The position numbers were made by a program, and so were the translations under genes. Positions 1 to 64,000 of a DNA stretch of 64,000 nt are shown in pieces. Source of the DNA: Bacteroidales bacterium. GTDB taxonomy: Bacteria; Bacteroidota; Bacteroidia; Bacteroidales; UBA932. Under the pieces are notes generated by a model. That model saw nothing but the letters and a program-made list of their open reading frames with translations. It was not told the DNA's origin and did not search any database. Location: positions 1-64,000 of the forward strand of contig JAFRPW010000035.1 in the NCBI GenBank assembly GCA_017428945.1, given 5' to 3'. Each line of letters opens with the position of its first letter. The first letter of the stretch is position 1.

Positions 1-40
1 CGACCTTCTGCCTGGCAACTGGAAACCCGTGACAAAGTAA
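1..40 (+). CDS. C-terminal tail of a gene entering from the left (frame uncertain)
   Basis: The window opens inside an open reading frame. Frame 2 reads DLLPGNWKPVTK and stops at 38-40. Frame 1 stays open to a stop at 79-81. Either could be the true end of the upstream gene; I favour frame 2 because the peptide looks like an ordinary C-terminus. The product cannot be named. Confidence 0.25.
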   Translation, partial: DLLPGNWKPVTK

Positions 41-72
41 GTCTTACCATCATCCAACCCACACAAGAAAAC

Positions 73-103
73 TACGACTGACATCTCACTGATGCCAGTC
101 GTA
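73..103 (+). terminator. Hairpin downstream of the first gene end
   Basis: A 13-bp inverted repeat (73-85 and 91-103, one mismatch) with loop TCACT lies just after the end of the entering gene. There is no long T-run, so it may be a 3'-end stabilising hairpin rather than a classical intrinsic terminator. Confidence 0.45.
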
Positions 104-238
104 ATCTCACTTTGTCAACACGTACTTCATCGAATGCTTACTTTTATTTGGCGTAAGGAAGTTATTGAAGCCGAAAATAATCCTGATTTATATCAAGTAG
201 AAGATCCTTCCTCAAATAGAAGTCATAAATATGAGTAA
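92..238 (+). pseudogene. Short remnant ORF overlapping the ankyrin gene start
   Basis: An open frame of 48 codons ends at a TAA (236-238) that overlaps the ATG of the ankyrin gene at 231. Its second half, FIWRKEVIEAENNPDLYQ followed by a polar tail, reads like a real protein C-terminus. The close overlap resembles a translationally coupled toxin-immunity pair, so this may be the last piece of a polymorphic-toxin C-terminal domain. That is inference; no family was recognised. Confidence 0.3.
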
Positions 239-1046
239 AAAAAGAATACAAAACAATTCGTTAGAGTACAATAGTATTCTTAAGAATATTTATAGCGGCG
301 ACTTTGAGTTTTTGTCTTCAAATCTGGATAGTATTGCCAATATCAATGAAACAGATTGTAATGGGGATACTTTACTGAAGCATGCCGTTGTTTATCATCG
401 ACATCGTTTAGTAAAGTTTCTACTTGACAAGGGAGCAAATCCTGATATCATTGGGAAAGACTTGTTCCCTCCCATTCATGCATCTATACAGTCTGGTGAC
501 TTGTTTATGACTCAAATGCTTTGTGACGCAGGGGCTAATCTTAATATAACGGACAGATTTGGTAATAATGCTTTATTTAGAGCGTTATTCTCGCATTGCA
601 GATGGAGTCATCATCTTATTGCGTATTTGCTGGAAATAGGCGTTGATCCTAATCACAAGAACAATTCCGGCATTTCAGCGAATGATGTGGCTGATAGTAT
701 TGCGAATTATGATTATGCCCCCTTATTCTCTATTCCCGATGATTATAGAAATATGATGTTTAGGGTTGTGTTAACTTCTGAACAAGTATTACACGGAGCC
801 CCAATACAGTATGTTTATTTATATGCTCCAGATAGAGTATGGGAGTTTCAATCCGAAATACATCCTGCCCCTAAAGACATCAGAGTCGTTGAGTTTTCCA
901 AATTAGACAATTTGTTTTCTAATCATTTAGAAATAATGAGTAGTATTCATTTAAACCAGTATGCTTATAGATTATCGCCTTATAGCTCGCATTGGGTCAT
1001 TGACAACATAGATTTATTCTCTTGTTATAGTGGTGCAGTTATTTAA
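231..1046 (+). CDS. Ankyrin-repeat protein, possible immunity protein
   Basis: This 271-residue cytoplasmic protein has no signal peptide. Residues about 35-155 form three to four ankyrin repeats, for example GDTLLKHAVVYHRHRLVKFL and DRFGNNALFRAL. The remaining roughly 100 residues (VVLTSEQVLHGAPIQYVYLY, then a WEF motif and the conclusion SHWVI) resemble small immunity-type domains such as the DUF2185 group, although I could not check this. Ankyrin proteins are known immunity partners of polymorphic toxins, and a short ORF remnant overlaps its start. The gene is much more AT-rich than its right-hand neighbours, which suggests horizontal acquisition. Confidence 0.7.
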   Translation: MSKKRIQNNSLEYNSILKNIYSGDFEFLSSNLDSIANINETDCNGDTLLKHAVVYHRHRLVKFLLDKGANPDIIGKDLFPPIHASIQSGDLFMTQMLCDAGANLNITDRFGNNALFRALFSHCRWSHHLIAYLLEIGVDPNHKNNSGISANDVADSIANYDYAPLFSIPDDYRNMMFRVVLTSEQVLHGAPIQYVYLYAPDRVWEFQSEIHPAPKDIRVVEFSKLDNLFSNHLEIMSSIHLNQYAYRLSPYSSHWVIDNIDLFSCYSGAVI

Positions 1047-1111
1047 CTCGACATTCCCTTATAGCACTGCCGTTTTTCCGGACAGGTGCCTGGGTCAAAA
1101 ATAAAAAATAG

Positions 1112-1119
1112 TATCTTTG
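1112..1119 (+). promoter_or_regulatory. ruvC promoter -7 box (TATCTTTG)
   Basis: TATCTTTG matches the Bacteroidota -7 consensus TAnnTTTG. It lies 8 bases before the first ATG (1128) and 14 before the second (1134), so the transcript has almost no leader. Confidence 0.65.
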
Positions 1120-1127
1120 TATGCTTT

Positions 1128-1685
1128 ATGTATATGAATCGAATCATACTTGGAATTGACCCCGGAACCCAGCTGCTGGGTTTCGGGATCATTCGTTCCA
1201 TTGGGAAGAAGGCGGAGTACGTGGATATGGGCGTACTGGACCTGAGGAAGGAGAAGGATGCCTATGTGAAGCTCAAGGCAATCTACGACACCATAAGCGA
1301 GGTCTGTAAGAGCTATCATCCCACGGAACTTGCCATCGAGAGCCCGTTCTACGGGAAGAACGCCCAGGTGGTGCTCAAGCTGGGCCGCGCCCAGGGATCG
1401 GCAATGATAGCCGCGCTGGAGTACGGTGTTCAAAGCGTCACTGAATATGCGCCAAGAAAGGCAAAAGAGGTTATTGTCGGCAATGGCGCCGCGTCCAAGG
1501 AGCAGGTGCAGCTTATGCTTGAAAAGCAGCTTGGCGTGAAGTTGGAATCACGCTATCTGGATGCCACCGACGCCCTTGCAATTGCCCTCTGCCACCATTT
1601 CCAGACCAATAATCCAGTTGCTGCAGCCAAGGGCAAGGGTGGCTGGGAGCAGTTCTTGAAGGATCACCCCGAAAGAATTAAATAA
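1128..1685 (+). CDS. ruvC: Holliday junction endonuclease RuvC
   Basis: RuvC resolves Holliday junctions together with RuvAB during recombinational repair. The N-terminus reads NRIILGIDPGT, with the first catalytic Asp in the IDPG motif. The middle has AIESPFYGKN with a catalytic Glu, and the C-terminal part has DATDALAIALCH with the remaining acidic residues. Length is about 185 residues, normal for the family. Two ATGs (1128 and 1134) are possible starts. An upstream in-frame GTG at 1086 is rejected because it lies ahead of the promoter -7 box. The gene stands alone, between the ankyrin gene and an outer-membrane barrel. Confidence 0.95.
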   Translation: MYMNRIILGIDPGTQLLGFGIIRSIGKKAEYVDMGVLDLRKEKDAYVKLKAIYDTISEVCKSYHPTELAIESPFYGKNAQVVLKLGRAQGSAMIAALEYGVQSVTEYAPRKAKEVIVGNGAASKEQVQLMLEKQLGVKLESRYLDATDALAIALCHHFQTNNPVAAAKGKGGWEQFLKDHPERIK

Positions 1686-1750
1686 ATTATTCAAAAACTG
1701 CCTAAACCTTGGGCGCGTGCGCGTGTCTAATGGGGAGTTAACAGTGTTTT

Positions 1751-4700
1751 ATGGTTAGAAAAGCATTCGTTGCCATTCTGGCAGCATTAGTCTCACTCAG
1801 CGCGCTCGCGCAGACGCACAAGGTAGACGTCGTCCTCAAGGACGCATCAAACGGAGAGCCCATAGGCTTTGCCACGGTATCACTCACGCAGGAAAAGGGC
1901 ACTCCCAAGTATGCCCTTACTGACGGTGAAGGCAAGGCCACCCTGGAAAAGGTCCACAACGGAAAATATACCTTCAAGGCAGAGATCATGGGTTATGTGA
2001 CGGTGGAAAAGACCGTCACCGTGGAAGGTCACACCAACCTTGGAGAAATCAAGATGGAACTTGACTCCAAGGTGCTTGACGCCGCATCCGTATCGGCAGT
2101 GGGCAACCCAATCATCATCAAGAAAGATACGGTGGAGTATAATGCATCGTCCTTCAAGATAAGCGAGGACAACATGCTGGTAGACCTCCTGAAGAAGCTT
2201 CCGGGCATAGAAGTGGAGTCGGACGGTACCATCACCAGTAACGGCGAGACCATCTCCAAGATTACCATTGCCGGCAAGACCTTCTTCCTGGACGATCCCC
2301 AGCTGGCCTCCCAGAACATTCCCGCCAAGCTCATCGAGAAGGTGAAGGTGGTGAAAAAGAAGAGTGAACAGGCGGAATTCACCGGCATTGACGACGGCGA
2401 GGAAGAGACCGTAATAGACCTCACCGTCCAGCGCGGTATGATGAACGGCCTGTTCGGGAACGTCATGGGCGGCGCCGGTCACGATGTCCCCTCAACGGGC
2501 ACCGGAGACTTCCGCTGGCAGAGTTCCCTCATGGGCGGAAAGTTCACGGAGAAAACCCAGATCAGCGTCATCGCCAACGCCAACAATACCAATAACCGCG
2601 GCTTCAACGACTTCACTTCCAGCATGATGGGAGGTATGATGGGCGGCGGCGGCATGATGGGCCGTGGCGGCGGAATGGGCGGCTGGGGCGGCTCCAACGG
2701 CATTACCACCTCATGGATGGGCGGCATTAACGGCAACTGGGATCTTCTTGGGGACAAGATGCAGCTTGGCGGCAACTACCTCTACAACGGCTCCAGGACC
2801 GACGTCGAAGAATCTTCCTACAAGGAGACCTACCGCGACGACGGATCGGCCCTCATATCCGACTCCGACGGCATGAGCACCCGTTTCACCAACGGCCACC
2901 GCTTTGGCATGCGCCTGGAGCACAAGTTCTCAGAGAACACGTCCATCCTGTTCCAGCCGCAGTTCAACTTCGGCAGCGGCAACTACCTGCAGCAGAGCGG
3001 CTTCGACACCGACACCCGCGCTGCGGACGGCACCAGGACCAATACCAACGACGGTTTCACCCACGGCAGCGGCGCCAACAATAACTGGAGCACCAGGGGT
3101 TTCCTCCTCCTGCGCCAGCGCCTGGGAATTCCCGGCCGTACGATATCGGCAAACGTGGACTGGAATATCTCACGCAACAAGATGACGGGCTACAACCAGT
3201 CACTCACCAATTCAGTTGCCGGTGCAGACTACGTTAACCAGTACATCGACCAGAAGTCCAACAGCGAAAGCGCCGGAACCAGGATCGTCTACACTGAGCC
3301 TCTGGGCAACTACTTCTATCTGGAAGGCAGCTACAATTTCCGCTTCTCACAGAGCACCTCGCTCAAGGATACATATGACAGCGGAGTATACGACTGGACA
3401 GGCATTGGCTATGACCGCAACCTCCACAGGATAGTGGATGCCGCCGGGGAGCCGCTTGCGATCCTTCCTTTTGATTTCACCAACTATAACAGCGGTACAA
3501 AGAACGACACCTACTCCAACAGCATCCTCAATATAAACCGCAACCATAACATGGGTCTTGCGTTCATGTACCAGAAGGAGCAGGCCCGTGCCCAGATAGG
3601 TATTTCCGCAATTCCTACCAGCACAACCAACCTTACCAACGGCAAGGGTTATGAGAGCAATGTCTGGAACTTCTCCCCGCGTGCAATGGTGTTCTACGAC
3701 TTCAACGAGAACTCCAATATCCGCCTGTTCTACTTCGGCCGCAGCGCACAGCCTTCAACCTCACAGCTGATGCCTGTCATGGACAACTCCAATCCACTGT
3801 CCATGAGCCTTGGTAACCCTTACCTGGAGCCGTATTTCAACCATAATCTCCGCTCCGAGTGGGAGTTCTCCAACAAGCAGACCTTCTTCACCGCACGCGT
3901 GAACGTGCAGGGCGGAATGGTCCAGAACCCCATCACCAACGCCACCTGGTACGACAATAACGGCCGTCAGTATTCTTTCCCCGTGAACGGCCACAATACC
4001 TACAACGGAAGTGTCCGTGTCATGATAAACGCCCCCATCGCAAAGAGCGGGTTCTCCATTTCCAACATGGCAAACGCTTCATATTCCAAGAGCGGCAGCT
4101 TTGTGGGGTCAACAGACAAGAAGTTGGACATGAGCGGCTACTTCAACGCAGCTGGGGAGTTTGACTATGAGGCCTTCCACAAGCATTACTTTGAAGACAG
4201 CTCCACGGCCTGGGACGCCGATTTCCTTGACAACAGCACCCGCAACCTCAGCCTCATGGAGCGCATCCGCCTCACCTACAGGGACGACCACATTGAAATA
4301 ATAGGTAGCGCCCGTACCCGGGTGAGCAAGCCCTGGTACACCATTCAGGAAGATGTCGCCGCCACCTGGAACAACCAGGCATCTGGTTCCTTCAAGTGGA
4401 CTCCCGGCACCAGCGGTTTCGAAATCTCTACCGAGGCCCGCTACAACTGGTACAACGGCTACACCACGCCTCAGGACCCTCAGTTCATATGGGACGCCTC
4501 CATGTCCATGCCAATCTTCAAGCGCCAGGCCACAATTTCTCTCAAGGCATATGACATTCTGGAGCAGGGCCGTAACCTCAGGGTCAATGTGACGGACAAC
4601 TACTATCAGGAAACCCGCAACAACACTCTGGGCCGATATGTAATCCTCTCCTTCACCTGGAGGTTCGGCAACTTTGGCGGCAACCGCGACGGAATGCGCG

Positions 4701-4756
4701 GCGGTCCCGGCGGTTTCCGCGGCGGTCCAGGCATGGGCGGCAGAAGACCTTTCTAG
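1751..4756 (+). CDS. Outer-membrane beta-barrel protein with carboxypeptidase-like N-terminal domain (TonB-receptor-like)
   Basis: The 1001-residue protein starts with a signal peptide (cleavage after SALAQ). A carboxypeptidase-regulatory-like fold follows at about 25-105. A plug-like region at about 115-235 contains NMLVDLLKKLPGIEV, ITIAGKTFFLDD and LIEKVKVVKKK. The rest is a large aromatic-rich beta-barrel of the OMP_b-brl_3 type found in SusC-like receptors. It sits in the outer membrane and probably takes up an unidentified ligand. Two Met/Gly-rich stretches stand out, one near residues 296-318 and one at the extreme C-terminus. No susD-like partner is adjacent. Its stop lies 17 bases from the convergent pseudouridine synthase gene. 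Confidence 0.85.
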   Translation: MVRKAFVAILAALVSLSALAQTHKVDVVLKDASNGEPIGFATVSLTQEKGTPKYALTDGEGKATLEKVHNGKYTFKAEIMGYVTVEKTVTVEGHTNLGEIKMELDSKVLDAASVSAVGNPIIIKKDTVEYNASSFKISEDNMLVDLLKKLPGIEVESDGTITSNGETISKITIAGKTFFLDDPQLASQNIPAKLIEKVKVVKKKSEQAEFTGIDDGEEETVIDLTVQRGMMNGLFGNVMGGAGHDVPSTGTGDFRWQSSLMGGKFTEKTQISVIANANNTNNRGFNDFTSSMMGGMMGGGGMMGRGGGMGGWGGSNGITTSWMGGINGNWDLLGDKMQLGGNYLYNGSRTDVEESSYKETYRDDGSALISDSDGMSTRFTNGHRFGMRLEHKFSENTSILFQPQFNFGSGNYLQQSGFDTDTRAADGTRTNTNDGFTHGSGANNNWSTRGFLLLRQRLGIPGRTISANVDWNISRNKMTGYNQSLTNSVAGADYVNQYIDQKSNSESAGTRIVYTEPLGNYFYLEGSYNFRFSQSTSLKDTYDSGVYDWTGIGYDRNLHRIVDAAGEPLAILPFDFTNYNSGTKNDTYSNSILNINRNHNMGLAFMYQKEQARAQIGISAIPTSTTNLTNGKGYESNVWNFSPRAMVFYDFNENSNIRLFYFGRSAQPSTSQLMPVMDNSNPLSMSLGNPYLEPYFNHNLRSEWEFSNKQTFFTARVNVQGGMVQNPITNATWYDNNGRQYSFPVNGHNTYNGSVRVMINAPIAKSGFSISNMANASYSKSGSFVGSTDKKLDMSGYFNAAGEFDYEAFHKHYFEDSSTAWDADFLDNSTRNLSLMERIRLTYRDDHIEIIGSARTRVSKPWYTIQEDVAATWNNQASGSFKWTPGTSGFEISTEARYNWYNGYTTPQDPQFIWDASMSMPIFKRQATISLKAYDILEQGRNLRVNVTDNYYQETRNNTLGRYVILSFTWRFGNFGGNRDGMRGGPGGFRGGPGMGGRRPF

Positions 4757-4773
4757 TTTTGGTGGATAGGTGG

Positions 4774-5787
4774 CTACATTGATGCGGTGTAGCTGCGCCA
4801 TTTTTCGATGAGGGCGGTCATGTCCTCCGGGAGGGGTACTTCGAAGAACAGCCTTTCACCGGTGCGTGGATGGGTGAAGCCCAGCGTTCTGGCATGGAGA
4901 GCCTGGCGGGGGCATAGCTTGAAGCAGTTCTGGATGAACTGTTTGTACTTGGTGTATATGGTTCCCTGGCGTATTTCAGAGCCGCCGTAGCGCTCGTCGT
5001 TAAAAAGGGGATGACCTATTGAGCTCATGTGAACGCGTATCTGGTGGGTGCGGCCAGTTTCCAGGCGGCATTCCACCACTGTAATGAAGCCGTAGCGTTC
5101 AAGTACCTTCCAGTGAGTGACGGCCCACTTTCCCTTCTCGGGGTCATCGTACACTCGGAAACGGAGACGGTCGTTGGGGTCACGGCCGATTGTGCCCTCA
5201 ATAGTTCCTTCGTCCTCCTGGATGTTGCCCCAGACAACGGCTGTGTATATCCGGTCTATGGAATGGACAAAGAACTGATCGGCAAGATTCAGCTGTGCCG
5301 GAGGATTCTTTGCAACCACCAGAAGGCCGCTGGTGTCTTTGTCTATGCGGTGAACAAGAACGCCCATGCGCTCGTCGTCAGCATCCGGCCCCTGGCTTAT
5401 TCCAAGATGGAATGCCAGTGCATTCACAAGAGTGCCGTTGTAGTTACCGTGGCCGGGATGCACCACCATCCCGGCGGGCTTGTTGATGACCATGAGGTCG
5501 TCGTCCTCGTAAACTATGTCAAGGGGGATGTCTTCCGGGAGAATCTCAAGTCCGCGGCGCTCATAGGGCATCACGAACTTGATTACGTCCTGCGGGCGCA
5601 CTATGTAATTTGCCTTGGCGGGGACATCGTTGACCAGCACGTAACCGGCCTCTATGGCCTTCTGGACGCGGCTGCGGGAGGTGTCTTCCTGATGCGTGGC
5701 AATGAACTTGTCTATGCGCACCGGCTCCTGGCCGCGGTCTGCCACCAGACGGAAATGCTCGTACAGGATGTCTTCTTCGTCGGTCAT
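4774..5787 (-). CDS. RluA/RluD-family 23S rRNA pseudouridine synthase
   Basis: This 337-residue RNA-modifying enzyme converts uridine to pseudouridine. An N-terminal S4 RNA-binding domain (SRSRVQKAIEAGYVLVN, about residues 35-80) precedes the catalytic domain. That domain carries the family signature GVLVHRIDKDTSGLLVVAKN with the catalytic Asp, and later RTHQIRVHM. The context is typical of RluD, but the exact rRNA site cannot be read from sequence. Its ATG overlaps the TAA of the PASTA gene by one base (TAATG), so the two are translationally coupled. Confidence 0.92.
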   Translation of the reverse strand: MTDEEDILYEHFRLVADRGQEPVRIDKFIATHQEDTSRSRVQKAIEAGYVLVNDVPAKANYIVRPQDVIKFVMPYERRGLEILPEDIPLDIVYEDDDLMVINKPAGMVVHPGHGNYNGTLVNALAFHLGISQGPDADDERMGVLVHRIDKDTSGLLVVAKNPPAQLNLADQFFVHSIDRIYTAVVWGNIQEDEGTIEGTIGRDPNDRLRFRVYDDPEKGKWAVTHWKVLERYGFITVVECRLETGRTHQIRVHMSSIGHPLFNDERYGGSEIRQGTIYTKYKQFIQNCFKLCPRQALHARTLGFTHPRTGERLFFEVPLPEDMTALIEKWRSYTASM

Positions 5788-6557
5788 TACTCCGGAATCT
5801 TGCTGGTGTCCAGAGTGAGACTCAGGGATACGTTGGCGCCAAGGTTCTGGCGGGCGCCGGGGGCGGACCCTTGAGTATAAACCACGGCATTCATGGAGTC
5901 TGCGTAAGACTTGATGCCCTTGTCATAGGTTACTTTGCCCACGTTCAGGAAGTGGTCGTGAAGGGCATCCGTGGCGTTGACTATCTTCATGCCGGTAAGG
6001 CGGGGAACCGATGTGGAGTTGTCCTCTGAATTGACACCTACGGTAAGGTTTATGGTAGAGCCGCTGACAACGAGGTCTCCGGCAGCGAGTTCCTTGCCCT
6101 CACATGTCCAGGAAAGGACGTTGTTGGTGGCTATGTCGCGGACATAGTTAAGGCGTCCAAGGTTGAGGCCGCGGTTCTGGAGTTCCGCACGGGCTTCCGT
6201 CACCGAATAGCCGTAAAGGTTTGGCATAACCACCTTGCGGGGAACTATTGAATTTATTGTCAGGAATATGCTGCGGCCCTTCTTTACTGTTGCACCGGCC
6301 TTTGGTTGCTGGCGGTACACAACTCCGCCACCAAGGCGCCTCACGAACACGGAATCAACAACCTTCACTGCCACACCGGCCTCCTGAGCTGCCTTTTCCG
6401 CCTCCGGGACTGTCAGATTGGTGAGGTCCGGGGCGCTGACGGTTTTTCCGTGCCTTGTGATTACGTTAAGGCCGATTCCGGCCGCAAGGAATACCACCAG
6501 GAAGAACACCGCCGCCCCGATGACATTGCCCCATATCCATTTATGCTTGGTTGCCAT
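5787..6557 (-). CDS. Membrane-anchored PASTA-domain protein
   Basis: The 256-residue protein has a short cytoplasmic start, one transmembrane segment (about residues 9-34) and three extracytoplasmic PASTA domains. The second begins at VVMPNLYGYSVTEARAELQN and the third at SVPRLTGMKIVNATDALHDH. PASTA domains usually bind peptidoglycan or muropeptides and are best known from Ser/Thr kinases and penicillin-binding proteins. Here neither a kinase nor a transpeptidase domain is attached. The gene heads an operon with the pseudouridine synthase, an arrangement I recall as common in Bacteroidales. Its promoter lies in the 56-base gap shared with lnt. Confidence 0.88.
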   Translation of the reverse strand: MATKHKWIWGNVIGAAVFFLVVFLAAGIGLNVITRHGKTVSAPDLTNLTVPEAEKAAQEAGVAVKVVDSVFVRRLGGGVVYRQQPKAGATVKKGRSIFLTINSIVPRKVVMPNLYGYSVTEARAELQNRGLNLGRLNYVRDIATNNVLSWTCEGKELAAGDLVVSGSTINLTVGVNSEDNSTSVPRLTGMKIVNATDALHDHFLNVGKVTYDKGIKSYADSMNAVVYTQGSAPGARQNLGANVSLSLTLDTSKIPE

Positions 6558-6599
6558 AGACTTTTCCGTTTAATGGCGTAAAGTTACGAATTATTTTCA

Positions 6600-6607
6600 T
6601 AACTTTG
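6600..6607 (+). promoter_or_regulatory. lnt promoter -7 box (TAACTTTG)
   Basis: TAACTTTG lies only 6 bases before the lnt ATG at 6614, so transcription should begin at or next to the start codon. Confidence 0.7.
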
Positions 6608-6613
6608 TCTCAT

Positions 6614-8212
6614 ATGAAAAACACCGCCGCCACATATCTTGTCCTTGCTCTCCTTTTCTGTATCCTCATGAGCCTGCCGTGGCTGGTGCCGCACTGCGGC
6701 GTGCTGGCCCTTGTGGGCCTGGTGCCGCTGCTTGTGATGGAGCGGCTTGCAAGCCAGAAGGGGACCAGGCACTTCTGGTGGTGGCATTACGGCACCTTCG
6801 TGGTATGGAACGCCATAACCACCTGGTGGGTTGCAAACGCAACCGTTGGCGGCGCCATCTTCGCCATCCTTGCAAACGCACTTCAGATGTCGCTGGTATT
6901 CGGTGCGTTCAGATGGGTTAAAAGGCGCCTTGGAGGCGTTCTTCCCTATGTTTTCCTTGCCGCGGCATGGATTGCATGGGAGAAGTACTACCTCACTGTG
7001 GCGGAGATCTCCTGGCCCTGGCTGGTTCTTGGAAACGCTTTTGCGGAAACCACATCCCTCATCCAGTGGTACAGCGTGACGGGCCATCTGGGTGGTTCCT
7101 TGTGGGTATGGCTGGCGAATCTTTCCGTGTTCGGGCTAATGGTATCCCTCTCCGACGGCCGCATGGCAAGGTGGACCTCAAAGGCACGCATAGCGGCCTT
7201 CGCAGCTGCTGCGATAGCTCTTTTCGGCCCCATGGTATGGTCTGCCTTCTGCAGGCCCAAGGCCCCGGAGGCAGTGGCGGAGGTAGTCATCGGCCAGCCC
7301 AATTTCGATCCCTACCATAAATTCCAGTCCCTTACCCAGGAGCAGCAGGACCGGCGTTTCCTGTCCCTTGTAGCCCCGCATGTCCCTGCCGGCATTCCCT
7401 CGCTGGTCATTGCCCCTGAGACATTCACCTCCCGTTTCTGTATAGATGACTTTACGTCCAACGCCAGTTTCCGCAGGTATCAGGATTTCCTGGAGGAACA
7501 CCCGGACGCTACACTGCTTTTTGGGGCATCGGCCTACAACCAGACCGTCTCTTACGCAGCGCCTTCTCCGCTGTGTTACGACCTTGGCGCCAATGCCGAC
7601 GGCCGGCACCTCTGGTATACCAGCCGCAACAGCGCCATAATGACGGACACTACCGGCAGGGCAGAGGTCTTCCATAAGTCAAAGCTGGTTGTAGGAACGG
7701 AGCTTACCCCTTATCCCAAGGTATTTGTCCCCCTTGAGAATCTCCTTGGCGGGAACCTCATGGGAAAGTGTGTCGGCCAGAAGGAACCCACCTGTCTGCA
7801 CTGGGGGGACATCCCCGTCGGAGTTGCCGTCTGCTACGAGTCCGTCTACGGCGAGTACTGTGCAGAGTATGTCCGCCAAGGCGCCAGGATGCTGTCTGTC
7901 ATTACCAACGACGCCTGGTGGGGGAACACCCCCGGATACCGCCAGCATTTCAGCTACAGCCGCCTCAGGGCCATCGAGACCCGCCGGTATGTAGCCCGCT
8001 GCGCCAATACCGGTATCAGCGCCATCATAGACCCTTCCGGAAATTATCTCAGCCAGACTCCCTGGTGGCAGGAAGCCGTCACATATGGCCATGTGGGCCT
8101 GTCCTCGGTGATTACTCCTTTTGTCCGATGGGGAGACATCACCGGCCGCGTCGCGGTGCTGCTTTTCGCACTTCTTTCGGCGGCCGCGGTTTTCAGACGC
8201 AGAAAGCGGTAG
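6614..8212 (+). CDS. lnt: Apolipoprotein N-acyltransferase
   Basis: Lnt adds the third acyl chain to the N-terminal cysteine of lipoproteins in the inner membrane. About eight hydrophobic segments flank a carbon-nitrogen hydrolase domain (about residues 225-500). The catalytic triad is visible: Glu in VIAPETFT, Lys in HKSKLVVGTE and Cys in VAVCYESVYGEY. The product is about 532 residues, a normal length. I chose ATG 6614 because a TAACTTTG box ends 7 bases upstream; the in-frame TTG at 6605 lies inside that box. The enzyme serves the many lipoproteins encoded in this window. Confidence 0.94.
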   Translation: MKNTAATYLVLALLFCILMSLPWLVPHCGVLALVGLVPLLVMERLASQKGTRHFWWWHYGTFVVWNAITTWWVANATVGGAIFAILANALQMSLVFGAFRWVKRRLGGVLPYVFLAAAWIAWEKYYLTVAEISWPWLVLGNAFAETTSLIQWYSVTGHLGGSLWVWLANLSVFGLMVSLSDGRMARWTSKARIAAFAAAAIALFGPMVWSAFCRPKAPEAVAEVVIGQPNFDPYHKFQSLTQEQQDRRFLSLVAPHVPAGIPSLVIAPETFTSRFCIDDFTSNASFRRYQDFLEEHPDATLLFGASAYNQTVSYAAPSPLCYDLGANADGRHLWYTSRNSAIMTDTTGRAEVFHKSKLVVGTELTPYPKVFVPLENLLGGNLMGKCVGQKEPTCLHWGDIPVGVAVCYESVYGEYCAEYVRQGARMLSVITNDAWWGNTPGYRQHFSYSRLRAIETRRYVARCANTGISAIIDPSGNYLSQTPWWQEAVTYGHVGLSSVITPFVRWGDITGRVAVLLFALLSAAAVFRRRKR

Positions 8213-8239
8213 ACTATTTGATATTAACCTGACAATAAT

Positions 8240-8247
8240 TATATTTG
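8240..8247 (+). promoter_or_regulatory. Promoter -7 box (TATATTTG) for the 480-residue secreted protein
   Basis: TATATTTG lies 24 bases before the ATG at 8272, leaving a short leader of roughly 18 bases. Confidence 0.6.
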
Positions 8248-8271
8248 CACAAATAACCATTAGCTTTTACC

Positions 8272-9714
8272 ATGAAAAAACTCGGTATAGTACTAGCATG
8301 CATGCTGGCAGTGGCCCAGATGGCCTTTGCGGCTCCCAAGGATGGCAAGGTCAAATACGGCAAGAACATCTATTTCTCAGGAGAAGTAGAAAAGAATGTT
8401 CCCGCCGGAGCCGGCGCCCTGTATCTCAAGGTAGATAAGGATTCCAGTCCGGAAGTGGTCAACGGCATCTTCCGTGACAATATAATTGACGACGGCACCG
8501 TCCGCATGACAATCGCCAACGGCGACGTCGCCGTGATGGAGGGCCGCTTCATATTCGTCGCCCCCGTGGAAAAGGATGCCGTGGCATTCGAACTCATCCT
8601 TGAAAGGGGCACTATCAAAGTGGGCGGAGAGACATACACAGTCCCCACCAACATCAGTTTCGTAGTTGCTCCCGACGAGTTCCTGGGCGTCTCCTACCGC
8701 ACCAACGACACCTTCTATACCACCATGCGCAAGAAAGGCTCCAACGCCATTTCCTACGGTCCTGTCCGTTCCGCCGGCTCCGACTTCGGCGCCCAGATGG
8801 CCAAGGTGGACAGCCTCCGCATCGGGGCAGACATGTACTATCCTCTTTCCGGCGGCCTCTGGCGCAACCGCCTCAACAAGACGGACTATATCGACTATAA
8901 ACTTGGTCCCGACAACGGCTTCATTCCTGTCGCCATCCACCGCGTGAACCCCTTCGACGGCGGCGTAGTGGACTCCGACACCCCCGGCTCCATCTATGAA
9001 GACCAGGTCTACACCGGCGTCATCAGCTATCCCGACGGCTCTAAGTACGAGGGCACCTTCCATTACAACATCATCGTGGATGTCCGCTATGCAGACGGCA
9101 CTTTCACCGGCAACAACGTCGTAGACACCTGGAAGGAAGGCCTCAACCTCACTGAGATAGAGCGTGAGCGCGTCCGCAAGATAGAGCGTATCAAGAATGA
9201 AATCGCCGCCATGGTCGCCCAGGCCGATACCACTACCGGCACCTTCACCGGCCGTCGCTACATCTCCATCAAGGATGCAGACCAGATTTCCTACCAGGGC
9301 ACACCTGCATGGATCTTCCACCTTGATTACATAGACTTCACCAGCAAGGCAAAGGGCGGCATCATCACGGACAAGACACTCATCTATGCCGTCAACCAGG
9401 AAACCGGCGGCCTTGGCAGCATCCTCTATACCCAGGATGCCCCCGTCAGTGCCGGAGAGCCCGTCTCCTACATTGAGAGCGGCGCAAAGGTCTATGTCTG
9501 GAAGGGAGACGTTCCCCAGAATTACGAGAGCTTCTACGAGATACTTTCCGGTTACGATATCGCCCTCCGTTCAGAAAAGAACACCGGCGTCCGCTACTTC
9601 CTCAATGACGACGCCGCGGACACCCTCACCAAGGAAATCTGCAAGAAGATAGGCGTTCCCTACGTCTCCAAAGGCGAAGAGAATCTGGCAATCGCAGAAT
9701 CCATGAATATGTAA
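8272..9714 (+). CDS. Secreted protein of unknown function with a MORN-like motif
   Basis: The 480-residue protein has a clear signal peptide (MKKLGIVLACMLAVAQMAFA, then APKDG) and no membrane segment, so it should be periplasmic or exported. I do not recognise the family. One stretch near residue 250, GVISYPDGSKYEGTF, resembles a MORN repeat and is followed by a similar but weaker YADGTFTGN. A charged helical segment (residues about 290-318) then leads into a mixed alpha/beta C-terminal region. The gene is monocistronic, with its own promoter upstream and a strong terminator just downstream. Codon use matches the core genes. Confidence 0.8.
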   Translation: MKKLGIVLACMLAVAQMAFAAPKDGKVKYGKNIYFSGEVEKNVPAGAGALYLKVDKDSSPEVVNGIFRDNIIDDGTVRMTIANGDVAVMEGRFIFVAPVEKDAVAFELILERGTIKVGGETYTVPTNISFVVAPDEFLGVSYRTNDTFYTTMRKKGSNAISYGPVRSAGSDFGAQMAKVDSLRIGADMYYPLSGGLWRNRLNKTDYIDYKLGPDNGFIPVAIHRVNPFDGGVVDSDTPGSIYEDQVYTGVISYPDGSKYEGTFHYNIIVDVRYADGTFTGNNVVDTWKEGLNLTEIERERVRKIERIKNEIAAMVAQADTTTGTFTGRRYISIKDADQISYQGTPAWIFHLDYIDFTSKAKGGIITDKTLIYAVNQETGGLGSILYTQDAPVSAGEPVSYIESGAKVYVWKGDVPQNYESFYEILSGYDIALRSEKNTGVRYFLNDDAADTLTKEICKKIGVPYVSKGEENLAIAESMNM

Positions 9715-9733
9715 TTGATTGCAAACATCTACC

Positions 9734-9765
9734 AAAAATGGCGGCCGGATTCGGTCGCCATTTTT
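9734..9765 (+). terminator. Intrinsic terminator after the secreted-protein gene
   Basis: AAAAATGGCG pairs with CGCCATTTTT around an inner CCG/CGG stem, and the 3' arm ends in a T-run. The symmetry makes it potentially bidirectional; it also abuts the 3' end of the tRNA-Gln gene on the other strand. Confidence 0.8.
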
Positions 9766-9766
9766 G

Positions 9767-9837
9767 TTGAGATGTAGAGATTCGAACTCTAACTGAGGGA
9801 ACCAAAATCCCTAGTGCTACCATTACACCACATCTCA
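9767..9837 (-). tRNA. tRNA-Gln (anticodon UUG)
   Basis: On the minus strand a 71-base cloverleaf folds with acceptor arms TGAGATG/CATCTCA, D stem GTG/CAC, anticodon stem AGGGA/TCCCT around loop TTTTGGT (anticodon TTG, Gln), and T stem TAGAG/CTCTA with loop TTCGAAT. The discriminator is A. The 3' CCA is not encoded. Confidence 0.93.
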
Positions 9838-9848
9838 ATACCGGGCTG

Positions 9849-9856
9849 CAAAGATA
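9849..9856 (-). promoter_or_regulatory. tRNA-Gln promoter -7 box (TATCTTTG on minus strand)
   Basis: CAAAGATA on the plus strand is TATCTTTG on the minus strand. It lies 11 bases upstream of the mature 5' end of tRNA-Gln, suiting a very short 5' leader. Confidence 0.6.
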
Positions 9857-9866
9857 GTAAAAAAAA

Positions 9867-10097
9867 CTAAAACAACGTCGGATGATTCTCATCCAGTTCT
9901 GAAAGCACTTTTTCCATTATGGCCTCGCGCATGAGAGAGGCCTTGGCGCGGACGCCGAAGCGGGTGCAGTACTCGTCGATGGCGGAAATCTCGCTGTCGT
10001 TGAAATACAGCACATAGCGGTTCTTCCTCAGGAGCATCAGCTTCTGCTTGGCCAGGTATTCGGGGTCTACCCCAGGTATTTTATTGCGGCGTGCCAT
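9867..10097 (-). CDS. Small conserved protein, ribbon-helix-helix-like
   Basis: This 76-residue basic protein has a beta-strand-like piece (RYVLYFNDSEISAIDEY) followed by two predicted helices, the second with KASLMREAIMEKVLSEL. That layout resembles small ribbon-helix-helix DNA-binding proteins and mobilisation-accessory proteins, but the assignment is tentative. It is the last gene of the run beginning at lon, only 3 bases after the DUF5106 gene. No DNA target can be proposed. Confidence 0.65.
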   Translation of the reverse strand: MARRNKIPGVDPEYLAKQKLMLLRKNRYVLYFNDSEISAIDEYCTRFGVRAKASLMREAIMEKVLSELDENHPTLF

Positions 10098-10100
10098 GGG

Positions 10101-11540
10101 TCAGAGCTGGACGTAACGGTGCTGAACGACGCCCTTTTTGTCCAGCTGGATAACAAAGGGCAGCTGGGTAAGGTCAAACGTGTCCAGAAGCTGGTCTTTC
10201 TGCGGAACCTTGTCCATGTCTACAAGGAGCACCTTGACCTTGCGGGAGCCGGAAACAAGTTCCTCCACCTTGCCAAGAAGTTCCTGGCATGAAGAGCAGT
10301 TTGCAGAGTAGAATACTATGTAGGAGGGTTTTCCCTTAAGCTTTCCAAGCTGGTAAACACCTTCCTTGCTGCCTTTCACGAAGATGGGGAATGGCTTTCG
10401 GCGGAGCGTGCCGCTGGCGGCAATATCCGGAACCTGGGAGCCCACCGGAGTACGTGAGGTCATCTCGCTCAGGAACTCTCCCAGGGAAACTACCTGTGCC
10501 TTGTCTTCCGGGGTGTTCCAGACATCTTCCATCTTTATATATCGCTTTACAAAAGGTATTATCGCGTCCTTGTAGACTTCCCCCTTTTCCTGTGAGAGAT
10601 AGTAAAGAAGGTCACCTTCCACCTGTTTGAAAGAGTCTATGTTGCCCTCCCCGAAGGTGCGGGCGGCAAGGTAATCGGCAATCTCCAGGATGTGTGAGAC
10701 TTTGAGGGTGTCTCCATATGTAGCGAACATCTGGCGGTAGCGGGCGGTCTGGGATTCTTCCCCATAGGTGTATTTGCCGTCAGAGAACTCCCGCGAAAGG
10801 AGAACCTTCAGGGCCGGGGTGTCCAGGTTCCTGCCGATGATTACCCCCTGAGGGTCCACAAGGAACATCCTGGGGGTGCCCAGAACCCCGTACAGGCGCT
10901 GCCAGTCGCTTTCCATCTTCGGGTCCCAGAGATGGATGGCTTCCGGGAAATCGTTACGGTAGGAAATCCAGGAGTCGGCATCGTCCCCGACGTAAATGGC
11001 AAAGAGCTTTACGTCATACTTGTCCGCCCTGAGCATGTGCCTCAGATTCACGGTTTCGGCCTTGCATGCGGGGCAGGAGGTATCGTAGAAAAACAGCACG
11101 TTGTAGCGGCCGGATAGCGGGATGCGCGAGGCCTTCCCGTCGGGCGTTTTCAGGGAAAGCTTTGGAGCATTCTTGCCGATGAGGGAACTTCTGTTGAACT
11201 CTGCGTACATCTTTGCGGCCAGGAGGTCTTCCTCCGTCTTCATCTTCACCTTCCCGGGGGCCAGCCACTTGTCTACGATGTGCACCGCCACGGCCTCGTC
11301 GCCCATGATTTTGGACGATGAGTAGTGCTCATATATCTTCAGTGCTACGTACTGCCTCACAAGGGAGTCCTTGGCAGACTCTATGAGGAAGTCGCACTCT
11401 TTGTTCTGAACTGCGGGGCTTTCCCCGGCCAGGGAAACGAAGTACTCTTCCAGTTTGCCGCCAAGATCCTTGAAGTCCTGGGCAAGGGCGCCAAATACCG
11501 TAAGGGCCAGCAGGGCCGCTGTCAAAAACAATTTTTTCAT
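10101..11540 (-). CDS. Periplasmic double thioredoxin-fold protein (DUF5106/TlpA type)
   Basis: The 479-residue exported protein starts with a signal peptide (cleavage after FGALAQ). A helical DUF5106-like region fills about residues 20-125. The first thioredoxin-like domain (about 125-250) has the active site DTSCPACKAE. A linker leads to a second thioredoxin-like domain (about 370-479) with SANCSSCQELL. Two CxxC pairs suggest a thiol-disulfide exchange role in the periplasm; no partner is evident. Its ATG overlaps the coaD stop by 4 bases (ATGA), so it is coupled to coaD. Confidence 0.85.
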   Translation of the reverse strand: MKKLFLTAALLALTVFGALAQDFKDLGGKLEEYFVSLAGESPAVQNKECDFLIESAKDSLVRQYVALKIYEHYSSSKIMGDEAVAVHIVDKWLAPGKVKMKTEEDLLAAKMYAEFNRSSLIGKNAPKLSLKTPDGKASRIPLSGRYNVLFFYDTSCPACKAETVNLRHMLRADKYDVKLFAIYVGDDADSWISYRNDFPEAIHLWDPKMESDWQRLYGVLGTPRMFLVDPQGVIIGRNLDTPALKVLLSREFSDGKYTYGEESQTARYRQMFATYGDTLKVSHILEIADYLAARTFGEGNIDSFKQVEGDLLYYLSQEKGEVYKDAIIPFVKRYIKMEDVWNTPEDKAQVVSLGEFLSEMTSRTPVGSQVPDIAASGTLRRKPFPIFVKGSKEGVYQLGKLKGKPSYIVFYSANCSSCQELLGKVEELVSGSRKVKVLLVDMDKVPQKDQLLDTFDLTQLPFVIQLDKKGVVQHRYVQL

Positions 11541-11995
11541 AGCTTTACTCCTTCTGGGATGAATGCGGAATAGTCTCCGCCGTGCTTCAGGATATCCCTC
11601 ACTGCCGATGAACTTATGTGGGCGTATTCCTGTGCGGTAGGGATTATGATGGTCTCGATGTCCGGGGCCAGGCGGCGGTTTGCATCGGCGATGGAGCGCT
11701 CCGTCTCGAAGTCTATCATGTTCCGGACACCTCTTACAATGTGCTTTATGCCCATTGCACGGCAGGTGTCGATGGTGAGGTTGTCGTACTGGATTACGCT
11801 CACCCCTTCCATGCCCCGGGTGGCCTGGCGGATAATGTCAAGGCGCTTCTCCATATGGAAGAAGCCCTTCTTGTCCTGGTTTATACCGACGGCGATGACC
11901 ACGTTGTCAAACATGGTGAGCGCCCTTTTAAGTATGTTCAGGTGCCCGGCCGTAAACGGATCGAAGGAGCCGGGAAACAGTGCCGTAGTCTTCAT
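11537..11995 (-). CDS. coaD: Phosphopantetheine adenylyltransferase
   Basis: CoaD transfers AMP from ATP to 4'-phosphopantetheine, the penultimate step of coenzyme A synthesis. The start MKTTALFPGSFDPFTAGHLN contains the T/HxGH nucleotidyltransferase motif, and the C-terminal part has TAQEYAHISSSAVRDI. The product is about 152 residues, a normal size. I set the start at ATG 11995; the longer open frame upstream is a shadow of ung. Its start overlaps the ung stop (ATGA) and its own stop overlaps the next ATG, so three genes are coupled in series. Confidence 0.95.
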   Translation of the reverse strand: MKTTALFPGSFDPFTAGHLNILKRALTMFDNVVIAVGINQDKKGFFHMEKRLDIIRQATRGMEGVSVIQYDNLTIDTCRAMGIKHIVRGVRNMIDFETERSIADANRRLAPDIETIIIPTAQEYAHISSSAVRDILKHGGDYSAFIPEGVKL

Positions 11996-12660
11996 AACTG
12001 CCAGTCTATAGGTTCCTTGCCCTCGGAGACAAGGATGCTGTTTGTCTTTGAAAAATGCCTGCACCCAAAAAACGCCCCGCGAGCAAGGGGGGAAGGGTGC
12101 GCTGCTATGAGTACATGATGCCTCGAGGAGTCGATAAGGGCCGCCTTTTCCGCCGCATACCTGCCCCAGAGGAGGAAGACTATGCCGCTGCGGTTGGCGG
12201 AAAGATACTTTATCACGGCATCCGTGAACTCCTGCCAGCCTATGTTGCCGTGGGATGTGGGGATGCCGGCCTGTACTGTGAGTACGCTGTTCAGAAGGAG
12301 GACACCCTCCCGGGCCCATTTTTCCAGGTTGGTGCTGCCGCTCATGCGGATGCCAAGGTCGTCCTCAATCTCCTTGAAGATGTTCTTGAGGGAGGGGGGA
12401 GCGGGGATTCCGTCTCGGACAGAGAAGGAAAGCCCCATGGCCTGGCCGGGCCCGTGATAGGGGTCCTGGCCAAGGATTACCACTTTCACCTTGTCCACGG
12501 GGGTAAGGTCGAAGGCGCGGAAAATCTCTCCTCCTGGAGGATAGATAACCTTTCCGGCGGCCTTTTCCTGATGCAGAAAGCGCACCAGCGAGGCGAAGTA
12601 CGGTTTTTCGAATTCGCCCGCGAGTGCGTTTTTCCAACTTTGTTCTATCCTTACGTCCAT
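11992..12660 (-). CDS. ung: Uracil-DNA glycosylase (family 1)
   Basis: Ung removes uracil from DNA to start base-excision repair. The 222-residue protein carries the water-activating loop GQDPYHGPGQAMGLSFSV with the catalytic Asp, and the minor-groove loop HPSPLARGAFFGC with the catalytic His. Its ATG is one base beyond the lon stop, so it is probably co-transcribed with lon. Confidence 0.96.
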   Translation of the reverse strand: MDVRIEQSWKNALAGEFEKPYFASLVRFLHQEKAAGKVIYPPGGEIFRAFDLTPVDKVKVVILGQDPYHGPGQAMGLSFSVRDGIPAPPSLKNIFKEIEDDLGIRMSGSTNLEKWAREGVLLLNSVLTVQAGIPTSHGNIGWQEFTDAVIKYLSANRSGIVFLLWGRYAAEKAALIDSSRHHVLIAAHPSPLARGAFFGCRHFSKTNSILVSEGKEPIDWQL

Positions 12661-12661
12661 G

Positions 12662-15067
12662 CTAGAAAATGAAGTCTATAACATCCGTTATAGTTTTCAC
12701 ATAGACAAAGATAAGACCTTTTACGTAAATATCCTTGATATCTTCAACATCTTTTCGGTTTTCTTCCGAAATCACGATGGTTTTTACACCTGCACGCTTG
12801 GCTGCCAGTATCTTTTCCTTTATGCCGCCAACCGGCAGTACACGGCCCCTGAGGGTCATTTCACCCGTCATTGCAAGGCCTTTTTTGAGTGCCTGTCCGC
12901 GAAGGGCGGAAACCATGGAACTTACCATGGTAATGCCTGCTGAAGGGCCATCCTTGGGAACTGCACCTTCCGGAACATGGACGTGGATGTCCTTTTCCAT
13001 GAACTGCTCCGTGGTGAGTCCTGCAATCTCCGGGTGGGCCTTTATGTACTGCCAGCCAATCTGGGCGCTTTCCTTCATCACGTCGCCAAGGTTGCCGGTC
13101 ATGGAAAGGTTGCCCTTTCCCTTTGAGACGGAACTTTCCACGAAGAGTATCTCTCCGCCGGTTTCCGTCCAGGCAAGGCCGGTGACGACGCCTACGCCCT
13201 CGTTGCCTTCTATGTCGTCGTGATATGCCGTGGGAAGACCAAGGTATTCGCGGAGGTGCTCCGGTTTAATTTCGCGGGGGAACTCTTTCCCGGTTGCCAT
13301 CTTCCTGGCGGTTACGCGGGCAATCTTTGCAATCTGCTTTTCAAGGCCGCGGACTCCGGACTCGTGGGTGTACTTGTCTATTATGGCCGTGAGGGCATCG
13401 TCGCTGACGGTGAGCTCGTCCTCACGCAGGCCGTGATCTTTCAGCTGCTTGGGAACAAGGTAGTTATGGGCAATCTGGAGTTTCTCCTCTGCGAGGTAGC
13501 CGGAGACGTTGATCATCTCCATGCGGTCCTTGAGGGCGGGCTGGATGGTGCCTGTGCCGTTGGCGGTGGTTATGAAAAGGACATTGGACAGGTCGTAGTC
13601 CACGTCCAGGTAATTGTCGTGGAAGGCGCTGTTCTGCTCCGGGTCCAGGGCCTCAAGGAGGGCGCTGGAAGGGTCGCCTTTGAAATCGGCCCCAAGTTTG
13701 TCCACCTCGTCAAGGACGATGACGGGGTTGGAGGTGCCGGCTCTCTGGATGCCGCTGAGGATGCGGCCCGGGAGCGCTCCAACGTAGGTCTTGCGGTGAC
13801 CGCGGATCTCCGCCTCGTCGTGCATTCCGCCAAGGGAGATACGGACGTATTTGCGGCCCAGTGCCCTGGCGACGGACTTGCCCAGGGAGGTCTTGCCCAC
13901 TCCGGGAGGGCCCCAGAGGCACAGGATGGGGGAGCGCATGTTGCCCTTGAGCTTCAGTACGGCCAGGTATTCGATGATGCGGTCTTTCACGTTTTCAAGG
14001 CCGTAATGGTCCTCGTCAAGGACTTTCTGGGCGTTCTCCAGGTCAAGGTTGTCCTCGCTCATCTCTCCCCAGGGGAGGTCCAGCATGAACTGGAGGTAGG
14101 TGAGCTGGATGCTGTAGTCCGGAGATGTGGGGTTGAACTTCTGCAGGCGGCTGAGTTCCTTGTCGAATACCGCCCTGACTTCCTTGGACCATTTCTTCTC
14201 ATCGGCCTGGCGGCGCATTTTCTCCATTTCCTCGCCCTCGTCCATGCCCAGTTCTTCCTGGATGGTGCGGAGCTGGTTGTTCAGGTAGTACTCCCTCTGC
14301 TGCTGGTCTATGTCGCTCTTGACTTTCTGGTTTATCTCCTGCTTGATTTCCAGAAGCTGAATCTGGGAATCAAGCACCTTCAGAAGGGACATGCCCCTTT
14401 CCTGCATGTCCGTGATGGACAGGAGGGCGGTCCTCTCCTGGAAGTTCTCAACCTCTATGGTGGTGGCGATGAAATTGACCAGGAAGTGGAAATTCTCTAT
14501 GGACTGGAGCGCCCCTATCGCCTCCTTTGGGGCGAAGGACGATGATTTTACTATGGCCGATGCCTTTTCCTTGAGGGCGCCGGCAAGGACGGAGAGTTCG
14601 CGCTCGTCGGCGGCAGGGACAACTTCTTCAAGGTAGGTTACGCCGGCCTGGATGTAGGGCTCCGTAGTGAGTACCTTTTCCAGGCGCAGGAGCTTCATGC
14701 CCTGCAGGATTGCGGTCATGGAGCCGTCGGGCATCTCCAGTGTCTTTATCACCTTGCAGGCTGTGCCGTGGCTGCAGAGGTCCTTTCCGGAGGGCTCTTC
14801 CACCATGACATCCTTCTGGGGAACGGCGCCCAGCCATCCTCCCGCCTTCTCAACGTCGTTCACCAGGTGCACGGACTTTTCCCTGCCGATGGTGACGGGG
14901 AAAATGGTGCCGGGGAAGATGACGGCGTTGCGGAGGGCCAGGATGGGGAGGCTCTCCGGGAGCTCGCTGGCGTCCACTTTCATGGATGGGGCTTCTCCCA
15001 CCACAGGCATTATGTTCACTTCAAGTCCTGCGGGCGAGAAGTAGTCTTTGTATGTATCATATTTCAT
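12662..15067 (-). CDS. lon: ATP-dependent protease La (Lon)
   Basis: Lon is a cytoplasmic AAA+ protease that degrades misfolded and regulatory proteins. The 801-residue chain has an N-terminal substrate-binding domain (about residues 35-240, LPILALRNAVIFPGTIFPV), a coiled region, the AAA+ module with Walker A GPPGVGKTSLGKS, and a C-terminal protease domain with the Ser nucleophile in PKDGPSAG and a Lys in the helix after GGIKEK. It heads the run lon-ung-coaD-DUF5106-small protein, with gaps of 1 base or overlaps up to the last gene. A palindrome 18 bases upstream may control it. Confidence 0.97.
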   Translation of the reverse strand: MKYDTYKDYFSPAGLEVNIMPVVGEAPSMKVDASELPESLPILALRNAVIFPGTIFPVTIGREKSVHLVNDVEKAGGWLGAVPQKDVMVEEPSGKDLCSHGTACKVIKTLEMPDGSMTAILQGMKLLRLEKVLTTEPYIQAGVTYLEEVVPAADERELSVLAGALKEKASAIVKSSSFAPKEAIGALQSIENFHFLVNFIATTIEVENFQERTALLSITDMQERGMSLLKVLDSQIQLLEIKQEINQKVKSDIDQQQREYYLNNQLRTIQEELGMDEGEEMEKMRRQADEKKWSKEVRAVFDKELSRLQKFNPTSPDYSIQLTYLQFMLDLPWGEMSEDNLDLENAQKVLDEDHYGLENVKDRIIEYLAVLKLKGNMRSPILCLWGPPGVGKTSLGKSVARALGRKYVRISLGGMHDEAEIRGHRKTYVGALPGRILSGIQRAGTSNPVIVLDEVDKLGADFKGDPSSALLEALDPEQNSAFHDNYLDVDYDLSNVLFITTANGTGTIQPALKDRMEMINVSGYLAEEKLQIAHNYLVPKQLKDHGLREDELTVSDDALTAIIDKYTHESGVRGLEKQIAKIARVTARKMATGKEFPREIKPEHLREYLGLPTAYHDDIEGNEGVGVVTGLAWTETGGEILFVESSVSKGKGNLSMTGNLGDVMKESAQIGWQYIKAHPEIAGLTTEQFMEKDIHVHVPEGAVPKDGPSAGITMVSSMVSALRGQALKKGLAMTGEMTLRGRVLPVGGIKEKILAAKRAGVKTIVISEENRKDVEDIKDIYVKGLIFVYVKTITDVIDFIF

Positions 15068-15084
15068 ATTCTGACTGTCTCTAC

Positions 15085-15097
15085 TGACAAAATGTCA
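15085..15097. promoter_or_regulatory. Palindrome TGACAAAATGTCA upstream of lon
   Basis: A perfect 5-bp inverted repeat (TGACA-AAA-TGTCA) lies 18 bases upstream of the lon ATG. On the minus strand it overlaps a weak -7-like ACATTTTG, so a bound protein would block or direct the promoter. A stress-response operator is a guess. Confidence 0.4.
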
Positions 15098-15216
15098 TAT
15101 TATCTGGACACAATTATCCGGTCACGTATATGGTCAATCTCCGTGCCAATGGTGCCAAAACGCCTTGAGTGGCAGTTTTTTTTATGCTAACATTTTGAAT
15201 TCTCAAAAATTAGGGC

Positions 15217-15224
15217 TAATTTTG
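15217..15224 (+). promoter_or_regulatory. HU promoter -7 box (TAATTTTG)
   Basis: TAATTTTG fits TAnnTTTG and is followed by a roughly 44-base leader before the HU start at 15275. It sits in the loop of a small GGGC/GCCC inverted repeat. Confidence 0.55.
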
Positions 15225-15274
15225 TGCCCGCTTTTCCCCGAGCGCAAGTGTAATTATTAACTAAATCTAACATC

Positions 15275-15553
15275 ATGACTAAGGCAGACATCGTTAATGA
15301 AGTAGCAAAAGCTACCGGATTTGAAAAGACTCAGATTCTCGCAGTTGTTGAGGAGTTTACAAGTGTAGTAAAGGGGTCCCTCATCGCAGGCGAACCGGTT
15401 TATCTCCGTGGTTTCGGCAGCTTCATTATCAAGCATCGTGCACAGAAGGCCGCCCGTAATATTACCCGCAAGACCACTATGACAATTCCCGCACACGACA
15501 TCCCGGCTTTCAAGCCCGCAAAGTCCTTCGTGGAAGCTGTCAAGGAGAAATAA
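15275..15553 (+). CDS. HU-family DNA-binding protein
   Basis: The 92-residue nucleoid protein binds and bends DNA as a dimer. It starts TKADIVNEVAKATGFEKTQI, has the LRGFGSFI turn before the DNA-binding arm, and ends with the characteristic PAFKPAKSFVEAV. It leads an operon-like group with the COX24-like small protein (24 bases downstream) and rng. Confidence 0.95.
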   Translation: MTKADIVNEVAKATGFEKTQILAVVEEFTSVVKGSLIAGEPVYLRGFGSFIIKHRAQKAARNITRKTTMTIPAHDIPAFKPAKSFVEAVKEK

Positions 15554-15576
15554 ACTTTTTTTAATTATTCATAATC

Positions 15577-15666
15577 ATGCCGAACGGTAAGAAGCATAAA
15601 AGACACAAGATGGCAACGCACAAGCGTAAAAAGCGCCTGCGCAAGAACCGTCACAAGAAGAAGTAA
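15577..15666 (+). CDS. Small basic COX24/AURKAIP1-like ribosome-associated protein
   Basis: A 29-residue ORF (15577-15666) encodes an extremely basic peptide: MPNGKKHKRHKMATHKRKKR, then LRKNRHKKK. This matches the short Bacteroidota proteins annotated as AURKAIP1/COX24-domain proteins. Their mitochondrial relative is small-subunit ribosomal protein mS38, so a ribosomal role is likely by homology but not shown here. It sits 23 bases after HU and 23 before rng. It is too short for usual gene-length cut-offs and is easily missed. Confidence 0.85.
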   Translation: MPNGKKHKRHKMATHKRKKRLRKNRHKKK

Positions 15667-15689
15667 TTCTTCCTCACTAAAATTTCCAC

Positions 15690-17255
15690 ATGGAGTCTGA
15701 GAAACCGGACAAGGATCTGATTGTTGACGTAACGTCAACGGATGTACACATCGCCCTGATGGAGAATCACCGGCTGATTGAGTACAACACTGAGTCCAGC
15801 ACTGGGAACAAATACACCGTGGGAGACGTCCACCTGGGAAAGGTGAAAAAGATTCTCCCCAATCTCAATGCTGCCTTCGTGGACATCGGAGACAAGAAAG
15901 AAGCCTTCATCCATTATCTGGACCTGGGACTCTACTTCCATGCTTTTGACCAGTTCGTCCGGGAGTCCAACAGGAATACAAACCTGAAGGACCTCTATTC
16001 AAGGATTCGTATAGGTGAGCCCCTCCCCAAGGAGGGGCGCATCGAAGAATACCTGAAGCCCGGGCAGATGGTCATTGCACAGATAGTCAAGGAACCGATT
16101 TCCACCAAGGGATCACGACTGACTGCGGAAATTTCACTTGCAGGGCGCAATATCGTGCTCCTGCCCTTTGCGGAGAAGGTCTCCATATCCCAGAAGATCG
16201 GCTCCAAGGAAGAGAAGAGAAGACTTGAGACACTGGTAAGGAGCATCCTCCCCAAGAATTACGGTGCAATCATCCGCACGGCGGCGGAAGGCAAGAATGC
16301 CGCAACGCTGGTGGCGGAGACCGAATCCCTGATTCAGAAGTGGGAAGACTCCTGGAAGAAGATTGCCACGGACAAGGGCGTCCAGCTCCTTTTCAGCGAG
16401 TACAGCAAAACTACCACGGTCCTTAGGGACCTCCTTTCGGATCAGTTCTCCAACATCTGGATCAATGACGAAAGGGTGGCCGATGAGGCCAGGAAGTACG
16501 TTTCGCTGATTTCGCCGGAGCAGGAGAAGATAGTCCACCTCTACGAAGGCAAACAGCCCATCTACGACCATTTCGAGGTCACACGACAGATAAAGGGCTC
16601 CTTCGGAAAGGTGGTTCCGATGAGGCAGGGCGCGTACCTGGTAATCGAGACTACTGAAGCGCTGAACGTCATAGACGTCAACAGCGGCATCCGAACAAAG
16701 ACTTCGGACCAGGAGGAGAACTCCTTCGAGGTAAACAAGATGGCCGCAGAGGAAATAGCGCGTCAGCTCCGGCTCCGGGACATGGGAGGCATAGTGATAG
16801 TGGACTTCATAGATATGGATAGCCAGGATCACAGGAATGCACTCCACAAGTACATGCAGGAGCTCATGGAAAACGACAGGGCCAAGCACAATGTGCTTCC
16901 GCTCACCAAGTTCGGGTTAATGCAGATTACCCGTCAGCGGATAAGGCCCGTAACGGAAATCAACACCTCGGAGACTTGCCCTCTGTGCCACGGCACCGGC
17001 AAAATCCACTCCACGGTTGTGATTGACGAGGAAATAGAACGCAAGATTTCGTTCTATGTCATTGAAAAAGGTCTCAGGTCTCTCGTACTCCGGACCAGCC
17101 CCATACTGGGAGCCTATCTCAAGCGGGGGATGTTCAATTCTTTCCTTTCAAAGTGGCGCAAGCGCTACAGGGTAAAGATAGAACTCCAGGAAGTGACAGA
17201 TTTCACAATCCTGCAAGTTGAAATGCTGAATGAAAAAGGCGACAAGCTAGATTAG
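15690..17255 (+). CDS. rng: Ribonuclease E/G family endoribonuclease
   Basis: This 521-residue RNase cleaves single-stranded A/U-rich RNA in rRNA maturation and mRNA decay. An S1 RNA-binding domain (about residues 40-125; VGDVHLGKVKKILPNLNAAF and VDIGDKKEAFIH) precedes the catalytic domain with NVIDVNSGIRTK and IVIVDFIDM (metal-binding Asp residues). The zinc-link motif CPLCHGTGK follows. There is no long RNase E-type scaffold tail, so RNase G is the better name. The last codons form the 5' arm of its own terminator. Confidence 0.93.
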   Translation: MESEKPDKDLIVDVTSTDVHIALMENHRLIEYNTESSTGNKYTVGDVHLGKVKKILPNLNAAFVDIGDKKEAFIHYLDLGLYFHAFDQFVRESNRNTNLKDLYSRIRIGEPLPKEGRIEEYLKPGQMVIAQIVKEPISTKGSRLTAEISLAGRNIVLLPFAEKVSISQKIGSKEEKRRLETLVRSILPKNYGAIIRTAAEGKNAATLVAETESLIQKWEDSWKKIATDKGVQLLFSEYSKTTTVLRDLLSDQFSNIWINDERVADEARKYVSLISPEQEKIVHLYEGKQPIYDHFEVTRQIKGSFGKVVPMRQGAYLVIETTEALNVIDVNSGIRTKTSDQEENSFEVNKMAAEEIARQLRLRDMGGIVIVDFIDMDSQDHRNALHKYMQELMENDRAKHNVLPLTKFGLMQITRQRIRPVTEINTSETCPLCHGTGKIHSTVVIDEEIERKISFYVIEKGLRSLVLRTSPILGAYLKRGMFNSFLSKWRKRYRVKIELQEVTDFTILQVEMLNEKGDKLD

Positions 17256-17272
17256 CGCTTGCCGCCTTTTTT
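17233..17272 (+). terminator. rng intrinsic terminator overlapping the coding end
   Basis: AAAAAGGCG-CAAGC (17233-17247, one unpaired base) pairs with GCTTG-CGCCTTTTTT (17257-17272). The 5' arm lies inside the last codons of rng and the loop holds its stop codon. Confidence 0.8.
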
Positions 17273-17295
17273 GTTGTCATTGCCGGCAGCCTGTC

Positions 17296-17324
17296 CGTCA
17301 TTGCCGGCACCGACCGGCAATCTT
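17296..17324. repeat. Palindromic repeat type A1 (ATTGCCGG ... CCGGCAAT)
   Basis: A perfect 8-bp stem ATTGCCGG/CCGGCAAT (17300-17307, 17314-17321) with loop CACCGA is flanked by CGTC and CT. A near-identical copy lies at 22885-22913, and two diverged copies lie inside ileS (52259-52319). Confidence 0.85.
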
Positions 17325-17331
17325 AAACAGT

Positions 17332-17416
17332 TTGTCCACGGAAATGCCGTGTTTTGGTGGATAAGTTGCCATTTTTGCCAGTTTGTCCACGGAAATGCCG
17401 GGTTTTGGTGGATAAG
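17332..17416. repeat. Two tandem palindromic repeats type A2
   Basis: Two units (17332-17365 and 17383-17416) share the outer arms TTGTCCAC and GTGGATAAG around a GGAAATGCCG-TTTT centre; they differ by about one base. The same order of A1 hairpin then two A2 units recurs at 22885-23003. The second unit ends 11 bases before the tadA -7 box. Confidence 0.85.
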
Positions 17417-17427
17417 TGAGTTATTAC

Positions 17428-17435
17428 TATATTTG
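17428..17435 (+). promoter_or_regulatory. tadA promoter -7 box (TATATTTG)
   Basis: TATATTTG ends 4 bases before the tadA ATG at 17440. The expected transcription start falls at or next to the ATG, implying a leaderless mRNA. Confidence 0.7.
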
Positions 17436-17439
17436 CCAT

Positions 17440-17874
17440 ATGGAACAGGACGAAAAAATGATGAGGGAAGCGCTTAAGGAAGCGCAGGCCGCAATGGCCG
17501 CCGGAGAGATACCCATAGGGGCCGTTGTAGCATGGAAGGGGCGCATTATCGGACGCGGGCACAACATGACGGAAAAACTGCATGACACAACAGCTCATGC
17601 AGAAATGATAGCCATCACCGCCGCAACCGAGGCTCTTGGCGGCAAGTACCTCACTGACTGCACATTATATGTAACCGTTGAGCCCTGTCCAATGTGTGCC
17701 GGCGCCCTGGCCTGGAGCCAGATAAGCCGAATTGTGTACGGTGCCCCGGACCCCCGCCGCGGCTATTCGCTCTTTTCTCCGTCCCTTCTCCACCCCAGGA
17801 CTGTCGCAACCGGCGGAGTGCTCCAGGAGGACTGTTCCGCTCTCATGCTGGAGTTCTTCAAATCCAAGCGCTAA
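17440..17874 (+). CDS. tadA: tRNA adenosine(34) deaminase
   Basis: TadA deaminates wobble adenosine 34 to inosine in tRNA-Arg. The 144-residue protein has the zinc and catalytic signature HAEMIAI (His and the proton-shuttling Glu) and EPCPMCAGALAWSQI with the two zinc Cys residues. Guanine-type deaminases share these motifs, but the overall match and size favour TadA. I chose ATG 17440 because the TATATTTG box ends 4 bases upstream; an earlier GTG at 17416 lies in the repeat. It converges on the fusion gene with a 10-base gap. Confidence 0.9.
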   Translation: MEQDEKMMREALKEAQAAMAAGEIPIGAVVAWKGRIIGRGHNMTEKLHDTTAHAEMIAITAATEALGGKYLTDCTLYVTVEPCPMCAGALAWSQISRIVYGAPDPRRGYSLFSPSLLHPRTVATGGVLQEDCSALMLEFFKSKR

Positions 17875-17884
17875 GTCACGGTAT

Positions 17885-18634
17885 TCAGCGCCAGGTGTGG
17901 CCTATATCCCAGTGGATTGCATACTGGAAGACGGTTTTCTCCCTGGGAAGGTCAAATTCTTCCAGAATAAGTTCCTTTGCCTGAGGGTATTCCTCCAGCC
18001 AGTGGCCCGCTGTCACTATGTAACTGTCCGTATCCATGCTGTAGAAAACACGTCCTCTTGGCTTATTCTCGTAGGGACCGATGAAAGGACCGCTGCCATC
18101 TCCGTGAAATTTCTGCCTGTTGTATTCTTTGCGCCAGACATCTTCATGAAGCTCAGAGCAGGTGATACGGCCATCCGAAGCATTTGCCCTTGTGTAATCC
18201 CTCACCGGATGGGAAACAATGCCAAAGAGCTCGTTCCATGAAGGGTTATACCAGAATATTCCCACTTTGGGATCATCACCGTGGCCGCGGTTTGCCTCCA
18301 TCTGCTTAAGCATGGACAAATAGTCATCCTCTGAAACTTTTCTGAGTCTGGAAGGCGGCTCCTCAAAAGAAGGCAGGAGCTCGTTCCCTATACTGACAAC
18401 TGCTATGTAATCCTCGTCCTCCTCATAATAATACACTATTATGCCGTTTCCGTTAAAGCGGCGCTCCCAATACTCAGGCACTGAATCATTGAAGAGAACC
18501 GGGGTGCCGATTCCCTCCAGCGGATGCTCCTTGATATCCAGGAGGATTGCCTTCACCTGGGCAGCATACCCCGTGTTTTTCCCCTTCAGCGACTGATACT
18601 GGTACTGGGCTTTGGGGCTGAAATACAGTTTCAT
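17885..18634 (-). CDS. YoeB-fold domain lacking catalytic residues, fused to a domain of unknown function
   Basis: The 249-residue protein has two parts. Residues 1-84 align without gaps to E. coli YoeB, including PLEGIGTP at the EGKGKP position and EYWERR at FWSRR. Yet the residues YoeB uses for mRNA cleavage are changed: Glu46 to Val, Arg65 to Ile, His83 to Gly and Tyr84 to Asn. After a charged linker (about 88-122) comes a domain of about 125 residues starting VGIFWYNPSWNELFGIV, with KPRGRVFYSMDTDSYIVTAG and ending TVFQYAIHWDIGHTWR. This looks like an uncharacterised widespread family (recalled, unchecked). The ATG overlaps the YefM stop by 4 bases, so the pair is one operon. I infer a derived toxin-antitoxin module whose activity moved to the new domain. 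Confidence 0.8.
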   Translation of the reverse strand: MKLYFSPKAQYQYQSLKGKNTGYAAQVKAILLDIKEHPLEGIGTPVLFNDSVPEYWERRFNGNGIIVYYYEEDEDYIAVVSIGNELLPSFEEPPSRLRKVSEDDYLSMLKQMEANRGHGDDPKVGIFWYNPSWNELFGIVSHPVRDYTRANASDGRITCSELHEDVWRKEYNRQKFHGDGSGPFIGPYENKPRGRVFYSMDTDSYIVTAGHWLEEYPQAKELILEEFDLPREKTVFQYAIHWDIGHTWR

Positions 18635-18885
18635 AGGGCATCGATGTCTGTTATCTCTATAAGCTGTCCTGCACGCATCTGGTTTATGGATTCCGTAAGA
18701 TCCCTTACAGCCTTGGTGTTATTCAGAAACTCCAGACGACGTTGCATGGCGTTGTAGTCCTTTAGCGGGATCAGCACCGCTCCGTTGTCCCCCTTGGTTA
18801 TGATCAAGGGCTCCTCCGTGAGGAGAACGTTGTCATAAAACTGCTTGATGCCGGCCCTGAAGGCGGAAATGGTTGTCACCTGCAT
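18631..18885 (-). CDS. YefM/Phd-family antitoxin
   Basis: The 84-residue protein matches the YefM type. The N-terminal DNA-binding half has VTTISAFRAGIKQFYDNVL and the typical PLIITKGDNGAVLIPLKDYN. The C-terminal, normally toxin-wrapping half has LNNTKAVRDLTESINQM. It is the first gene of a two-gene operon with the YoeB-derived fusion (ATGA overlap). YefM proteins repress their own operon as a complex with YoeB; an operator-like site with correct core spacing lies 13-30 bases upstream of the start. Confidence 0.92.
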   Translation of the reverse strand: MQVTTISAFRAGIKQFYDNVLLTEEPLIITKGDNGAVLIPLKDYNAMQRRLEFLNNTKAVRDLTESINQMRAGQLIEITDIDAL

Positions 18886-18897
18886 AATACAATATTT

Positions 18898-18915
18898 TGT
18901 ACAAATATACGTACA
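18898..18915. promoter_or_regulatory. YefM-type operator with overlapping promoter
   Basis: TGTACA (18898-18903) and CGTACA (18910-18915) are offset by exactly 12 bases. E. coli YefM-YoeB recognises paired TGTACA cores with 12-bp centre-to-centre spacing. The minus-strand -7 box TATATTTG (plus-strand CAAATATA, 18902-18909) lies between and under the cores, so occupancy would block transcription. Confidence 0.65.
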
Positions 18916-18961
18916 AATACTGTAACATCAAACATCCCGGACCTATTTCTTAAAAAATGAT

Positions 18962-18969
18962 TATTTTTG
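18962..18969 (+). promoter_or_regulatory. Promoter -7 box (TATTTTTG) of the YiiX-like gene
   Basis: TATTTTTG ends 4 bases before the ATG at 18974, again implying a leaderless or nearly leaderless mRNA. Confidence 0.65.
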
Positions 18970-18973
18970 TGTA

Positions 18974-19645
18974 ATGAAACTATCGGATATGAGAAGACTA
19001 TGCTTAATTGCGGCAGCGGCCCTTCTTGCCGCATGCCAGGGGCAGAAACCGCGCACCGGAGACCTTGTGTTCATAGGCATACCTGCAGAGTATAACGCAG
19101 AAACCGGCTCCATGGACGAGGCCATAGTCGCAGCCACAGGCCGCGGCACGTTGAACATTATCCACGCCGCCATTCTGGAAATGGCCCCGGAAGGCCCTAT
19201 GATTATCGACGCCACACTTAAGTACGGCGTTGACAGGCACCCGCTGGATTCAACAATCGCCCAGTTTACCCTTGGCGACGGCTCGCAGCCGGTATACATT
19301 GTGAAACGCCTCAAGAAGGGCTTCAAACCGGAGTTCATAGACAATGCCAAAGCCTTCTGCGGCCGAGGCTATGACCTGTACTTCCTTCCTGAAAACGAAG
19401 AACTCTACTGCACTGAACTTATCCAGCGCAGCTATACCGCCCCCGACGGTCTTCCCATCTTCCCCAGCCAGCCCATGAATTTCAAAAACAAGGACGGCGA
19501 GTTCCCCCACTATTGGAACTGGCTCTTCGGTCTCCTGGGCATGGACATTCCCCAGGGCCTCCCCGGCACCAATCCCCAGGACATGATGGATTCACCGGTT
19601 CTGAAGACAGTGAATTGCAATCTGCTTGACATTACCACCGATTAA
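18974..19645 (+). CDS. YiiX/YebB-like (C92) papain-fold cysteine hydrolase, lipoprotein
   Basis: The 223-residue protein has a lipoprotein signal ending LLAAC (Cys21). It then shows the marks of the permuted NlpC/P60-like YiiX family: GDLVFIGIP near the start, a His in LNIIHAAILE, and the nucleophile Cys in EELYCTELIQRSY. Such enzymes are thought to hydrolyse amide or ester bonds in cell-wall or lipid substrates; the substrate here is unknown. It is monocistronic, divergent from the antitoxin operon, and probably anchored to the outer or inner membrane facing the periplasm. Confidence 0.85.
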   Translation: MKLSDMRRLCLIAAAALLAACQGQKPRTGDLVFIGIPAEYNAETGSMDEAIVAATGRGTLNIIHAAILEMAPEGPMIIDATLKYGVDRHPLDSTIAQFTLGDGSQPVYIVKRLKKGFKPEFIDNAKAFCGRGYDLYFLPENEELYCTELIQRSYTAPDGLPIFPSQPMNFKNKDGEFPHYWNWLFGLLGMDIPQGLPGTNPQDMMDSPVLKTVNCNLLDITTD

Positions 19646-19672
19646 TCCCGTTTTTTATATCGGAAAAAATAC

Positions 19673-19680
19673 TAACTTTG
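19673..19680 (+). promoter_or_regulatory. Promoter -7 box (TAACTTTG) of the engB operon
   Basis: TAACTTTG lies 24 bases before the engB ATG at 19705 and should drive engB-prs-X-der. The purine-rich AGGGAAGGG just before the ATG resembles a Shine-Dalgarno sequence, unusual in this window. Confidence 0.6.
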
Positions 19681-19704
19681 TATATCTATTCAGGGAAGGG
19701 AATC

Positions 19705-20301
19705 ATGAAGATAACAAAAGCGGTGTTTTCCGGCAGCAGCACCAGGGTGGGGCAGAGACCCCAGCCCCGGTTGCCAGAGTTTGCATTCATAGGCCGCTCC
19801 AATGTGGGCAAGAGTTCCCTCATAAACATGCTCACGGCCAATTCAAAGCTGGCAAAAACCTCCCAGACCCCCGGTAAGACCCAGTTGGTGAATCACTTCC
19901 TGATTAATGACAACTGGTACCTCGTGGACCTTCCGGGCTATGGCTATGCAAAGCTTCCGGACAAGGAGCGCGCAAAGCTCCGCCACATTATCTGGGATTA
20001 CATCAACAATTCTCCGGACCTTGTGATGCTCATGGTCCTTCTGGACTCCAGACACGACCTTCAGGAAGTAGACCGCCGCTTCATGGCGGAACTTGGAGAA
20101 AAGGGAATTCCTTTCGCAATAATATACACTAAGGCAGACAAGCAGGGTCCGGAAGCCCTTAACGCACAGATTCTCAAGAATCAGGGCGTCCTTCTCACGG
20201 AGTGGGAAGAGCTTCCTCCGGTGTTTGTATCGTCCTCTGTAGACGGCAGCGGAAAAAAAGAAATTCTGTCATATATAGGCCAAATTCTTGAAACGCTATG
20301 A
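19705..20301 (+). CDS. engB: Ribosome biogenesis GTP-binding protein EngB/YihA
   Basis: EngB is an essential GTPase acting in large-subunit assembly. The 198-residue protein shows G1 GRSNVGKSSLINML, G3 DLPGYGYAK and G4 TKADK. Start ATG 19705 follows a purine-rich tract and the -7 box at 19673. Its stop overlaps the prs start (ATGA), so it is the first gene of the operon engB-prs-X-der. Confidence 0.94.
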   Translation: MKITKAVFSGSSTRVGQRPQPRLPEFAFIGRSNVGKSSLINMLTANSKLAKTSQTPGKTQLVNHFLINDNWYLVDLPGYGYAKLPDKERAKLRHIIWDYINNSPDLVMLMVLLDSRHDLQEVDRRFMAELGEKGIPFAIIYTKADKQGPEALNAQILKNQGVLLTEWEELPPVFVSSSVDGSGKKEILSYIGQILETL

Positions 20302-21293
20302 TCAATGATGTTCACGAGCACCGCATGATGGTATTCACATGCGACGCAAGCCGCTACTTCGCGGAAAAAGTGGTTGATGCAATGAACCGCATGAGAGACC
20401 CCGGATTCCCTGAAATCCAGCTGGGCCCCCTTGAGACAGCCCGTTTCAGTGACGGGGAATTCCAGCCTTATTTCTACGAGAGTGTCCGAGGAGCCACCTG
20501 CTTCATCATCCAGAGCACTTTCCCGCCGTCCGACAACCTCATGGAGCTGCTTCTTGCAATTGATGCAGCCAAGAGGGCATCGGCAGAAAAAGTCATAGCT
20601 GTTCTTCCTTATTACGGCTGGGCACGCCAGGACCGCAAGGACAAGCCCCGTACCTCCATCGGCGCCAAGCTGGTGGCCAATATGATCAAGGTGGCAGGTG
20701 CTGACGCCATCATGACCTGTGACCTTCACGCAGACCAGATACAGGGTTTCTTCGACATCCCGGTGAACCACCTCATGGCCAGCTACGATTTCCTGAGCAC
20801 CCTTAAAAAGCTCCAGAGGCAGTTCAAGGACACCCTTACCATAGCTGCTCCGGATATGGGCGGTGCAAAACGCGCCCACGCCTATGCCAAGAATCTCCAC
20901 ACCCCGGTGGTCATCTGCCACAAGACCCGCGCAAGGGCCAATGTGATTGAAAGGATCCAGCCCATCGGTGAAGTTGAGGGCCGTGACATCGTGATTATTG
21001 ACGATATCATAGACACAGCAGGTACCCTTACGGAGGCGGCCAACGAGCTCCTCAAGCGCGGGGCCAACAGCGTGCGTGCCTTTGCCACGCATGCCATCCT
21101 TTCCGGCCCGGCATACGAGAGGATAGACAAGTCTGCCCTCTGCGAGGTCTATGTGACAGATACCATCCCTCTGGACCCCGAGAAGAAAGACCTGCAGGGA
21201 AAAATCCGCGTTGTGTCTCTGGCAGAGACGTTTGCAAGGATGATGCTCCGCGTGTACAACTATCAGCCCATATCGTCGGAGTTCCCTCTTTAA
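20298..21293 (+). CDS. prs: Ribose-phosphate pyrophosphokinase
   Basis: Prs makes PRPP from ribose-5-phosphate and ATP, feeding purine, pyrimidine, NAD, histidine and tryptophan synthesis. The 331-residue protein contains YGWARQDRKDKPRTSIGAK and the PRPP-binding loop IVIIDDIIDTAGT. It is slightly longer than E. coli Prs because of an N-terminal extension. It is translationally coupled to engB and followed 3 bases later by a small membrane protein. Confidence 0.95.
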   Translation: MINDVHEHRMMVFTCDASRYFAEKVVDAMNRMRDPGFPEIQLGPLETARFSDGEFQPYFYESVRGATCFIIQSTFPPSDNLMELLLAIDAAKRASAEKVIAVLPYYGWARQDRKDKPRTSIGAKLVANMIKVAGADAIMTCDLHADQIQGFFDIPVNHLMASYDFLSTLKKLQRQFKDTLTIAAPDMGGAKRAHAYAKNLHTPVVICHKTRARANVIERIQPIGEVEGRDIVIIDDIIDTAGTLTEAANELLKRGANSVRAFATHAILSGPAYERIDKSALCEVYVTDTIPLDPEKKDLQGKIRVVSLAETFARMMLRVYNYQPISSEFPL

Positions 21294-21296
21294 CAG

Positions 21297-21551
21297 ATGA
21301 AAACCCTGCTTGCCGCCATAGTGTTCGTGGGACTCGCCGTGATTCTTCTGGGCGTGAACATCTTCTTTTTCAAGAAGCCGTTCCCCAACGGAGAAATCTC
21401 CACCAATCCGGAGATGGCAAAGCGCGGCATCAAATGCGCAAAGCAGGAAGAGCTTGAAATGCTTGCTGCCCGCAAAGGCCGGAAAGTCTGTGACGGCAAT
21501 TATTCTGACGCATGTTCGTCGTGCGCCTTGTACAAATACGAAAAACAATAG
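21297..21551 (+). CDS. Small cysteine-containing membrane protein, unknown function
   Basis: The 84-residue protein has one N-terminal transmembrane segment (about residues 3-26) and a small tail with four cysteines: GIKCAKQ, KVCDG and CSSC. The spacing could bind a metal or form disulfides, depending on which side of the membrane the tail lies. Similar short membrane proteins with Cys-rich tails occur in Bacteroidales next to housekeeping genes. It sits between prs and der with 3-base gaps, so it is co-expressed with two essential genes. No function can be assigned. Confidence 0.75.
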   Translation: MKTLLAAIVFVGLAVILLGVNIFFFKKPFPNGEISTNPEMAKRGIKCAKQEELEMLAARKGRKVCDGNYSDACSSCALYKYEKQ

Positions 21552-21554
21552 AAT

Positions 21555-22862
21555 ATGGCATTAGTTGCGATAGTCGGGAGACCGAACGTAGGAAAATCCA
21601 CCCTTTTCAACCGCTTGGTGGGCATGCGCCAGGCCATTGTCGACGAAACCGCCGGCGTTACCCGTGACCGCCATTACGGCAAGTGCGAATGGTGCGGCAG
21701 GGAGTTCTCCGTAGTGGACACCGGAGGCTACACCTCCAACAGCGACGACGTCTTCGAGGACGCCATCCGCCGCCAGGTGGGCATCGCCATCGAGGAGGCC
21801 GATGTGGTCCTTTTCATGGTAGAGGCCGCTACCGGCATCACGGACTACGACGCTGAGATAGCGGACCTTCTGCGCCGCAGCAAGAAGCCCGTGGTCCTCT
21901 GCGCCAACAAGGTGGACACCGGAGAGAAGATGTACGATGCCTTCGACTTCTACGCCCTTGGCCTGGGCGAGGTCTGGAGCATATCGGCCGCCAACGGCAG
22001 CGGCACCGGAGACCTCCTGGACGAGATCCTGAAAGTCCTTCCCGATGATACCAGGGCCGATGACGACCATTCGGACCTTCCTCACATTGCCATCGTAGGG
22101 CGCCCGAACGTGGGGAAATCGTCCCTCACCAATGCCCTGCTGGGGGAGGAGAGGAATATCGTCACCCCTGTGGCCGGCACCACCCGCGACTCCATTTCTA
22201 CCTACTACAACAAGTTCGGCCACGAGTTCATGATAGTGGACACTGCCGGCATGCGTAAGCGCGGCAAGGTAACTGAGGACCTGGAGTTCTATTCCGTCCT
22301 CCGTGCCATGCGCACCATAGAGCACTCCGACGTGTGCATCCTCATGATAGACGCCACCCTTGGCATGGAGGCGCAGGACATGAACATCTTCAATGTAATA
22401 CAGAAGAACCGCAAGGGCTGTGTCATTGTAGTTAACAAGTGGGATCTCTTTGAGAAGGATGCGAACACCATGAGGGACTACACAGAGGCCCTCAAGTCAC
22501 GTCTTGCCCCGTTCAACGACATACCTGTCATATTTACTTCAGTGCTTGAAAAGCAGCGCATCCTGGACGTCCTTGACGCCGCCGCTCACGTGGCGGAGAA
22601 CATGAGCCGCAAGATTCCCACATCCCAGCTCAACGACGCCATGCTTCCGGAAATAGAGAACTATCCGCCGCCGGCATGGAAGGGTAAGTATATCAAGATC
22701 AAGTATGTAACCCAGCTGCCCACCCGCACTCCGCAGTTTGCCTTCTTCTGCAACCTGCCCCAGTGGGTCAAGGATCCTTACAAGAGATTCCTGGAAAACA
22801 AACTCCGCGAGCACTTCGACTTCGAAGGCTGCCCCATCCAGGTCTATACCAGGGCAAAGTAG
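21555..22862 (+). CDS. der: Ribosome biogenesis GTPase Der (EngA)
   Basis: Der is an essential GTPase with two tandem G domains that helps assemble the 50S subunit. The 435-residue protein shows [16 protein letters not shown] near residue 8 and [16 protein letters not shown] near residue 182. DTGG and DTAGMR switch motifs and NKVD/NKWD G4 motifs are present, followed by a C-terminal KH-like domain ending [12 protein letters not shown] and beyond. It closes the engB-prs-X-der operon. Palindromic repeats follow its stop. Confidence 0.96.
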
Positions 22863-22884
22863 GATTCCGGGCCTGACTTTAACC

Positions 22885-22913
22885 CGTCATTGCCGGCACC
22901 GACCGGCAATCTC
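22885..22913. repeat. Palindromic repeat type A1, second copy
   Basis: Identical to the 17296-17324 copy over the hairpin ATTGCCGG-CACCGA-CCGGCAAT and its CGTC flank, differing only at the 3' flank. It lies 22 bases after der. Confidence 0.85.
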
Positions 22914-22920
22914 AATCACC

Positions 22921-23003
22921 CATCCACGGAAAAGGCGTTTTTGGTGGACAAGTTGCCGTTTTGGCGGGTTTGTCCACGGAAATGCCGGGTTTTGGTGGAT
23001 AAG
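22921..23003. repeat. Two type A2 palindromic repeats, second locus
   Basis: Units at 22921-22952 (ATCCACGGAAAAGGCG then TTTTTGGTGGACAAG) and 22970-23003 (TTGTCCACGGAAATGCCG then GGTTTTGGTGGATAAG) follow the A1 hairpin, as at 17.3 kb. They fill the gap between the convergent der and peptidase genes and may help end both transcripts. Confidence 0.85.
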
Positions 23004-23008
23004 TTTGG

Positions 23009-23686
23009 TTAACTACGCCTGTTACCCAGGGAGATGTAGTAAAGAAGCGTGGCCAGGGAGCCAAGGGCGGCAATCACGTAAGTGTATGCGGCCCATTTTA
23101 ATGCATCCACGGCCATTGGTCTGGTCTCGTAGCTGACTATGCCGGCACTCTCCAGCCATTTCACGGCGCGTGCGCTGGCATTTATTTCTACGGGAAGGGT
23201 TACAAAACTGAACAGCGTGCTGAGGGCAAACAGGGCAATGCCAATCCACAGCAGCGAAGGGAAGATATTAATCAGGAGTACCCCTGCCAGAAGCACCCAG
23301 GACACTATATTGTTTGAGAATGTGACTACGGGAACCAGAGCGGAACGCATTCTCAGGAAGACATATCCCGTAGCGTGCTGCACCACGTGACCGGTCTCAT
23401 GCGCCGCCACCGCAGCCGCTGCCACGGACCTTCCAAAATACACGTCCTCACTGAGGTTTATGGTTCTTGTGGTGGGGTCGTAATGGTCAGTGAGCTTTCC
23501 CGGAATGGACACAATGCTCACGTCCCTGATGCCATGGGCGGCCAGCATCCTGGACGCCACCTCTGCCCCCGTAAGCCCCAGAGGCACTTCAGAATACTTC
23601 TTGAACCTGGACTGCAGCATGCTCTGGACTATAAGGCTCAGAACCATTACCACAATCATGATTATCCAAATACTTGACGACGACAT
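23009..23686 (-). CDS. Neutral zinc metallopeptidase (YugP-like)
   Basis: The 225-residue integral membrane protein begins with a transmembrane segment and has the zinc-binding motif AAHETGHVVQHATGYV (HExxH type). More hydrophobic helices follow (VPVVTFSNNIVSWVLLAGVL and beyond). This matches the Zn_peptidase_2 family, which includes B. subtilis YugP. Its substrates are unknown; a quality-control role in the membrane is plausible. It is monocistronic and divergent from alr. Confidence 0.88.
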   Translation of the reverse strand: MSSSSIWIIMIVVMVLSLIVQSMLQSRFKKYSEVPLGLTGAEVASRMLAAHGIRDVSIVSIPGKLTDHYDPTTRTINLSEDVYFGRSVAAAAVAAHETGHVVQHATGYVFLRMRSALVPVVTFSNNIVSWVLLAGVLLINIFPSLLWIGIALFALSTLFSFVTLPVEINASARAVKWLESAGIVSYETRPMAVDALKWAAYTYVIAALGSLATLLYYISLGNRRS

Positions 23687-23722
23687 ATTCTCTGTTTTTC
23701 ACAAAAATACACAAATATTTCG

Positions 23723-23730
23723 TATTTTTG
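23723..23730 (+). promoter_or_regulatory. alr promoter -7 box (TATTTTTG)
   Basis: TATTTTTG lies 19 bases before the alr ATG at 23750, in the 63-base gap shared with the divergent peptidase gene. Confidence 0.6.
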
Positions 23731-23749
23731 CATGATAATTCAGATTTGA

Positions 23750-24856
23750 ATGCACACAGGCACCGATGATTTCTCCCGTCTGGAGCTTTCCCTGAAAGGC
23801 TGCACGGAGAATTACAGATACTTCCGCTCGCTTCTGGAGCCAAGGACCAAGCTTCTGGTTTTGGTCAAGGCCAATGCGTATGGTCACGGTGCCGTGGAAT
23901 TCGCCGCCATGATGCAGCGCGCCGGAGCTGATTATCTTGCTGTCGCTTACCCAGTAGAAGGCCTTGAGCTTAGGAAAAACGGTATCTCGCTCCCTATCCT
24001 GGTGCTTACCGCCGGTACGGATTTCTACGAGGAGATCATCGACACCCGCATGGAGCCCAGCATTCCAAATCTGGACTCCCTTAAGATCCTGGTTGAAACC
24101 CTCCGTAAACGCGGCCTCAAGGATTATCCCGTCCATATCAAACTGGATACGGGCATGCATCGCCTGGGCTTTGTGACATCGGAACTCCCGCAGCTCTGCG
24201 AGTATCTCAAAAACACGCCCGAAATCAAGGTCAAAGGCATCTTCTCCCACCTCTGCGTAGCGGAAGACCCGGAGCAGGACGCATTCACGCTTGCCCAGGT
24301 GGAGATGTTCCGCAAGAACGCCTTCACAATTGCCGATGCCATAGGCTACATGCCCATGCGCCACATCCTCAATTCCGCCGGCATAGAGCGCTTCCCTCAG
24401 TTCCAGTTCGACATGGTCCGCCTTGGAATTGGCATCTACGGTATCAGCGCCATCCCCGGAAAGAAGCTTGCCCCGGTCGCCTCACTTAAGTGCAAAGTTC
24501 TCCAGGTCAAGACTTTAGGTCCGGGAGACACCATCGGTTATGGCCGATGGGGTCACGCCACGGAAGGCACCACCATCGCCACCATCCCGGTAGGTTATGC
24601 CGACGGCATCGACCGCCACCTTGGCCGCGGAGCCGCATCGTTCTCCGTGAACGGCCACCGGGCACCCACCATCGGCAATATATGCATGGACATGTGCATG
24701 CTGGACGTCACTGGCATCCCCTGCAAAGTGGGAGACACCGTCACCGTCTTCGGGGAAGACCCCACCGTCACGGAACTTGCCGGAATCCTTGGCACCATTC
24801 CCTACGAAATCCTCGCCTCCGTCCCCCGCAGGATAGAGCGAATCGTCATACGATAG
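23750..24856 (+). CDS. alr: Alanine racemase
   Basis: Alr interconverts L- and D-alanine using PLP, supplying D-Ala for peptidoglycan. The 368-residue protein has the PLP-lysine motif VLVKANAYGHG near residue 38. Other motifs are the substrate-pocket KLDTGMHRLGF, and GYGR and PVGYADGIDR in the C-terminal domain that carries the second catalytic Tyr. Many Bacteroidota fuse alr to murF; here it stands alone. A type A2 repeat follows its stop. Confidence 0.94.
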   Translation: MHTGTDDFSRLELSLKGCTENYRYFRSLLEPRTKLLVLVKANAYGHGAVEFAAMMQRAGADYLAVAYPVEGLELRKNGISLPILVLTAGTDFYEEIIDTRMEPSIPNLDSLKILVETLRKRGLKDYPVHIKLDTGMHRLGFVTSELPQLCEYLKNTPEIKVKGIFSHLCVAEDPEQDAFTLAQVEMFRKNAFTIADAIGYMPMRHILNSAGIERFPQFQFDMVRLGIGIYGISAIPGKKLAPVASLKCKVLQVKTLGPGDTIGYGRWGHATEGTTIATIPVGYADGIDRHLGRGAASFSVNGHRAPTIGNICMDMCMLDVTGIPCKVGDTVTVFGEDPTVTELAGILGTIPYEILASVPRRIERIVIR

Positions 24857-24860
24857 CCAA

Positions 24861-24894
24861 CTTGTCCACCAAAAACGCCTTTTCGGTGGATGGG
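24861..24894. repeat. Type A2 palindromic repeat, inverted single copy
   Basis: The reverse complement of this segment (CATCCACCGAAAAGGCG then TTTTTGGTGGACAAG) matches the 22921-22952 unit except at one position. It lies between the convergent genes alr and nadE. Confidence 0.8.
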
Positions 24895-24923
24895 TGGTGA
24901 GGTGGGAAGCCCGGAATGAACGT

Positions 24924-25661
24924 TTACGGCTCGAAGTGGGGGATTGGCTTTAGCTTGAATAAATTCAGGACGTGCTTCCTGTCAATCAATGCCTTGGTGT
25001 CCGGGTCTTCGCAGATGCCGGTGCGGATGTAGCGGTCAAGGACGGCGTAGGTAAAGCCAAGGTTGTCCTCGTCAGTCTTGCCGCAGAGGCCGTCGGAGGG
25101 CGTTTTTTCCACAAGGTCTACGGGAAGGCCAAGTTCTTTGCCGATTGCCACCACTTCCTGTACCGTGAGCCCGCCAAGAGGGGAGAAGTCCCCGGCGGCG
25201 TCGCCGTAGCGGGTGCTGTAGCCAACCCAGTCCTCGGAAAGGTTGCAGGTGTTTGCCACGCGGCCGTTGTTGCTCTGGGAAACGGCGTAAAGGGCAGTCA
25301 TCCTGAGGCGCGGGGCCATGTTTATGCGGGTCTGGGCGCTGGCCTCGTGGCCAAGTTTTGCCTCCACTTCTGCCATGAGGGCGTTGAAGGACTCCCCGAT
25401 GTTGATATCGTAACTCTTTATCCCAAGGTGATTTATGAGCTTAATGCTGTCTGCTATGTCCGGCTGGACGCCGTTGGGCATGGTGACGCCTATCACGTGG
25501 TCTTTCCCCAGGGCTTCTACGCAGAGGCCGGCCACAACGCTGCTGTCCTTGCCTCCGGAAATGCCTATTACGGCGTTGCATCCCTTTCCGTTTTCTTCAA
25601 ACCAGTCCTGAATCCACTTGACTACGCGGTTTTTGACCTCTTTGGCATTGAATTTCTCCAT
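24924..25661 (-). CDS. nadE: NH3-dependent NAD+ synthetase
   Basis: NadE amidates nicotinic acid adenine dinucleotide to NAD+. The 245-residue protein has the ATP-pyrophosphatase P-loop GISGGKDSSVVAGLC, the YSTRYGDAAGDFSPLGGL segment and EKTPSDGLCGKTDED. No N-terminal glutaminase domain is present, so ammonia is the likely nitrogen donor. I chose ATG 25661 (MEKFNAKEV); the longer open frame runs through the divergent gene. Transcription starts from one half of the palindromic promoter at 25670-25685. Confidence 0.94.
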   Translation of the reverse strand: MEKFNAKEVKNRVVKWIQDWFEENGKGCNAVIGISGGKDSSVVAGLCVEALGKDHVIGVTMPNGVQPDIADSIKLINHLGIKSYDINIGESFNALMAEVEAKLGHEASAQTRINMAPRLRMTALYAVSQSNNGRVANTCNLSEDWVGYSTRYGDAAGDFSPLGGLTVQEVVAIGKELGLPVDLVEKTPSDGLCGKTDEDNLGFTYAVLDRYIRTGICEDPDTKALIDRKHVLNLFKLKPIPHFEP

Positions 25662-25669
25662 AATAATTG

Positions 25670-25685
25670 TATTTTTGCAAAAATA
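25670..25685. promoter_or_regulatory. Palindromic bidirectional promoter TATTTTTGCAAAAATA
   Basis: TATTTTTG (25670-25677, plus strand) and its exact mirror CAAAAATA (25678-25685, minus-strand TATTTTTG) abut to form a perfect 16-bp palindrome. Each half is a consensus -7 box: one faces the DJ-1 gene (ATG 25696), the other nadE (ATG 25661). Confidence 0.7.
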
Positions 25686-25695
25686 GTCAAAATTC

Positions 25696-26265
25696 ATGAA
25701 AGGTGTAACACTATTTTTGGCTCCCGGTTTCGAGGACATGGAAGCCATTGCCACCAGGGACGTCCTGGTTCGCGGGGGAGTGGACGTAAGGCTTGTGAGC
25801 ATTACGGACGAGTACATCGTAGAAAGCTCCCACGGCCTTCAGGTAAGCGTGGACGCAAACCGCCATGACTTTGAGTTTGACGAGGAAGGTACCACAAAGG
25901 ACGATATTATGATCTTCCCCGGCGGCATGCCCGGAACCAAGCACCTTGCAGAGGATGCAGATATCATGCTCCTTATGCGTGACCATTATGAGGCCGGCGG
26001 CACCGTGGCGGCAATATGCGCGGCGCCCGGGCTTGTATGTTCACAGCTTGACGATGTAAACGGCCTCAGGTTCACCTGCTTCGACGGCTTCCAGGGCCCT
26101 ATGGAGGCCAAGGGTGCCGTTTATGTACCGGAGGGAGTGGTGGTTGACGGCCACCTCATTACCGGCCGCGGAGCAGGCTGGGCGGTGGAGTTCGGCCTTG
26201 CCATAGTGGAATATCTGAAAGGCCCGGAAACTGCCGCCAAAGTGCGTTCGGGCCTTATGCTATAG
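25696..26265 (+). CDS. DJ-1/PfpI-family protein
   Basis: The 189-residue protein has the DJ-1 fold signatures: LFLAPGFEDMEAIATRDVL with the conserved Glu, FPGGMPGTKHLAED, and the reactive-Cys elbow AAICAAPGLV. Relatives such as YajL act on damaged proteins or metabolites (glyoxalase or deglycase activity is debated). The length fits YajL-like members. It is monocistronic, sharing its promoter region with nadE. Confidence 0.9.
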   Translation: MKGVTLFLAPGFEDMEAIATRDVLVRGGVDVRLVSITDEYIVESSHGLQVSVDANRHDFEFDEEGTTKDDIMIFPGGMPGTKHLAEDADIMLLMRDHYEAGGTVAAICAAPGLVCSQLDDVNGLRFTCFDGFQGPMEAKGAVYVPEGVVVDGHLITGRGAGWAVEFGLAIVEYLKGPETAAKVRSGLML

Positions 26266-26291
26266 AATTATTAACCAAACACTTGACCAAT

Positions 26292-27227
26292 ATGAAAAAA
26301 CTCTTCTTCTTTGCACTTGCAGCAGCATTCTGCCTGGTTTCCTGCGAAAAGGATCCCCTGGCCGATGAAAACTCCAACTGGTGGTACCGCAGCCAGCTTG
26401 GCCCCAAGGGCGTGAAGTCCATTACCGACGAATACGGCAACGTGACCAATTTCAATCAGAACGGCACAATCGCTTCGGAAAAGGGCGACAACTATCAGGC
26501 CTCCTACAAATACAGTAAGGACGGTACCCTTACAGAGTCCACTACGGTGGAAACATATGACAAGAAAACCATTACTACCACCTACAAGTTTGAGTACAAC
26601 AACAAGGGCAAGTTCATTCCCCGTCCCATGAACCCGGGATTCATCTTCCACGTGTTTGAGCTTGGTCTTGTCCCGGACCTTTCGAAGGTTATCATCAACA
26701 GTAGCGACTATGGTGAGTGTGTTATGACATACACCTTCAACGGCGACAAGATGACCATGACCACCACCGGCGGCCCTTACGGCCCGTACGATCCCGTTGT
26801 AGTTGAATACAAAGGCAATTATCCCAATTACAGCGAGAACGACATGGAGTACTTCGGTCCCATAACCTATCAGGAGAACGGAATGTTCGACACCTATACA
26901 GAAGGCTTCTTCACCGAAGGCGTAAAATCTACGGTCCGTACTTTCTACGTCAAGAAAGGCCTCAATAATATGATGCTCACAGAAAAGATGGTGGATACTT
27001 CCTGGGGTGAGACAACCACTGACACATACACTTATAACGAGCATGGCGACCCTACTCTAAGCGAAACCTCAAGCTCTTACGGCAAGAGCAAGACTGAGTA
27101 CACCTATGAGTATGACGCCAAGGGCAACTGGGTAAAGACTATCGGCAAGGTCAGCAGTTATACCGAACTCACCGGCTGGATCAAAGTCAATGAATGGACC
27201 AATACCCGTACAATCGAGTACTATTAG
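26292..27227 (+). CDS. Lipoprotein with YD-like repeats
   Basis: The roughly 311-residue protein has a lipoprotein signal with lipobox CLVSC (Cys18). The mature part contains repeated strand-turn units such as DEYGNVTNFNQNGT, YSKDGTLTES and YDAKGNWVKTIGK. These resemble the YD/RHS-type repeats of small Bacteroidota surface lipoproteins. Function is unknown; surface exposure is likely. I chose ATG 26292 over the TTG at 26283. Its stop overlaps that of the convergent xseB by 3 bases. Confidence 0.8.
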   Translation: MKKLFFFALAAAFCLVSCEKDPLADENSNWWYRSQLGPKGVKSITDEYGNVTNFNQNGTIASEKGDNYQASYKYSKDGTLTESTTVETYDKKTITTTYKFEYNNKGKFIPRPMNPGFIFHVFELGLVPDLSKVIINSSDYGECVMTYTFNGDKMTMTTTGGPYGPYDPVVVEYKGNYPNYSENDMEYFGPITYQENGMFDTYTEGFFTEGVKSTVRTFYVKKGLNNMMLTEKMVDTSWGETTTDTYTYNEHGDPTLSETSSSYGKSKTEYTYEYDAKGNWVKTIGKVSSYTELTGWIKVNEWTNTRTIEYY

Positions 27228-27412
27228 TCCTTATCTATAGAATCAATTTTGTCTTTTACGCTCCTGAGGTAGTCCCTGCACTGCTTCAGGAGTTCTTTAC
27301 TGCGCACTACAAGCGCATCTATATCGTCCAGCCTGGTTTCCGGATTTTCCACTTTGGCGGCAATCTCATCCAGCTCCTCAATTGCCTTTGCGTAATCAAA
27401 CTTGTCGCTCAT
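27224..27412 (-). CDS. xseB: Exodeoxyribonuclease VII small subunit
   Basis: The 62-residue helical protein (FDYAKAIEELDEIAAKVENP, then LVRSKELLKQC) is the small subunit of exonuclease VII, several copies of which bind one XseA. Its ATG overlaps the xseA stop by 4 bases. Its TAA overlaps the stop of the convergent lipoprotein gene, leaving no room for a separate terminator. Confidence 0.92.
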   Translation of the reverse strand: MSDKFDYAKAIEELDEIAAKVENPETRLDDIDALVVRSKELLKQCRDYLRSVKDKIDSIDKD

Positions 27413-28680
27413 GCTATATTGGTTTTAGTTATATCTGTTTGGTTGGTGTAAACCTCGTCCACCTTGGCGGTGAGGGAACCGTCCTGGAAACGGACGCCAA
27501 TGCGGTCTCCTTTGGCCGCTTTGTTCACGGTTTTGAGGACTTTGTTGTCCTTGCCGGTTACCAGGACATAGCCAAGAGAAAGTATGCTGCGGGGGTCTGT
27601 GGCGTTGATTCTGGCCTCTTTCAGAGCCACAACGGAGTACTCCTGACTCACTCTTGCGCTGGCTGCAAAGCGTATGCGGTGGGCGGCGTTAAGTGACAGC
27701 TTTTCCACGGCACCATACTTATTCAAGAGGCCTCTGGAAATGTTGTTTCCACGGCGCTGTATGGCTATTTCCATTGAGGATATGCGGCTGGAGATGGCGG
27801 TGCGGATGCGGTCTCCAATTGCATCCAGGGCGCTATCCTGCCTGCGAAAAAGGTCTACGAACAGGTCTGCAAGAGCAGTTGGGGTTTTTACCGATGTGTT
27901 TGCCACCATGTCAGCAATGTGTACGTCCTTGTCATGGCCGATAGCCGTTACTACCGGAACGGGGCATGTGGCAATTGCCACTGCAAGGCTCTCATCGTCA
28001 AAGCAGGCGAGGTCCCCTTCGCTGCCGCCGCCGCGGAGGATGAGGATGGCATCGTACTGTTTCTGAGCCGCTTCCCGGAGGGCCTCCGATATGGAATCTG
28101 GTGCATCGGCCCCCTGCATCATTGCCTCCCAGAGGTCATGGACGATGGCGTACCCGCCCGCCTCCAGATGGTTGCGGAAATCCTGGTAGCCGGCGGCGGT
28201 TTTGGAGGTAATCACGGCAAGGCGGCGGGGGAGTTCCGGGAGTGCCAGCTCTTTCTGCATTTCCATGTATCCGCATTTTTCCAGACGCTCTATAATACGT
28301 TTTTTCTCCAGTGCCTTTTCACCTATGGTGAACGCCGGGTCTATGTTCTCTATGGACAGGCTTAGCCCGTAGAGTTCACTGTACGAGACCCTTACCTGCA
28401 CAAGTACGGTGATGCCTGCATGGAGAGGCTCGCCGGTCTCTTTCTCAAAATAGCTCTTGAGCGCCAGGTACTTCCAGCTCCAAATAATGGCGCGGGACTG
28501 GGCTATGATCTTGCCGCCGCGGCTCTGGCTCAGTTCCAGGTAGCAGTGACCGTTTGCCCGGGGACTCCACGAACTGATTTCCGCCTTTACCCAGACAGGC
28601 ACGGGGTAGCTTTCTGCCACCGTCTCCTTGACGGCGGACAGTAGCGTTGCCAGATCTACGTATACATTATCCTTTGCCAT
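27409..28680 (-). CDS. xseA: Exodeoxyribonuclease VII large subunit
   Basis: XseA is the catalytic subunit of exonuclease VII, which degrades single-stranded DNA from both ends. The 423-residue protein has an N-terminal OB-fold (VWVKAEISSWSPRANGHCYL), the catalytic region with RRLAVITSKTAAGYQDF, ILRGGGSEGDLACFDDE and VTAIGHDKDVHIADMVA, and a C-terminal helical arm that binds XseB. ATG 28680 is chosen because a minus-strand TATCTTTG box lies 7 bases upstream. Confidence 0.95.
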   Translation of the reverse strand: MAKDNVYVDLATLLSAVKETVAESYPVPVWVKAEISSWSPRANGHCYLELSQSRGGKIIAQSRAIIWSWKYLALKSYFEKETGEPLHAGITVLVQVRVSYSELYGLSLSIENIDPAFTIGEKALEKKRIIERLEKCGYMEMQKELALPELPRRLAVITSKTAAGYQDFRNHLEAGGYAIVHDLWEAMMQGADAPDSISEALREAAQKQYDAILILRGGGSEGDLACFDDESLAVAIATCPVPVVTAIGHDKDVHIADMVANTSVKTPTALADLFVDLFRRQDSALDAIGDRIRTAISSRISSMEIAIQRRGNNISRGLLNKYGAVEKLSLNAAHRIRFAASARVSQEYSVVALKEARINATDPRSILSLGYVLVTGKDNKVLKTVNKAAKGDRIGVRFQDGSLTAKVDEVYTNQTDITKTNIA

Positions 28681-28687
28681 AGCAACG

Positions 28688-28695
28688 CAAAGATA
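28688..28695 (-). promoter_or_regulatory. xseA promoter -7 box (TATCTTTG on minus strand)
   Basis: CAAAGATA on the plus strand lies 7 bases from the xseA ATG, so the mRNA should begin at or within a base or two of the start codon. Confidence 0.65.
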
Positions 28696-28715
28696 GCACT
28701 TTATTTTCCACAAAT

Positions 28716-28813
28716 GTAAAAGGTTCGGAAAAAAGCACCGAACCTTCAACGCAAATGTGCCTTAGGGGCGTTATGACGTAAAAGGTTCGGCATAAAAAAC
28801 CGAACCTTTTACG
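28716..28813. repeat. Paired palindromes type C (GGTTCGG ... CCGAACC)
   Basis: Unit 1 (28716-28750) has stem AAGGTTCGG/CCGAACCTT with loop AAAAAAGCA. Unit 2 (28777-28813) has a perfect 14-bp stem CGTAAAAGGTTCGG/CCGAACCTTTTACG with loop CATAAAAAA. The same pair, in the same order and with nearly the same spacing, recurs at 62081-62179. Here it lies between divergent genes, so it is not a simple terminator. Confidence 0.85.
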
Positions 28814-28856
28814 TTATTTGCTATTTAGCCAGAAATTCCGTAAATTAGTCGTCAAT

Positions 28857-30851
28857 ATGAAACAGATTTACAAGACAGACCCGTGGCTGGAGCCGTTCAA
28901 GGATGCCATCAAGGCAAGGCACCAGAGAATTCTTGCAACCAGGAAGCATATTGCAGGGGACGGACTCCTCAAAGACGCCGTAAACAATCACATATATTTT
29001 GGCCTGCACAAATGTGCGGACGGCAGCTGGGTGTTCCGTGAATTCGCCCCCAATGCGTCAAAGATTTACCTCATAGGAGACTTCAACAACTGGAAGCGCA
29101 CGGAGGCATATTCACTGAAGCCCACCGGCGCCGGCAACTGGGAGATTACCCTTCCGGAGATGTTCCTAAGGCACGGAGAACTGTACAAACTGTATATCGA
29201 GTGGCCGGGCGGCGGCGGTGAGCGCATCCCCTCATATGCCACCAGGGTGGTCCAGGACCCCGTTACAAAGGCCTTCTCCGCCCAGGTATGGGATCCAAAG
29301 CCCTACCAGTGGAAGCACGGCCACGCCGGCAAGCGCCCCCATCCCATGATCTACGAGTGCCATATAGGCATGGCAACGGAAAAGGAGAAGGTGGGCACCT
29401 TCGAGGAATTCCGCAAGGACGTCCTTCCGCGCGTCAAGGCCCTTGGCTATGACACCATCCAGATCATGGCCCTCCAGGAGCACCCTTACTACGGTTCCTT
29501 CGGCTATCAGGTATCCAATTTCTTCGCCCTCAGCTCCCGTTTCGGCACCCCTGAGGAGTTCAAGGCCCTTGTTGACGACGCCCATGGAAAAGGCATAGCG
29601 GTTGTCATGGACATCGTCCACTCCCACAGCGTGGACAACGTTGCTGAAGGCCTCTCGGAGTTCGACGGCCGGGACAACCTGTATTTCTACAGCGGCCCCC
29701 AGGGAAGGCATCCCGCATGGGGATCCCGCTGCTTCGACTACGGCAAGGACGAAACCCGCTACTATCTCCTTTCCAACGTAAAATACTGGATGGACGAGTA
29801 CCACATAGACGGTTTCCGCTTTGACGGCGTAACCTCCATGCTCTACTGGGACCACGGCCTTGGCAAGGATTTCGGTGATTACTCCCTCTACTTCGATTCC
29901 GGCGTTGATGAAAACGCCGTCATATACCTATCCCTTGCCACCCAGCTGGTCAAGGAAATGAACCCCGCAGGTTTTACGATAGCGGAGGATGTCTCCGCCA
30001 TGGCTGGCCTTGCCGCACCCTTCGAGGCCGGCGGCGTGGGCTTCGACTTCCGCATGTCCATGGGCGTAGCGGACCACTGGATCAAGTGGATCAAGGAACT
30101 CCGTGACGAGGACTGGTCCATGGGAGGCATCTGGTGGGAACTCACCGGAAAGCGCGCGGAGGAAAGGACCATCTCCTACGCAGAGTGCCACGACCAGGCC
30201 CTGGTAGGGGACAAGACAATTATCTTCCGCCTCATGGACAAGGAAATGTACTTTGCCATGAACAACGAAAGCCAGAATGATATGGTGGAGCGCGGCATAG
30301 CCCTTCACAAGCTTATCCGCCTTGCCACCGCCGCCACGGCAGGTGACGGCTACCTCAACTTCATGGGCAACGAGTTCGGCCATCCGGAATGGATAGACTT
30401 CCCCCGCGAGGGCAACGGCTGGTCCTACAAATATGCCCGCAGGCAGTGGTCTCTGGCCGATAACGGCCTTCTCCGCTACGGAAAGCTCCAGGCCTTCGAC
30501 TCCGCCATGGTGCACCTTCTCCGCAAAGAGAACATCCTCTCCGAGGCTCCGGAACTCCTGGTGAGCGACGAGGAGAAGAAAATCTTGATTTTCCGTAGGA
30601 AAAACTGTATCTTTGCAGTCAATTTCTCCCCCTCCGGTTCATTTGCCGATTATGGTTTCTCCGCACCAGCAGGAGAATGGGTGAATGTCCTGGACAGCGA
30701 CCAGGCCGTCTTTGACGGTTTTTCGCGTCTCAAGGAAGGGGAGCGCCACATCTCCGTACCGGGCAAGTGCCCCAACGGGAACCAGGGATACAACCACACG
30801 TTGTATCTCTACCTTCCTGCACGTACGGCCATGGTTTTGAAGAAAGTATAA
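28857..30851 (+). CDS. glgB: 1,4-alpha-glucan branching enzyme
   Basis: GlgB introduces alpha-1,6 branches into glycogen. The 664-residue protein has an N-terminal carbohydrate-binding domain (EFAPNASKIYLIGDFNNW) and a GH13 catalytic barrel with YHIDGFRFDGVTSMLY (nucleophile Asp) and FTIAEDVSAMAG (acid/base Glu). The domain layout resembles eukaryotic-type branching enzymes. ATG 28857 (MKQIYKTDPW) is preferred over an upstream start at 28818 lying next to the repeat. It opens a tightly packed glycogen operon; the next gene starts 10 bases later. Confidence 0.93.
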   Translation: MKQIYKTDPWLEPFKDAIKARHQRILATRKHIAGDGLLKDAVNNHIYFGLHKCADGSWVFREFAPNASKIYLIGDFNNWKRTEAYSLKPTGAGNWEITLPEMFLRHGELYKLYIEWPGGGGERIPSYATRVVQDPVTKAFSAQVWDPKPYQWKHGHAGKRPHPMIYECHIGMATEKEKVGTFEEFRKDVLPRVKALGYDTIQIMALQEHPYYGSFGYQVSNFFALSSRFGTPEEFKALVDDAHGKGIAVVMDIVHSHSVDNVAEGLSEFDGRDNLYFYSGPQGRHPAWGSRCFDYGKDETRYYLLSNVKYWMDEYHIDGFRFDGVTSMLYWDHGLGKDFGDYSLYFDSGVDENAVIYLSLATQLVKEMNPAGFTIAEDVSAMAGLAAPFEAGGVGFDFRMSMGVADHWIKWIKELRDEDWSMGGIWWELTGKRAEERTISYAECHDQALVGDKTIIFRLMDKEMYFAMNNESQNDMVERGIALHKLIRLATAATAGDGYLNFMGNEFGHPEWIDFPREGNGWSYKYARRQWSLADNGLLRYGKLQAFDSAMVHLLRKENILSEAPELLVSDEEKKILIFRRKNCIFAVNFSPSGSFADYGFSAPAGEWVNVLDSDQAVFDGFSRLKEGERHISVPGKCPNGNQGYNHTLYLYLPARTAMVLKKV

Positions 30852-30861
30852 ACTCGCTTAT

Positions 30862-32790
30862 ATGGCTTTTTTGAAATTCAACAAGTCGGAACTGGTTAAT
30901 CTCTCATACTCATTGAAGAGGGAGATTATCCTGGCCAACAAGACCGGCGCCTATTGCAACACGTCCATCGTCACTTGCAACACAAGGCGCTATCACGGTC
31001 TTCTGGCGGTGCCCGTGGATGCTTTCGGAGGATACCGTTTCCTCCTCCTGAGTTCCCTGGACGAAAGCCTTACCCTCAGGGGCAAGCGCTTCAATCTGGG
31101 CATCCACTGCTACGGGGACATCTACGAACCCCGCGGCCACAAGTACATCGTGGACTTCGACGCGGATCCCATCCCTTCCGTCACCTACAAGATCGGAGAG
31201 ATAGTCTTCCGCAAGTCCATCGTCCTGAATCCGGAGTCCAACCAGGTAATGGTCAAGTACGACCTTCTTAACGCCCCCGCCGGCGTCAAGCTGGAGATCA
31301 AGCCCTTCCTGGCCTTCCGCAAGGTCCACGACCTCACCCAGGAGAACGACGCCGCCCGTCAGGCTTTCCTGCCCGTCCAGAACGGCGCCGCCTTCCGCAT
31401 GTACGAGGGCTTCCCGGACCTGAACCTCCAGCTCAGCACCTCCGCATCGGCTTTCAAGTACAACCCTGTGTGGTACAAGGGCGTCACATATTCTGACGAG
31501 ATGCGCCGCGGATTCGACTGCCGTGAAGACCTCTTGGTCCCCGGTACCTTCGAAACCCAGATGCACTCCGGAGACTCCATCGTCTTCAGCGCCGCGGCAG
31601 GGGAGAGCATCAATGCCGCCGGCCTCAAGCGCAAGTTCAGCGCTACCGTAGTCAAGATAGGCCCCATCACCTCCTACCACGACCAGCTGGTCCGCAATGC
31701 CGATACCCTTATCCGCTTCAACAATGGCCGCAAGCAGATTGTGGCTGGTTACAGCTGGCTCCTTACCGGCCTTCTCAGGGAAACCCTCATCTCCCTTCCC
31801 GGCCTCACCCTCTACGGAAAGAACAACCCCGCGGAGTTCGAAGAAATCCTGGACAACCTCATCGAGGACGAGCCCGAGCGCCTCACAAAGCGCACCACCC
31901 AGGTTGAGGCTCCCCTGTACATGGCCGTCACCCTTCAGCAGTATGCCGCATTTACCGGTAACGTCAAGAAAGTCTGGGGCAAGTACGGAGAAACCCTCAA
32001 GAGCATAATCGAGAGTTACCTCCCGGGCGTCCGCTCGGAGGTTGCAATGCAGCCCAACGGTCTTCTCTGGGCCCAGCAGGACGGCGTTGCATTAAGTTGG
32101 ATGAACGCCTACATAAACGGCCGCGCAGTAACGGAGCGCGCCGGCTATCAGGTAGAGACAAACGCCCTGTGGTACAACGCCATCTGCTTCGCCCTGGCAA
32201 ACGAGAAGAAAAACAGCGCATTCTACAAGCGCTGGACTCCCGTCAAGGAACTCATTGAGAAGAACTACCAGAGAATGTTCTGGAATCCGGAACTGGGCTT
32301 CCTTGCAGACTACGTAGACAACGCCGGCCAGCACCTTGAGCTCCGTCCCAACCAGCTCTGGCCCGTCTCGCTGGACTACAAGCCCGTGGACGACGAAGTC
32401 ATCAGCAGCGTCATGAGGGTGGTCAACGCGGAACTTGTAACCCGCCGCGGCATCCGTACCTTGAGCCCCAGGGACATCCGCTACAAGGGAGTGTACGAAG
32501 GCAACCAGCTTGAAAGGGACGAGGCCTACCAGAACGGCTGCGCCTGGCCTTTCCTTCTGGCACAGTACTGCTACGCCAGCTTCAACATGATGGGCAAGAA
32601 CTTCATCAAGAGGGCAGGATGGCTCACCGAGGGATTCTACGAAGACCTCTCCAAGCACGGTGTAGGCTGCTTCTCCGAGCTCTACGACGGAGACCCGCCT
32701 CATGAGGCCCATGGAGTAATCTCCTCGGCAGTCACCACGGCAGCCCTTCTCAACATCAACTGGCTCATCGAAAAATACAGGGAGGAATAA
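30862..32790 (+). CDS. Glycogen debranching enzyme (amylo-alpha-1,6-glucosidase type)
   Basis: The 642-residue enzyme hydrolyses alpha-1,6 branch points. The N-terminal half (SLKREIILANKTGAYCNTSI and TRRYHGLLAVPVDAFGGYRF) is the GDE N-terminal domain. The C-terminal half is an (alpha/alpha)6 barrel of the GH133 type with NGLLWAQQDGVALSWMNAYI and GVYEGNQLERDEAYQNGCAW. It lacks the GH13 transferase half of eukaryotic debranching enzymes. Gaps of 10 and 3 bases link it to its neighbours. Confidence 0.9.
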   Translation: MAFLKFNKSELVNLSYSLKREIILANKTGAYCNTSIVTCNTRRYHGLLAVPVDAFGGYRFLLLSSLDESLTLRGKRFNLGIHCYGDIYEPRGHKYIVDFDADPIPSVTYKIGEIVFRKSIVLNPESNQVMVKYDLLNAPAGVKLEIKPFLAFRKVHDLTQENDAARQAFLPVQNGAAFRMYEGFPDLNLQLSTSASAFKYNPVWYKGVTYSDEMRRGFDCREDLLVPGTFETQMHSGDSIVFSAAAGESINAAGLKRKFSATVVKIGPITSYHDQLVRNADTLIRFNNGRKQIVAGYSWLLTGLLRETLISLPGLTLYGKNNPAEFEEILDNLIEDEPERLTKRTTQVEAPLYMAVTLQQYAAFTGNVKKVWGKYGETLKSIIESYLPGVRSEVAMQPNGLLWAQQDGVALSWMNAYINGRAVTERAGYQVETNALWYNAICFALANEKKNSAFYKRWTPVKELIEKNYQRMFWNPELGFLADYVDNAGQHLELRPNQLWPVSLDYKPVDDEVISSVMRVVNAELVTRRGIRTLSPRDIRYKGVYEGNQLERDEAYQNGCAWPFLLAQYCYASFNMMGKNFIKRAGWLTEGFYEDLSKHGVGCFSELYDGDPPHEAHGVISSAVTTAALLNINWLIEKYREE

Positions 32791-32793
32791 AGC

Positions 32794-34083
32794 ATGAGAG
32801 TACTAATGTTCGGCTGGGAGTTCCCTCCCCACATTGCAGGCGGTCTTGGAACAGCCTGTGAGGGTATTGTAAAGGGTCTCGCCTACAACGGCGTGGAAAC
32901 CCTTTTCGTGATGCCCTCCGCCTCCGGTGACGAAGACCAGAGTGCAACTACAATCATCAACGCCTCGGACGTTCCCGTAGACACCGTGTCAGAGAGCGTG
33001 GAAGAATACCTGGACAAGGTGAAGTTCATCCACATCGGCTCCAACATGGTCCCTTACGCAGATCCCCAGGAGTTCTCCAAACTCGTCGAGGAAGAGAAAA
33101 AACGTCAGGTTAAGGACTTCGCAATTAGCTACGGCCAGAAGTACAAGTTCTCCGGCAAGTACGGCGCCAACCTCATGGAGGAGGTAGCCCGCTATGCCAT
33201 GGTGGGCGGTACCATCGCCATGCAGAAGAAAGACGAGTTCGATGTAATCCACGCCCATGACTGGCTCTGCTATTACGCCGGCATCGCCGCCAAGGAACTC
33301 ACCGGCAAGCCCCTGGTGATCCATGTGCACGCCACTTCCTTCGACCGCGGCAGCGTAGACAACATCGACACCCGCGTCTTTGCTATAGAGCAGAAAGGCA
33401 TGCAGATGGCAGATCGCGTGGTCACCGTGTCCGACCTCACCCGCAACACCGTCATCAACCGCTACGGCATAGATCCCGCTAAGGTTGTCACGGTTCACAA
33501 CGCCGTGGATTTCAGCGGCCGCGAGAACCTCCAGGTGGAAAGGGGAGTGAAGGAACCCGTGGTTACCTTCCTTGGCCGCATCACCTACCAGAAAGGCCCG
33601 GAATACTTCATAGAGGCCGCTGCAAAGGTTCTCAAGCGCACCAAGAACGTTCGCTTCGTGATGGCCGGCAGCGGTGATATGATGAACCGTGCCATCCGCC
33701 ACGCCGCGCGCCTGGGCATATCGGACCGCTTCCACTTCACCGGCTTCCTCCGCGGAGTGGACGTCCAGAAGATGTTCGCCCTGTCGGACGTCTACATCAT
33801 GCCGTCTATCAGTGAACCTTTCGGCATTTCGCCTCTGGAGGCAATGCGTACGGGCGTCCCGTCCATCATCTCCAAGCAGTCCGGTGCCGCAGAGGTACTC
33901 AGCTACGCCTTCAAGGTGGACTTCTGGGATGTCGACGCCATGGCAGACGACATCTACGCCCTCCTAAGTTATCCTGCCCTTGCCCGCTTCAGCGCCCGCA
34001 TGGGATACGACGAGGTCAACGCCCTCAAATGGAACGGCGCATGCGCCAAGCTCAAGAAAGTTTATGAATCAGTTGTAAAATAA
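32794..34083 (+). CDS. GT4-type glycosyltransferase, glycogen-synthase-like
   Basis: The 429-residue GT-B enzyme begins MRVLMFGWEFPPHIAGGLGT, the glycine-rich start shared by glycogen/starch synthases and GT4 enzymes. It has VIHAHDWLCYYAGI in the N-terminal domain and the retaining-transferase motif ISEPFGISPLEAM (E-x7-E). The C-terminal domain shows FLGRITYQKGPEYFIEAA. Its operon position argues for a role in alpha-glucan synthesis, perhaps chain initiation or maltosyl transfer, but donor and acceptor are unknown. Confidence 0.85.
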   Translation: MRVLMFGWEFPPHIAGGLGTACEGIVKGLAYNGVETLFVMPSASGDEDQSATTIINASDVPVDTVSESVEEYLDKVKFIHIGSNMVPYADPQEFSKLVEEEKKRQVKDFAISYGQKYKFSGKYGANLMEEVARYAMVGGTIAMQKKDEFDVIHAHDWLCYYAGIAAKELTGKPLVIHVHATSFDRGSVDNIDTRVFAIEQKGMQMADRVVTVSDLTRNTVINRYGIDPAKVVTVHNAVDFSGRENLQVERGVKEPVVTFLGRITYQKGPEYFIEAAAKVLKRTKNVRFVMAGSGDMMNRAIRHAARLGISDRFHFTGFLRGVDVQKMFALSDVYIMPSISEPFGISPLEAMRTGVPSIISKQSGAAEVLSYAFKVDFWDVDAMADDIYALLSYPALARFSARMGYDEVNALKWNGACAKLKKVYESVVK

Positions 34084-34089
34084 GATATT

Positions 34090-35280
34090 ATGGCAACAAA
34101 GAGCATCTGCCTGTATTTCCAGGTCCATCAGCCCACACGTCTCCGCCTTTACAGATTCTTCGACATAGGCAAGGACTCCCACTATTACGACGACTTTGCC
34201 AACCGCACGATCCTCCGCAGGGTAGCCCAGAAGTGCTACCTGCCCATGAACAAGCTCATGCTGGACCTTATAAACCAGTACAAGGGCAAGTTCAAGATTG
34301 CCTATTCCATCTCCGGAAGCGCCCTGGAGCAGTTCCAGAGGTTCGCCCCAGAGGTCATAGACAGCTTCAAGGCCCTCGCGGACACCGGCCGCGTAGAATT
34401 CCTGGCAGAAACTTATTTCCATTCACTGGCTTCCCTTGCCAGCGACTCGGAGTTCAAGCACCAGGTGGCCAAGCACGCAGCAAAGATTGAAGAGCTCTTC
34501 GGCGTAAAGCCCACCGCTTTCCGCAACACGGAACTCATCTACGACAACAGCATCGGCGAAATAGTCTACGAGATGGGCTACAAGACCATGCTCACGGAGG
34601 GCGCCAAGCACATCTTGGGATGGCAGAGCCCCAATTACGTCTATACCGGATCCACCCAGCCCCGCCTCAAACTACTCCTCCGTAACTACACCCTTTCCGA
34701 CGACATCGCCTTCCGCTTTGCCGCCAACAAGGTCACTGCGGACCAGTATGTAGGCTGGATGAAGGAGAATGCCAAGGACGGCGACATCGTGAACCTGTTC
34801 ATGGACTATGAGACCTTCGGGGAGCACCAGAGCGCAGACACCGGCATCTTCGACTTCATGAAGGCCCTCCCAGGTGCAGTTCTCAAGGACGGCACCTTTG
34901 GTTTTGTAACCCCTTCAGAGGCCGTTAAGAAGCACAAACCCGTAGCGGACATCGACGTAGAGGATCCCATCTCCTGGGCCGATGAAGAGCGCGACGTCAC
35001 CGCATGGCTCGGCAACGAGCTCCAGAGCGAGGCCTACAAGAAGGTGTATGCCATGAAGGAGAAACTCGCCATTGTGAACGACCCTGACCTCTATGAGGAC
35101 TGGGGCCACCTGCAGGAGAGCGACCACTTCTACTACATGTGCACCAAGTTCTTCTCTGACGGAGAGGTCCATAAGTATTTCAACCCGTACGATACCCCGT
35201 ACGAGGCATTTATCAACTACATGAACGTTATTTCGGACTTCCAGATCCGTCTGGACGAAAAACGTGCTGAACTGGATTAA
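34090..35280 (+). CDS. GH57-family alpha-amylase/glucanotransferase
   Basis: The 396-residue protein belongs to GH57. It shows the opening CLYFQVHQPTRLRLYRFFDI, the nucleophile motif FRNTELIYDNSIG and the acid/base Asp region NLFMDYETFGEHQ. GH57 members hydrolyse or rearrange alpha-1,4-glucans inside the cell. The absence of a signal peptide and the neighbouring genes support a cytoplasmic role in glycogen turnover. Its TAA overlaps the next ATG by one base. Confidence 0.9.
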   Translation: MATKSICLYFQVHQPTRLRLYRFFDIGKDSHYYDDFANRTILRRVAQKCYLPMNKLMLDLINQYKGKFKIAYSISGSALEQFQRFAPEVIDSFKALADTGRVEFLAETYFHSLASLASDSEFKHQVAKHAAKIEELFGVKPTAFRNTELIYDNSIGEIVYEMGYKTMLTEGAKHILGWQSPNYVYTGSTQPRLKLLLRNYTLSDDIAFRFAANKVTADQYVGWMKENAKDGDIVNLFMDYETFGEHQSADTGIFDFMKALPGAVLKDGTFGFVTPSEAVKKHKPVADIDVEDPISWADEERDVTAWLGNELQSEAYKKVYAMKEKLAIVNDPDLYEDWGHLQESDHFYYMCTKFFSDGEVHKYFNPYDTPYEAFINYMNVISDFQIRLDEKRAELD

Positions 35281-38200
35281 TGAAAAACAAGATTCTTAAA
35301 CCGGACTACCTCTTTGAAGTAAGCTGGGAAGTTTGCAATAAGGTAGGCGGTATCTATACAGTCATTGCCACCAAAGCTCTGCACATTCAGGCAGAGCTTG
35401 GCAGGCATCATATCCTGATTGGCCCGGATGTATGGATGCACAGGGCGGAGAATCCGGATTTTCTGGAAGATCCCACCCTGTTCAGCTCCTGGAAGCAGCA
35501 GGCCGCAACTGAAGACCTCCGTCTCAGGATAGGCCGGTGGAACATCCCCGGAAAACCCATCGCCATCCTGGTGGATTTCAAGCACTACCTCCCTCAGGCC
35601 GATGACATCCTCACCGATTTCTGGAAAGACTTCGGCGTGGATTCCATCTCCGGCAACTGGGACTACAAGGAGAACGCCCTCTTCGGATGGGCTGCAGGCA
35701 AGACCATCGAGAGTTTCTGGAACTACAACCTCCAGGGCACGGAAAAGGTGGTGGCGCAGTTCCACGAGTGGCAGACCGGCGCCGGCGTCCTTCAGCTCAA
35801 GCGCTCCGGTATCCCGGTGGCCACAGCTTTCACCACCCATGCCACAATGATGGGCAGGTGCATAGCCGGGAACGGCCTTCCCCTGTACGATGCCATGTCC
35901 TCATATGACGGCGACGAACTGGCCAGGCGATTTGGCGTGGTGGCCATCCATTCCCTGGAAAAGAAATCGGCCCTCAATGCCGATGTCTTTACCACCGTTA
36001 GCGACATCACCGCACGTGAGTGCAAGCAGTTCCACGGCAGGGAAGTGGACGTCGTGACCCCCAACGGCTTCGAGAACAGCTTTACCCCGGCATCCGACCA
36101 GCAGTACAACGATCTTCACGATGCTGCCCGTGAGCGCCTCCAGGCCGTCGCCTCCGCCATGAGCGCAGAGGAAGTCCCCTCCAATTCCATCTACATTGGA
36201 ATAGGCGGAAGGTACGAGTTCCGCAACAAGGGCATCGACGTTTTCATCGACGCCCTGGACAAACTTAACCGTTCTGGGTATGACGGCCGCAGCATACAGG
36301 CCTTCATCATGATTCCTTCCGGCCACTTCGGTCCTGAAAAGAATTATCCTACCCAGGTGTCGCACGTCCTTCAGAACGCAGAGTACGACACCATCACCCG
36401 CCGTTTCAGGGAGACAGGCCTTGTCAATTCCATCGGCGACAAAGTGAAAGTTTACTTTGTCCCTTCGTACCTCAACGGCAACGACGGCGTCTTCAACATG
36501 CCCTACTACGATCTCCTGTGCGGCATGGACCTGGCGCTGTTCCCGTCTTATTACGAACCCTGGGGTTATACCCCGCTGGAGGCCCTTGCCTTCAGGGTTC
36601 CCACCCTCACCACATCCCTTGCGGGATTCGGCCTCTGGGTAAGGGACCATTACAAGAAAGAACACCCCGGAATCACTGTCCTGGACCGTACGGACTCCAA
36701 TTACGAGGAGGTCGTGGACGGCGTTGTGGCCAGAATCCGGGAGATAGCCGCTCTGGAGCTTCCCACCAGGGACCTCTACCGCGAAAACGCGCGCGAAGTA
36801 GCGCAGATTGCCCTTTGGGACAATCAGATTGAGTATTATCAGAAGGCCTATGCAATAGCACTGGAGAAAGTGCAGGAAAGAAAGGCCTCCTACAAAGTGA
36901 AAGAGAAAACGATGCAGTATTCAAGAACCGACGTCAACAACCCCGGATGGAGGACCATCCTTGTTACACGTCATCTCCCCGAAAAACTATCCCGTCTGGA
37001 GAAACTCTCCAAAAACCTCTGGTGGTGCTGGAACGAGAGCGCCAAAGCCCTTTTCCGCTCCATAGACCCCGATGTCTGGCACAAGTCCGGCCATAACCCG
37101 CTCGTGGTGCTTGACACCGTGAGTATCAAGCGCTTCCAGCAGCTGTCAGAGGACCAGGAGTTCCTTGCCCGCATGAAGAAGGTCCTGGACGAGTTCGACA
37201 CCTACATGGCAGCCAAGGCCAAGCGCACGGACCCTTCCGTAGCATACTTCTGCATGGAGTACGGCCTTGACACCTCCCTCAAGATATATTCCGGCGGCCT
37301 GGGCATTCTTGCCGGCGACTACCTCAAGGAAACATCGGACATGAATGTGAACCTTGTGGCCGTTGGCCTGCTGTACCGCTACGGCTACTTCACCCAGGTC
37401 CTTTCCGGACAGGGTTACCAGGTTGCCAAGTACGATGCCCAGGACTTCACCAAGATTCCGGCAGAGCCCGTTCTGGACAAGGACGGCAACTGGGTCACCA
37501 CCAAGGTGGCATTCCCCGGCCGTAACCTTAACGCCCGCCTCTGGAAGGTGGAAGTCGGCCGTACGGACCTGTACCTCATGGATACAGACTATGAAGAGAA
37601 TATTCCGGAAGACCGCGAGGTTACATACCACCTCTACGGCGGCAACTGGGAAAACCGCCTCAAGCAGGAACTCCTGCTGGGTGTTGGCGGCATCCGCGCC
37701 CTGCGCAAGCTCGGCATAGACACCCAGGTGTACCACTGCAATGAGGGCCACGCCGCATTTATCGGCCTTGAGCGCCTCCGCGAATACATTGAGAAGGACA
37801 ACCTGAGCTTCTCCGAGGCTCTGGAGGTTGTAAGGGCAAGCTCCCTGTTCACCACGCACACTCCGGTTCCCGCCGGCCACGACGCCTTCGATGAAGGCCT
37901 CCTGAGGCAGTATATCGGCCATTATCCCGGCCGTCTCAAGGTTGACTGGGAAACCCTCATGTCCCTTGGAAAGGACAACGCCCTGGATCCCAACGAGAAG
38001 TTCTCCATGAGTAACCTCGCTGCCAACATCTCCCAGAATGTAAACGGCGTTTCCATGCTGCACGGCAAGGTGTCCCAGGACATTTTCGCCCACATGTATC
38101 CGGGTTACCTGCCGGAAGAGCTCTACGTGAGCTATGTCACCAACGGCGTACACTATCCTACATGGTGCGCCCCTGAGTGGAAGCCCGTCCATTCACGCGT

Positions 38201-39476
38201 GTTCGGCCCGGCCTTCGCCACCCACCACTACGACAAATCCTGCTTCGACGGCATCTTCAGCGTGTCCGATTCTGAGGTCTGGGGTGTGAAGAAAGAGCTC
38301 AAGAGAAAGCTCATCAAATTCCTGAGGGAACGCCTCCAGGACACTTCCATCTCCAACCATTACAGCCCCTCCGAGCTGGTTACCATCATGGATACCCTGA
38401 GGGACGATGTCCTCACCATCGGCTTCGCCCGCCGTTTCGCCACCTACAAGAGGGCTACGCTCCTGTTCCGTGACCTGGACCGTCTGGACAAGATCATCAA
38501 TGATCCTCATCAGCCTGTTCAGTTCCTCTTTGCCGGTAAGGCCCATCCTGCCGACAAGGCCGGTCAGGACCTTATCAAGCAGATTGTAGACATCTCCAAG
38601 GATCCCCGCTTCATCGGCAAGATTGTCTTCATTCCCGGATACGACATCACGCTTGCAAAGCGCATGGTACAGGGCGTGGACGTCTGGATGAACAACCCCA
38701 CACGCCCCCAGGAGGCATCCGGCACGTCCGGAGAGAAGGCTGCCATGAACGGCACCATGCACTTCTCCGTGCTGGACGGCTGGTGGGTAGAGGGCTACAA
38801 GGAAGGCGCCGGCTGGGCTCTTCCCATAGAGCAGGCCTACGAGGACAACAACTTCCAGAACGAGCTTGACTCCGCCACCATCTACCAAATCCTTGAGAAC
38901 GATATCGCTCCTGCATACTATAATGTAGACCGTACCACCGGCCGCAGCAGCGAGTGGATCAACTACATCAAGAACACCATCGCCAAGGTTGCATGCGACT
39001 TTACAACCAACCGCATGCTCACCGACTACTGCAACCAGTACTATGTGCCCCAGGCCGGCCGCGCCACTTCCGTAAAGGCCGATGACTTCAAGCTGGCCCG
39101 CGAAATCGCCGCCTGGAAGGCCCATGTGCGCAGGGAATGGAACAACGTCCAGCTTGTCTCCCGTTCTACTCCTCAGACCTCCTATGACATCACCCAGGCC
39201 AACCAGTACCATGTAGAACTGGTACTGAGCCTTGGAGACCTCTCTCCGGAAGATATCGGCGTTGAGGTTGTCTTTGCACAGGTGGACAAGCACGGACAGC
39301 GTCACATCGCCCATGTGCAGGAGTTCAAGGCAGAGGAGTTCAAGGACGGACAGGCCAAGTACACCGTAGACGTCCTTCCTGAGAAGACCGGTGCTTACGA
39401 GGTATGCTCCCGCGTGTTCGCAAAGAACCCCCTGATGCCTCACCGTCAGGACTTTGAGTGTGTAAAGTGGCTGTAG
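35280..39476 (+). CDS. Fused glycogen synthase (GT3) and alpha-glucan phosphorylase (GT35)
   Basis: This 1398-residue protein joins two opposing enzymes. Residues about 1-545 are a GT3-type (animal/fungal-like) glycogen synthase: FEVSWEVCNKVGGIYTV at the start and FPSYYEPWGYTPLEALAF with the catalytic Glu pair. A linker near 545-560 leads to a short-type glycogen phosphorylase: KNLWWCWNESAKALF, AYFCMEYGLDTSLKIYSGGL, YHCNEGHAAFIGLERL and the PLP site EASGTSGEKAAMNGTM with its Lys. One half builds chains from a nucleotide sugar, the other releases glucose-1-phosphate. I recall similar fusions in other Bacteroidales. No glgC is nearby, in line with a GT3 enzyme using UDP-glucose. Confidence 0.9.
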   Translation: MKNKILKPDYLFEVSWEVCNKVGGIYTVIATKALHIQAELGRHHILIGPDVWMHRAENPDFLEDPTLFSSWKQQAATEDLRLRIGRWNIPGKPIAILVDFKHYLPQADDILTDFWKDFGVDSISGNWDYKENALFGWAAGKTIESFWNYNLQGTEKVVAQFHEWQTGAGVLQLKRSGIPVATAFTTHATMMGRCIAGNGLPLYDAMSSYDGDELARRFGVVAIHSLEKKSALNADVFTTVSDITARECKQFHGREVDVVTPNGFENSFTPASDQQYNDLHDAARERLQAVASAMSAEEVPSNSIYIGIGGRYEFRNKGIDVFIDALDKLNRSGYDGRSIQAFIMIPSGHFGPEKNYPTQVSHVLQNAEYDTITRRFRETGLVNSIGDKVKVYFVPSYLNGNDGVFNMPYYDLLCGMDLALFPSYYEPWGYTPLEALAFRVPTLTTSLAGFGLWVRDHYKKEHPGITVLDRTDSNYEEVVDGVVARIREIAALELPTRDLYRENAREVAQIALWDNQIEYYQKAYAIALEKVQERKASYKVKEKTMQYSRTDVNNPGWRTILVTRHLPEKLSRLEKLSKNLWWCWNESAKALFRSIDPDVWHKSGHNPLVVLDTVSIKRFQQLSEDQEFLARMKKVLDEFDTYMAAKAKRTDPSVAYFCMEYGLDTSLKIYSGGLGILAGDYLKETSDMNVNLVAVGLLYRYGYFTQVLSGQGYQVAKYDAQDFTKIPAEPVLDKDGNWVTTKVAFPGRNLNARLWKVEVGRTDLYLMDTDYEENIPEDREVTYHLYGGNWENRLKQELLLGVGGIRALRKLGIDTQVYHCNEGHAAFIGLERLREYIEKDNLSFSEALEVVRASSLFTTHTPVPAGHDAFDEGLLRQYIGHYPGRLKVDWETLMSLGKDNALDPNEKFSMSNLAANISQNVNGVSMLHGKVSQDIFAHMYPGYLPEELYVSYVTNGVHYPTWCAPEWKPVHSRVFGPAFATHHYDKSCFDGIFSVSDSEVWGVKKELKRKLIKFLRERLQDTSISNHYSPSELVTIMDTLRDDVLTIGFARRFATYKRATLLFRDLDRLDKIINDPHQPVQFLFAGKAHPADKAGQDLIKQIVDISKDPRFIGKIVFIPGYDITLAKRMVQGVDVWMNNPTRPQEASGTSGEKAAMNGTMHFSVLDGWWVEGYKEGAGWALPIEQAYEDNNFQNELDSATIYQILENDIAPAYYNVDRTTGRSSEWINYIKNTIAKVACDFTTNRMLTDYCNQYYVPQAGRATSVKADDFKLAREIAAWKAHVRREWNNVQLVSRSTPQTSYDITQANQYHVELVLSLGDLSPEDIGVEVVFAQVDKHGQRHIAHVQEFKAEEFKDGQAKYTVDVLPEKTGAYEVCSRVFAKNPLMPHRQDFECVKWL

Positions 39477-40360
39477 TAACCACAGGCTTCTTTGACGGTG
39501 TGCATCTTGGACACCGTCATGTAATCGAGACATTGGTCTCCTGTGCCCGTGAAAGGGGACAGGAGGCCATTGTGGTTACATTCTGGCCCCATCCAAGGAC
39601 CGTCCTTCAGCAGGATGCAAGGGATTTCCGCATCCTCACTACTCTGGAGGAGAAAAAACGTATGCTCCTTGCCATGGGTGTAGACAGCGTGGAGGTCATT
39701 CCCTTCACCCGGGAATTTGCATCCCTCACCGCCCGCGAGTACCTGAAACTATTAAAAGACAAGTACCACGCCTCGGTAATAGTGATGGGCTACGACAACA
39801 GGTTAGGTTCTGACCAGAAGACGTTCCGGGAATTGGCCGGTTCGTCCCTGAAAAAGGTCGTTTTTGCGGACGGAGAGGTGGAAATGGTGGGTTCGTCCCT
39901 GAAAAAGGCCATTTTTGCGGATGACACTGCTGTTTCTTCTACCGTTATCCGCAAGGCTTTGCTTGCTGGGGATGTAGCGGCGGCCAATGCCATGCTTGGC
40001 TATGAGTACGAGCTCACAGGGGCCGTGGTGGCAGGGAACAGGCTGGGGAGGACCATTGGTTTTCCTACGGCTAACATGCAGTTGTATGAACCTCTCAAGC
40101 TGGTGCCCGGGAATGGGGTGTATGCCGTTGAGGCTGAGGTGCTTGGCTCTGTGTACAAGGGTATGTGCAACATCGGCGTGAGGCCAACAGTCAACGGTGC
40201 GTCACGCACCATCGAGACCAATATCCTGGACTTTGACCAGGACATTTACGGTCTTCCGCTCACCTTGCGTTTTCAGCGCCGCATACGCGACGAGCGCAAA
40301 TTTGACTCGCTGGACGCGCTGCGGGAGCAGCTGGCTAAAGACCGTGAGGCGTGCTCTTAG
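39458..40360 (+). CDS. ribF: Bifunctional riboflavin kinase/FAD synthetase
   Basis: RibF phosphorylates riboflavin to FMN and adenylylates FMN to FAD. The 300-residue protein has the nucleotidyltransferase motif TTGFFDGVHLGHRHV near the start, VSSTVIRKALLAGDV, then the kinase domain with GRTIGFPTANM and NGVYAVEA. The start is unusual: a TGA at 39455 blocks extension, leaving GTG 39458 (or GTG 39467) inside the last codons of the upstream fusion gene, so the product lacks the usual 15-20 N-terminal residues. Residues about 128-156 contain an imperfect duplication, GSSLKKVVFAD and GSSLKKAIFAD, created by a palindromic repeat. Confidence 0.92.
   Translation: MCKVAVVTTGFFDGVHLGHRHVIETLVSCARERGQEAIVVTFWPHPRTVLQQDARDFRILTTLEEKKRMLLAMGVDSVEVIPFTREFASLTAREYLKLLKDKYHASVIVMGYDNRLGSDQKTFRELAGSSLKKVVFADGEVEMVGSSLKKAIFADDTAVSSTVIRKALLAGDVAAANAMLGYEYELTGAVVAGNRLGRTIGFPTANMQLYEPLKLVPGNGVYAVEAEVLGSVYKGMCNIGVRPTVNGASRTIETNILDFDQDIYGLPLTLRFQRRIRDERKFDSLDALREQLAKDREACS
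39841..39924 (+). repeat. Tandem palindromic elements inserted in frame within ribF
   Basis: Two 33-base units (39841-39873 and 39892-39924, 51 bases apart) share TTCGTCCCTGAAAAAGG then TTTTTGCGGA. Each is a weak palindrome (CGTCC/GGACG, AAAAA/TTTTT) resembling the A2 repeats. They encode GSSLKKVVFAD and GSSLKKAIFAD, replacing the usual short linker before VSS in RibF. Confidence 0.75.
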
Positions 40361-40425
40361 CTCATTTTTTAGACATTTCCGTGCAAGGGAACGGCACTCT
40401 TTGTATTATATAGGAAAAAAGTATT

Positions 40426-41655
40426 ATGAATATGAAAAAGCTTGCATGTTTAATACTGACAGCGGTGTTTGCCGTTTCCTGCACAATGGATGAGTTTGGC
40501 AGTTTTTCAAAGTCGGACGGTGGCTATTATGATCTTTCCGGAGAGGCTGTGGGAGATGGTGGATATGGTGAGGCGGCAGGCGAGCCTTCCGTAAATGGTG
40601 AAGGCGGCGGCAACAGCCAGGCCGGCCGTATAACTGCCGGTGAATGGAACGACCTGGACCATTGGGACTTCTGGGGCCAGCTAATGACCGGAGAAGACTT
40701 TGCCCAGTATAGTTCCTATTGGAGATTCTGGACCAATAACCGCATTGCCGTTGAGGTTACCGACAAGGACGGCAAGCCTGTTTCCGGAGTCAGGGTTACC
40801 CTTCAGCGCACGGGGGCCGATATCTGGAGCGCAGTTACGGACAATCTTGGCCGTGCAGAGTGCTGGGTGGGCATTTTCCAGAAGGAAGACCAGGTGGATG
40901 CATCGTCAATAAGCATAAGCGTCAACGGGAAGGTATGGGAGACTGCTCCTGCCATCACAGCCTGGGATTGTCCCAACGGCGTGTCCGTGAACAGGATAGT
41001 AGTGGAAAACGCTGCTCCGGCGGCAGAGAAGGCAGACATCGCCTTCATAGTTGACGCCACGGGCTCCATGTACGACGAAATCAAGTTCCTCAAGGACGAC
41101 CTCATGGATATCCTCCGGAAAGTGGAGGCAAAGCAGGGCGGCGTTACTTTCCGCACAGGATCAGTTTTCTACAGGGACGAAGGTGATGCTTACATAACCC
41201 GCAGCAGCAACTTCTCCGATAAGTTCTCAACAACTTTGGACTTCATTTCCAAGCAGGATGCCGATGGTGGCGGAGATTATCCCGAGGCCGTACATACCGC
41301 CCTTGAAAAGAGCCTTCAGGACCTCTCATGGGACCAGAGCGCAAAGGCAAAACTGGCATTCATACTTCTTGATGCTCCTGCACATCATTTTGACAATGTG
41401 ATTACCAGTATGCAGTCTTCTATCAAGTCTTATGCGGCAAACGGCATAAAAGTCATTCCCATTGCGGCCAGCGGTATAGACAAGAGCGCAGAATTCATGC
41501 TCCGATTCTTCGCTGCGGCAACAGGCGGCACCTACGTGTTCATCACAAATGACAGCGGTATAGGCGGCGACCACATTGCAGCATCTGTGGGCGAGTATCA
41601 GGTTGAAGTGCTGAACGACCTCATTATCCGTCTCATCGAGAAATATACGGACTAG
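40426..41655 (+). CDS. VWA-domain lipoprotein
   Basis: The 409-residue protein has a lipoprotein signal with lipobox FAVSC (Cys19) and a Gly/Ser-rich linker (about residues 30-70). A small beta-sandwich follows (about 105-190; IAVEVTDKDGKPVSGVRVTL). The rest is a von Willebrand A domain (about 203-400) with the metal site DIAFIVDATGSMYDEIKFLK. VWA domains bind protein partners through a divalent metal. It is followed 3 bases later by another lipoprotein gene and then a barrel gene, suggesting one outer-membrane assembly. I do not recognise the system. Confidence 0.85.
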   Translation: MNMKKLACLILTAVFAVSCTMDEFGSFSKSDGGYYDLSGEAVGDGGYGEAAGEPSVNGEGGGNSQAGRITAGEWNDLDHWDFWGQLMTGEDFAQYSSYWRFWTNNRIAVEVTDKDGKPVSGVRVTLQRTGADIWSAVTDNLGRAECWVGIFQKEDQVDASSISISVNGKVWETAPAITAWDCPNGVSVNRIVVENAAPAAEKADIAFIVDATGSMYDEIKFLKDDLMDILRKVEAKQGGVTFRTGSVFYRDEGDAYITRSSNFSDKFSTTLDFISKQDADGGGDYPEAVHTALEKSLQDLSWDQSAKAKLAFILLDAPAHHFDNVITSMQSSIKSYAANGIKVIPIAASGIDKSAEFMLRFFAAATGGTYVFITNDSGIGGDHIAASVGEYQVEVLNDLIIRLIEKYTD

Positions 41656-41658
41656 CGT

Positions 41659-42219
41659 ATGAACAGGTTTAAGTCGTTATTGCCCATTGCCCTGTCCCTT
41701 ATGCTGACCGGATGCGTGACAGACATGGATCCCTTTGAGGGGGGAGACGGCGTAAGGGTGAATATTAACGGACAGAAATGCGTCATGTACGGGATTCCAG
41801 GTGGGTATTATGCTACTCTGGAAGCCGCCAATGACGTGAGTACCTTCCAGGCCGATATTACCATGATGTCCGCTATCACCGATGTGCACATCAACTATGT
41901 GGTTCCGGAGATGACACAAATAGAAAGGTCAGTGTTCAGGCTGCATTTCGATATCAGGGATAACAATGCATTTGTAAGGGAGCAGAAGTACCAGATACAT
42001 GCTTCCGGGACAAAAACTGCATCGCTCATTGTGCCTGAACAGAATGTCGACACCCAATCATCTGAAGAGGTAGTGGCGCTCAAGGGCTGGGCATATTTCC
42101 TCAGTCTGGGAAATGTGGTTGAGGTAAGGTTTGAGCTGAACGGAACAGGTGCAGACGGCAAGGATTATGCCCTGCGTCACGGATTCCTGCGTTTACATCA
42201 AAAGAAGGAGCAGCAATGA
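41659..42219 (+). CDS. Lipoprotein of unknown function
   Basis: The 186-residue protein has a lipoprotein signal ending LMLTGC (Cys19). The mature part looks all-beta (VRVNINGQKCVMYGIPGGYY and VEVRFELNGTGADGKDYAL). I do not recognise the family. It lies between the VWA lipoprotein and an outer-membrane barrel gene, whose ATG overlaps its TGA by 4 bases. A structural or adaptor role in that envelope unit is inferred only from the operon. Confidence 0.75.
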   Translation: MNRFKSLLPIALSLMLTGCVTDMDPFEGGDGVRVNINGQKCVMYGIPGGYYATLEAANDVSTFQADITMMSAITDVHINYVVPEMTQIERSVFRLHFDIRDNNAFVREQKYQIHASGTKTASLIVPEQNVDTQSSEEVVALKGWAYFLSLGNVVEVRFELNGTGADGKDYALRHGFLRLHQKKEQQ

Positions 42220-42800
42220 GAAAGGTATTGGCAACAGCATTTCTTGCGCTGTTATTCACGGGATTATCGGCCCAGGAAAAGAATATAAACGTAGGCTTTG
42301 CCCTTGGTGGGTATGACCGATACACCTACGGCCATTCTGAGATAGTTGATGTCCACAAGAGTTCAACCTACAATGACATATCTTACGTATCCAACCCTAT
42401 CGTACTCCCGACTCTTACATTTGAAGGAGGATACGTTTTTAAAGGCAATCATGTGGGAGCCTTCATGGGTGCATACTGGAGCTATGCGTGGAATAATATG
42501 TACGGCGGTCCCAGTCCTCTAAGGGAGAGCGAGAGCATCCTTCATCTTGTGCCTCAGGTCAGATTGTATTACCTATACAGGGGAAGTGCCAGACTGTATG
42601 CCACATTTGGACTTGGAGCCCGCATAAGGTCATTCTCGGAAACGTTTGAGGGTGATACCATCCGGTCCAGCAAAGCAACGGTCAGTTATATCATATCTCC
42701 TTTCGGAATGTCTTTTGGGGACAGGTGGACATTCGCCTGCGACTTTGGCTTCGGAACCCCCTGGTATCTGTTCAACATGACCTTCGGATACCGTTTCTAG
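42216..42800 (+). CDS. Small outer-membrane beta-barrel protein
   Basis: The 194-residue protein has a signal peptide (cleavage after FTGLSAQ) followed by alternating aromatic and polar strands, for example VGAFMGAYWSYAWNNMYGG and LYYLYRGSARLYATFGLGAR. It ends in the aromatic signal FNMTFGYRF typical of outer-membrane barrels. Length suits an eight-stranded barrel. It is the last gene of the operon with the VWA lipoprotein, coupled by an ATGA overlap, and may anchor or partner it. It converges on the lactonase gene with a 3-base gap. Confidence 0.8.
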   Translation: MRKVLATAFLALLFTGLSAQEKNINVGFALGGYDRYTYGHSEIVDVHKSSTYNDISYVSNPIVLPTLTFEGGYVFKGNHVGAFMGAYWSYAWNNMYGGPSPLRESESILHLVPQVRLYYLYRGSARLYATFGLGARIRSFSETFEGDTIRSSKATVSYIISPFGMSFGDRWTFACDFGFGTPWYLFNMTFGYRF

Positions 42801-42803
42801 CTT

Positions 42804-43895
42804 TTACGGAACAAACTGGATACAGACCGGGGCGCTGCATTCTATGGTGGCCCCGGTTTTTCGCAGGCTCCCGTTTCTGCCTATCAAGTAAATCTCTACG
42901 GCATTGCTGTCCCTGCAGGCGCAGAGGAGGTATCGGCCGTCCGGGGAGATTGCGAAGTTGCGGGGATGGATGCCAGTTTGGGTGTAGCTTTTCCAGATTA
43001 CTTTCCCGCTTTCGGAATCTATTGAGAAACAGGAGATTCCGTCTTCCTTGAGGCGGTGGCTGGTGTACAGGTGGCGGCCGTCCGGAGTGATATGGAGGTC
43101 AGCGCTGCCGTGGCCGTCTCCGTTGTAGGCTTTTATGTCCTGGATGGGCTCCAGAGAACCGTCGGAGTAGGAGAAGACAAGCAGGTGGTCGGAGAGTTCG
43201 CATAGGAGGTATGCAAATCGTCCATCGGCACTGAAGACAAGATGCCTGGGGCCATATTTCTCCGGCGCTTCATTTGCCCATGCCAGAGACCCTTCCCCAA
43301 GCGGTTGGCCGCCGTCTTCAAGTTTGAAGCGGTGGATGCAGTCGTTGCCAAGGTTGGTCACGAAGATGTACTTGCCGTCGGGAGAAATTACGGCGCAGTG
43401 CATGTGGGCACCGCTTTTAATGCCATCGCCCTTAAACTGACTAAGGCCCTGGATGTGCCCCTCCTGATCCAGAGAAAACGCGCTCACAGTGCCGCCTGTA
43501 TAGTTTGAACTCACAATGGCGTTTCCAGTATACAGTATGTTGCACGGGTCTTCGCCGTCAAGTTGTTCCTTGGGAATTGGAACGCTGTCCAGAAGATGGA
43601 TAGTGCTTTCCGTGAGGGTATATGAACTCACTCCCTGCCTGCCGTCGTTGAACTCGTTCACGGAATACGCCAGGGTTCCATTCGGGTTTGTTATCACAAA
43701 TGACGGATTTCCTGCCGGCGCGCAGTCCAGGAGAGTACAATCAGCTGTTTTTGTATTGAAGGAATATAGATACACGCCCTCTGCGGCAGTGTTTTCAGTA
43801 TATGTTCCCACAAGGAGCCTCACCTCCTGAGGAGCAGAGCATGCTGCCATAAGTGCAAAACCAATAAAGCAAGAAAGAGTTAAGTTCATTTTCAT
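42804..43895 (-). CDS. Lactonase-family (6-phosphogluconolactonase-like) beta-propeller lipoprotein
   Basis: The 363-residue protein matches the seven-bladed Lactonase family (YbhE-like): RLLVGTYTENTAAEGVYLYS, GDGIKSGAHMHCAVISPDGK, YGPRHLVFSADGRFAYLLCE and FAISPDGRYLLCACRDSN. Cytoplasmic YbhE hydrolyses 6-phosphogluconolactone. This copy has a lipoprotein signal (LMAAC, Cys19), so it acts outside the cytoplasm and its substrate may differ. Starts at 43895 and 43889 are both possible. It is monocistronic, with a TATATTTG box just upstream. Confidence 0.88.
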   Translation of the reverse strand: MKMNLTLSCFIGFALMAACSAPQEVRLLVGTYTENTAAEGVYLYSFNTKTADCTLLDCAPAGNPSFVITNPNGTLAYSVNEFNDGRQGVSSYTLTESTIHLLDSVPIPKEQLDGEDPCNILYTGNAIVSSNYTGGTVSAFSLDQEGHIQGLSQFKGDGIKSGAHMHCAVISPDGKYIFVTNLGNDCIHRFKLEDGGQPLGEGSLAWANEAPEKYGPRHLVFSADGRFAYLLCELSDHLLVFSYSDGSLEPIQDIKAYNGDGHGSADLHITPDGRHLYTSHRLKEDGISCFSIDSESGKVIWKSYTQTGIHPRNFAISPDGRYLLCACRDSNAVEIYLIGRNGSLRKTGATIECSAPVCIQFVP

Positions 43896-43899
43896 ATTG

Positions 43900-43907
43900 C
43901 AAATATA
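43900..43907 (-). promoter_or_regulatory. Promoter -7 box (TATATTTG on minus strand) of the lactonase gene
   Basis: CAAATATA on the plus strand ends 4 bases from the ATG at 43895 and 10 from the alternative ATG at 43889. Confidence 0.6.
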
Positions 43908-44000
43908 GTAATTAAATCACTCCCGTCTCATGTGTCGCTCCGTGTTGGGTTGAATTTCCTCGTGGCGAATAAATTTCTGTATATCAATCTGTTACTAGAT

Positions 44001-44072
44001 AATATGCATGAGGTTACTTGGGGGTATTTGTTGGTAACTTACTGATTGATAGTCAAATACGTGCCACGGTGC
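44001..44072 (+). repeat. Orphan copy of the transposase-associated palindrome
   Basis: AATATGCATGAGG (44001-44013) matches the palindrome arms flanking the Y1 transposase. A different inner stem (GGTTAC/GTAAC) and a TTGATAG...GTGCCACGGTGC tail follow, as at the transposase ends. It lies between the lactonase promoter and the DUF486 gene, where it could be a non-autonomous copy. Confidence 0.6.
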
Positions 44073-44111
44073 TTTATAGGCAAATCACTTGACAATCTCC
44101 GTAAGTTGGAG

Positions 44112-44119
44112 TAACTTTG
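44112..44119 (+). promoter_or_regulatory. Promoter -7 box (TAACTTTG) of the DUF486 gene
   Basis: TAACTTTG lies 18 bases before the ATG at 44138. Confidence 0.6.
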
Positions 44120-44137
44120 CGGCCAAATTATAATACG

Positions 44138-44509
44138 ATGCAAGGTTTCTGGACTGTTCTGATGCTGGTGTTCTCCAACATCTTCATGACATTCGCCTGG
44201 TATGGCCATCTCAAACTCAGTGAGATGAAGATATCTACCGGCTGGCCCCTCATACTGGTAATACTGTTCTCCTGGGGTATTGCTTTCTTTGAGTACTGCC
44301 TCACAGTGCCTGCAAACCGCATTGGCTTTCAAGCCAATGGCGGGCCGTTCAACCTGCTTCAACTGAAAGTTATCCAGGAGGTGATATCACTTACCGTGTT
44401 TACCGTGTTAATCATGTTCATGTTCAAAGGCCAGACCCTTCACTGGAACCATATCGCCGCCTTTGTCTGCCTTGTCCTTGCAGTTTTCTTCGTTTTCCTT
44501 GAGAAGTAG
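44138..44509 (+). CDS. DMT-like membrane protein, DUF486 family
   Basis: The 123-residue protein has four transmembrane helices and matches the DUF486 family of small drug/metabolite-type proteins: SNIFMTFAWYGHLKL, FFEYCLTVPANRIG and LQLKVIQEVISLTVF. Such half-size proteins are thought to work as dimers. No substrate is known. I chose ATG 44138 rather than an upstream TTG overlapping the -7 box. It lies between two copies of the GCATGAG palindrome. Confidence 0.88.
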   Translation: MQGFWTVLMLVFSNIFMTFAWYGHLKLSEMKISTGWPLILVILFSWGIAFFEYCLTVPANRIGFQANGGPFNLLQLKVIQEVISLTVFTVLIMFMFKGQTLHWNHIAAFVCLVLAVFFVFLEK

Positions 44510-44556
44510 ACACCAGCGTGGCGATTAACACGCTTATTACTAATATGTTAAGCTAT

Positions 44557-44584
44557 AATACGCATGAGGCCCCTCATGCGTATT
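44557..44584. repeat. Left palindrome of the Y1 transposase unit
   Basis: A perfect 13-bp inverted repeat, AATACGCATGAGG and CCTCATGCGTATT, with a 2-base spacer. A tail TTGTG...TTGACTATC...GCCACGTGC runs to about 44627. A matching element lies beyond the transposase at 45715-45742. Confidence 0.85.
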
Positions 44585-44777
44585 GTTGTGTATGTGGTTG
44601 ACTATCATATATATGTGCGCCACGTGCAATTATAATCATGTAAACTCTACAAATAGTAGAGTTAATGGTGTAAATCGGTGGAATCGTATATTTTTTCGGA
44701 TATCTTTTAAACGATTCTTGCTAAGTCCGCAGATGTGCATTATAATTGTGCCGGACAGTCTTGTCTGTCAGGTTATT

Positions 44778-45686
44778 ATGAAGAGAAGATTTATAAGAGG
44801 AGTTCCTAATCACTGTTATCAGAAAACCGCTCGTGGGGTGTTGCTGTTTTATTCGGTATCGGATTTCGTGGTATTGTTCACTCATATTTGTGTCTCAGCC
44901 ATGCGGCACAGGGTGAGAATCCTGTCCATCGTCCTTATGCCGGACCATCTGCATATCTGTGTCGAGGCCGATAGTGTAGATGAATTGAACGATTTTGTCA
45001 AATGCTATTCCAGTCCCTTCGCAATAGCTCATAACCGACGATGCTCATACTACGGCGCCCTGTTCAGGCACCGTTATGGAAGTGCCCCCAAAAAAACAGA
45101 CAAGGCAATACGTACTAACCTCATTTATATCGGGAATAATCCAGTGGAACGTCATCTGACAAAAAAGGCTGAGGACTATCAGTGGAATTTCCTGAAATAC
45201 TACAGGTGCCCAAACCCTTTTTCTGATAAGCTTGTCCTGAGTCATGCTTCCAGAAAGCTCAGGAACGCTGTAAGTGAAGTCAACACCTGCAGGAGGGCAT
45301 TGATTCCTATTAAATATGAATTGCTGCGGAGGATAGCTTCGCCACTATCAGCCATGGAGAAGCGTCAGCTTGTGGATTACATCGTATCTACCTATAATGT
45401 AATCGATTATGAGGCGGCAATATCATATTTCGGCACTTATGAGAATATGATCGGGGCTATGCATGTCACGACCGGAAGTGAGTATGATATGAAGGAGGAA
45501 CATCCAGGCTGGGATGACTCCAATTACGCCAAAATGCACACCGTTGTCATGCGTGAATACGGTTTTAATGACATTCACCGGGTGCTGTCTTTATCGGAAC
45601 AGGAGAAGAAGAACCTGATTAAGTTACTGGCGGAGAGCACACATGCTCCGCTAAGGCAGATAGAACGATATCTTCGTGTCAGATAA
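44778..45686 (+). CDS. REP-associated Y1 (HUH) transposase
   Basis: The roughly 302-residue protein is an IS200-like single-strand DNA transposase of the REP-associated (RAYT, TnpA_REP) branch. It has the HUH motif in IVLMPDHLHI (His57, His59) and a candidate nucleophile Tyr in RTNLIYIGNNPVERHL (Tyr117), followed by EDYQWNFLKYY. The start MKRRFIRGVPNHCYQK at 44778 fits relatives I recall; an upstream ATG at 44733 is possible. Palindromes with GCATGAG arms flank the gene on both sides, as expected for a transposase that acts on REP-like hairpins. The gene is intact and more AT-rich than its neighbours. Confidence 0.85.
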   Translation: MKRRFIRGVPNHCYQKTARGVLLFYSVSDFVVLFTHICVSAMRHRVRILSIVLMPDHLHICVEADSVDELNDFVKCYSSPFAIAHNRRCSYYGALFRHRYGSAPKKTDKAIRTNLIYIGNNPVERHLTKKAEDYQWNFLKYYRCPNPFSDKLVLSHASRKLRNAVSEVNTCRRALIPIKYELLRRIASPLSAMEKRQLVDYIVSTYNVIDYEAAISYFGTYENMIGAMHVTTGSEYDMKEEHPGWDDSNYAKMHTVVMREYGFNDIHRVLSLSEQEKKNLIKLLAESTHAPLRQIERYLRVR

Positions 45687-45714
45687 CTTTCTGACAATTA
45701 GCTTATTAAGCAAA

Positions 45715-45742
45715 AATACGCATGAGTATTCTCATGCATATT
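45715..45742. repeat. Right palindrome of the Y1 transposase unit
   Basis: AATACGCATGAG and CTCATGCATATT (one mismatch) with a TATT loop. A tail ATTGTG...TTGATAC...GCCACGCGC runs to about 45787 and parallels the left element in the same orientation. Confidence 0.8.
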
Positions 45743-45839
45743 ATTGTGCAATATATTGATACATAGCAGCTTATCTGCCACGCGCCCGCAGGAGGGAAAC
45801 CATATTGGCTATATAATTGGATTTCAAAATTTAATTTAT

Positions 45840-45847
45840 TACCTTTG
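45840..45847 (+). promoter_or_regulatory. greA promoter -7 box (TACCTTTG)
   Basis: TACCTTTG lies 71 bases before the greA ATG, giving a long leader that contains a hairpin with a T-run. Confidence 0.65.
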
Positions 45848-45861
45848 CAACAGATACTTGT

Positions 45862-45901
45862 AGCGCGACGGCCGGTCAAATGGTCGTCGGCTCGTTTTTT
45901 T
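45862..45901 (+). terminator. Terminator-like hairpin in the greA leader (attenuator candidate)
   Basis: AGC-CGACGGCC (45862-45873, one bulged base) pairs with GGTCGTCG-GCT (45882-45892, one G-T pair), followed by CGTTTTTTT. It lies between the greA -7 box and the ATG at 45919, so it can only terminate transcripts destined for greA. Confidence 0.7.
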
Positions 45902-45918
45902 GACAACGAAAATAAGAA

Positions 45919-46389
45919 ATGCCACAGATCGAAATGATGACACAGGCGGGCCTCGACAAGCTCAAGAGGGAACTCGCCGAAGCACTGGCCCAGAGGCCGG
46001 TTATCTCTGCAGCAATTGCAGAAGCCCGCGAGAAGGGAGACCTCTCTGAAAATGCAGAATACGATGCAGCACGCGACGCCCAGGGCCTCCTGGAAGTGAA
46101 GATTGCACGCCTTAAGGAAAAGGTTGCCAACGCCCGCGTAATAGATGAAAGCAAGCTCAGCGCAGATTCCGTCCAGCTCCTCTCCAAGGTAAAGGTCCAG
46201 AATCTCCAGAACAAGATGGAAATGAATTTCCAGATTGTGGCTGAGACAGAGGCCGATTTCTCCAAGGGCCTTCTGGCTGCAACAACCCCCATCGGCAAGG
46301 CCCTCATCGGCCACAGCAAAGGGGAAACCGTTGAGGCAAAGGTCCCCAGCGGCATCATGAAATTCAAGATCCTGGACATCTCCCTCTAG
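45919..46389 (+). CDS. greA: Transcription elongation factor GreA
   Basis: GreA rescues backtracked RNA polymerase by stimulating transcript cleavage. The 156-residue protein has the N-terminal coiled coil with the acidic tip EAREKGDLSENAEYDAARDA (the essential Asp-Glu pair) and a C-terminal FKBP-like domain. It heads an operon with the HIT protein (3-base gap). A terminator-like hairpin in its leader suggests autoregulation by attenuation. Confidence 0.95.
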   Translation: MPQIEMMTQAGLDKLKRELAEALAQRPVISAAIAEAREKGDLSENAEYDAARDAQGLLEVKIARLKEKVANARVIDESKLSADSVQLLSKVKVQNLQNKMEMNFQIVAETEADFSKGLLAATTPIGKALIGHSKGETVEAKVPSGIMKFKILDISL

Positions 46390-46392
46390 AGT

Positions 46393-46797
46393 ATGGCAAC
46401 CATTTTCACCAAAATAGCCAACGGGGAAATCCCTTCCTACAAGTGCGCAGAGAACCAGGATTTCTACGCTTTCCTGGACATTTCCCCCCTTGCCAAGGGC
46501 CACACCCTGGTAATCCCCAAGAAGGTTGAGGACGATTATATCTTCCACCTGGATGCCGCCACCTACGAAGGCCTCTGGGCCTTTGCCCGCAAGGTTGCTA
46601 CCGCCCTCAAGGCCGCAGTGCCCTGCAAGAGGGTTGGCGTAGCCGTCCTGGGCATGGAAGTTCCTCATACCCACATCCACCTTGTGCCCCTCCAGACAGA
46701 GGGAGACATGGATTTCCGCAAGCCTCATCTTTCCCTGGAGCCCGCGGAAATGAAGGCAATTGCAGACGCAATATTTGCAGAGTATGAAAAGCTTTAG
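46393..46797 (+). CDS. HIT-family nucleotide hydrolase/transferase
   Basis: The 134-residue protein has the histidine triad VPHTHIHLVP and the N-terminal TIFTKIANGEIPSYKCAENQ typical of Hint-type proteins, which cleave nucleoside phosphoramidates or AMP-lysine. The greA-HIT pairing is one I recall from other Bacteroidales. Its 3' end overlaps the start of the downstream lipoprotein gene by 14 bases. Confidence 0.93.
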   Translation: MATIFTKIANGEIPSYKCAENQDFYAFLDISPLAKGHTLVIPKKVEDDYIFHLDAATYEGLWAFARKVATALKAAVPCKRVGVAVLGMEVPHTHIHLVPLQTEGDMDFRKPHLSLEPAEMKAIADAIFAEYEKL

Positions 46798-47884
46798 ACT
46801 GCTTCTTCTTGCAGCCCTTGTGCTTGCATCCTGCGCCAAGAACACGCAGATCACTGGCATAGTCAAGGACGCTCCTGAGTCCAATCTTACCTTCCAGATG
46901 CTGGACGTGAACCGTTTCCAGCTCCTTGACACCGTCAAAACAGGGGCCGATGGCTCCTTCAAATATGCCCTGGACCTGGAAGAGCCCGCATTTGTATACC
47001 TCTTCCACGGAGACCGCCAGATAGCCTCCCTCCTCCTCCAGAAAGGAGATAAGGTTAAGGTAGAGACAGATACCTTAGGTGCATACCGCACGGAAGGCTC
47101 GGAGGACTGCCTCCGCCTCCAGAAAGTGGAGAACTCCTACAACGCTTTCCTTCGTGACCTCGGCACTATCCTCGCCACGGAGCAGAATCCTGATCCGGCC
47201 ATCTCCCGCCGCTATGTGGAGTACTACAGGGACCGCGTGAGCTACATCATGCAGAATTCCAAGTCCTTTGCTGTAGTGCCTGTTTTCTTCCAGCAGGTGA
47301 ACGAGACTCTTCCCGTATTCAGCAATGCTACGGACGGCTTTATCATGAACTCAATTGCCGATTCCCTGAGCACAGTATGCCCTGACTCCCGCTGGATCAA
47401 GGCCCTCCGCAAGGAAGCGGACCGCCGCATGGAAGCCGTTAAGATGGATGCCAAGCTCAAGGATGCCCAGGAAGTGGGCTATATCGACATAGACCTTCCC
47501 GGCATGGAGGGAAAGAACATCAAGTTGTCCGAGGTTGAGTCCAAGGTTACCATGGTGTATTTCTGGGCCTCCACTGCAGAGCAGAAGATGTTCAATATCA
47601 GCTCCTTACTTCCTATCTACGAGGAATTCCACCCCAAGGGTCTGGAAATATATGCCATTGCATTGGACGCGGACAAGAGCTCCTGGGCGGCAGCCATAAA
47701 GAACCAGAAACTTCCCTGGGTGAACGTATGCGACATCCGTGGCGTCTCTTCGCCTTACGTCCAGTCCTACGGCGTCACATCCCTGCCGATGCTCTGGATA
47801 ATTCGTGACGGCGAAATAGACCCTGTCTCCGGTCTTGGTAACATTGACGCCCTCAAGGCATATCTTAGAAAGAACCTCCGCTAA
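46784..47884 (+). CDS. Thioredoxin-fold lipoprotein lacking the redox cysteines (DUF4369/TlpA-like)
   Basis: The 366-residue protein has a lipoprotein signal with lipobox VLASC (Cys17). A DUF4369-like beta domain (about residues 20-115; QITGIVKDAPESNLTFQML), a helical region and a C-terminal TlpA-like thioredoxin fold (about 230-366) follow. Where TlpA proteins have WCxxC, this one reads YFWASTAEQKMF, with no cysteine. A cis-Pro is kept in GVTSLPMLWIIRDG. It is therefore unlikely to be a redox enzyme. I chose ATG 46784, inside the 3' end of the HIT gene. Confidence 0.85.
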   Translation: MKSFRLLLLAALVLASCAKNTQITGIVKDAPESNLTFQMLDVNRFQLLDTVKTGADGSFKYALDLEEPAFVYLFHGDRQIASLLLQKGDKVKVETDTLGAYRTEGSEDCLRLQKVENSYNAFLRDLGTILATEQNPDPAISRRYVEYYRDRVSYIMQNSKSFAVVPVFFQQVNETLPVFSNATDGFIMNSIADSLSTVCPDSRWIKALRKEADRRMEAVKMDAKLKDAQEVGYIDIDLPGMEGKNIKLSEVESKVTMVYFWASTAEQKMFNISSLLPIYEEFHPKGLEIYAIALDADKSSWAAAIKNQKLPWVNVCDIRGVSSPYVQSYGVTSLPMLWIIRDGEIDPVSGLGNIDALKAYLRKNLR

Positions 47885-48166
47885 AAGAGGCTTTTTTTAA
47901 GGCAATTTGAGTATTCAGAATTATGGACGCATTATAGTGAAGTTTATGAATCCTTCGATGATATTACAAGAATATATGGTTTTACGGATCCAAACGATTA
48001 AGTTGTTGTGAGACAAAACACAGTTTCTAATGACTATCTGCTCATGAATTGGGGGTATGATGGGGCGTGGGATGAGGACCTTTTCAGTACATATGAAAGT
48101 GCATACTGGCCGGCCAACAATGGAAATCATCAATATAAAAGGAAAATATATTATGGCTTCAATTAA
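47885..48166 (+). pseudogene. Remnant of a secreted protease-like gene (C10 peptidase C-terminus?)
   Basis: One frame stays readable from 47885 to the stop at 48166 except for a single in-frame TAA (47999-48001). Before the stop it reads FEYSELWTHYSEVYESFDDI, after it SNDYLLMNWGYDGAWDED and then NGNHQYKRKIYYGFN. The NWGYDG stretch and its distance from the end resemble C10 (streptopain-like) peptidases. No start, catalytic Cys or His is left, so it is a fragment. The next lipoprotein gene overlaps its end by 14 bases, like a coupled partner gene. Confidence 0.5.
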
Positions 48167-48740
48167 CAGGTGTTTTGAGTTTTTCATTGGTGCAATAGTG
48201 TCACTGGTGTTGGTCTCCTGTGACGAACAAATAGGTGATGGTGCGTCTTTGCGCTTTTCTCCTACTGGGTGTGACCAGATACATATTGCGGCAAAATGTG
48301 ACAGGAACCTGTCTGTCTGGATACGAATGACCGGGGCACAAGTCTCACATGACCTTAATCTGGAAAGCCTAATCTCTGATTATATGAGTTCGAATTATGG
48401 TATTTCAGGAGGCTCGGCAATTAGGAATTTTTACTATTGCTTGGAGAAATGCGTTTCTATAAAGGTTGAAAATGAGGATGAGGATTTGACTCGGTATTTC
48501 CAGGTCACCGTGCCTTCAGATTATTACGCCGAGGAACTTGTAATGAACTCAGAGGCAGTAATTGGTCGTGTCAAGCCGATGCCCGTGGAGGAATTCCTGT
48601 CGTACGAGCCATTTATGCTTCCGGTAATGCTGCTGGAACGTTATGTTGGTATGGGCAATGACTTCAGCGGACAAACGTTAACAGTTACCATAGGTCTTGG
48701 TAACGGGAAGGAATTCTGTGAAACGGTTTCGATTCCTTAA
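48153..48740 (+). CDS. Lipoprotein, possible partner of a lost C10-type protease
   Basis: The 195-residue protein has a lipoprotein signal with lipobox LVLVSC (Cys23), then a compact, probably all-beta and mixed region. I do not recognise the family. Its start overlaps the end of a protease-like remnant. In Bacteroides, C10 proteases are often followed by genes for small inhibitor proteins, so an inhibitor or chaperone role is possible but unproven. The gene is AT-richer than the core genes. I chose ATG 48153 because the signal peptide starts there; earlier ATGs run through the remnant. It overlaps the stop of convergent tsaB. Confidence 0.65.
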   Translation: MASINRCFEFFIGAIVSLVLVSCDEQIGDGASLRFSPTGCDQIHIAAKCDRNLSVWIRMTGAQVSHDLNLESLISDYMSSNYGISGGSAIRNFYYCLEKCVSIKVENEDEDLTRYFQVTVPSDYYAEELVMNSEAVIGRVKPMPVEEFLSYEPFMLPVMLLERYVGMGNDFSGQTLTVTIGLGNGKEFCETVSIP

Positions 48741-49417
48741 AGTATTGTTTTCCGTGAGACGGTAGCCACAAACTCCTTAAGGTAGAACGGTTCGAAGTAC
48801 GCAAGGTCTTCGAACTGTTTTTCGTTATATGCCTTTTCCGCCAGGGGTGCCATGGCCGATGCAAGGGGGAAGGCCTCACGGAAATGGGCATTGGGGGAGG
48901 TGAGGACGTCCTTGCACTTGAGGGCGCCGTCGCCTATGAACAGCACGGGGCCGGCAGCCAGCTCATCGGCAAATGAATCCGGGCCGATGACCTTGGCCTC
49001 GATTTCCGTAAGCCTCTCACCGGCAGGGGAGTACACGGCGGTGTAGACCTCCATTCTTCTCGCGTCTATCATGGGAACCACCTTAGTCATGTCCGGCTCC
49101 GTCCGGCCATCTCCTGCCAGAATGTCTAAAGTGCAGACAGCCAGGAGCGGCACGCCCGCGCCGAAGCAGAGGCCCTTGGCGGTGGAGACGCCAACGCGGA
49201 GGCCTGTGTAGGAGCCGGGGCCCTTGGAGACGCACACGGCGTCAAGGTCCTGGGCGCGGAGCCCGGCGGCGTTAAGGACTTCCTTTACCAGCGGGGCTGT
49301 GAGGGCGGCTTGCATGCGCGGTTCCCGGCACACGCGGTCTGCCACCACGGTGCCGCCATCTGCAAGCGCTACGGAGAGAATCGTCCCCGATGTCTCCAGT
49401 GAGAGGATCTTTGCCAT
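48737..49417 (-). CDS. tsaB: tRNA threonylcarbamoyladenosine biosynthesis protein TsaB
   Basis: TsaB is the scaffold partner of TsaD in making t6A37 in tRNAs that read ANN codons. The 226-residue protein has the ASKHA-type start ILSLETSGTILSVALADG and the signature VCVSKGPGSYTGLRVGVSTA. Its ATG overlaps the cvpA stop (TAATG), so the two are coupled. Its 3' end meets the convergent lipoprotein gene with overlapping stops. Confidence 0.93.
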   Translation of the reverse strand: MAKILSLETSGTILSVALADGGTVVADRVCREPRMQAALTAPLVKEVLNAAGLRAQDLDAVCVSKGPGSYTGLRVGVSTAKGLCFGAGVPLLAVCTLDILAGDGRTEPDMTKVVPMIDARRMEVYTAVYSPAGERLTEIEAKVIGPDSFADELAAGPVLFIGDGALKCKDVLTSPNAHFREAFPLASAMAPLAEKAYNEKQFEDLAYFEPFYLKEFVATVSRKTIL

Positions 49418-49959
49418 TATATCATTGCCGTTACGGCTTCTGCGGCGCTCTGGATGGCTTCGGTCGCAGGAGTGATTATCTGTTTAAGGAAAGGCAGTAC
49501 AGTCTGTGCAAAGTCCTTGAGGAGGGGATAGACCACGGACTCTTCAAGGAGCTTGCTGTCTTGAACAAAATTGAACTGGCCGTTGAGAGCCTCGAATACC
49601 ATGGCAAGGACTCCCAGGACAAACGCCGTAAGGAACAGGGAAAGGACCATTCCCAGAACCCTGTTGAGCCAGCCAAGCGAAGCCATGTCCACAATCCTTG
49701 TGATAAGCTTTGCAAGGAGTAACACCACCACGAGGGTGAGGATGAGGATAATGGCGAATCCTATGATGTTGAGGACCGTTTCCGACGTGTTCCAGAAGCC
49801 GCCCAGCCATGCTCCCATCTGCGTGTAATACTTATATGCCAGCAGGGCTCCAAGCACTATTCCAACCAGTGAAACGGCCTGTTCCATGAGGCCTTTTGCC
49901 AGTCCGTGAATGATGCCCGGAATAAACAGCAGAAGCAGTATGATGTCCAGAGTATTCAT
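49417..49959 (-). CDS. CvpA-family membrane protein
   Basis: The 180-residue protein has about four transmembrane segments: LDIILLLLFIPGIIHGLAKG, VGIVLGALLAYKYY, IIGFAIILILTLVVVLLLAK and VLGMVLSLFLTAFVLGVLAM. This is the CvpA (colicin V production) family, which affects membrane homeostasis in E. coli by an unclear mechanism. It forms a two-gene operon with tsaB and is divergent from ileS. Confidence 0.88.
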   Translation of the reverse strand: MNTLDIILLLLFIPGIIHGLAKGLMEQAVSLVGIVLGALLAYKYYTQMGAWLGGFWNTSETVLNIIGFAIILILTLVVVLLLAKLITRIVDMASLGWLNRVLGMVLSLFLTAFVLGVLAMVFEALNGQFNFVQDSKLLEESVVYPLLKDFAQTVLPFLKQIITPATEAIQSAAEAVTAMI

Positions 49960-49982
49960 TTGGCGATACCAGTTATATTTCT

Positions 49983-49990
49983 TATCTTTG
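49983..49990 (+). promoter_or_regulatory. ileS promoter -7 box (TATCTTTG)
   Basis: TATCTTTG lies 36 bases before the ileS ATG at 50027, giving an A-rich leader of about 30 bases. No T-box or other riboswitch structure is visible. Confidence 0.6.
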
Positions 49991-50026
49991 TAATCTTAAA
50001 AAAGTATGCAAAATTAGCCAAAAAAT

Positions 50027-53000
50027 ATGACATTCAAAGAATATAACGGCCTGGACCTTGCTGAAACCGGCAAAAGCGTGCTTGAAAGGTGGAAAAAGAC
50101 AGGTGCCTTTGAGAAATCGGTAGCTCTCCGCGAGGGCGCTCCTGAGTTCATCTTCTTCGAAGGCCCGCCTTCCGCAAACGGCATGCCCGGCATTCACCAT
50201 GTCATGGCCCGTTCCATCAAGGATGCCATCTGCCGATTTAAAACCCAGACGGGCTACCAGGTGCGCCGCCGCGCAGGCTGGGACACCCACGGCCTTCCCG
50301 TAGAGCTCGGCGTAGAAAAGAAGCTGGGCATCACCAAAGCCGATATCGGCACAAAAGTGAGCGTTCAGGAGTACAACGCCACCTGCCGCAAGGAGGTCAT
50401 GAAATACACCGCGGAGTGGGAAACCATGACAGAGCGCGTAGGCTACTGGGTAGACATGAAAGACCCTTACATCACCTACGACAACCGCTACATAGAGACC
50501 CTCTGGTACCTCCTAAAAAAGATTTACAACAAAGGTCTTCTTTATAAGGGATATACAATCCAGCCGTATTCTCCAACGGACGGCACCGGACTCAGCTCCC
50601 ACGAGCTCAACCAGCCCGGCTGCTACAAGGATGTCAGTGATACAACCGCCACCGTCCAGTTCGAGGTCATAAAAGACGGCGCCTCACAGCCCCTCTACGG
50701 CACTGAGACCGTCCCCGTATACTTCCTGGCCTGGACCACCACACCCTGGACCCTCCCTTCCAACACCGCGCTCTGCGTAGGCCCGGAAATAGAGTACATA
50801 AGGGTTCTGTCCACCAATCCGTACACCGGCGCGCCCGCAGTGTACGTGCTGGCCAAAGACCTTCTGGACGCCTGGTTCGGTCCCAAGATTCCGTTCAAGG
50901 TGCTTGACGGCGTATTCAAGGGAAAAGACCTCGAGGGCATCCGCTATCATCAGCTCATTCCATGGTTCAAGCCTTCCGGAGACGCCTTCCGCGTCATCAC
51001 CGGAGACTACGTGACCACCAGCGACGGTACCGGCATCGTCCATATCGCCCCCACATTCGGTGCGGACGACAAGCGCGTTGCCGCGGCCGCCGGAATAGGG
51101 GAGATAATGCCCGTGGACAAGGACGGCAACCGTCAGGCACAGGTAGACCGCCAGGGCCGCTTCATGCGCCTGGAAGACATGGATCCGGCCTACGCCGCCA
51201 CTGTCGACCCATCTTATAAAGAGTATTCGGGCCGATATGTCAAGGCCGGCTACAAACTCTACTTCGAGAAAGTTGAGGAAGAGGGCACCCTGGACATAGA
51301 CCTCTGCGTCATGATGAAGGCAGACGGCCGCGCATTCAAGATCCAGAAGCACGTCCACAACTACCCCCACAGCTGGCGCACGGACCTTCCTGTCCTGTAT
51401 TATCCCCTGGACAGCTGGTTCATCAAGGCATCGGCGGTGAAGGACCAGATGGTAGAGCTTAACAAGCAGATCATGTGGAAGCCCGCTTCCACCGGTTCCG
51501 GCCGCTTTGGCGTGTGGCTGGAAAATATCCAGGACTGGAACCTTTCCCGCAGCCGCTACTGGGGCACTCCGCTGCCCATCTGGCGCACGGAAGACGGTAA
51601 GGAAGAAAAATGCATCGGCACCGTGGCAGAGCTCTTCGAAGAGCTGGATAAAGCCGTGGCTGCCGGCATCATGGCCTCCAACCCTCTCAGGGACAAGGGC
51701 TTCAATCCTGCCGACATGTCCCTCGAGAACTACAACAGGATAGACCTTCACCGTCCTTATGTGGACAATATGTTCCTGGTCTCTGAAACGGGAAAGAAGA
51801 TGGTCAGAGAAACTGACCTCATAGACGTCTGGTTCGACTCCGGTGCCATGCCTTACGCCCAGGAAGGCCTCCGGGGCCTTGAGGGCGGCAAGTTCGGCGC
51901 CACCGCAGACTTCATCGCAGAAGGCGTAGACCAGACCCGCGGTTGGTTCTATACCCTCCACGCCATCCACACCATGGTAAGCGGCACTCCCGCATTCAAA
52001 CGCGTCATCTCCAACGGTCTTGTCCTTGACAAGAACGGCAACAAGATGAGTAAGCGCCTTGGCAATGCCGTAGACCCCTTCAAGGCCCTTGACGACTACG
52101 GCGCGGACGCCCTCCGCTGGTACATGCTCACCAACGCCGAGCCCTGGGACAATCTCAAGTTCGACGAGAGCGGCGTCTCCGACGTCCGCCGCAAGTTCTT
52201 CGGCACCCTTTACAACACATACGCCTTCTTTGCAAGGTATGCGAATATCGACAAGTGGGAGATTCCCGATCAGGTCGGGAATGACGCGGCCGTCAAGCCC
52301 GGCGCCGACCGGGCATCTCTAACAGAACTTGACCGCTGGATCCTATCCAAGCTGAACAGCGTCATCAAGGACGTGCGAGCAGCATACGAGGACTACGACG
52401 TCAAAACCGCAGGCCGCATACTGGAGACCTTCGTCTGTGACGATGTCTCCAACTGGTACGTCCGCCTTGGCCGTCCCCGCTACTGGGCAGGGGAGATGAC
52501 GGAAGACAAGAAGGCCGCCTACAGTACCCTGTACAAGGTGCTGGTAGACGTAGCCGTCCTTTCCGCCCCCATCGCCCCCTTCTTCATGGACCAGCTCTGG
52601 CAGGACCTTGTTTCTCCCGTCCTTTCCGGCTCTGACCGGGAATCCCAGTCGGTCCACTTCCAGCTTATGCCGGAGGCCGATGAGAAGCTCATCGACAAAG
52701 ACCTTGAGGAAAGGATGGCGCTTGCCCAGCAGGCAACATCCCTTATCCTCGGCATACGCAAGAAGGTGAACCTTCCTGTGCGCCAGCCGCTGCAGAAGGT
52801 AATGATTCCTGTCATCTCGGAGAAGGTCCGCAGGCAGCTGGAAAGCGTATCGGCCATCATCCTTGGAGAGGTGAACGTGAAGGAAATGCAGTTCATAGAG
52901 GACACTACCGGCATCATGACCCTCAAGATAAAGCCCAACTTCAAGGTGCTGGGCAAGGCCTACGGCCCCCGCATGAAGGAAATCGCCGCCGGATTTGCCG

Positions 53001-53455
53001 CTCTTGACCAGAACGTCATCGCAAGCATCCAGAAGGCAGAGGCTGCCCAGGAGGTATACACTCTTGCCCTTCCCGGCGGAGACGTGGTCCTTAACCCCGG
53101 AGACTATGCCATCTCATCGGAAGATGTGGAAGGCTGGCAGGTTGCTTCCGAGGGCTCCCTTACAGTGGCTCTTGACATAGAGGTAACACCGGAACTCAAG
53201 CTTGAAGGCCTTGCCAGGGAGCTTGTGAACCGCATCCAGAACCTTCGCAAGAGCAGCGGTTTCGAGGTTACGGACCGCATAGACACCGTAGTCTACGCAC
53301 CTCTGGACGAGGTCGTTGAGCGCTACGGCTCATATATCAGTGCACAGACACTGTCCCGCACCCTTTCCGTGCGTCCTTTAGCGGAAGCCCCCGCAGACGC
53401 AGCAGAGGTTGAGTGGACAGAAGACAATACCATCAAGCTAACCGTTAAAAGATAG
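50027..53455 (+). CDS. ileS: Isoleucyl-tRNA synthetase
   Basis: IleS charges tRNA-Ile and edits mis-activated valine. The 1142-residue class I synthetase has the HIGH-type motif GPPSANGMPGIHHVM, an editing domain (about residues 190-400, with AWTTTPWTLPSNTAL), the KMSKS-type loop NGNKMSKRLGN and an anticodon-binding domain. The length suits the long eukaryote-like type found in Bacteroidota. Residues about 745-764 (IPDQVGNDAAVKPGADRAS) are an in-frame insertion from two palindromic A1-type repeats, placed just before the conserved LDRWILSKLN helix. ileS leads the operon ileS-dksA-like-lspA. Confidence 0.95.
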   Translation: MTFKEYNGLDLAETGKSVLERWKKTGAFEKSVALREGAPEFIFFEGPPSANGMPGIHHVMARSIKDAICRFKTQTGYQVRRRAGWDTHGLPVELGVEKKLGITKADIGTKVSVQEYNATCRKEVMKYTAEWETMTERVGYWVDMKDPYITYDNRYIETLWYLLKKIYNKGLLYKGYTIQPYSPTDGTGLSSHELNQPGCYKDVSDTTATVQFEVIKDGASQPLYGTETVPVYFLAWTTTPWTLPSNTALCVGPEIEYIRVLSTNPYTGAPAVYVLAKDLLDAWFGPKIPFKVLDGVFKGKDLEGIRYHQLIPWFKPSGDAFRVITGDYVTTSDGTGIVHIAPTFGADDKRVAAAAGIGEIMPVDKDGNRQAQVDRQGRFMRLEDMDPAYAATVDPSYKEYSGRYVKAGYKLYFEKVEEEGTLDIDLCVMMKADGRAFKIQKHVHNYPHSWRTDLPVLYYPLDSWFIKASAVKDQMVELNKQIMWKPASTGSGRFGVWLENIQDWNLSRSRYWGTPLPIWRTEDGKEEKCIGTVAELFEELDKAVAAGIMASNPLRDKGFNPADMSLENYNRIDLHRPYVDNMFLVSETGKKMVRETDLIDVWFDSGAMPYAQEGLRGLEGGKFGATADFIAEGVDQTRGWFYTLHAIHTMVSGTPAFKRVISNGLVLDKNGNKMSKRLGNAVDPFKALDDYGADALRWYMLTNAEPWDNLKFDESGVSDVRRKFFGTLYNTYAFFARYANIDKWEIPDQVGNDAAVKPGADRASLTELDRWILSKLNSVIKDVRAAYEDYDVKTAGRILETFVCDDVSNWYVRLGRPRYWAGEMTEDKKAAYSTLYKVLVDVAVLSAPIAPFFMDQLWQDLVSPVLSGSDRESQSVHFQLMPEADEKLIDKDLEERMALAQQATSLILGIRKKVNLPVRQPLQKVMIPVISEKVRRQLESVSAIILGEVNVKEMQFIEDTTGIMTLKIKPNFKVLGKAYGPRMKEIAAGFAALDQNVIASIQKAEAAQEVYTLALPGGDVVLNPGDYAISSEDVEGWQVASEGSLTVALDIEVTPELKLEGLARELVNRIQNLRKSSGFEVTDRIDTVVYAPLDEVVERYGSYISAQTLSRTLSVRPLAEAPADAAEVEWTEDNTIKLTVKR
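52259..52319 (+). repeat. Two type A1 palindromic repeats in frame within ileS
   Basis: Copy 1 (52259-52286) has stem ATTCCCGA/TCGGGAAT. Copy 2 (52291-52319), in opposite orientation, has stem GCCCGG/CCGGGC with loop CGCCGA. Copy 2 matches the intergenic copy at 22885-22913 at 23 of 29 positions, and the stem differences are compensatory. Together they add about 20 codons. Confidence 0.85.
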
Positions 53456-53462
53456 ACAGAAT

Positions 53463-53864
53463 ATGGAAGAGAACATCAAAACACGTTACTCTGATGAGGA
53501 GCTGGAAGAATTCCGCACCATCATCAACGACATGCTGGAGAAGGCTCGCGCAGAGTACGCCACGCTCCGTGATGTTGTAACCCATGCAGGCGGGAACGAT
53601 ATCCTTGACACTGCCCCCACCTTCAAGACCGTAGAGGACGACGGCGCCTTCCAGCTTTCCAAGGAAGAGGCCGGTGCCCTGGCCCAGAGGCAGTACAAGT
53701 TTATCCAGAACCTGGAAGCAGCACTTGTCCGCATAGAGAACAAGACCTACGGCATCTGCCGCGTAACCGGAAAGCTCATTCCCAAGGAGCGCCTCCGTCT
53801 TGTCCCTCATGCCACCACCACCGTGGAAGGCAAGGCCATCCTTGAAAAGACCGGCAGGAAGTAA
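53463..53864 (+). CDS. TraR/DksA-family protein with an incomplete zinc site
   Basis: The 133-residue protein has an N-terminal helical pair (ELEEFRTIINDMLEKARAEY) and the DksA-like C-terminal module NKTYGICRVTGKLIPKERL. E. coli DksA folds this module around four Cys; here only one Cys remains (ICRVTG). This seems usual for the Bacteroidota version, so the fold must be held without zinc or the zinc is lost. Binding to the RNA polymerase secondary channel is likely from family. It is cotranscribed with ileS (7-base gap) and lspA (6-base gap). Confidence 0.88.
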   Translation: MEENIKTRYSDEELEEFRTIINDMLEKARAEYATLRDVVTHAGGNDILDTAPTFKTVEDDGAFQLSKEEAGALAQRQYKFIQNLEAALVRIENKTYGICRVTGKLIPKERLRLVPHATTTVEGKAILEKTGRK

Positions 53865-53870
53865 TTAATA

Positions 53871-54461
53871 ATGAAAAACAAAGGTCGTTTCCTCATCTTC
53901 CTTGGGGTTCTCCTTGTGGTCATAGACCAGGTCATAAAAGTCCTGGTCAAGACCAACATGACCCTTGGAGAGAGCATCCCGGTATTGGGCAACTGGTTCC
54001 AGCTGGTGTTTGTGGAGAACAAGGGTATGGCCTTCGGGATGTCCTTCGGCGGAGTAATAGGCAAGTACCTTCTCACTGCCTTCAGGATTGTCCTGTTCGG
54101 AGTGCTGTGCTGGTGGATTTCCCGGCTGGTGAAACGTAAGGAGGTCCCCACAGGAGTTCTTGTGGGCCTTACCCTCATCACGGCCGGCGCCTTCGGCAAC
54201 ATAGTGGACTGCCTGTGCTACGGACTCATTTTCAGTGAGTCAACCATTAACGCAGTAGCCACACTGGGACATTACGCACCGTTCATGCAGGGAAAGGTTG
54301 TGGACATGTTCTACTTCCCCCTATGGACCTGGCCGGACTGGGTGCCCGGTCTTGGCGGACGCATCTTCTTTGAGCCAGTCTTCAATTTCGCAGACAGCTG
54401 CGTCACAGTTGGCGCAATCTATCTGATTCTCTTCCACTGGAAGTTTTTCTCTAAGGATTGA
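53871..54461 (+). CDS. lspA: Lipoprotein signal peptidase (signal peptidase II)
   Basis: LspA removes lipoprotein signal peptides after diacylglyceryl transfer in the inner membrane. The 196-residue protein has four transmembrane segments and both catalytic Asp motifs: AGAFGNIVDCLCYG and FNFADSCVTVG. N-terminal VVIDQVIKVLV and FVENKGMAFG are also typical. A loop of roughly 30 residues between the motifs is somewhat longer than in E. coli. Its end overlaps the convergent nitroreductase gene by 11 bases. Confidence 0.95.
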   Translation: MKNKGRFLIFLGVLLVVIDQVIKVLVKTNMTLGESIPVLGNWFQLVFVENKGMAFGMSFGGVIGKYLLTAFRIVLFGVLCWWISRLVKRKEVPTGVLVGLTLITAGAFGNIVDCLCYGLIFSESTINAVATLGHYAPFMQGKVVDMFYFPLWTWPDWVPGLGGRIFFEPVFNFADSCVTVGAIYLILFHWKFFSKD

Positions 54462-55086
54462 TCAGAATATCCTCGGGATAGAGTTTCGGGACAAAGTGCA
54501 CGCCGTCCTTCCTGTAATAATCAAGGGAAGCGCCGGCGTGAACTGGCATAAGGTAGATGCTCTCCGCACCTTTGCCGATGGCGATAACCGCAATGGGCCG
54601 GGAGGGGAGGGAAAGGGCTTCCCGGATGGCATCGGCCTTGAAATTGAGGATGAAGATACCGCCGAGGCCCATCTCCGTTGCCTTGAGGAGCATGCTCTGG
54701 GCGGCAATGCCAAGGTCTATGTCCACCACCCTGTCTTCATTTCCGGTGCAGCAGACAACTATGAAAGCCTCCGGTTCTGTGTCGGGCTTGGGGAGATGCT
54801 CCTGAGGGAGTGCGGCGCCCAGGACTATGTTCGGGAGCACTTTGGGGGCTTCCTCGGAGGTAACAAGACGGTAGCGCAGACGCTGAAGATTCTTGCCGGA
54901 ACCAACGAGTGTTGTGACGGAGACAATCTGCTTCAACTCTTCTGCCGTAACTTTGCGTGCTTTGTCATAGCCCCTGTAGCTTCGGTTGCGTTTGAGAAGC
55001 GTGTCCAGGGATGCGTTCACGCGCTTCACGACAGGCCGCCTTTCGCGGACGGCCTCTTCGCGTTTTTCAAGATAGTTGTCTGCCAT
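54451..55086 (-). CDS. Nitroreductase-family flavoprotein
   Basis: The 211-residue protein belongs to the FMN-dependent nitroreductase family: RNRSYRGYDKARKVTAEELK at the flavin-binding start, VDIDLGIAAQSMLLKATEMG and IAVIAIGKG near the end. These enzymes reduce nitroaromatics, quinones or other acceptors with NAD(P)H; the substrate is unknown. It is the last gene of the run symporter-TlpA-nitroreductase, 3 bases after the TlpA gene. Confidence 0.88.
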   Translation of the reverse strand: MADNYLEKREEAVRERRPVVKRVNASLDTLLKRNRSYRGYDKARKVTAEELKQIVSVTTLVGSGKNLQRLRYRLVTSEEAPKVLPNIVLGAALPQEHLPKPDTEPEAFIVVCCTGNEDRVVDIDLGIAAQSMLLKATEMGLGGIFILNFKADAIREALSLPSRPIAVIAIGKGAESIYLMPVHAGASLDYYRKDGVHFVPKLYPEDILINP

Positions 55087-55089
55087 ATG

Positions 55090-55605
55090 CTATTGATTAA
55101 GCATACCGGCAACCTTGGAAGCCACCACCGTTCCAAGCTTCACTTTGCCGTCAGGACCAATGACATACAGGCTGGGAATCCACTTTACGTGGTAGTCTGA
55201 GCCCACTTTCGACTTTTTCATGCCTTCTGGGTCAAAGAGCTGCACGCCGGGGAGTTCCTTCTCTGCGGCGAAGTCCTTCAGGCGCTGAAATTCACGGTCA
55301 TAGGAGATGGATACGAACTGCACTTTCCGGCCGTGTTTTGCATACATTTCCTTAAGTTCAGGAACTTCTTTCCTGCAGTCCGGACACCAGGATGCCCAGA
55401 ATACAAGAACTACGGTTTTACCGCGGAAATCGCTCAGCTTCACCGCCTTGCCTTCAAGGTCATTAAGCTGGAACTCCGGTGCCGGAGTGCCTGGTTTCAG
55501 AAGTTCAGCCCCATACTGGATGTCCGGGTCTTCCTCCGGGGTCTGGGCGGAAAGGGAAAAGCATGCGAACAGCGCAGCTGCAATGAGTGTAATGTGCTTT
55601 ATCAT
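55090..55605 (-). CDS. TlpA-like periplasmic thioredoxin-family protein
   Basis: The 171-residue protein has a signal peptide (cleavage after CFSLSAQ) and one thioredoxin-like domain (about residues 36-171) with the active site FWASWCPDCRKEVPEL and a cis-Pro in KWIPSLYVIG. Both cysteines are present, so it should be an active thiol reductant or peroxidase-like protein in the periplasm. It lies between a symporter and a nitroreductase with 3-base gaps. Confidence 0.9.
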   Translation of the reverse strand: MIKHITLIAAALFACFSLSAQTPEEDPDIQYGAELLKPGTPAPEFQLNDLEGKAVKLSDFRGKTVVLVFWASWCPDCRKEVPELKEMYAKHGRKVQFVSISYDREFQRLKDFAAEKELPGVQLFDPEGMKKSKVGSDYHVKWIPSLYVIGPDGKVKLGTVVASKVAGMLNQ

Positions 55606-55608
55606 AGT

Positions 55609-56991
55609 TTATTGTGTTTTTTCAAATTCACGTAGTGCTTTTATGGCCTGGGGGCACAGGAGGAGCAGGGCTATTACGTTTATCCAGGCTGTGACGCCTA
55701 CGCCTATATCGCCCAGCTGCCAGATTACGTTGGCTTCCTTGAGGGCGCCGAAGACGGTCATGAGGAGAAGCCCTGTGCGGAAGCACCAGATGGCAGCTTT
55801 CTCTCCGCGTGGCTTGCCCTGGAATATGTACATTATGCTGGACTCTCCGTAGAAGTAGTACGCCATGAGCGTGGTAAATACGAAGAACACCAGAGCAATG
55901 CTCACAAAGCCCCCGCCAATACCGCTCAGGACAGAATCTACCGCCGCCTGGGTGTAACCCACATAATTACCTCCCAGCTCCGGGGCAACGGCCTCCAGCA
56001 TCTCTCCGGTCTTGGCGTCGAAGATGTTATAAGTACCAGAGCATAAAATCATCAGCGCAGTGCCCGTGCAGATGAGGATGGTGTCCACATACACGGAAAA
56101 AGCCTGCGCCAGGCCCTGCTTTGCCGGGTGTGACACGGATGCCGAGGCAGAAACTATGGCCCCGCCGCCCTGGCCGGCCTCATTGGAGAAGATACCCCTC
56201 TTCACGCCCATCATGATGGTGGAACCAAGTATGCCGCCGGCAACGGGCTTTATGCCAAGTGCCCCGGTGAATATGGCGTTGAACACAGAGGGAACCATGT
56301 CCCAGTGCCTTGCAACCACAACTACGGTGAGTACGATATACCCAAGTGCCATGAACGGGGTAACCACCGACGCCACCTTTGCTATGCTTTTAATTCCACC
56401 CACTATTACCAGCGCCAGAAGGAAAGCCAGCCCAAGACCGCACCAAAGAGGGGGTATGCTGAAGGAATTGCCAAGGGCGTTGGTAACTCCGTTGGACTGT
56501 ACCGTAGCAAGCAGGAGGCCATAGCCGAAAAGCGTGAGAACGGCAAACAGCACGGCCAGCCACTTGCACTTAAGACCCTTTTCTATATAACATGCCGGAC
56601 CGCCCCTGAGACCGCTGCTGTGCGGAAAGTTGTACAACTGGGCAAGGGTTGACTCCACAAATGCCGTAGAAGCTCCCAGAAATGCTATTATCCACATCCA
56701 GAACACTGCTCCGGGACCGCCCATGGCTATGGCCGTGGCAACTCCCACGATATTGCCAGTGCCCACCCTTCCGGACAGCGCTACGCTGAATGCCTGGAAT
56801 GACGATATTCCCTTGGTTCTGCCGTCTTTGTCTTTCTGGGCTGGGGCAAACAGAGACTTCACCATAAGCCCCAGTTTCCGTACCTGGACAAAGCGTGTGC
56901 GTATGGAAAAGTACAGTCCGGCCCCCACCAGCAGAACTACCAGCGCCGGGCTCCATACTATATCATTTATAAGAGATACAAACTTGTCCAT
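55609..56991 (-). CDS. Sodium:alanine symporter family (AGCS) transporter
   Basis: The 460-residue inner-membrane protein has about eleven transmembrane helices and AGCS signatures: SVALSGRVGTGNIVGVATAI near the start and GVKRGIFSNEAGQGGGAIVS in the middle. The family imports alanine or glycine with sodium or protons. I chose ATG 56991 because the minus-strand TATCTTTG box lies 6 bases upstream; an earlier TTG would overlap the promoter. Confidence 0.93.
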   Translation of the reverse strand: MDKFVSLINDIVWSPALVVLLVGAGLYFSIRTRFVQVRKLGLMVKSLFAPAQKDKDGRTKGISSFQAFSVALSGRVGTGNIVGVATAIAMGGPGAVFWMWIIAFLGASTAFVESTLAQLYNFPHSSGLRGGPACYIEKGLKCKWLAVLFAVLTLFGYGLLLATVQSNGVTNALGNSFSIPPLWCGLGLAFLLALVIVGGIKSIAKVASVVTPFMALGYIVLTVVVVARHWDMVPSVFNAIFTGALGIKPVAGGILGSTIMMGVKRGIFSNEAGQGGGAIVSASASVSHPAKQGLAQAFSVYVDTILICTGTALMILCSGTYNIFDAKTGEMLEAVAPELGGNYVGYTQAAVDSVLSGIGGGFVSIALVFFVFTTLMAYYFYGESSIMYIFQGKPRGEKAAIWCFRTGLLLMTVFGALKEANVIWQLGDIGVGVTAWINVIALLLLCPQAIKALREFEKTQ

Positions 56992-56997
56992 ACAATA

Positions 56998-57005
56998 CAA
57001 AGATA
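56998..57005 (-). promoter_or_regulatory. Promoter -7 box (TATCTTTG on minus strand) of the symporter operon
   Basis: CAAAGATA on the plus strand, 6 bases from the symporter ATG. With the plus-strand box at 57018-57025 it makes a compact divergent promoter pair in a 38-base gap. Confidence 0.7.
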
Positions 57006-57017
57006 CGGGAATAATAT

Positions 57018-57025
57018 TATCTTTG
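57018..57025 (+). promoter_or_regulatory. Promoter -7 box (TATCTTTG) of the HAD phosphatase gene
   Basis: TATCTTTG ends 4 bases before the ATG at 57030, implying a leaderless mRNA. Confidence 0.7.
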
Positions 57026-57029
57026 CAAT

Positions 57030-57686
57030 ATGATAAGACTTGTGATACTGGACTTTGACGGTACCCTGGCAGACACCGTAGAACTCATAGTCAAAACAAA
57101 TCAGGAGGTGCAGAGGCGGATGAATTATCCCGTGTGCAAACCGGAGGAGATTATCGCAACCATTGGGCTGCCGCTGGCGCAGGGGATAGAGGCCATGTAT
57201 CCGAAGGAAAAGCTGGAAGACCTTCCCATGTGGGTAAAGGTGTACCGGGAGGTGTTTGATGAGCTTAAGACTCAGATAATTCCGGCGCTTTTCCCGCATG
57301 TGAAGGAGACTCTTGCGGAACTTACCGCGAGAGGCTGCATCTGTACGGTGGCATCGTCCCGTGGCAGGGAATCCCTGAACGATTTCCTGCAGGAAATGGG
57401 CCTGTCCCGGTACATCTCATACGTCTTGGGGGCGGAGGACGTTACCCGCGCAAAACCTTACCCTGACCCTGTGCTCAAAACTCTGGAGCATCTTGACATA
57501 TCGGCCTCAGAGGCCATTGTGGTAGGGGATATGCCCGTCGATGTCCAGATGGGCCTGGGCGCCGGTGCATTTACCTGCGGGGTCACCTACGGCAATTCCG
57601 GCAGGGAAGCCCTGGAGGCCGCCGGCGCGCATTACGTCATTGACGATTTCGGGGAAATCCTTAACTGCTTCTCCCTGCCCAGATAA
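57030..57686 (+). CDS. HAD-family phosphatase, phosphoglycolate phosphatase-like
   Basis: The 218-residue protein shows the four HAD motifs: LVILDFDGTLADTVELIV (nucleophile Asp), the Ser region VASSRGRESLN, Lys in RAKPYPDPVLKTLEHL, and VVGDMPVDVQMGLGAG. A helical cap is inserted after motif I, as in phosphoglycolate phosphatase and beta-phosphoglucomutase. The true substrate cannot be read. Its end overlaps the convergent EamA gene by 26 bases. Confidence 0.9.
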   Translation: MIRLVILDFDGTLADTVELIVKTNQEVQRRMNYPVCKPEEIIATIGLPLAQGIEAMYPKEKLEDLPMWVKVYREVFDELKTQIIPALFPHVKETLAELTARGCICTVASSRGRESLNDFLQEMGLSRYISYVLGAEDVTRAKPYPDPVLKTLEHLDISASEAIVVGDMPVDVQMGLGAGAFTCGVTYGNSGREALEAAGAHYVIDDFGEILNCFSLPR

Positions 57687-58575
57687 CTCCGGCAAGGATG
57701 GCGGCGCAGCCAACAGCGGCGGGAATGGTGAGCTTTTCCCCAAGGATTGCGATGGCCGTGAGAAGGGTGAAGACAGGATTCAGATACACATAGTTTGTGG
57801 ACGATACGTTCCCAAGTTTCTCCATCACCAGATTCCAGGCGATGAAGCATATCAGCGACGCCACAAGACCCAGGAACAGAAGGTTACCCCATACTACGGG
57901 CTGCGCCAGTATCTCCGTTGAGGACAAGTGTCCAGGAAGGAAAGGAATGATGGTGAGAAGGCCGTAGAAGAACACCTTCCGGGTAGCGGTTACAGTACCG
58001 TATTCCCGAGTCATCTCTGCCATGAAAAGGCTGTATACAGCCCAGCAGAGGGCTGCGCCTATTGCCAGCAGGTCTCCTGTTGCCGACAGTTGAAGCCTTG
58101 CCCCGTCAAACACCACAAGCGCCATCCCTGAGAGTGCCAGTAAGGTGCCGCATATCAGCGGCCATCCAAGGCGTATTGGCTCCAGCCCGCTGGCAAAGCG
58201 GTCTTTTCCCCAGCGTTTGTAAATGAGTGTGAAGATGGCCGTGAAAAGCGGTGCAGAGCACACAAGGAAAGCCACATTGCATGCCTGAGTGTGGGCGAGG
58301 GCTGTGTTTTCGGTGAGGAAATAGAACGAGCCTCCGGTAATACCAAGAACCAGGAACACAAGCTCGTACTTCCATCCATACCATAGTTTTGCGCTGCTAT
58401 GAGATAACCATGTGTACACCCAAATTCCGGCATAAGCCATTATAAATCGGATGAAGAAAATGCCCACGGGATGCATCCCGGCCCCGATAAGAACCTTGGT
58501 GCACACGAAGGTGACGCCCCAGACGGCAACAACCGCCAGGGCAAGGAGGTGGTATCGGAGCAGTCCGGTTTTCAA
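57661..58575 (-). CDS. EamA/DMT-superfamily permease
   Basis: The 304-residue inner-membrane protein has about ten helices in two EamA repeats: AVWGVTFVCTKVLIGAGM in the first, and AVYSLFMAEMTREYG then NYVYLNPVFTLLTAIAILGE in the second. Family members export amino acids, nucleosides or drugs. It follows ridA by 3 bases, and this pairing hints at amine or amino-acid metabolism. Confidence 0.9.
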   Translation of the reverse strand: MKTGLLRYHLLALAVVAVWGVTFVCTKVLIGAGMHPVGIFFIRFIMAYAGIWVYTWLSHSSAKLWYGWKYELVFLVLGITGGSFYFLTENTALAHTQACNVAFLVCSAPLFTAIFTLIYKRWGKDRFASGLEPIRLGWPLICGTLLALSGMALVVFDGARLQLSATGDLLAIGAALCWAVYSLFMAEMTREYGTVTATRKVFFYGLLTIIPFLPGHLSSTEILAQPVVWGNLLFLGLVASLICFIAWNLVMEKLGNVSSTNYVYLNPVFTLLTAIAILGEKLTIPAAVGCAAILAGVIWAGRSS

Positions 58576-58578
58576 GGT

Positions 58579-58956
58579 CTATTTTGTGGCGATGCACTCA
58601 ATCTCCACCAACGCGCCTTTGGGAAGGGTTTTCACTGCAACGGCGCTGCGGGCAGGGAAGGGCTGGGAGAAGAACTGGGCATAGACCTCGTTCATGGCTG
58701 CGAAATCTGCCATGTCGGCAAGGAATACCGTGGTCTTTACAACATTCTGAAGGCCAAGGCCGGCCGCTTCCAGAATTGCCTTTGCATTCAGGATGGACTG
58801 ACGGGTCTGTTCCTTTACTCCTCCTTCCGGGAACGCCCCGGTTGCAGGGTCTATGGGAAGCTGCCCGGACAGGAACACCAGTCCCGCTCCGCTGTCCACG
58901 CCCTGACTGTACGGGCCTATTGCTGCAGGAGCATTGTCTGTGCTGATTGGTTTCAT
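58579..58956 (-). CDS. ridA: RidA-family enamine/imine deaminase
   Basis: RidA hydrolyses reactive 2-aminoacrylate and other enamines released by PLP enzymes. The 125-residue protein has the family features APAAIGPYSQGVDSGAGLVF, FLSGQLPIDPATG and, near the end, FPARSAVAVKTLPKGALVEI with the conserved Arg and the IEC motif. It is the first gene of a two-gene operon with an EamA permease. Confidence 0.93.
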   Translation of the reverse strand: MKPISTDNAPAAIGPYSQGVDSGAGLVFLSGQLPIDPATGAFPEGGVKEQTRQSILNAKAILEAAGLGLQNVVKTTVFLADMADFAAMNEVYAQFFSQPFPARSAVAVKTLPKGALVEIECIATK

Positions 58957-59235
58957 GGTACTATTTTTCTTCGAAGTTAAGGTTTTATTTTGGAAAAGCT
59001 GGCAGGTTTCTTGAGTTTGTATATTTCCTCGGCCGCAAGGCGCAGGAGGGGCCTTTTCATGCTACCTGATTTCTGTCAGTTTTCCCGTGTTTTTGTGGCC
59101 TGGCGTGACGCCCTTGTCATCTGCGTCGTGGGAGATTCCTTCCTGTAGCATATCGCGAAGGGATTAAAATCATTATGGGCTTCCGTCTCGGGTACAACAA
59201 AGCCGACGCTATGTTTTGACTATTATAATCGAGCG
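58957..59235. other. 279-base gap with small ORF remnants and the ridA promoter
   Basis: On the minus strand a 27-codon ORF (58977-59060) encodes MKRPLLRLAAEEIYKLKKPA and a short tail. Just upstream another minus-strand frame reads MLQEGISHDADDKGVTPGHK and ends in a TAG 2 bases before the first ATG. Both look like pieces of real proteins but have no full gene, so this is probably a decayed locus. A weak TAACTTCG box for ridA lies at its left end. Confidence 0.35.
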
Positions 59236-60777
59236 CTAGAACCCCATTCCGAATTGCAGCCAGAACTTGTCCTCCATCTCCTTCCAGGAGCGGACACCCT
59301 CGTTGTAGATGTACTCCGTATAGGCATTGAGGGCGGCAGAGGAGGCATCACTGGTGGGAAGGCCATCAATGGCGAGGGTCTCCAGGCGGAGGATCTCCTT
59401 GTTGAACCCCTTCTTGGTGCTCTGCCAGGCGAGCGTTGCAAGCTTGTTGGCACGGCGGAACTGCCACAGGGCGCAGTCCGGTACGTACTGCTTCTGCCCG
59501 CAGGTCTCAAAGGCCTTGGGAAGGGCCGTGGTGCCAGAGAAGACCGGAACGCGGGGGCTCTGCCCGGGGTTGTCGAGGGAGAGCCAGCAGACGCCGCCCA
59601 CGCTGTCCGGAAGCCAGCTGCGGAGCTGGGTGATATGGGAATAGGCGCACCATGCGACAGCCACCGTGCGGCGGAACTCAACAGTTCCGGGGGCAAGGGT
59701 ATTGAGGGTGTTGCGCATCTGGGTGGTCAGCCAGGGATTGGCAACGGGGCTTACCACGGTGTCCGCAGGATGCTGCGAGTTTGCCGGGCGGGCCATCCTG
59801 ACGTTCCTTGTCATGTCAAAGTCCGTCCCCTCATAGGTCTCCCTGTAGAGGGCCATGACCTCACGGACATCCACCTTCTTGTCCGGCTTGACGGAGAAGG
59901 GGAGCTCGTCCATATCGTAGGTAAGGCCGAGCGAAGGTGCAAGGCGGCTCAGGATGAACCACTCCCTGTCGTGGAAGTTGCGTCCCTTGGCGTAATCGGT
60001 ATTGAAGCACTTCCAGAAGATGAACTCTCCCTTGCCGTCCCATAGGCCGTTCTCCTTGGCAACCCTTTCGACATTGGCCGATGCCATCATGTCCTTGTCC
60101 TTGCGGTTGATCCTGCCGATGCGGGGGATGTTGGCCGATATCCCGACATGGTCGTCCGGGATGCGTTTTGCGACCCACGCGGCGCCGATCTTGTTCTTGC
60201 CGACACCCACAATCTCGAACTGCCAGACCTCGTTCTTGTCCGCCACGGAAAGGCATTCTCCGCCATCCCCGTAGCCGTATTTCTCTGCGAGGGAACCCAT
60301 GAGACGTATGGCGTCGCGGGCGTTGTCACACCTTTGGAGGGCGACCCTCTCGAGTTCCTCGATTGTGAACCATCCGGCGGCGTTCACCAGGGTGTCCGGA
60401 CCGCCGAAGGTGGTCTCCCCGATGGCAAGCTGCTTTTCGTTGAGGCAAGGATATGCGGTGTTGAGGTAGGCGTAGGTGTGCGCCGCCTCGGGGATCTCGC
60501 CCATGAGCTTGACCCCTACGGTGTCGCCGCGGAAGCGGGTCTGCATCGTGCCCCTGAGGACCTGGTGCATTGCACCGGGCTTATGGTCCTGGGCCGGTTC
60601 CATCTGGACCCAGGTGCGGTACCTGCCGTCACAGGTGTGGGAGGTGATTACTGAACCGTCCGTGGATGCCAGACGGCCTACCATCACGGAGGTGCAGCTC
60701 TGCCCGTCATACTCCTGGGAACGGAGAGGGAGAGCGATGACAAGGGATGCTGCCAGGAGAGCAAGATAACGTTTCAT
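59236..60777 (-). CDS. C69-family dipeptidase
   Basis: The 513-residue protein has a signal peptide (MKRYLALLAASLVIALPLRS) and the C69 features: the N-terminal nucleophile Cys in DGQSCTSVMVGRLASTDGSV (about Cys28), ENGLWDGKGEFIFW and TVAVAWCAYSHITQLRSWLP. Related PepD enzymes cleave dipeptides. Export suggests that this one trims peptides in the periplasm or at the surface. I chose ATG 60777 over a TTG two codons upstream. It lies 14 bases after the DUF362 gene. Confidence 0.9.
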   Translation of the reverse strand: MKRYLALLAASLVIALPLRSQEYDGQSCTSVMVGRLASTDGSVITSHTCDGRYRTWVQMEPAQDHKPGAMHQVLRGTMQTRFRGDTVGVKLMGEIPEAAHTYAYLNTAYPCLNEKQLAIGETTFGGPDTLVNAAGWFTIEELERVALQRCDNARDAIRLMGSLAEKYGYGDGGECLSVADKNEVWQFEIVGVGKNKIGAAWVAKRIPDDHVGISANIPRIGRINRKDKDMMASANVERVAKENGLWDGKGEFIFWKCFNTDYAKGRNFHDREWFILSRLAPSLGLTYDMDELPFSVKPDKKVDVREVMALYRETYEGTDFDMTRNVRMARPANSQHPADTVVSPVANPWLTTQMRNTLNTLAPGTVEFRRTVAVAWCAYSHITQLRSWLPDSVGGVCWLSLDNPGQSPRVPVFSGTTALPKAFETCGQKQYVPDCALWQFRRANKLATLAWQSTKKGFNKEILRLETLAIDGLPTSDASSAALNAYTEYIYNEGVRSWKEMEDKFWLQFGMGF

Positions 60778-60791
60778 GGGCAAAGTGATGG

Positions 60792-61841
60792 CTATTCCTT
60801 TACGAACGGTTTGAGGCCCTTGGCTACATCGGCCGCTGTAATCTGCCTGCCGCCGTTGTCAAGGTCAATGAGCACGTATTTGTCATGGCCCATGCCAAGT
60901 TCTTTCATATAGGAAAGCTGGCGGAGGCCGTGGCGGGTCTCGATGCGCTCCACCAGGTCGTGATGCTCCTGGGCGGTCATTGCGTAGATGATATCGATGC
61001 ATGCCTGGTCAGCTGCAAGGATGTCCGTGGATGATAGGATACCCACGTTGGGCGTGACCACCGGTGCGGCGCCCAGGCCCTCGCAGTCGCAGGAGACGGA
61101 CATGTTGCGCATCACGTTAACGTAGGTGACGTGTTTCCCGAAATGGTCGATGGTGGCCTTGGTGCTCTCCGTCATGCGTTCCATGAATTCCTCTTCCTTG
61201 ATGTCCCACTGGTTGGGCTGCCCGGGCGTGGTGTGTATCCATGCCTTGCCTATGCGGCCGTCGGCACAGCCTATGCCGATGTTCTTGTTGGAGCCGCCGA
61301 ATCCGCCCTGGGTATGGCCCTTGAAGTGGGTGAGCGCCACCATGGAGTCATAATTTGTGAGATGGCTTCCCACGGACATCTTCTTGAACCACTTGCCGCC
61401 GCTGACGGGGAGGGTGAGGGTGTCATCCTCGTCAATGATATCTACGGGACAGAAAGTCCAGCCGTTTACCTTGAGGGTCTTGCGGTGAGCCTCCGTGGTG
61501 TACCGGTCCCCCCTGTAGTAGGTGTTGGTCTCGATGATTGTGGCATCGGGCAAATCCTTCTCCACCAGGGCCTTCACCCATTCGCGGGGAATGATGTTGG
61601 GACCGTTCTGCTCGCCGGTGTGGAGCTTGATACCCACCTTTCCGGTGATATTCCCGCCCACTTTCTCGTAGGCGGCGATGAGGCCTTCCGGGGAGAGGCT
61701 CCGGGTGAAATAGACCACGGCCTCCTTGCCGTCACGGTTTTCATATGGGACGTACTTGTTTCCGTCCTTTACAGTGGAGTTGTTGGTAGTTCCGCATGCC
61801 GCTATGATGAGTGCGGCGATGAGGATGGTAAGTCTTTTCAT
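60792..61841 (-). CDS. DUF362-domain lipoprotein
   Basis: The 349-residue protein has a lipoprotein signal with lipobox LIIAAC (Cys16) and a DUF362 domain: VVYFTRSLSPEGLIAAYEKV, GKVGIKLHTGEQNGPNIIPR, ALTHFKGHTQGGFGGSNKNI and GILSSTDILAADQACIDIIY. No 4Fe-4S ferredoxin cluster motif is attached, unlike many DUF362 proteins. The function is unknown. It heads a two-gene operon with the C69 peptidase and has a TATATTTG box upstream. Confidence 0.88.
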   Translation of the reverse strand: MKRLTILIAALIIAACGTTNNSTVKDGNKYVPYENRDGKEAVVYFTRSLSPEGLIAAYEKVGGNITGKVGIKLHTGEQNGPNIIPREWVKALVEKDLPDATIIETNTYYRGDRYTTEAHRKTLKVNGWTFCPVDIIDEDDTLTLPVSGGKWFKKMSVGSHLTNYDSMVALTHFKGHTQGGFGGSNKNIGIGCADGRIGKAWIHTTPGQPNQWDIKEEEFMERMTESTKATIDHFGKHVTYVNVMRNMSVSCDCEGLGAAPVVTPNVGILSSTDILAADQACIDIIYAMTAQEHHDLVERIETRHGLRQLSYMKELGMGHDKYVLIDLDNGGRQITAADVAKGLKPFVKE

Positions 61842-61872
61842 CTTATGCGTGTTTATTTGTCTGCAAGTTATG

Positions 61873-61880
61873 CAAATATA
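61873..61880 (-). promoter_or_regulatory. Promoter -7 box (TATATTTG on minus strand) of the DUF362 operon
   Basis: CAAATATA on the plus strand lies 31 bases from the ATG at 61841, giving a leader of about 25 bases. Confidence 0.55.
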
Positions 61881-61891
61881 TGTTTATAAGC

Positions 61892-61925
61892 AAATGGCTC
61901 CAGTGAATTTCACCGGGGCCATTTT
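61892..61925 (-). terminator. Terminator hairpin downstream of tRNA-Ser
   Basis: AAATGGC...GTG (61892-61905) pairs with CAC...GCCATTTT (61911-61925) around a short loop. It follows the 3' end of the minus-strand tRNA-Ser by 9 bases. Confidence 0.65.
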
Positions 61926-61934
61926 ATCATTCTG

Positions 61935-62019
61935 CGGAGGAAGAGGGATTCGAACCCCCGGTACATTGCTGTACAATAGTTTTCAAGACTACCGCCATCG
62001 ACCACTCGGCCATTCCTCC
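61935..62019 (-). tRNA. tRNA-Ser (anticodon UGA)
   Basis: On the minus strand an 85-base class II tRNA folds with acceptor GGAGGAA/TTCCTCC, anticodon loop CTTGAAA (anticodon TGA, Ser), a long variable arm (TTGTACAG...TGTAC) and T loop GTTCGAATC. The discriminator is G, as required for serine tRNAs. CCA is not encoded. Confidence 0.94.
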
Positions 62020-62031
62020 TGAATTGGAGTG

Positions 62032-62039
62032 CAAAGATA
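62032..62039 (-). promoter_or_regulatory. tRNA-Ser promoter -7 box (TATCTTTG on minus strand)
   Basis: CAAAGATA on the plus strand lies 12 bases from the mature tRNA 5' end, like the tRNA-Gln promoter at 9849-9856. Confidence 0.6.
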
Positions 62040-62041
62040 AC

Positions 62042-62078
62042 AAAAAAAAGTCAAACACATTGATGTTTGGCTTTTTTT
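62042..62078. terminator. Strong symmetric terminator between the envelope genes and tRNA-Ser
   Basis: AAAAAAAAG-CAAACA (62042-62057) pairs with TGTTTG-CTTTTTTT (62064-62078) around loop CATTGA. Either strand gives a stem followed by U's, so it can end transcription from the 62-residue gene before tRNA-Ser. Confidence 0.75.
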
Positions 62079-62080
62079 GT

Positions 62081-62179
62081 GTAAAAGGTTCGGAAAAAAG
62101 TACCGAACCTTTTACGCCATAAGGCTTGTAATCAGGAAAAGTGTGAACGGTTCGGCATAAAAAACCGAACCTTCTACAC
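62081..62179. repeat. Paired palindromes type C, second locus
   Basis: Unit 1 (62081-62115) has a 13-bp stem GTAAAAGGTTCGG/CCGAACCTTTTAC with loop AAAAAAGTA. Unit 2 (62141-62179) has stem GGTTCGG/CCGAACC with loop CATAAAAAA and partly mismatched outer arms. Loops, order and spacing (25 versus 26 bases) repeat those at 28716-28813. Confidence 0.85.
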
Positions 62180-62367
62180 TATTTGAACCACTTGGTCAGG
62201 TTGTCCTTTGCCCAGAGGTAGTAGACCAGAAGACCAATCCAGCTGGTGGCAAGGACGATGACTGCGACGATAATTTTTCCTACGAGGGAAATGGGCTTCT
62301 TGAAGATGTCGATAACTGCTGCGATGGCGAGGACGACACCGATGATGTAAACAATAGTGGAAATCAT
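62179..62367 (-). CDS. Small two-helix membrane protein (PLDc_N-like)
   Basis: The 62-residue protein has two transmembrane segments (IVYIIGVVLAIAAVIDIF and KIIVAVIVLATSWIGLLVYY), then a short basic tail ending KDNLTKWFK. The pattern resembles the phospholipase D N-terminal (PLDc_N) group of small membrane proteins. Function is unknown. It follows the 252-residue envelope gene by 9 bases, and its stop touches a type C repeat. Confidence 0.75.
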   Translation of the reverse strand: MISTIVYIIGVVLAIAAVIDIFKKPISLVGKIIVAVIVLATSWIGLLVYYLWAKDNLTKWFK

Positions 62368-62376
62368 ATTATTGAA

Positions 62377-63135
62377 TTAAAAAGTTAGTTTCAGGGAAAG
62401 ACCGGTTACGGGCTGGATGCCGGTGCCGGGTACGGGGGTGTATGCAAAGTAAGGGTCAAGGCTCAGGGATACAGCGCTGTAGCCCATGCAGTCCTGCCAG
62501 TACATGTCCTTTACCTTTGCTATCTTGCTGGCGTCCACTATGGACCAGATGTTAAGGGCCACACGGGCAAGACCTACCAGAAGGATACCGCCGGGCAGGG
62601 CAGGCATGGTGTCGAAGTTGGGGTTCTCGGGATCCTGGACATTGTACCAGGCATTGAATTCAGAGACCCACTTGTTACCCAATGACCTGGTGTAGGAACC
62701 CATCAGGATGTTGGCGCCGGCTACGCAGAGGCCGCGGCCCCATTCACCCTCGAAAATCTCTCCCAATCCGGGAATAAGGAACGATGCAAAACCGTTCCAG
62801 AACGGGCTGTAGGGCTGCCCCTGGACCTTCCTGTAGTCACGTGTGCTGTACAGGCCCTTGAGTTGTTTGTACTTCTTTTTGGTGTAAACGGAGGTGCGTC
62901 CGGAGTAAACGTCGTTATCCCCGTTCTGGTACTTCACGGATTCAATCTGGGAGATTGGAATGGTGAAGGTGGGACCATTCTGGTTGCTGTACCTCTTATA
63001 AGAAATACTGGAATCGTCCACCTGAAGGATCTTGGCCTCGATGGAGCGGCCGTCCTTGGTGCGGATGATGTCCTGTGCTGCTGCGTTTGTGCAAAGACCG
63101 GCAAAAATGCCGATGATAAGGAGTAATCTTTTCAT
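62377..63135 (-). CDS. Exported envelope protein of unknown function
   Basis: The 252-residue protein has a signal peptide (MKRLLLIIGIFAGLCTNAAA). A small beta domain near residues 22-72 (TKDGRSIEAKILQVDDSSIS, then PISQIESVKYQNGD) is seen in many Bacteroidota outer-membrane proteins. Two hydrophobic stretches follow (FASFLIPGLGEIFEGEWGRG and ILLVGLARVALNIWSIVDAS). I do not recognise a function. I chose ATG 63135; upstream residues lack signal-peptide character and cross the -7 box. Confidence 0.78.
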   Translation of the reverse strand: MKRLLLIIGIFAGLCTNAAAQDIIRTKDGRSIEAKILQVDDSSISYKRYSNQNGPTFTIPISQIESVKYQNGDNDVYSGRTSVYTKKKYKQLKGLYSTRDYRKVQGQPYSPFWNGFASFLIPGLGEIFEGEWGRGLCVAGANILMGSYTRSLGNKWVSEFNAWYNVQDPENPNFDTMPALPGGILLVGLARVALNIWSIVDASKIAKVKDMYWQDCMGYSAVSLSLDPYFAYTPVPGTGIQPVTGLSLKLTF

Positions 63136-63154
63136 AGACGTTCGTTTATCAAAG

Positions 63155-63162
63155 CAAATATA
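63155..63162 (-). promoter_or_regulatory. Promoter -7 box (TATATTTG on minus strand) of the envelope gene pair
   Basis: CAAATATA on the plus strand lies 19 bases from the ATG at 63135 and is shared by the two small envelope genes. Confidence 0.6.
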
Positions 63163-63183
63163 GTGATTTTTCACAACACTTGC

Positions 63184-64000
63184 TCATTTTACCGTAACTT
63201 TAGGAATATCGGACCAGAGGGTGGTGTAGTGAGGGGACTGGTGGTCCCGTGCGCTGAACACCTTGCCGTCGCCCTGGACGGCGAAGCGGACGGACCCCGG
63301 CCCGAACGCGGAATTCACGCTGTCAAGGGCTGCGGACAGCCGTGAGGAGCGCTCCGCGGCGGCGGTATCGGCAAAAAGGGAGCCTGTGGCATCTTCTTCC
63401 TGGATGAGTTTCAGGATTACGACGCCGGCCTTTTTGTAGCCGTATCCGGGGCGGAAGAGCTCCCGCGTGGCCGCAACGGCCGCTCCCACAAAAGCCTTGT
63501 GGTCCGATGTCCCGTCCGGGAAAGTCACAAGGGATGATCCGTGTGTCTGCGGGACATTGTCCTTGAACCTGTTGGTGAAGGCGAAAACGGCCATCTCAAG
63601 GCAAAGGCTGTGCTGTGCGCGGAGTTTCTGGACGGCGCTCAAGGCAAAATTCGCCGTCTGTGAGCAAAGCTCCTGAACATTTGTTATCTCATGGGCGAAA
63701 CTCCTTGATACACAAATTGTCTGCTTTGCCTCCACATAATCCTCGAATTCAATGCAGGGGATACCGCGGAGCTCCTGCCAGGTGCGGAATCCGGGTAGGG
63801 CGAAGAGCTTTCGGACCACGTTTTCCTGGAGCTGCGTATAGTCCCAGGCGGTCTTTATGCCCATTGCTTCCAGCTTGGGTACGGAGCGTCTGCCGATGCC
63901 CCAGACATCGGCAACGGGGAAACGCCGGAGTACTTTTTCTACATCCTGCGGCCGCCACATATAACATCCGCCCCGGAGTTTCGGGTACTGCTTGCACAGT
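63184..64000 (-). CDS. Y-family DNA polymerase (UmuC-like), C-terminal part
   Basis: The gene runs off the right edge; about 272 C-terminal residues are visible and the catalytic palm is missing. The visible part begins CKQYPKLRGGCYMWRPQ, passes through the helix-hairpin-helix FPVADVWGIGRRSVPKLEAM, and continues into the little-finger domain (QTICVSRSFAHEITNVQEL and AVFAFTNRF). UmuC proteins carry out translesion synthesis after SOS induction. Whether a umuD partner precedes it cannot be seen. Confidence 0.92.
   Translation of the reverse strand, partial: LCKQYPKLRGGCYMWRPQDVEKVLRRFPVADVWGIGRRSVPKLEAMGIKTAWDYTQLQENVVRKLFALPGFRTWQELRGIPCIEFEDYVEAKQTICVSRSFAHEITNVQELCSQTANFALSAVQKLRAQHSLCLEMAVFAFTNRFKDNVPQTHGSSLVTFPDGTSDHKAFVGAAVAATRELFRPGYGYKKAGVVILKLIQEEDATGSLFADTAAAERSSRLSAALDSVNSAFGPGSVRFAVQGDGKVFSARDHQSPHYTTLWSDIPKVTVK

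What the first reader, a model, noticed from the sequence alone, without database searches (positions are those of the whole stretch)
17885..18634. YoeB-fold toxin domain that has lost all catalytic residues and gained a new C-terminal domain
Residues 1-84 align gap-free with E. coli YoeB, yet Glu46, Arg65, His83 and Tyr84 are Val, Ile, Gly and Asn. A further domain of about 125 residues (from VGIFWYNPSWNELFGIV) is attached. A decaying toxin would be expected to gain stops or frameshifts; instead the frame, the coupling to YefM and the operator are intact. I infer selection for a repurposed module in which the YoeB fold is a YefM-binding or DNA-binding adaptor and the new domain is the effector.
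Basis: partly seen in the sequence, partly recalled or inferred. Interest (0 to 1): 0.82.

Follow-up and report, generated by a model that had tools for sequence, protein, structure and literature searches.

The report
Dead toxin domain carrying conserved payload
A bacterial toxin-antitoxin pair whose toxin half has lost its cutting residues is kept across many Bacteroidales, apparently as a docking and control part for a conserved second domain that some phages also carry, so a toxin system seems to have been reused as a switch for something else.

Summary
Residues 1-84 are YoeB by Pfam, PDB profile and predicted fold; Glu46, Arg65 and the His-Tyr tail are gone; a roughly 145-residue C-terminal domain follows.

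It is not one odd gene: I found 24 distinct intact fusions, 22 of them ATGA-coupled to a yefM. All 22 YefM-partnered loci tested for it carry two TGTACA-like sites 12 bp apart, the classic yefM-yoeB operator. Arg65 and His-Tyr are absent in 24 of 24 fusions; Glu46 survives in four. All 42 distinct single-domain YoeBs fetched from the same taxonomic family keep Arg65. One fusion (L045) seems to have swapped YefM's DNA-binding half yet kept its C-terminal tail, so antitoxin docking looks selected.

The C-terminal domain is the most conserved part, matches no described family that I searched, and is not new: it occurs without YoeB in host genomes (13 of 24 loci tested near capsule-sugar genes) and in rumen phage contigs. 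None of 32 YoeB-less copies has a YefM within 2 kb, which argues against a classic YefM-neutralised killer.

Verdict: repurposed adaptor supported; payload function unknown, perhaps phage- or capsule-linked.

The parts
17885..18634 (-). Fusion protein P0001 (249 aa + stop): degenerate YoeB domain + linker + conserved C-terminal domain
   Evidence: one of 24 distinct intact fusions
18383..18634 (-). Residues 1-84: YoeB/BECR-fold domain without Glu46, Arg65 or a His-Tyr tail
18323..18382 (-). Residues 85-104: variable linker (27% mean pairwise identity)
   Evidence: pLDDT under 50 at 86-100
17888..18322 (-). Residues 105-249: conserved C-terminal domain (70% mean pairwise identity among fusions); conserved core from P122 (VGIFWY ... 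H163/W167 ... Y188, PRG ... G210/W212 ... H241/W242, G245, W248)
   Evidence: no convincing match in Pfam, NCBIfam, PHROGs, PADLOC or PDB sequences
18631..18885 (-). YefM/Phd-type antitoxin P0002 (84 aa + stop), 4-nt ATGA overlap with the fusion; tail ends EITDIDAL
18898..18915 (-). Paired palindromic operator: TGTACG (18915-18910) and TGTACA (18903-18898), 12 bp apart
   Evidence: spacing and core as described for yefM-yoeB in PMC7730913 (passages)

Best explanation
This is a yefM-yoeB toxin-antitoxin operon whose toxin domain has lost the YoeB RNase residues and now most likely serves as the antitoxin-docking part for a fused payload domain. Shown by sequence: the YoeB family and fold, the loss of Arg65 and His-Tyr in every fusion found, the YefM partner, the ATGA coupling, the paired TGTACA operator and the strong conservation of the payload. 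Inferred: YefM binds the dead YoeB domain through its C-terminal tail; the complex sits on the paired operator and represses the operon, as YefM-YoeB does; when YefM is degraded the operon opens and free fusion protein accumulates. The payload is then what acts. Because it lives without YefM in phages and in host chromosomes, often in capsule-sugar clusters, I think it is not a simple killer but a binding or catalytic domain used in phage-host conflict around the capsule. That last step is the least certain.
For: Family and fold. 24 distinct intact fusions; in the N-domain tree the 25 fusion rows (24 distinct proteins, L134 being identical to L039) and three degenerate singles lie on one side of a 99/99 branch, all catalytic YoeBs on the other. 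R65 0 of 24 and His-Tyr 0 of 24 in fusions, against R65 42 of 42, E46 37 of 42 (K in the other 5) and His-Tyr-type tail 40 of 42 distinct single-domain YoeBs fetched. Paired operator 22 of 22, 11 perfect, 0 of 11,000 shuffles perfect, other spacings from 8 to 16 at most 4 of 22; L135, tested apart, has a perfect pair. ATGA overlap with yefM in 22 of 24; L135 has yefM without overlap, L045 a different antitoxin ORF. L045: 57-aa ORF with a ribbon-helix-helix-like front (weak ParG match, E 0.036; a relative in L202 precedes an ORF that looks RelE-like by eye) joined to the tail EFIEVDIDNL. Conservation: payload 70%, YefM 53%, dead YoeB 45%, linker 27%. Neighbours of the module differ between most loci, near relatives apart.
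Against: No binding, DNA-binding or growth data exist. The C-domain was modelled only within the whole protein (ten-residue block means about 54-93 over residues 101-240) and could not be modelled alone. dS is saturated in most pairs, so dN/dS ratios are rough. Five of 29 loci are broken (L047 stop; L034, L017, L009 frameshifts; L154 recombined). L019/L150 keeps yefM, operator and the dead YoeB domain without the payload, so the dead domain may have a use of its own. The ribbon-helix-helix reading of L045 rests on a weak match and one locus. The YefM-dead YoeB distance correlation (0.79) is no higher than YefM-payload (0.82), so it shows co-inheritance only.
Confidence: 0.55

Rival explanations
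1. The payload is a true toxin: the C-terminal domain kills or arrests the cell, and YefM neutralises it by holding the dead YoeB domain.
For: Operon layout is that of a type II TA pair. A few YoeB-less payload copies sit beside other TA or abortive-infection genes: after a PIN-domain gene in L154, upstream of an ORF pair whose second member is ParE-like in L095, after an Abi_alpha gene in L087.
Against: 0 of 32 YoeB-less payload loci has a YefM-like ORF within 2 kb; four such proteins (L049, L052-L054) branch inside the fusion clade, so the payload seems to have outlived the loss of YefM. Another, unrecognised antitoxin is not excluded.
Confidence: 0.15
2. The YoeB-like domain is still toxic but by another route, as ParE uses the same fold without RNase residues to inhibit gyrase.
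For: Loss of RNase residues does not mean loss of toxicity: PMC11980606 (passages) states that ParE shares the BECR fold, lacks the RNase residues and inhibits gyrase. L019/L150 keeps the dead domain with YefM and no payload. Weak Pfam ParE match, E 0.023.
Against: The N-domain is less conserved than the payload (45% against 70%); best matches in sequence and fold are YoeB, not ParE.
Confidence: 0.12
3. The fusion is an anti-addiction or YefM-sequestering device aimed at catalytic yefM-yoeB modules.
For: A dead toxin that binds YefM could titrate it; YoeB-like single domains are common in the family.
Against: 7 of 9 searched genomes with an intact fusion show no second YoeB-domain match at E <= 1e-6 (G293 and G051 do), and the antitoxins of the two groups differ in sequence and upstream repeats.
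Confidence: 0.06
4. A decaying TA module whose frame happens to be intact.
For: Five of 29 loci are broken, and either half is lost in some lineages.
Against: 24 distinct intact fusions down to about 48% identity to the window protein; pN far below pS in both domains; operator and coupling kept.
Confidence: 0.05

Closest known systems
yefM-yoeB / axe-txe type II toxin-antitoxin modules (PF06769 + PF02604)
   Same: Antitoxin-toxin order, YoeB fold, YefM family, two TGTACA cores 12 bp apart (PMC7730913 passages)
   Different: Arg65 and His-Tyr lost in all 24 fusions, Glu46 in 20; a 145-residue unclassified domain is attached
PtuZ of ptuXYZ (PMC11980606, passages)
   Same: Two-domain protein with a YoeB-related BECR domain and one toxin-type domain lacking its catalytic residues
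   Different: There the PIN-like half lacks the residues and the YoeB-like half is taken as the RNase, in a three-gene operon with an ATPase; here the YoeB half is dead and the partner is YefM
[quoted passage not shown]
   Same: YoeB domain in a multidomain protein; RHH and YefM fronts both occur
   Different: Those fuse antitoxin to toxin; here the antitoxin is a separate protein and the extra domain is not an antitoxin domain
ParE gyrase-inhibitor toxins
   Same: BECR fold without RNase residues
   Different: Sequence and fold matches rank YoeB first; ParE is only a sub-threshold match

Membership tests
YoeB toxin family (PF06769) | Sequence above the Pfam gathering score | tested here: met
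   32.3 bits against a cut-off of 27
YoeB toxin family (PF06769) | YoeB/BECR fold | tested here: met
Txe/YoeB addiction toxin (NCBIfam TIGR02116 equivalog) | Score above the curated equivalog cut-off | tested here: not met
   25 bits against a cut-off of 51.8
YoeB ribosome-dependent mRNase | Glu46, Arg65, C-terminal His (Tyr84 assists) (residues named in PMC7256200 passages) | tested here: not met
   V46, I65, no His-Tyr
YoeB ribosome-dependent mRNase | mRNA cleavage at the ribosomal A site | not testable with these tools
   Needs an assay
yefM-yoeB operon | Phd/YefM antitoxin directly upstream, overlapping | tested here: met
   PF02604 1.7e-13; 4-nt overlap
yefM-yoeB operon | Two TGTACA palindrome cores 12 bp apart in the promoter region | tested here: met
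   One mismatch in the window copy; 22 of 22 YefM-partnered loci with at most 2. Overlap with a promoter was not tested
Type II toxin-antitoxin system | Toxic protein neutralised by the antitoxin protein | not testable with these tools
   No growth or binding data
ParE gyrase inhibitors (PF05016) | Pfam gathering score | tested here: not met
   15.7 bits against 23
Any described family, for the C-terminal domain | Match to a described sequence family | tested here: not met
   Pfam and NCBIfam: 21 members scanned, only single-member matches at E 0.014 or weaker; PHROGs best E 0.063; PADLOC none; PDB sequences none up to E 10
Any described fold, for the C-terminal domain | Match to a known fold | tested here: inconclusive
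   Only the whole-protein model could be searched; a fifth or more of the rows span only residues 1-93

The most novel reading that the evidence does not exclude
A toxin-antitoxin chassis has been turned into a regulated carrier: the dead YoeB domain and its antitoxin form a plug-in control unit (tail docks, DNA-binding half exchangeable), and the payload is a domain shared by rumen phages, two of whose eight distinct copies bear an N-terminal tag that looks like a capsid-targeting signal and may be packaged and injected, and by host capsule-sugar clusters. The host fusion would then be a stored, antitoxin-gated counterpart of a phage-delivered protein, used in the contest over capsule and infection.
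Probability: 0.15. Interest if true: 0.85.

Novelty: new variant of a known kind. Interest (0 to 1): 0.6.

Why it matters
Toxin domains are usually annotated by fold and assumed to be active. Here a whole clade keeps the fold, the antitoxin and the operator while losing the enzyme's residues, which makes 'is toxicity needed to keep a TA module?' directly testable. The apparent swap in L045 (new DNA-binding half, same tail) suggests that the contact between antitoxin tail and pseudotoxin is the part under selection. The payload is an unclassified, strongly conserved domain shared with phages and often found in capsule clusters, hence a lead to an unknown step in phage-Bacteroidales conflict.

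Tried and rejected
Decay: rejected for the family by 24 distinct intact fusions and the conserved operator and coupling, though 5 broken members exist. Plasmid or known-phage module: tblastn of the whole protein against plasmids gave only weak YoeB-domain hits (8 records, E 0.3-1) and the C-domain against phage records one chance-level hit (E 4); two phage proteins against phage records and one lone host copy against plasmids gave none. Known fold for the C-domain: the Foldseek and VIA rows shown are YoeB/RelE/ParE-type chains on the N-terminal half, and BFVD gave nothing at E <= 0.001; the C-domain alone could not be modelled, so a known fold is not excluded. Internal duplication in the C-domain, suspected by eye: no signal in a half-against-half profile comparison. 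C-domain beyond the order: a phylum draw found it in 1 of 296 genomes, the window's own; an order draw in 11 of 393, own included; neither excludes rarer copies. Capsule linkage of lone copies: 9 of 18 loci (four with the N-helix form) have a nucleotide-sugar or capsule marker within 4 kb, against 1 of 19 fusion loci, L041; but the markers were taken partly from those same loci, and several fusion loci have under 4 kb of flank. On 6 further loci 4 matched strongly, one at 22% identity only and one not at all. Within the largest lone-copy clade that makes 12 of 15 loci tested. Mirror-tree test of YefM against the two domains: no contrast. My label for the two lone-copy types failed (all rows fell into 'stdB'); I speak of the clades drawn there. 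Literature: searches listed no paper on this fusion in the held open-access library. Of papers I saw the outline, abstract and passages of PMC11980606, and passages only of PMC7256200, PMC7730913 and PMC3012670; the rest are listings. Overlap of the operator with Bacteroidetes promoter elements is recalled, not tested.

Full report

The family. A family search (299 genomes, 49 with any match) and one scan of the genome collection (20 loci) gave 24 full-length ORFs, 23 distinct; a second family search added one more distinct intact fusion, L135, so 24 in all. By record title or by kinship to the window's genome they are Bacteroidales; two titles say only Bacteroidia (L038, L046). Several titles name ruminant stomach samples. 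Arg65 and His-Tyr are absent in 24 of 24; Glu46 is kept in 4 (L035, L036, L037, L045). Of 42 distinct single-domain YoeBs fetched from the same family, 42 have Arg65, 37 Glu46 (the other 5 Lys) and 40 a His-Tyr-type tail; further N-only places were not fetched. An N-domain tree separates the two groups (99/99; few columns, rough bootstrap) and puts three degenerate singles with the fusions, two of which (L138, L154) are pieces of broken fusions.

Selection. Mean pairwise identity is 45% (N-domain), 27% (linker), 70% (C-domain) and 53% for YefM. In 15 pairs (the near-identical L001/L031 left aside) pN lies far below pS in both domains (N 0.10-0.33 against 0.59-0.94; C 0.05-0.16 against 0.64-0.93); dS is saturated in most pairs, so I do not lean on the ratios. 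Broken members count against a uniform story: L047 (stop), L034, L017 and L009 (frameshifts) and L154 (recombined), 5 of 29; L008 is cut by a contig end.

Control region. All 22 YefM-partnered intact loci tested carry two TGTACA-like cores 12 bp apart with at most 2 mismatches, 11 perfectly; Markov shuffles reach this in 0.6% and never perfectly (11,000 shuffles), and other spacings from 8 to 16 reach at most 4 of 22. L135, tested apart, has a perfect pair. This is the arrangement reported for yefM-yoeB and axe-txe (PMC7730913 passages). The ten printed yefM upstream regions of single-domain YoeBs show GTAC repeats of another kind (by eye). The ATGA overlap with yefM is present in 22 of 24; for L039 and L005 the script's profile score was poor although the yefM ORF had been found.

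A natural swap. Upstream of the L045 fusion there is no YefM body. Instead a 57-aa ORF begins with a ribbon-helix-helix-like stretch (weak ParG match, E 0.036; a relative in L202 precedes an ORF that looks RelE-like by eye) and ends in EFIEVDIDNL, close to the tail of most YefMs of the family, and overlaps the fusion start. I read this as exchange of the DNA-binding half with the tail kept, hence as evidence that the contact of tail and pseudotoxin is under selection. It is one locus.

The C-terminal domain. Across 59 distinct sequences, positions conserved in over 95% include P122, V124, G125, F127, W128, Y129, F137, G138, H163, W167, Y188, P192-R193-G194, G210, W212, F227, L229, H241, W242, G245 and W248. 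No library searched names it. It occurs without YoeB in host genomes, in four proteins with a different N-terminal helix that branch inside the fusion clade (93/90 and 100/99 at the enclosing forks; the tree carries long-branch warnings), and in nine IMG/VR contigs giving eight distinct proteins. None of 32 such loci, some near-identical, has a YefM-like ORF within 2 kb, so far as the stretches held reach. So the domain does not seem to need YefM, which weakens the reading of a YefM-neutralised killer.

Neighbourhoods. Lone host copies often sit among nucleotide-sugar and capsule genes: 9 of 18 loci in the first set and 4 of 6 in a second set (limits under Tried and rejected). Pfam named UDP-glucose dehydrogenases, UDP-GlcNAc 2-epimerase, a polysaccharide biosynthesis protein, a nucleotidyl transferase, GDP-mannose dehydratase and NusG among nine such neighbours; RmlC, RmlD and GalE were named by eye. 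L087 has an Abi_alpha gene about 20 bp upstream; L095 has an ORF pair next door whose second member is ParE-like, and L154 a PIN-domain gene. Fusion modules have different neighbours in most of 19 loci compared with the window; near relatives share some (window, L031, L032 and L033 lie near tadA). In three congeners (L107, L109, L110; of 30 tadA loci read) engB lies beside tadA with no module there, though the genome of L109 holds a broken copy elsewhere (G983).

Mechanism. Shown: family and fold, loss of catalytic residues, coupling, operator, payload conservation. Inferred: YefM docks its tail on the dead domain, the complex represses the operon, YefM loss releases the fusion, and the payload acts. 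What the payload does is unknown; its company (phages, capsule genes, a few TA and abortive-infection neighbours) points to phage-host conflict. Chief rivals: payload as toxin (0.15) and residual ParE-like toxicity of the N-domain (0.12).

Novelty. I found no description of this fusion in the searches listed. The nearest published cases seen are multidomain BECR proteins, among them PtuZ with a PIN-like half that lacks its catalytic residues (PMC11980606, passages). I rate it a new variant of a known kind.

Noticed in passing
L063, L070, L071 (rumen phage contigs): 13 of 72 genes called in six phage loci (all 13 in these three) begin with a tag of the kind MKLRINES / MKLKIPES (I-x-E near residue 7), against 0 of 75 in five other phage loci and 0 of 197 in 13 host loci; the pattern was written after seeing the tags. 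Two C-domain homologues carry it. It resembles a T4-type capsid-targeting sequence (CTS in PMC3012670 passages; cleavage motif recalled).
   Followed up: partly
L071:5413-5841: Next gene after the phage C-domain homologue looks by eye like a distant relative (H--TW ... PRGR); only close relatives found, four viral loci including its own.
   Followed up: partly
L154:1026-1958 and 4409-4795: A fusion gene split by recombination with the 3' end of a PIN-domain (vapC-like) gene: the YoeB half ends in VapC-like residues and the C-domain half follows a PIN gene as an intact ORF.
   Followed up: partly
L019/L150/L102 (G049): Degenerate YoeB without the C-domain, with yefM and a perfect paired operator, directly upstream of a UDP-glucose dehydrogenase-like gene.
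   Followed up: partly
window 17325-17420: Two near-identical direct copies of about 40 bp (cagtttgtccacggaaatgccg-gttttggtggataagt) between the Rne/Rng-like gene and tadA; seen by eye only.
   Followed up: no
L094:5938-6783: C-domain at the N-terminus of a 282-aa protein with a further unidentified C-terminal part (no Pfam match).
   Followed up: no
L064:6996-7733 and L067:3413-4111: Phage contigs with the C-domain also carry a QueC-like gene (7-deazaguanine synthesis; named by eye).
   Followed up: no
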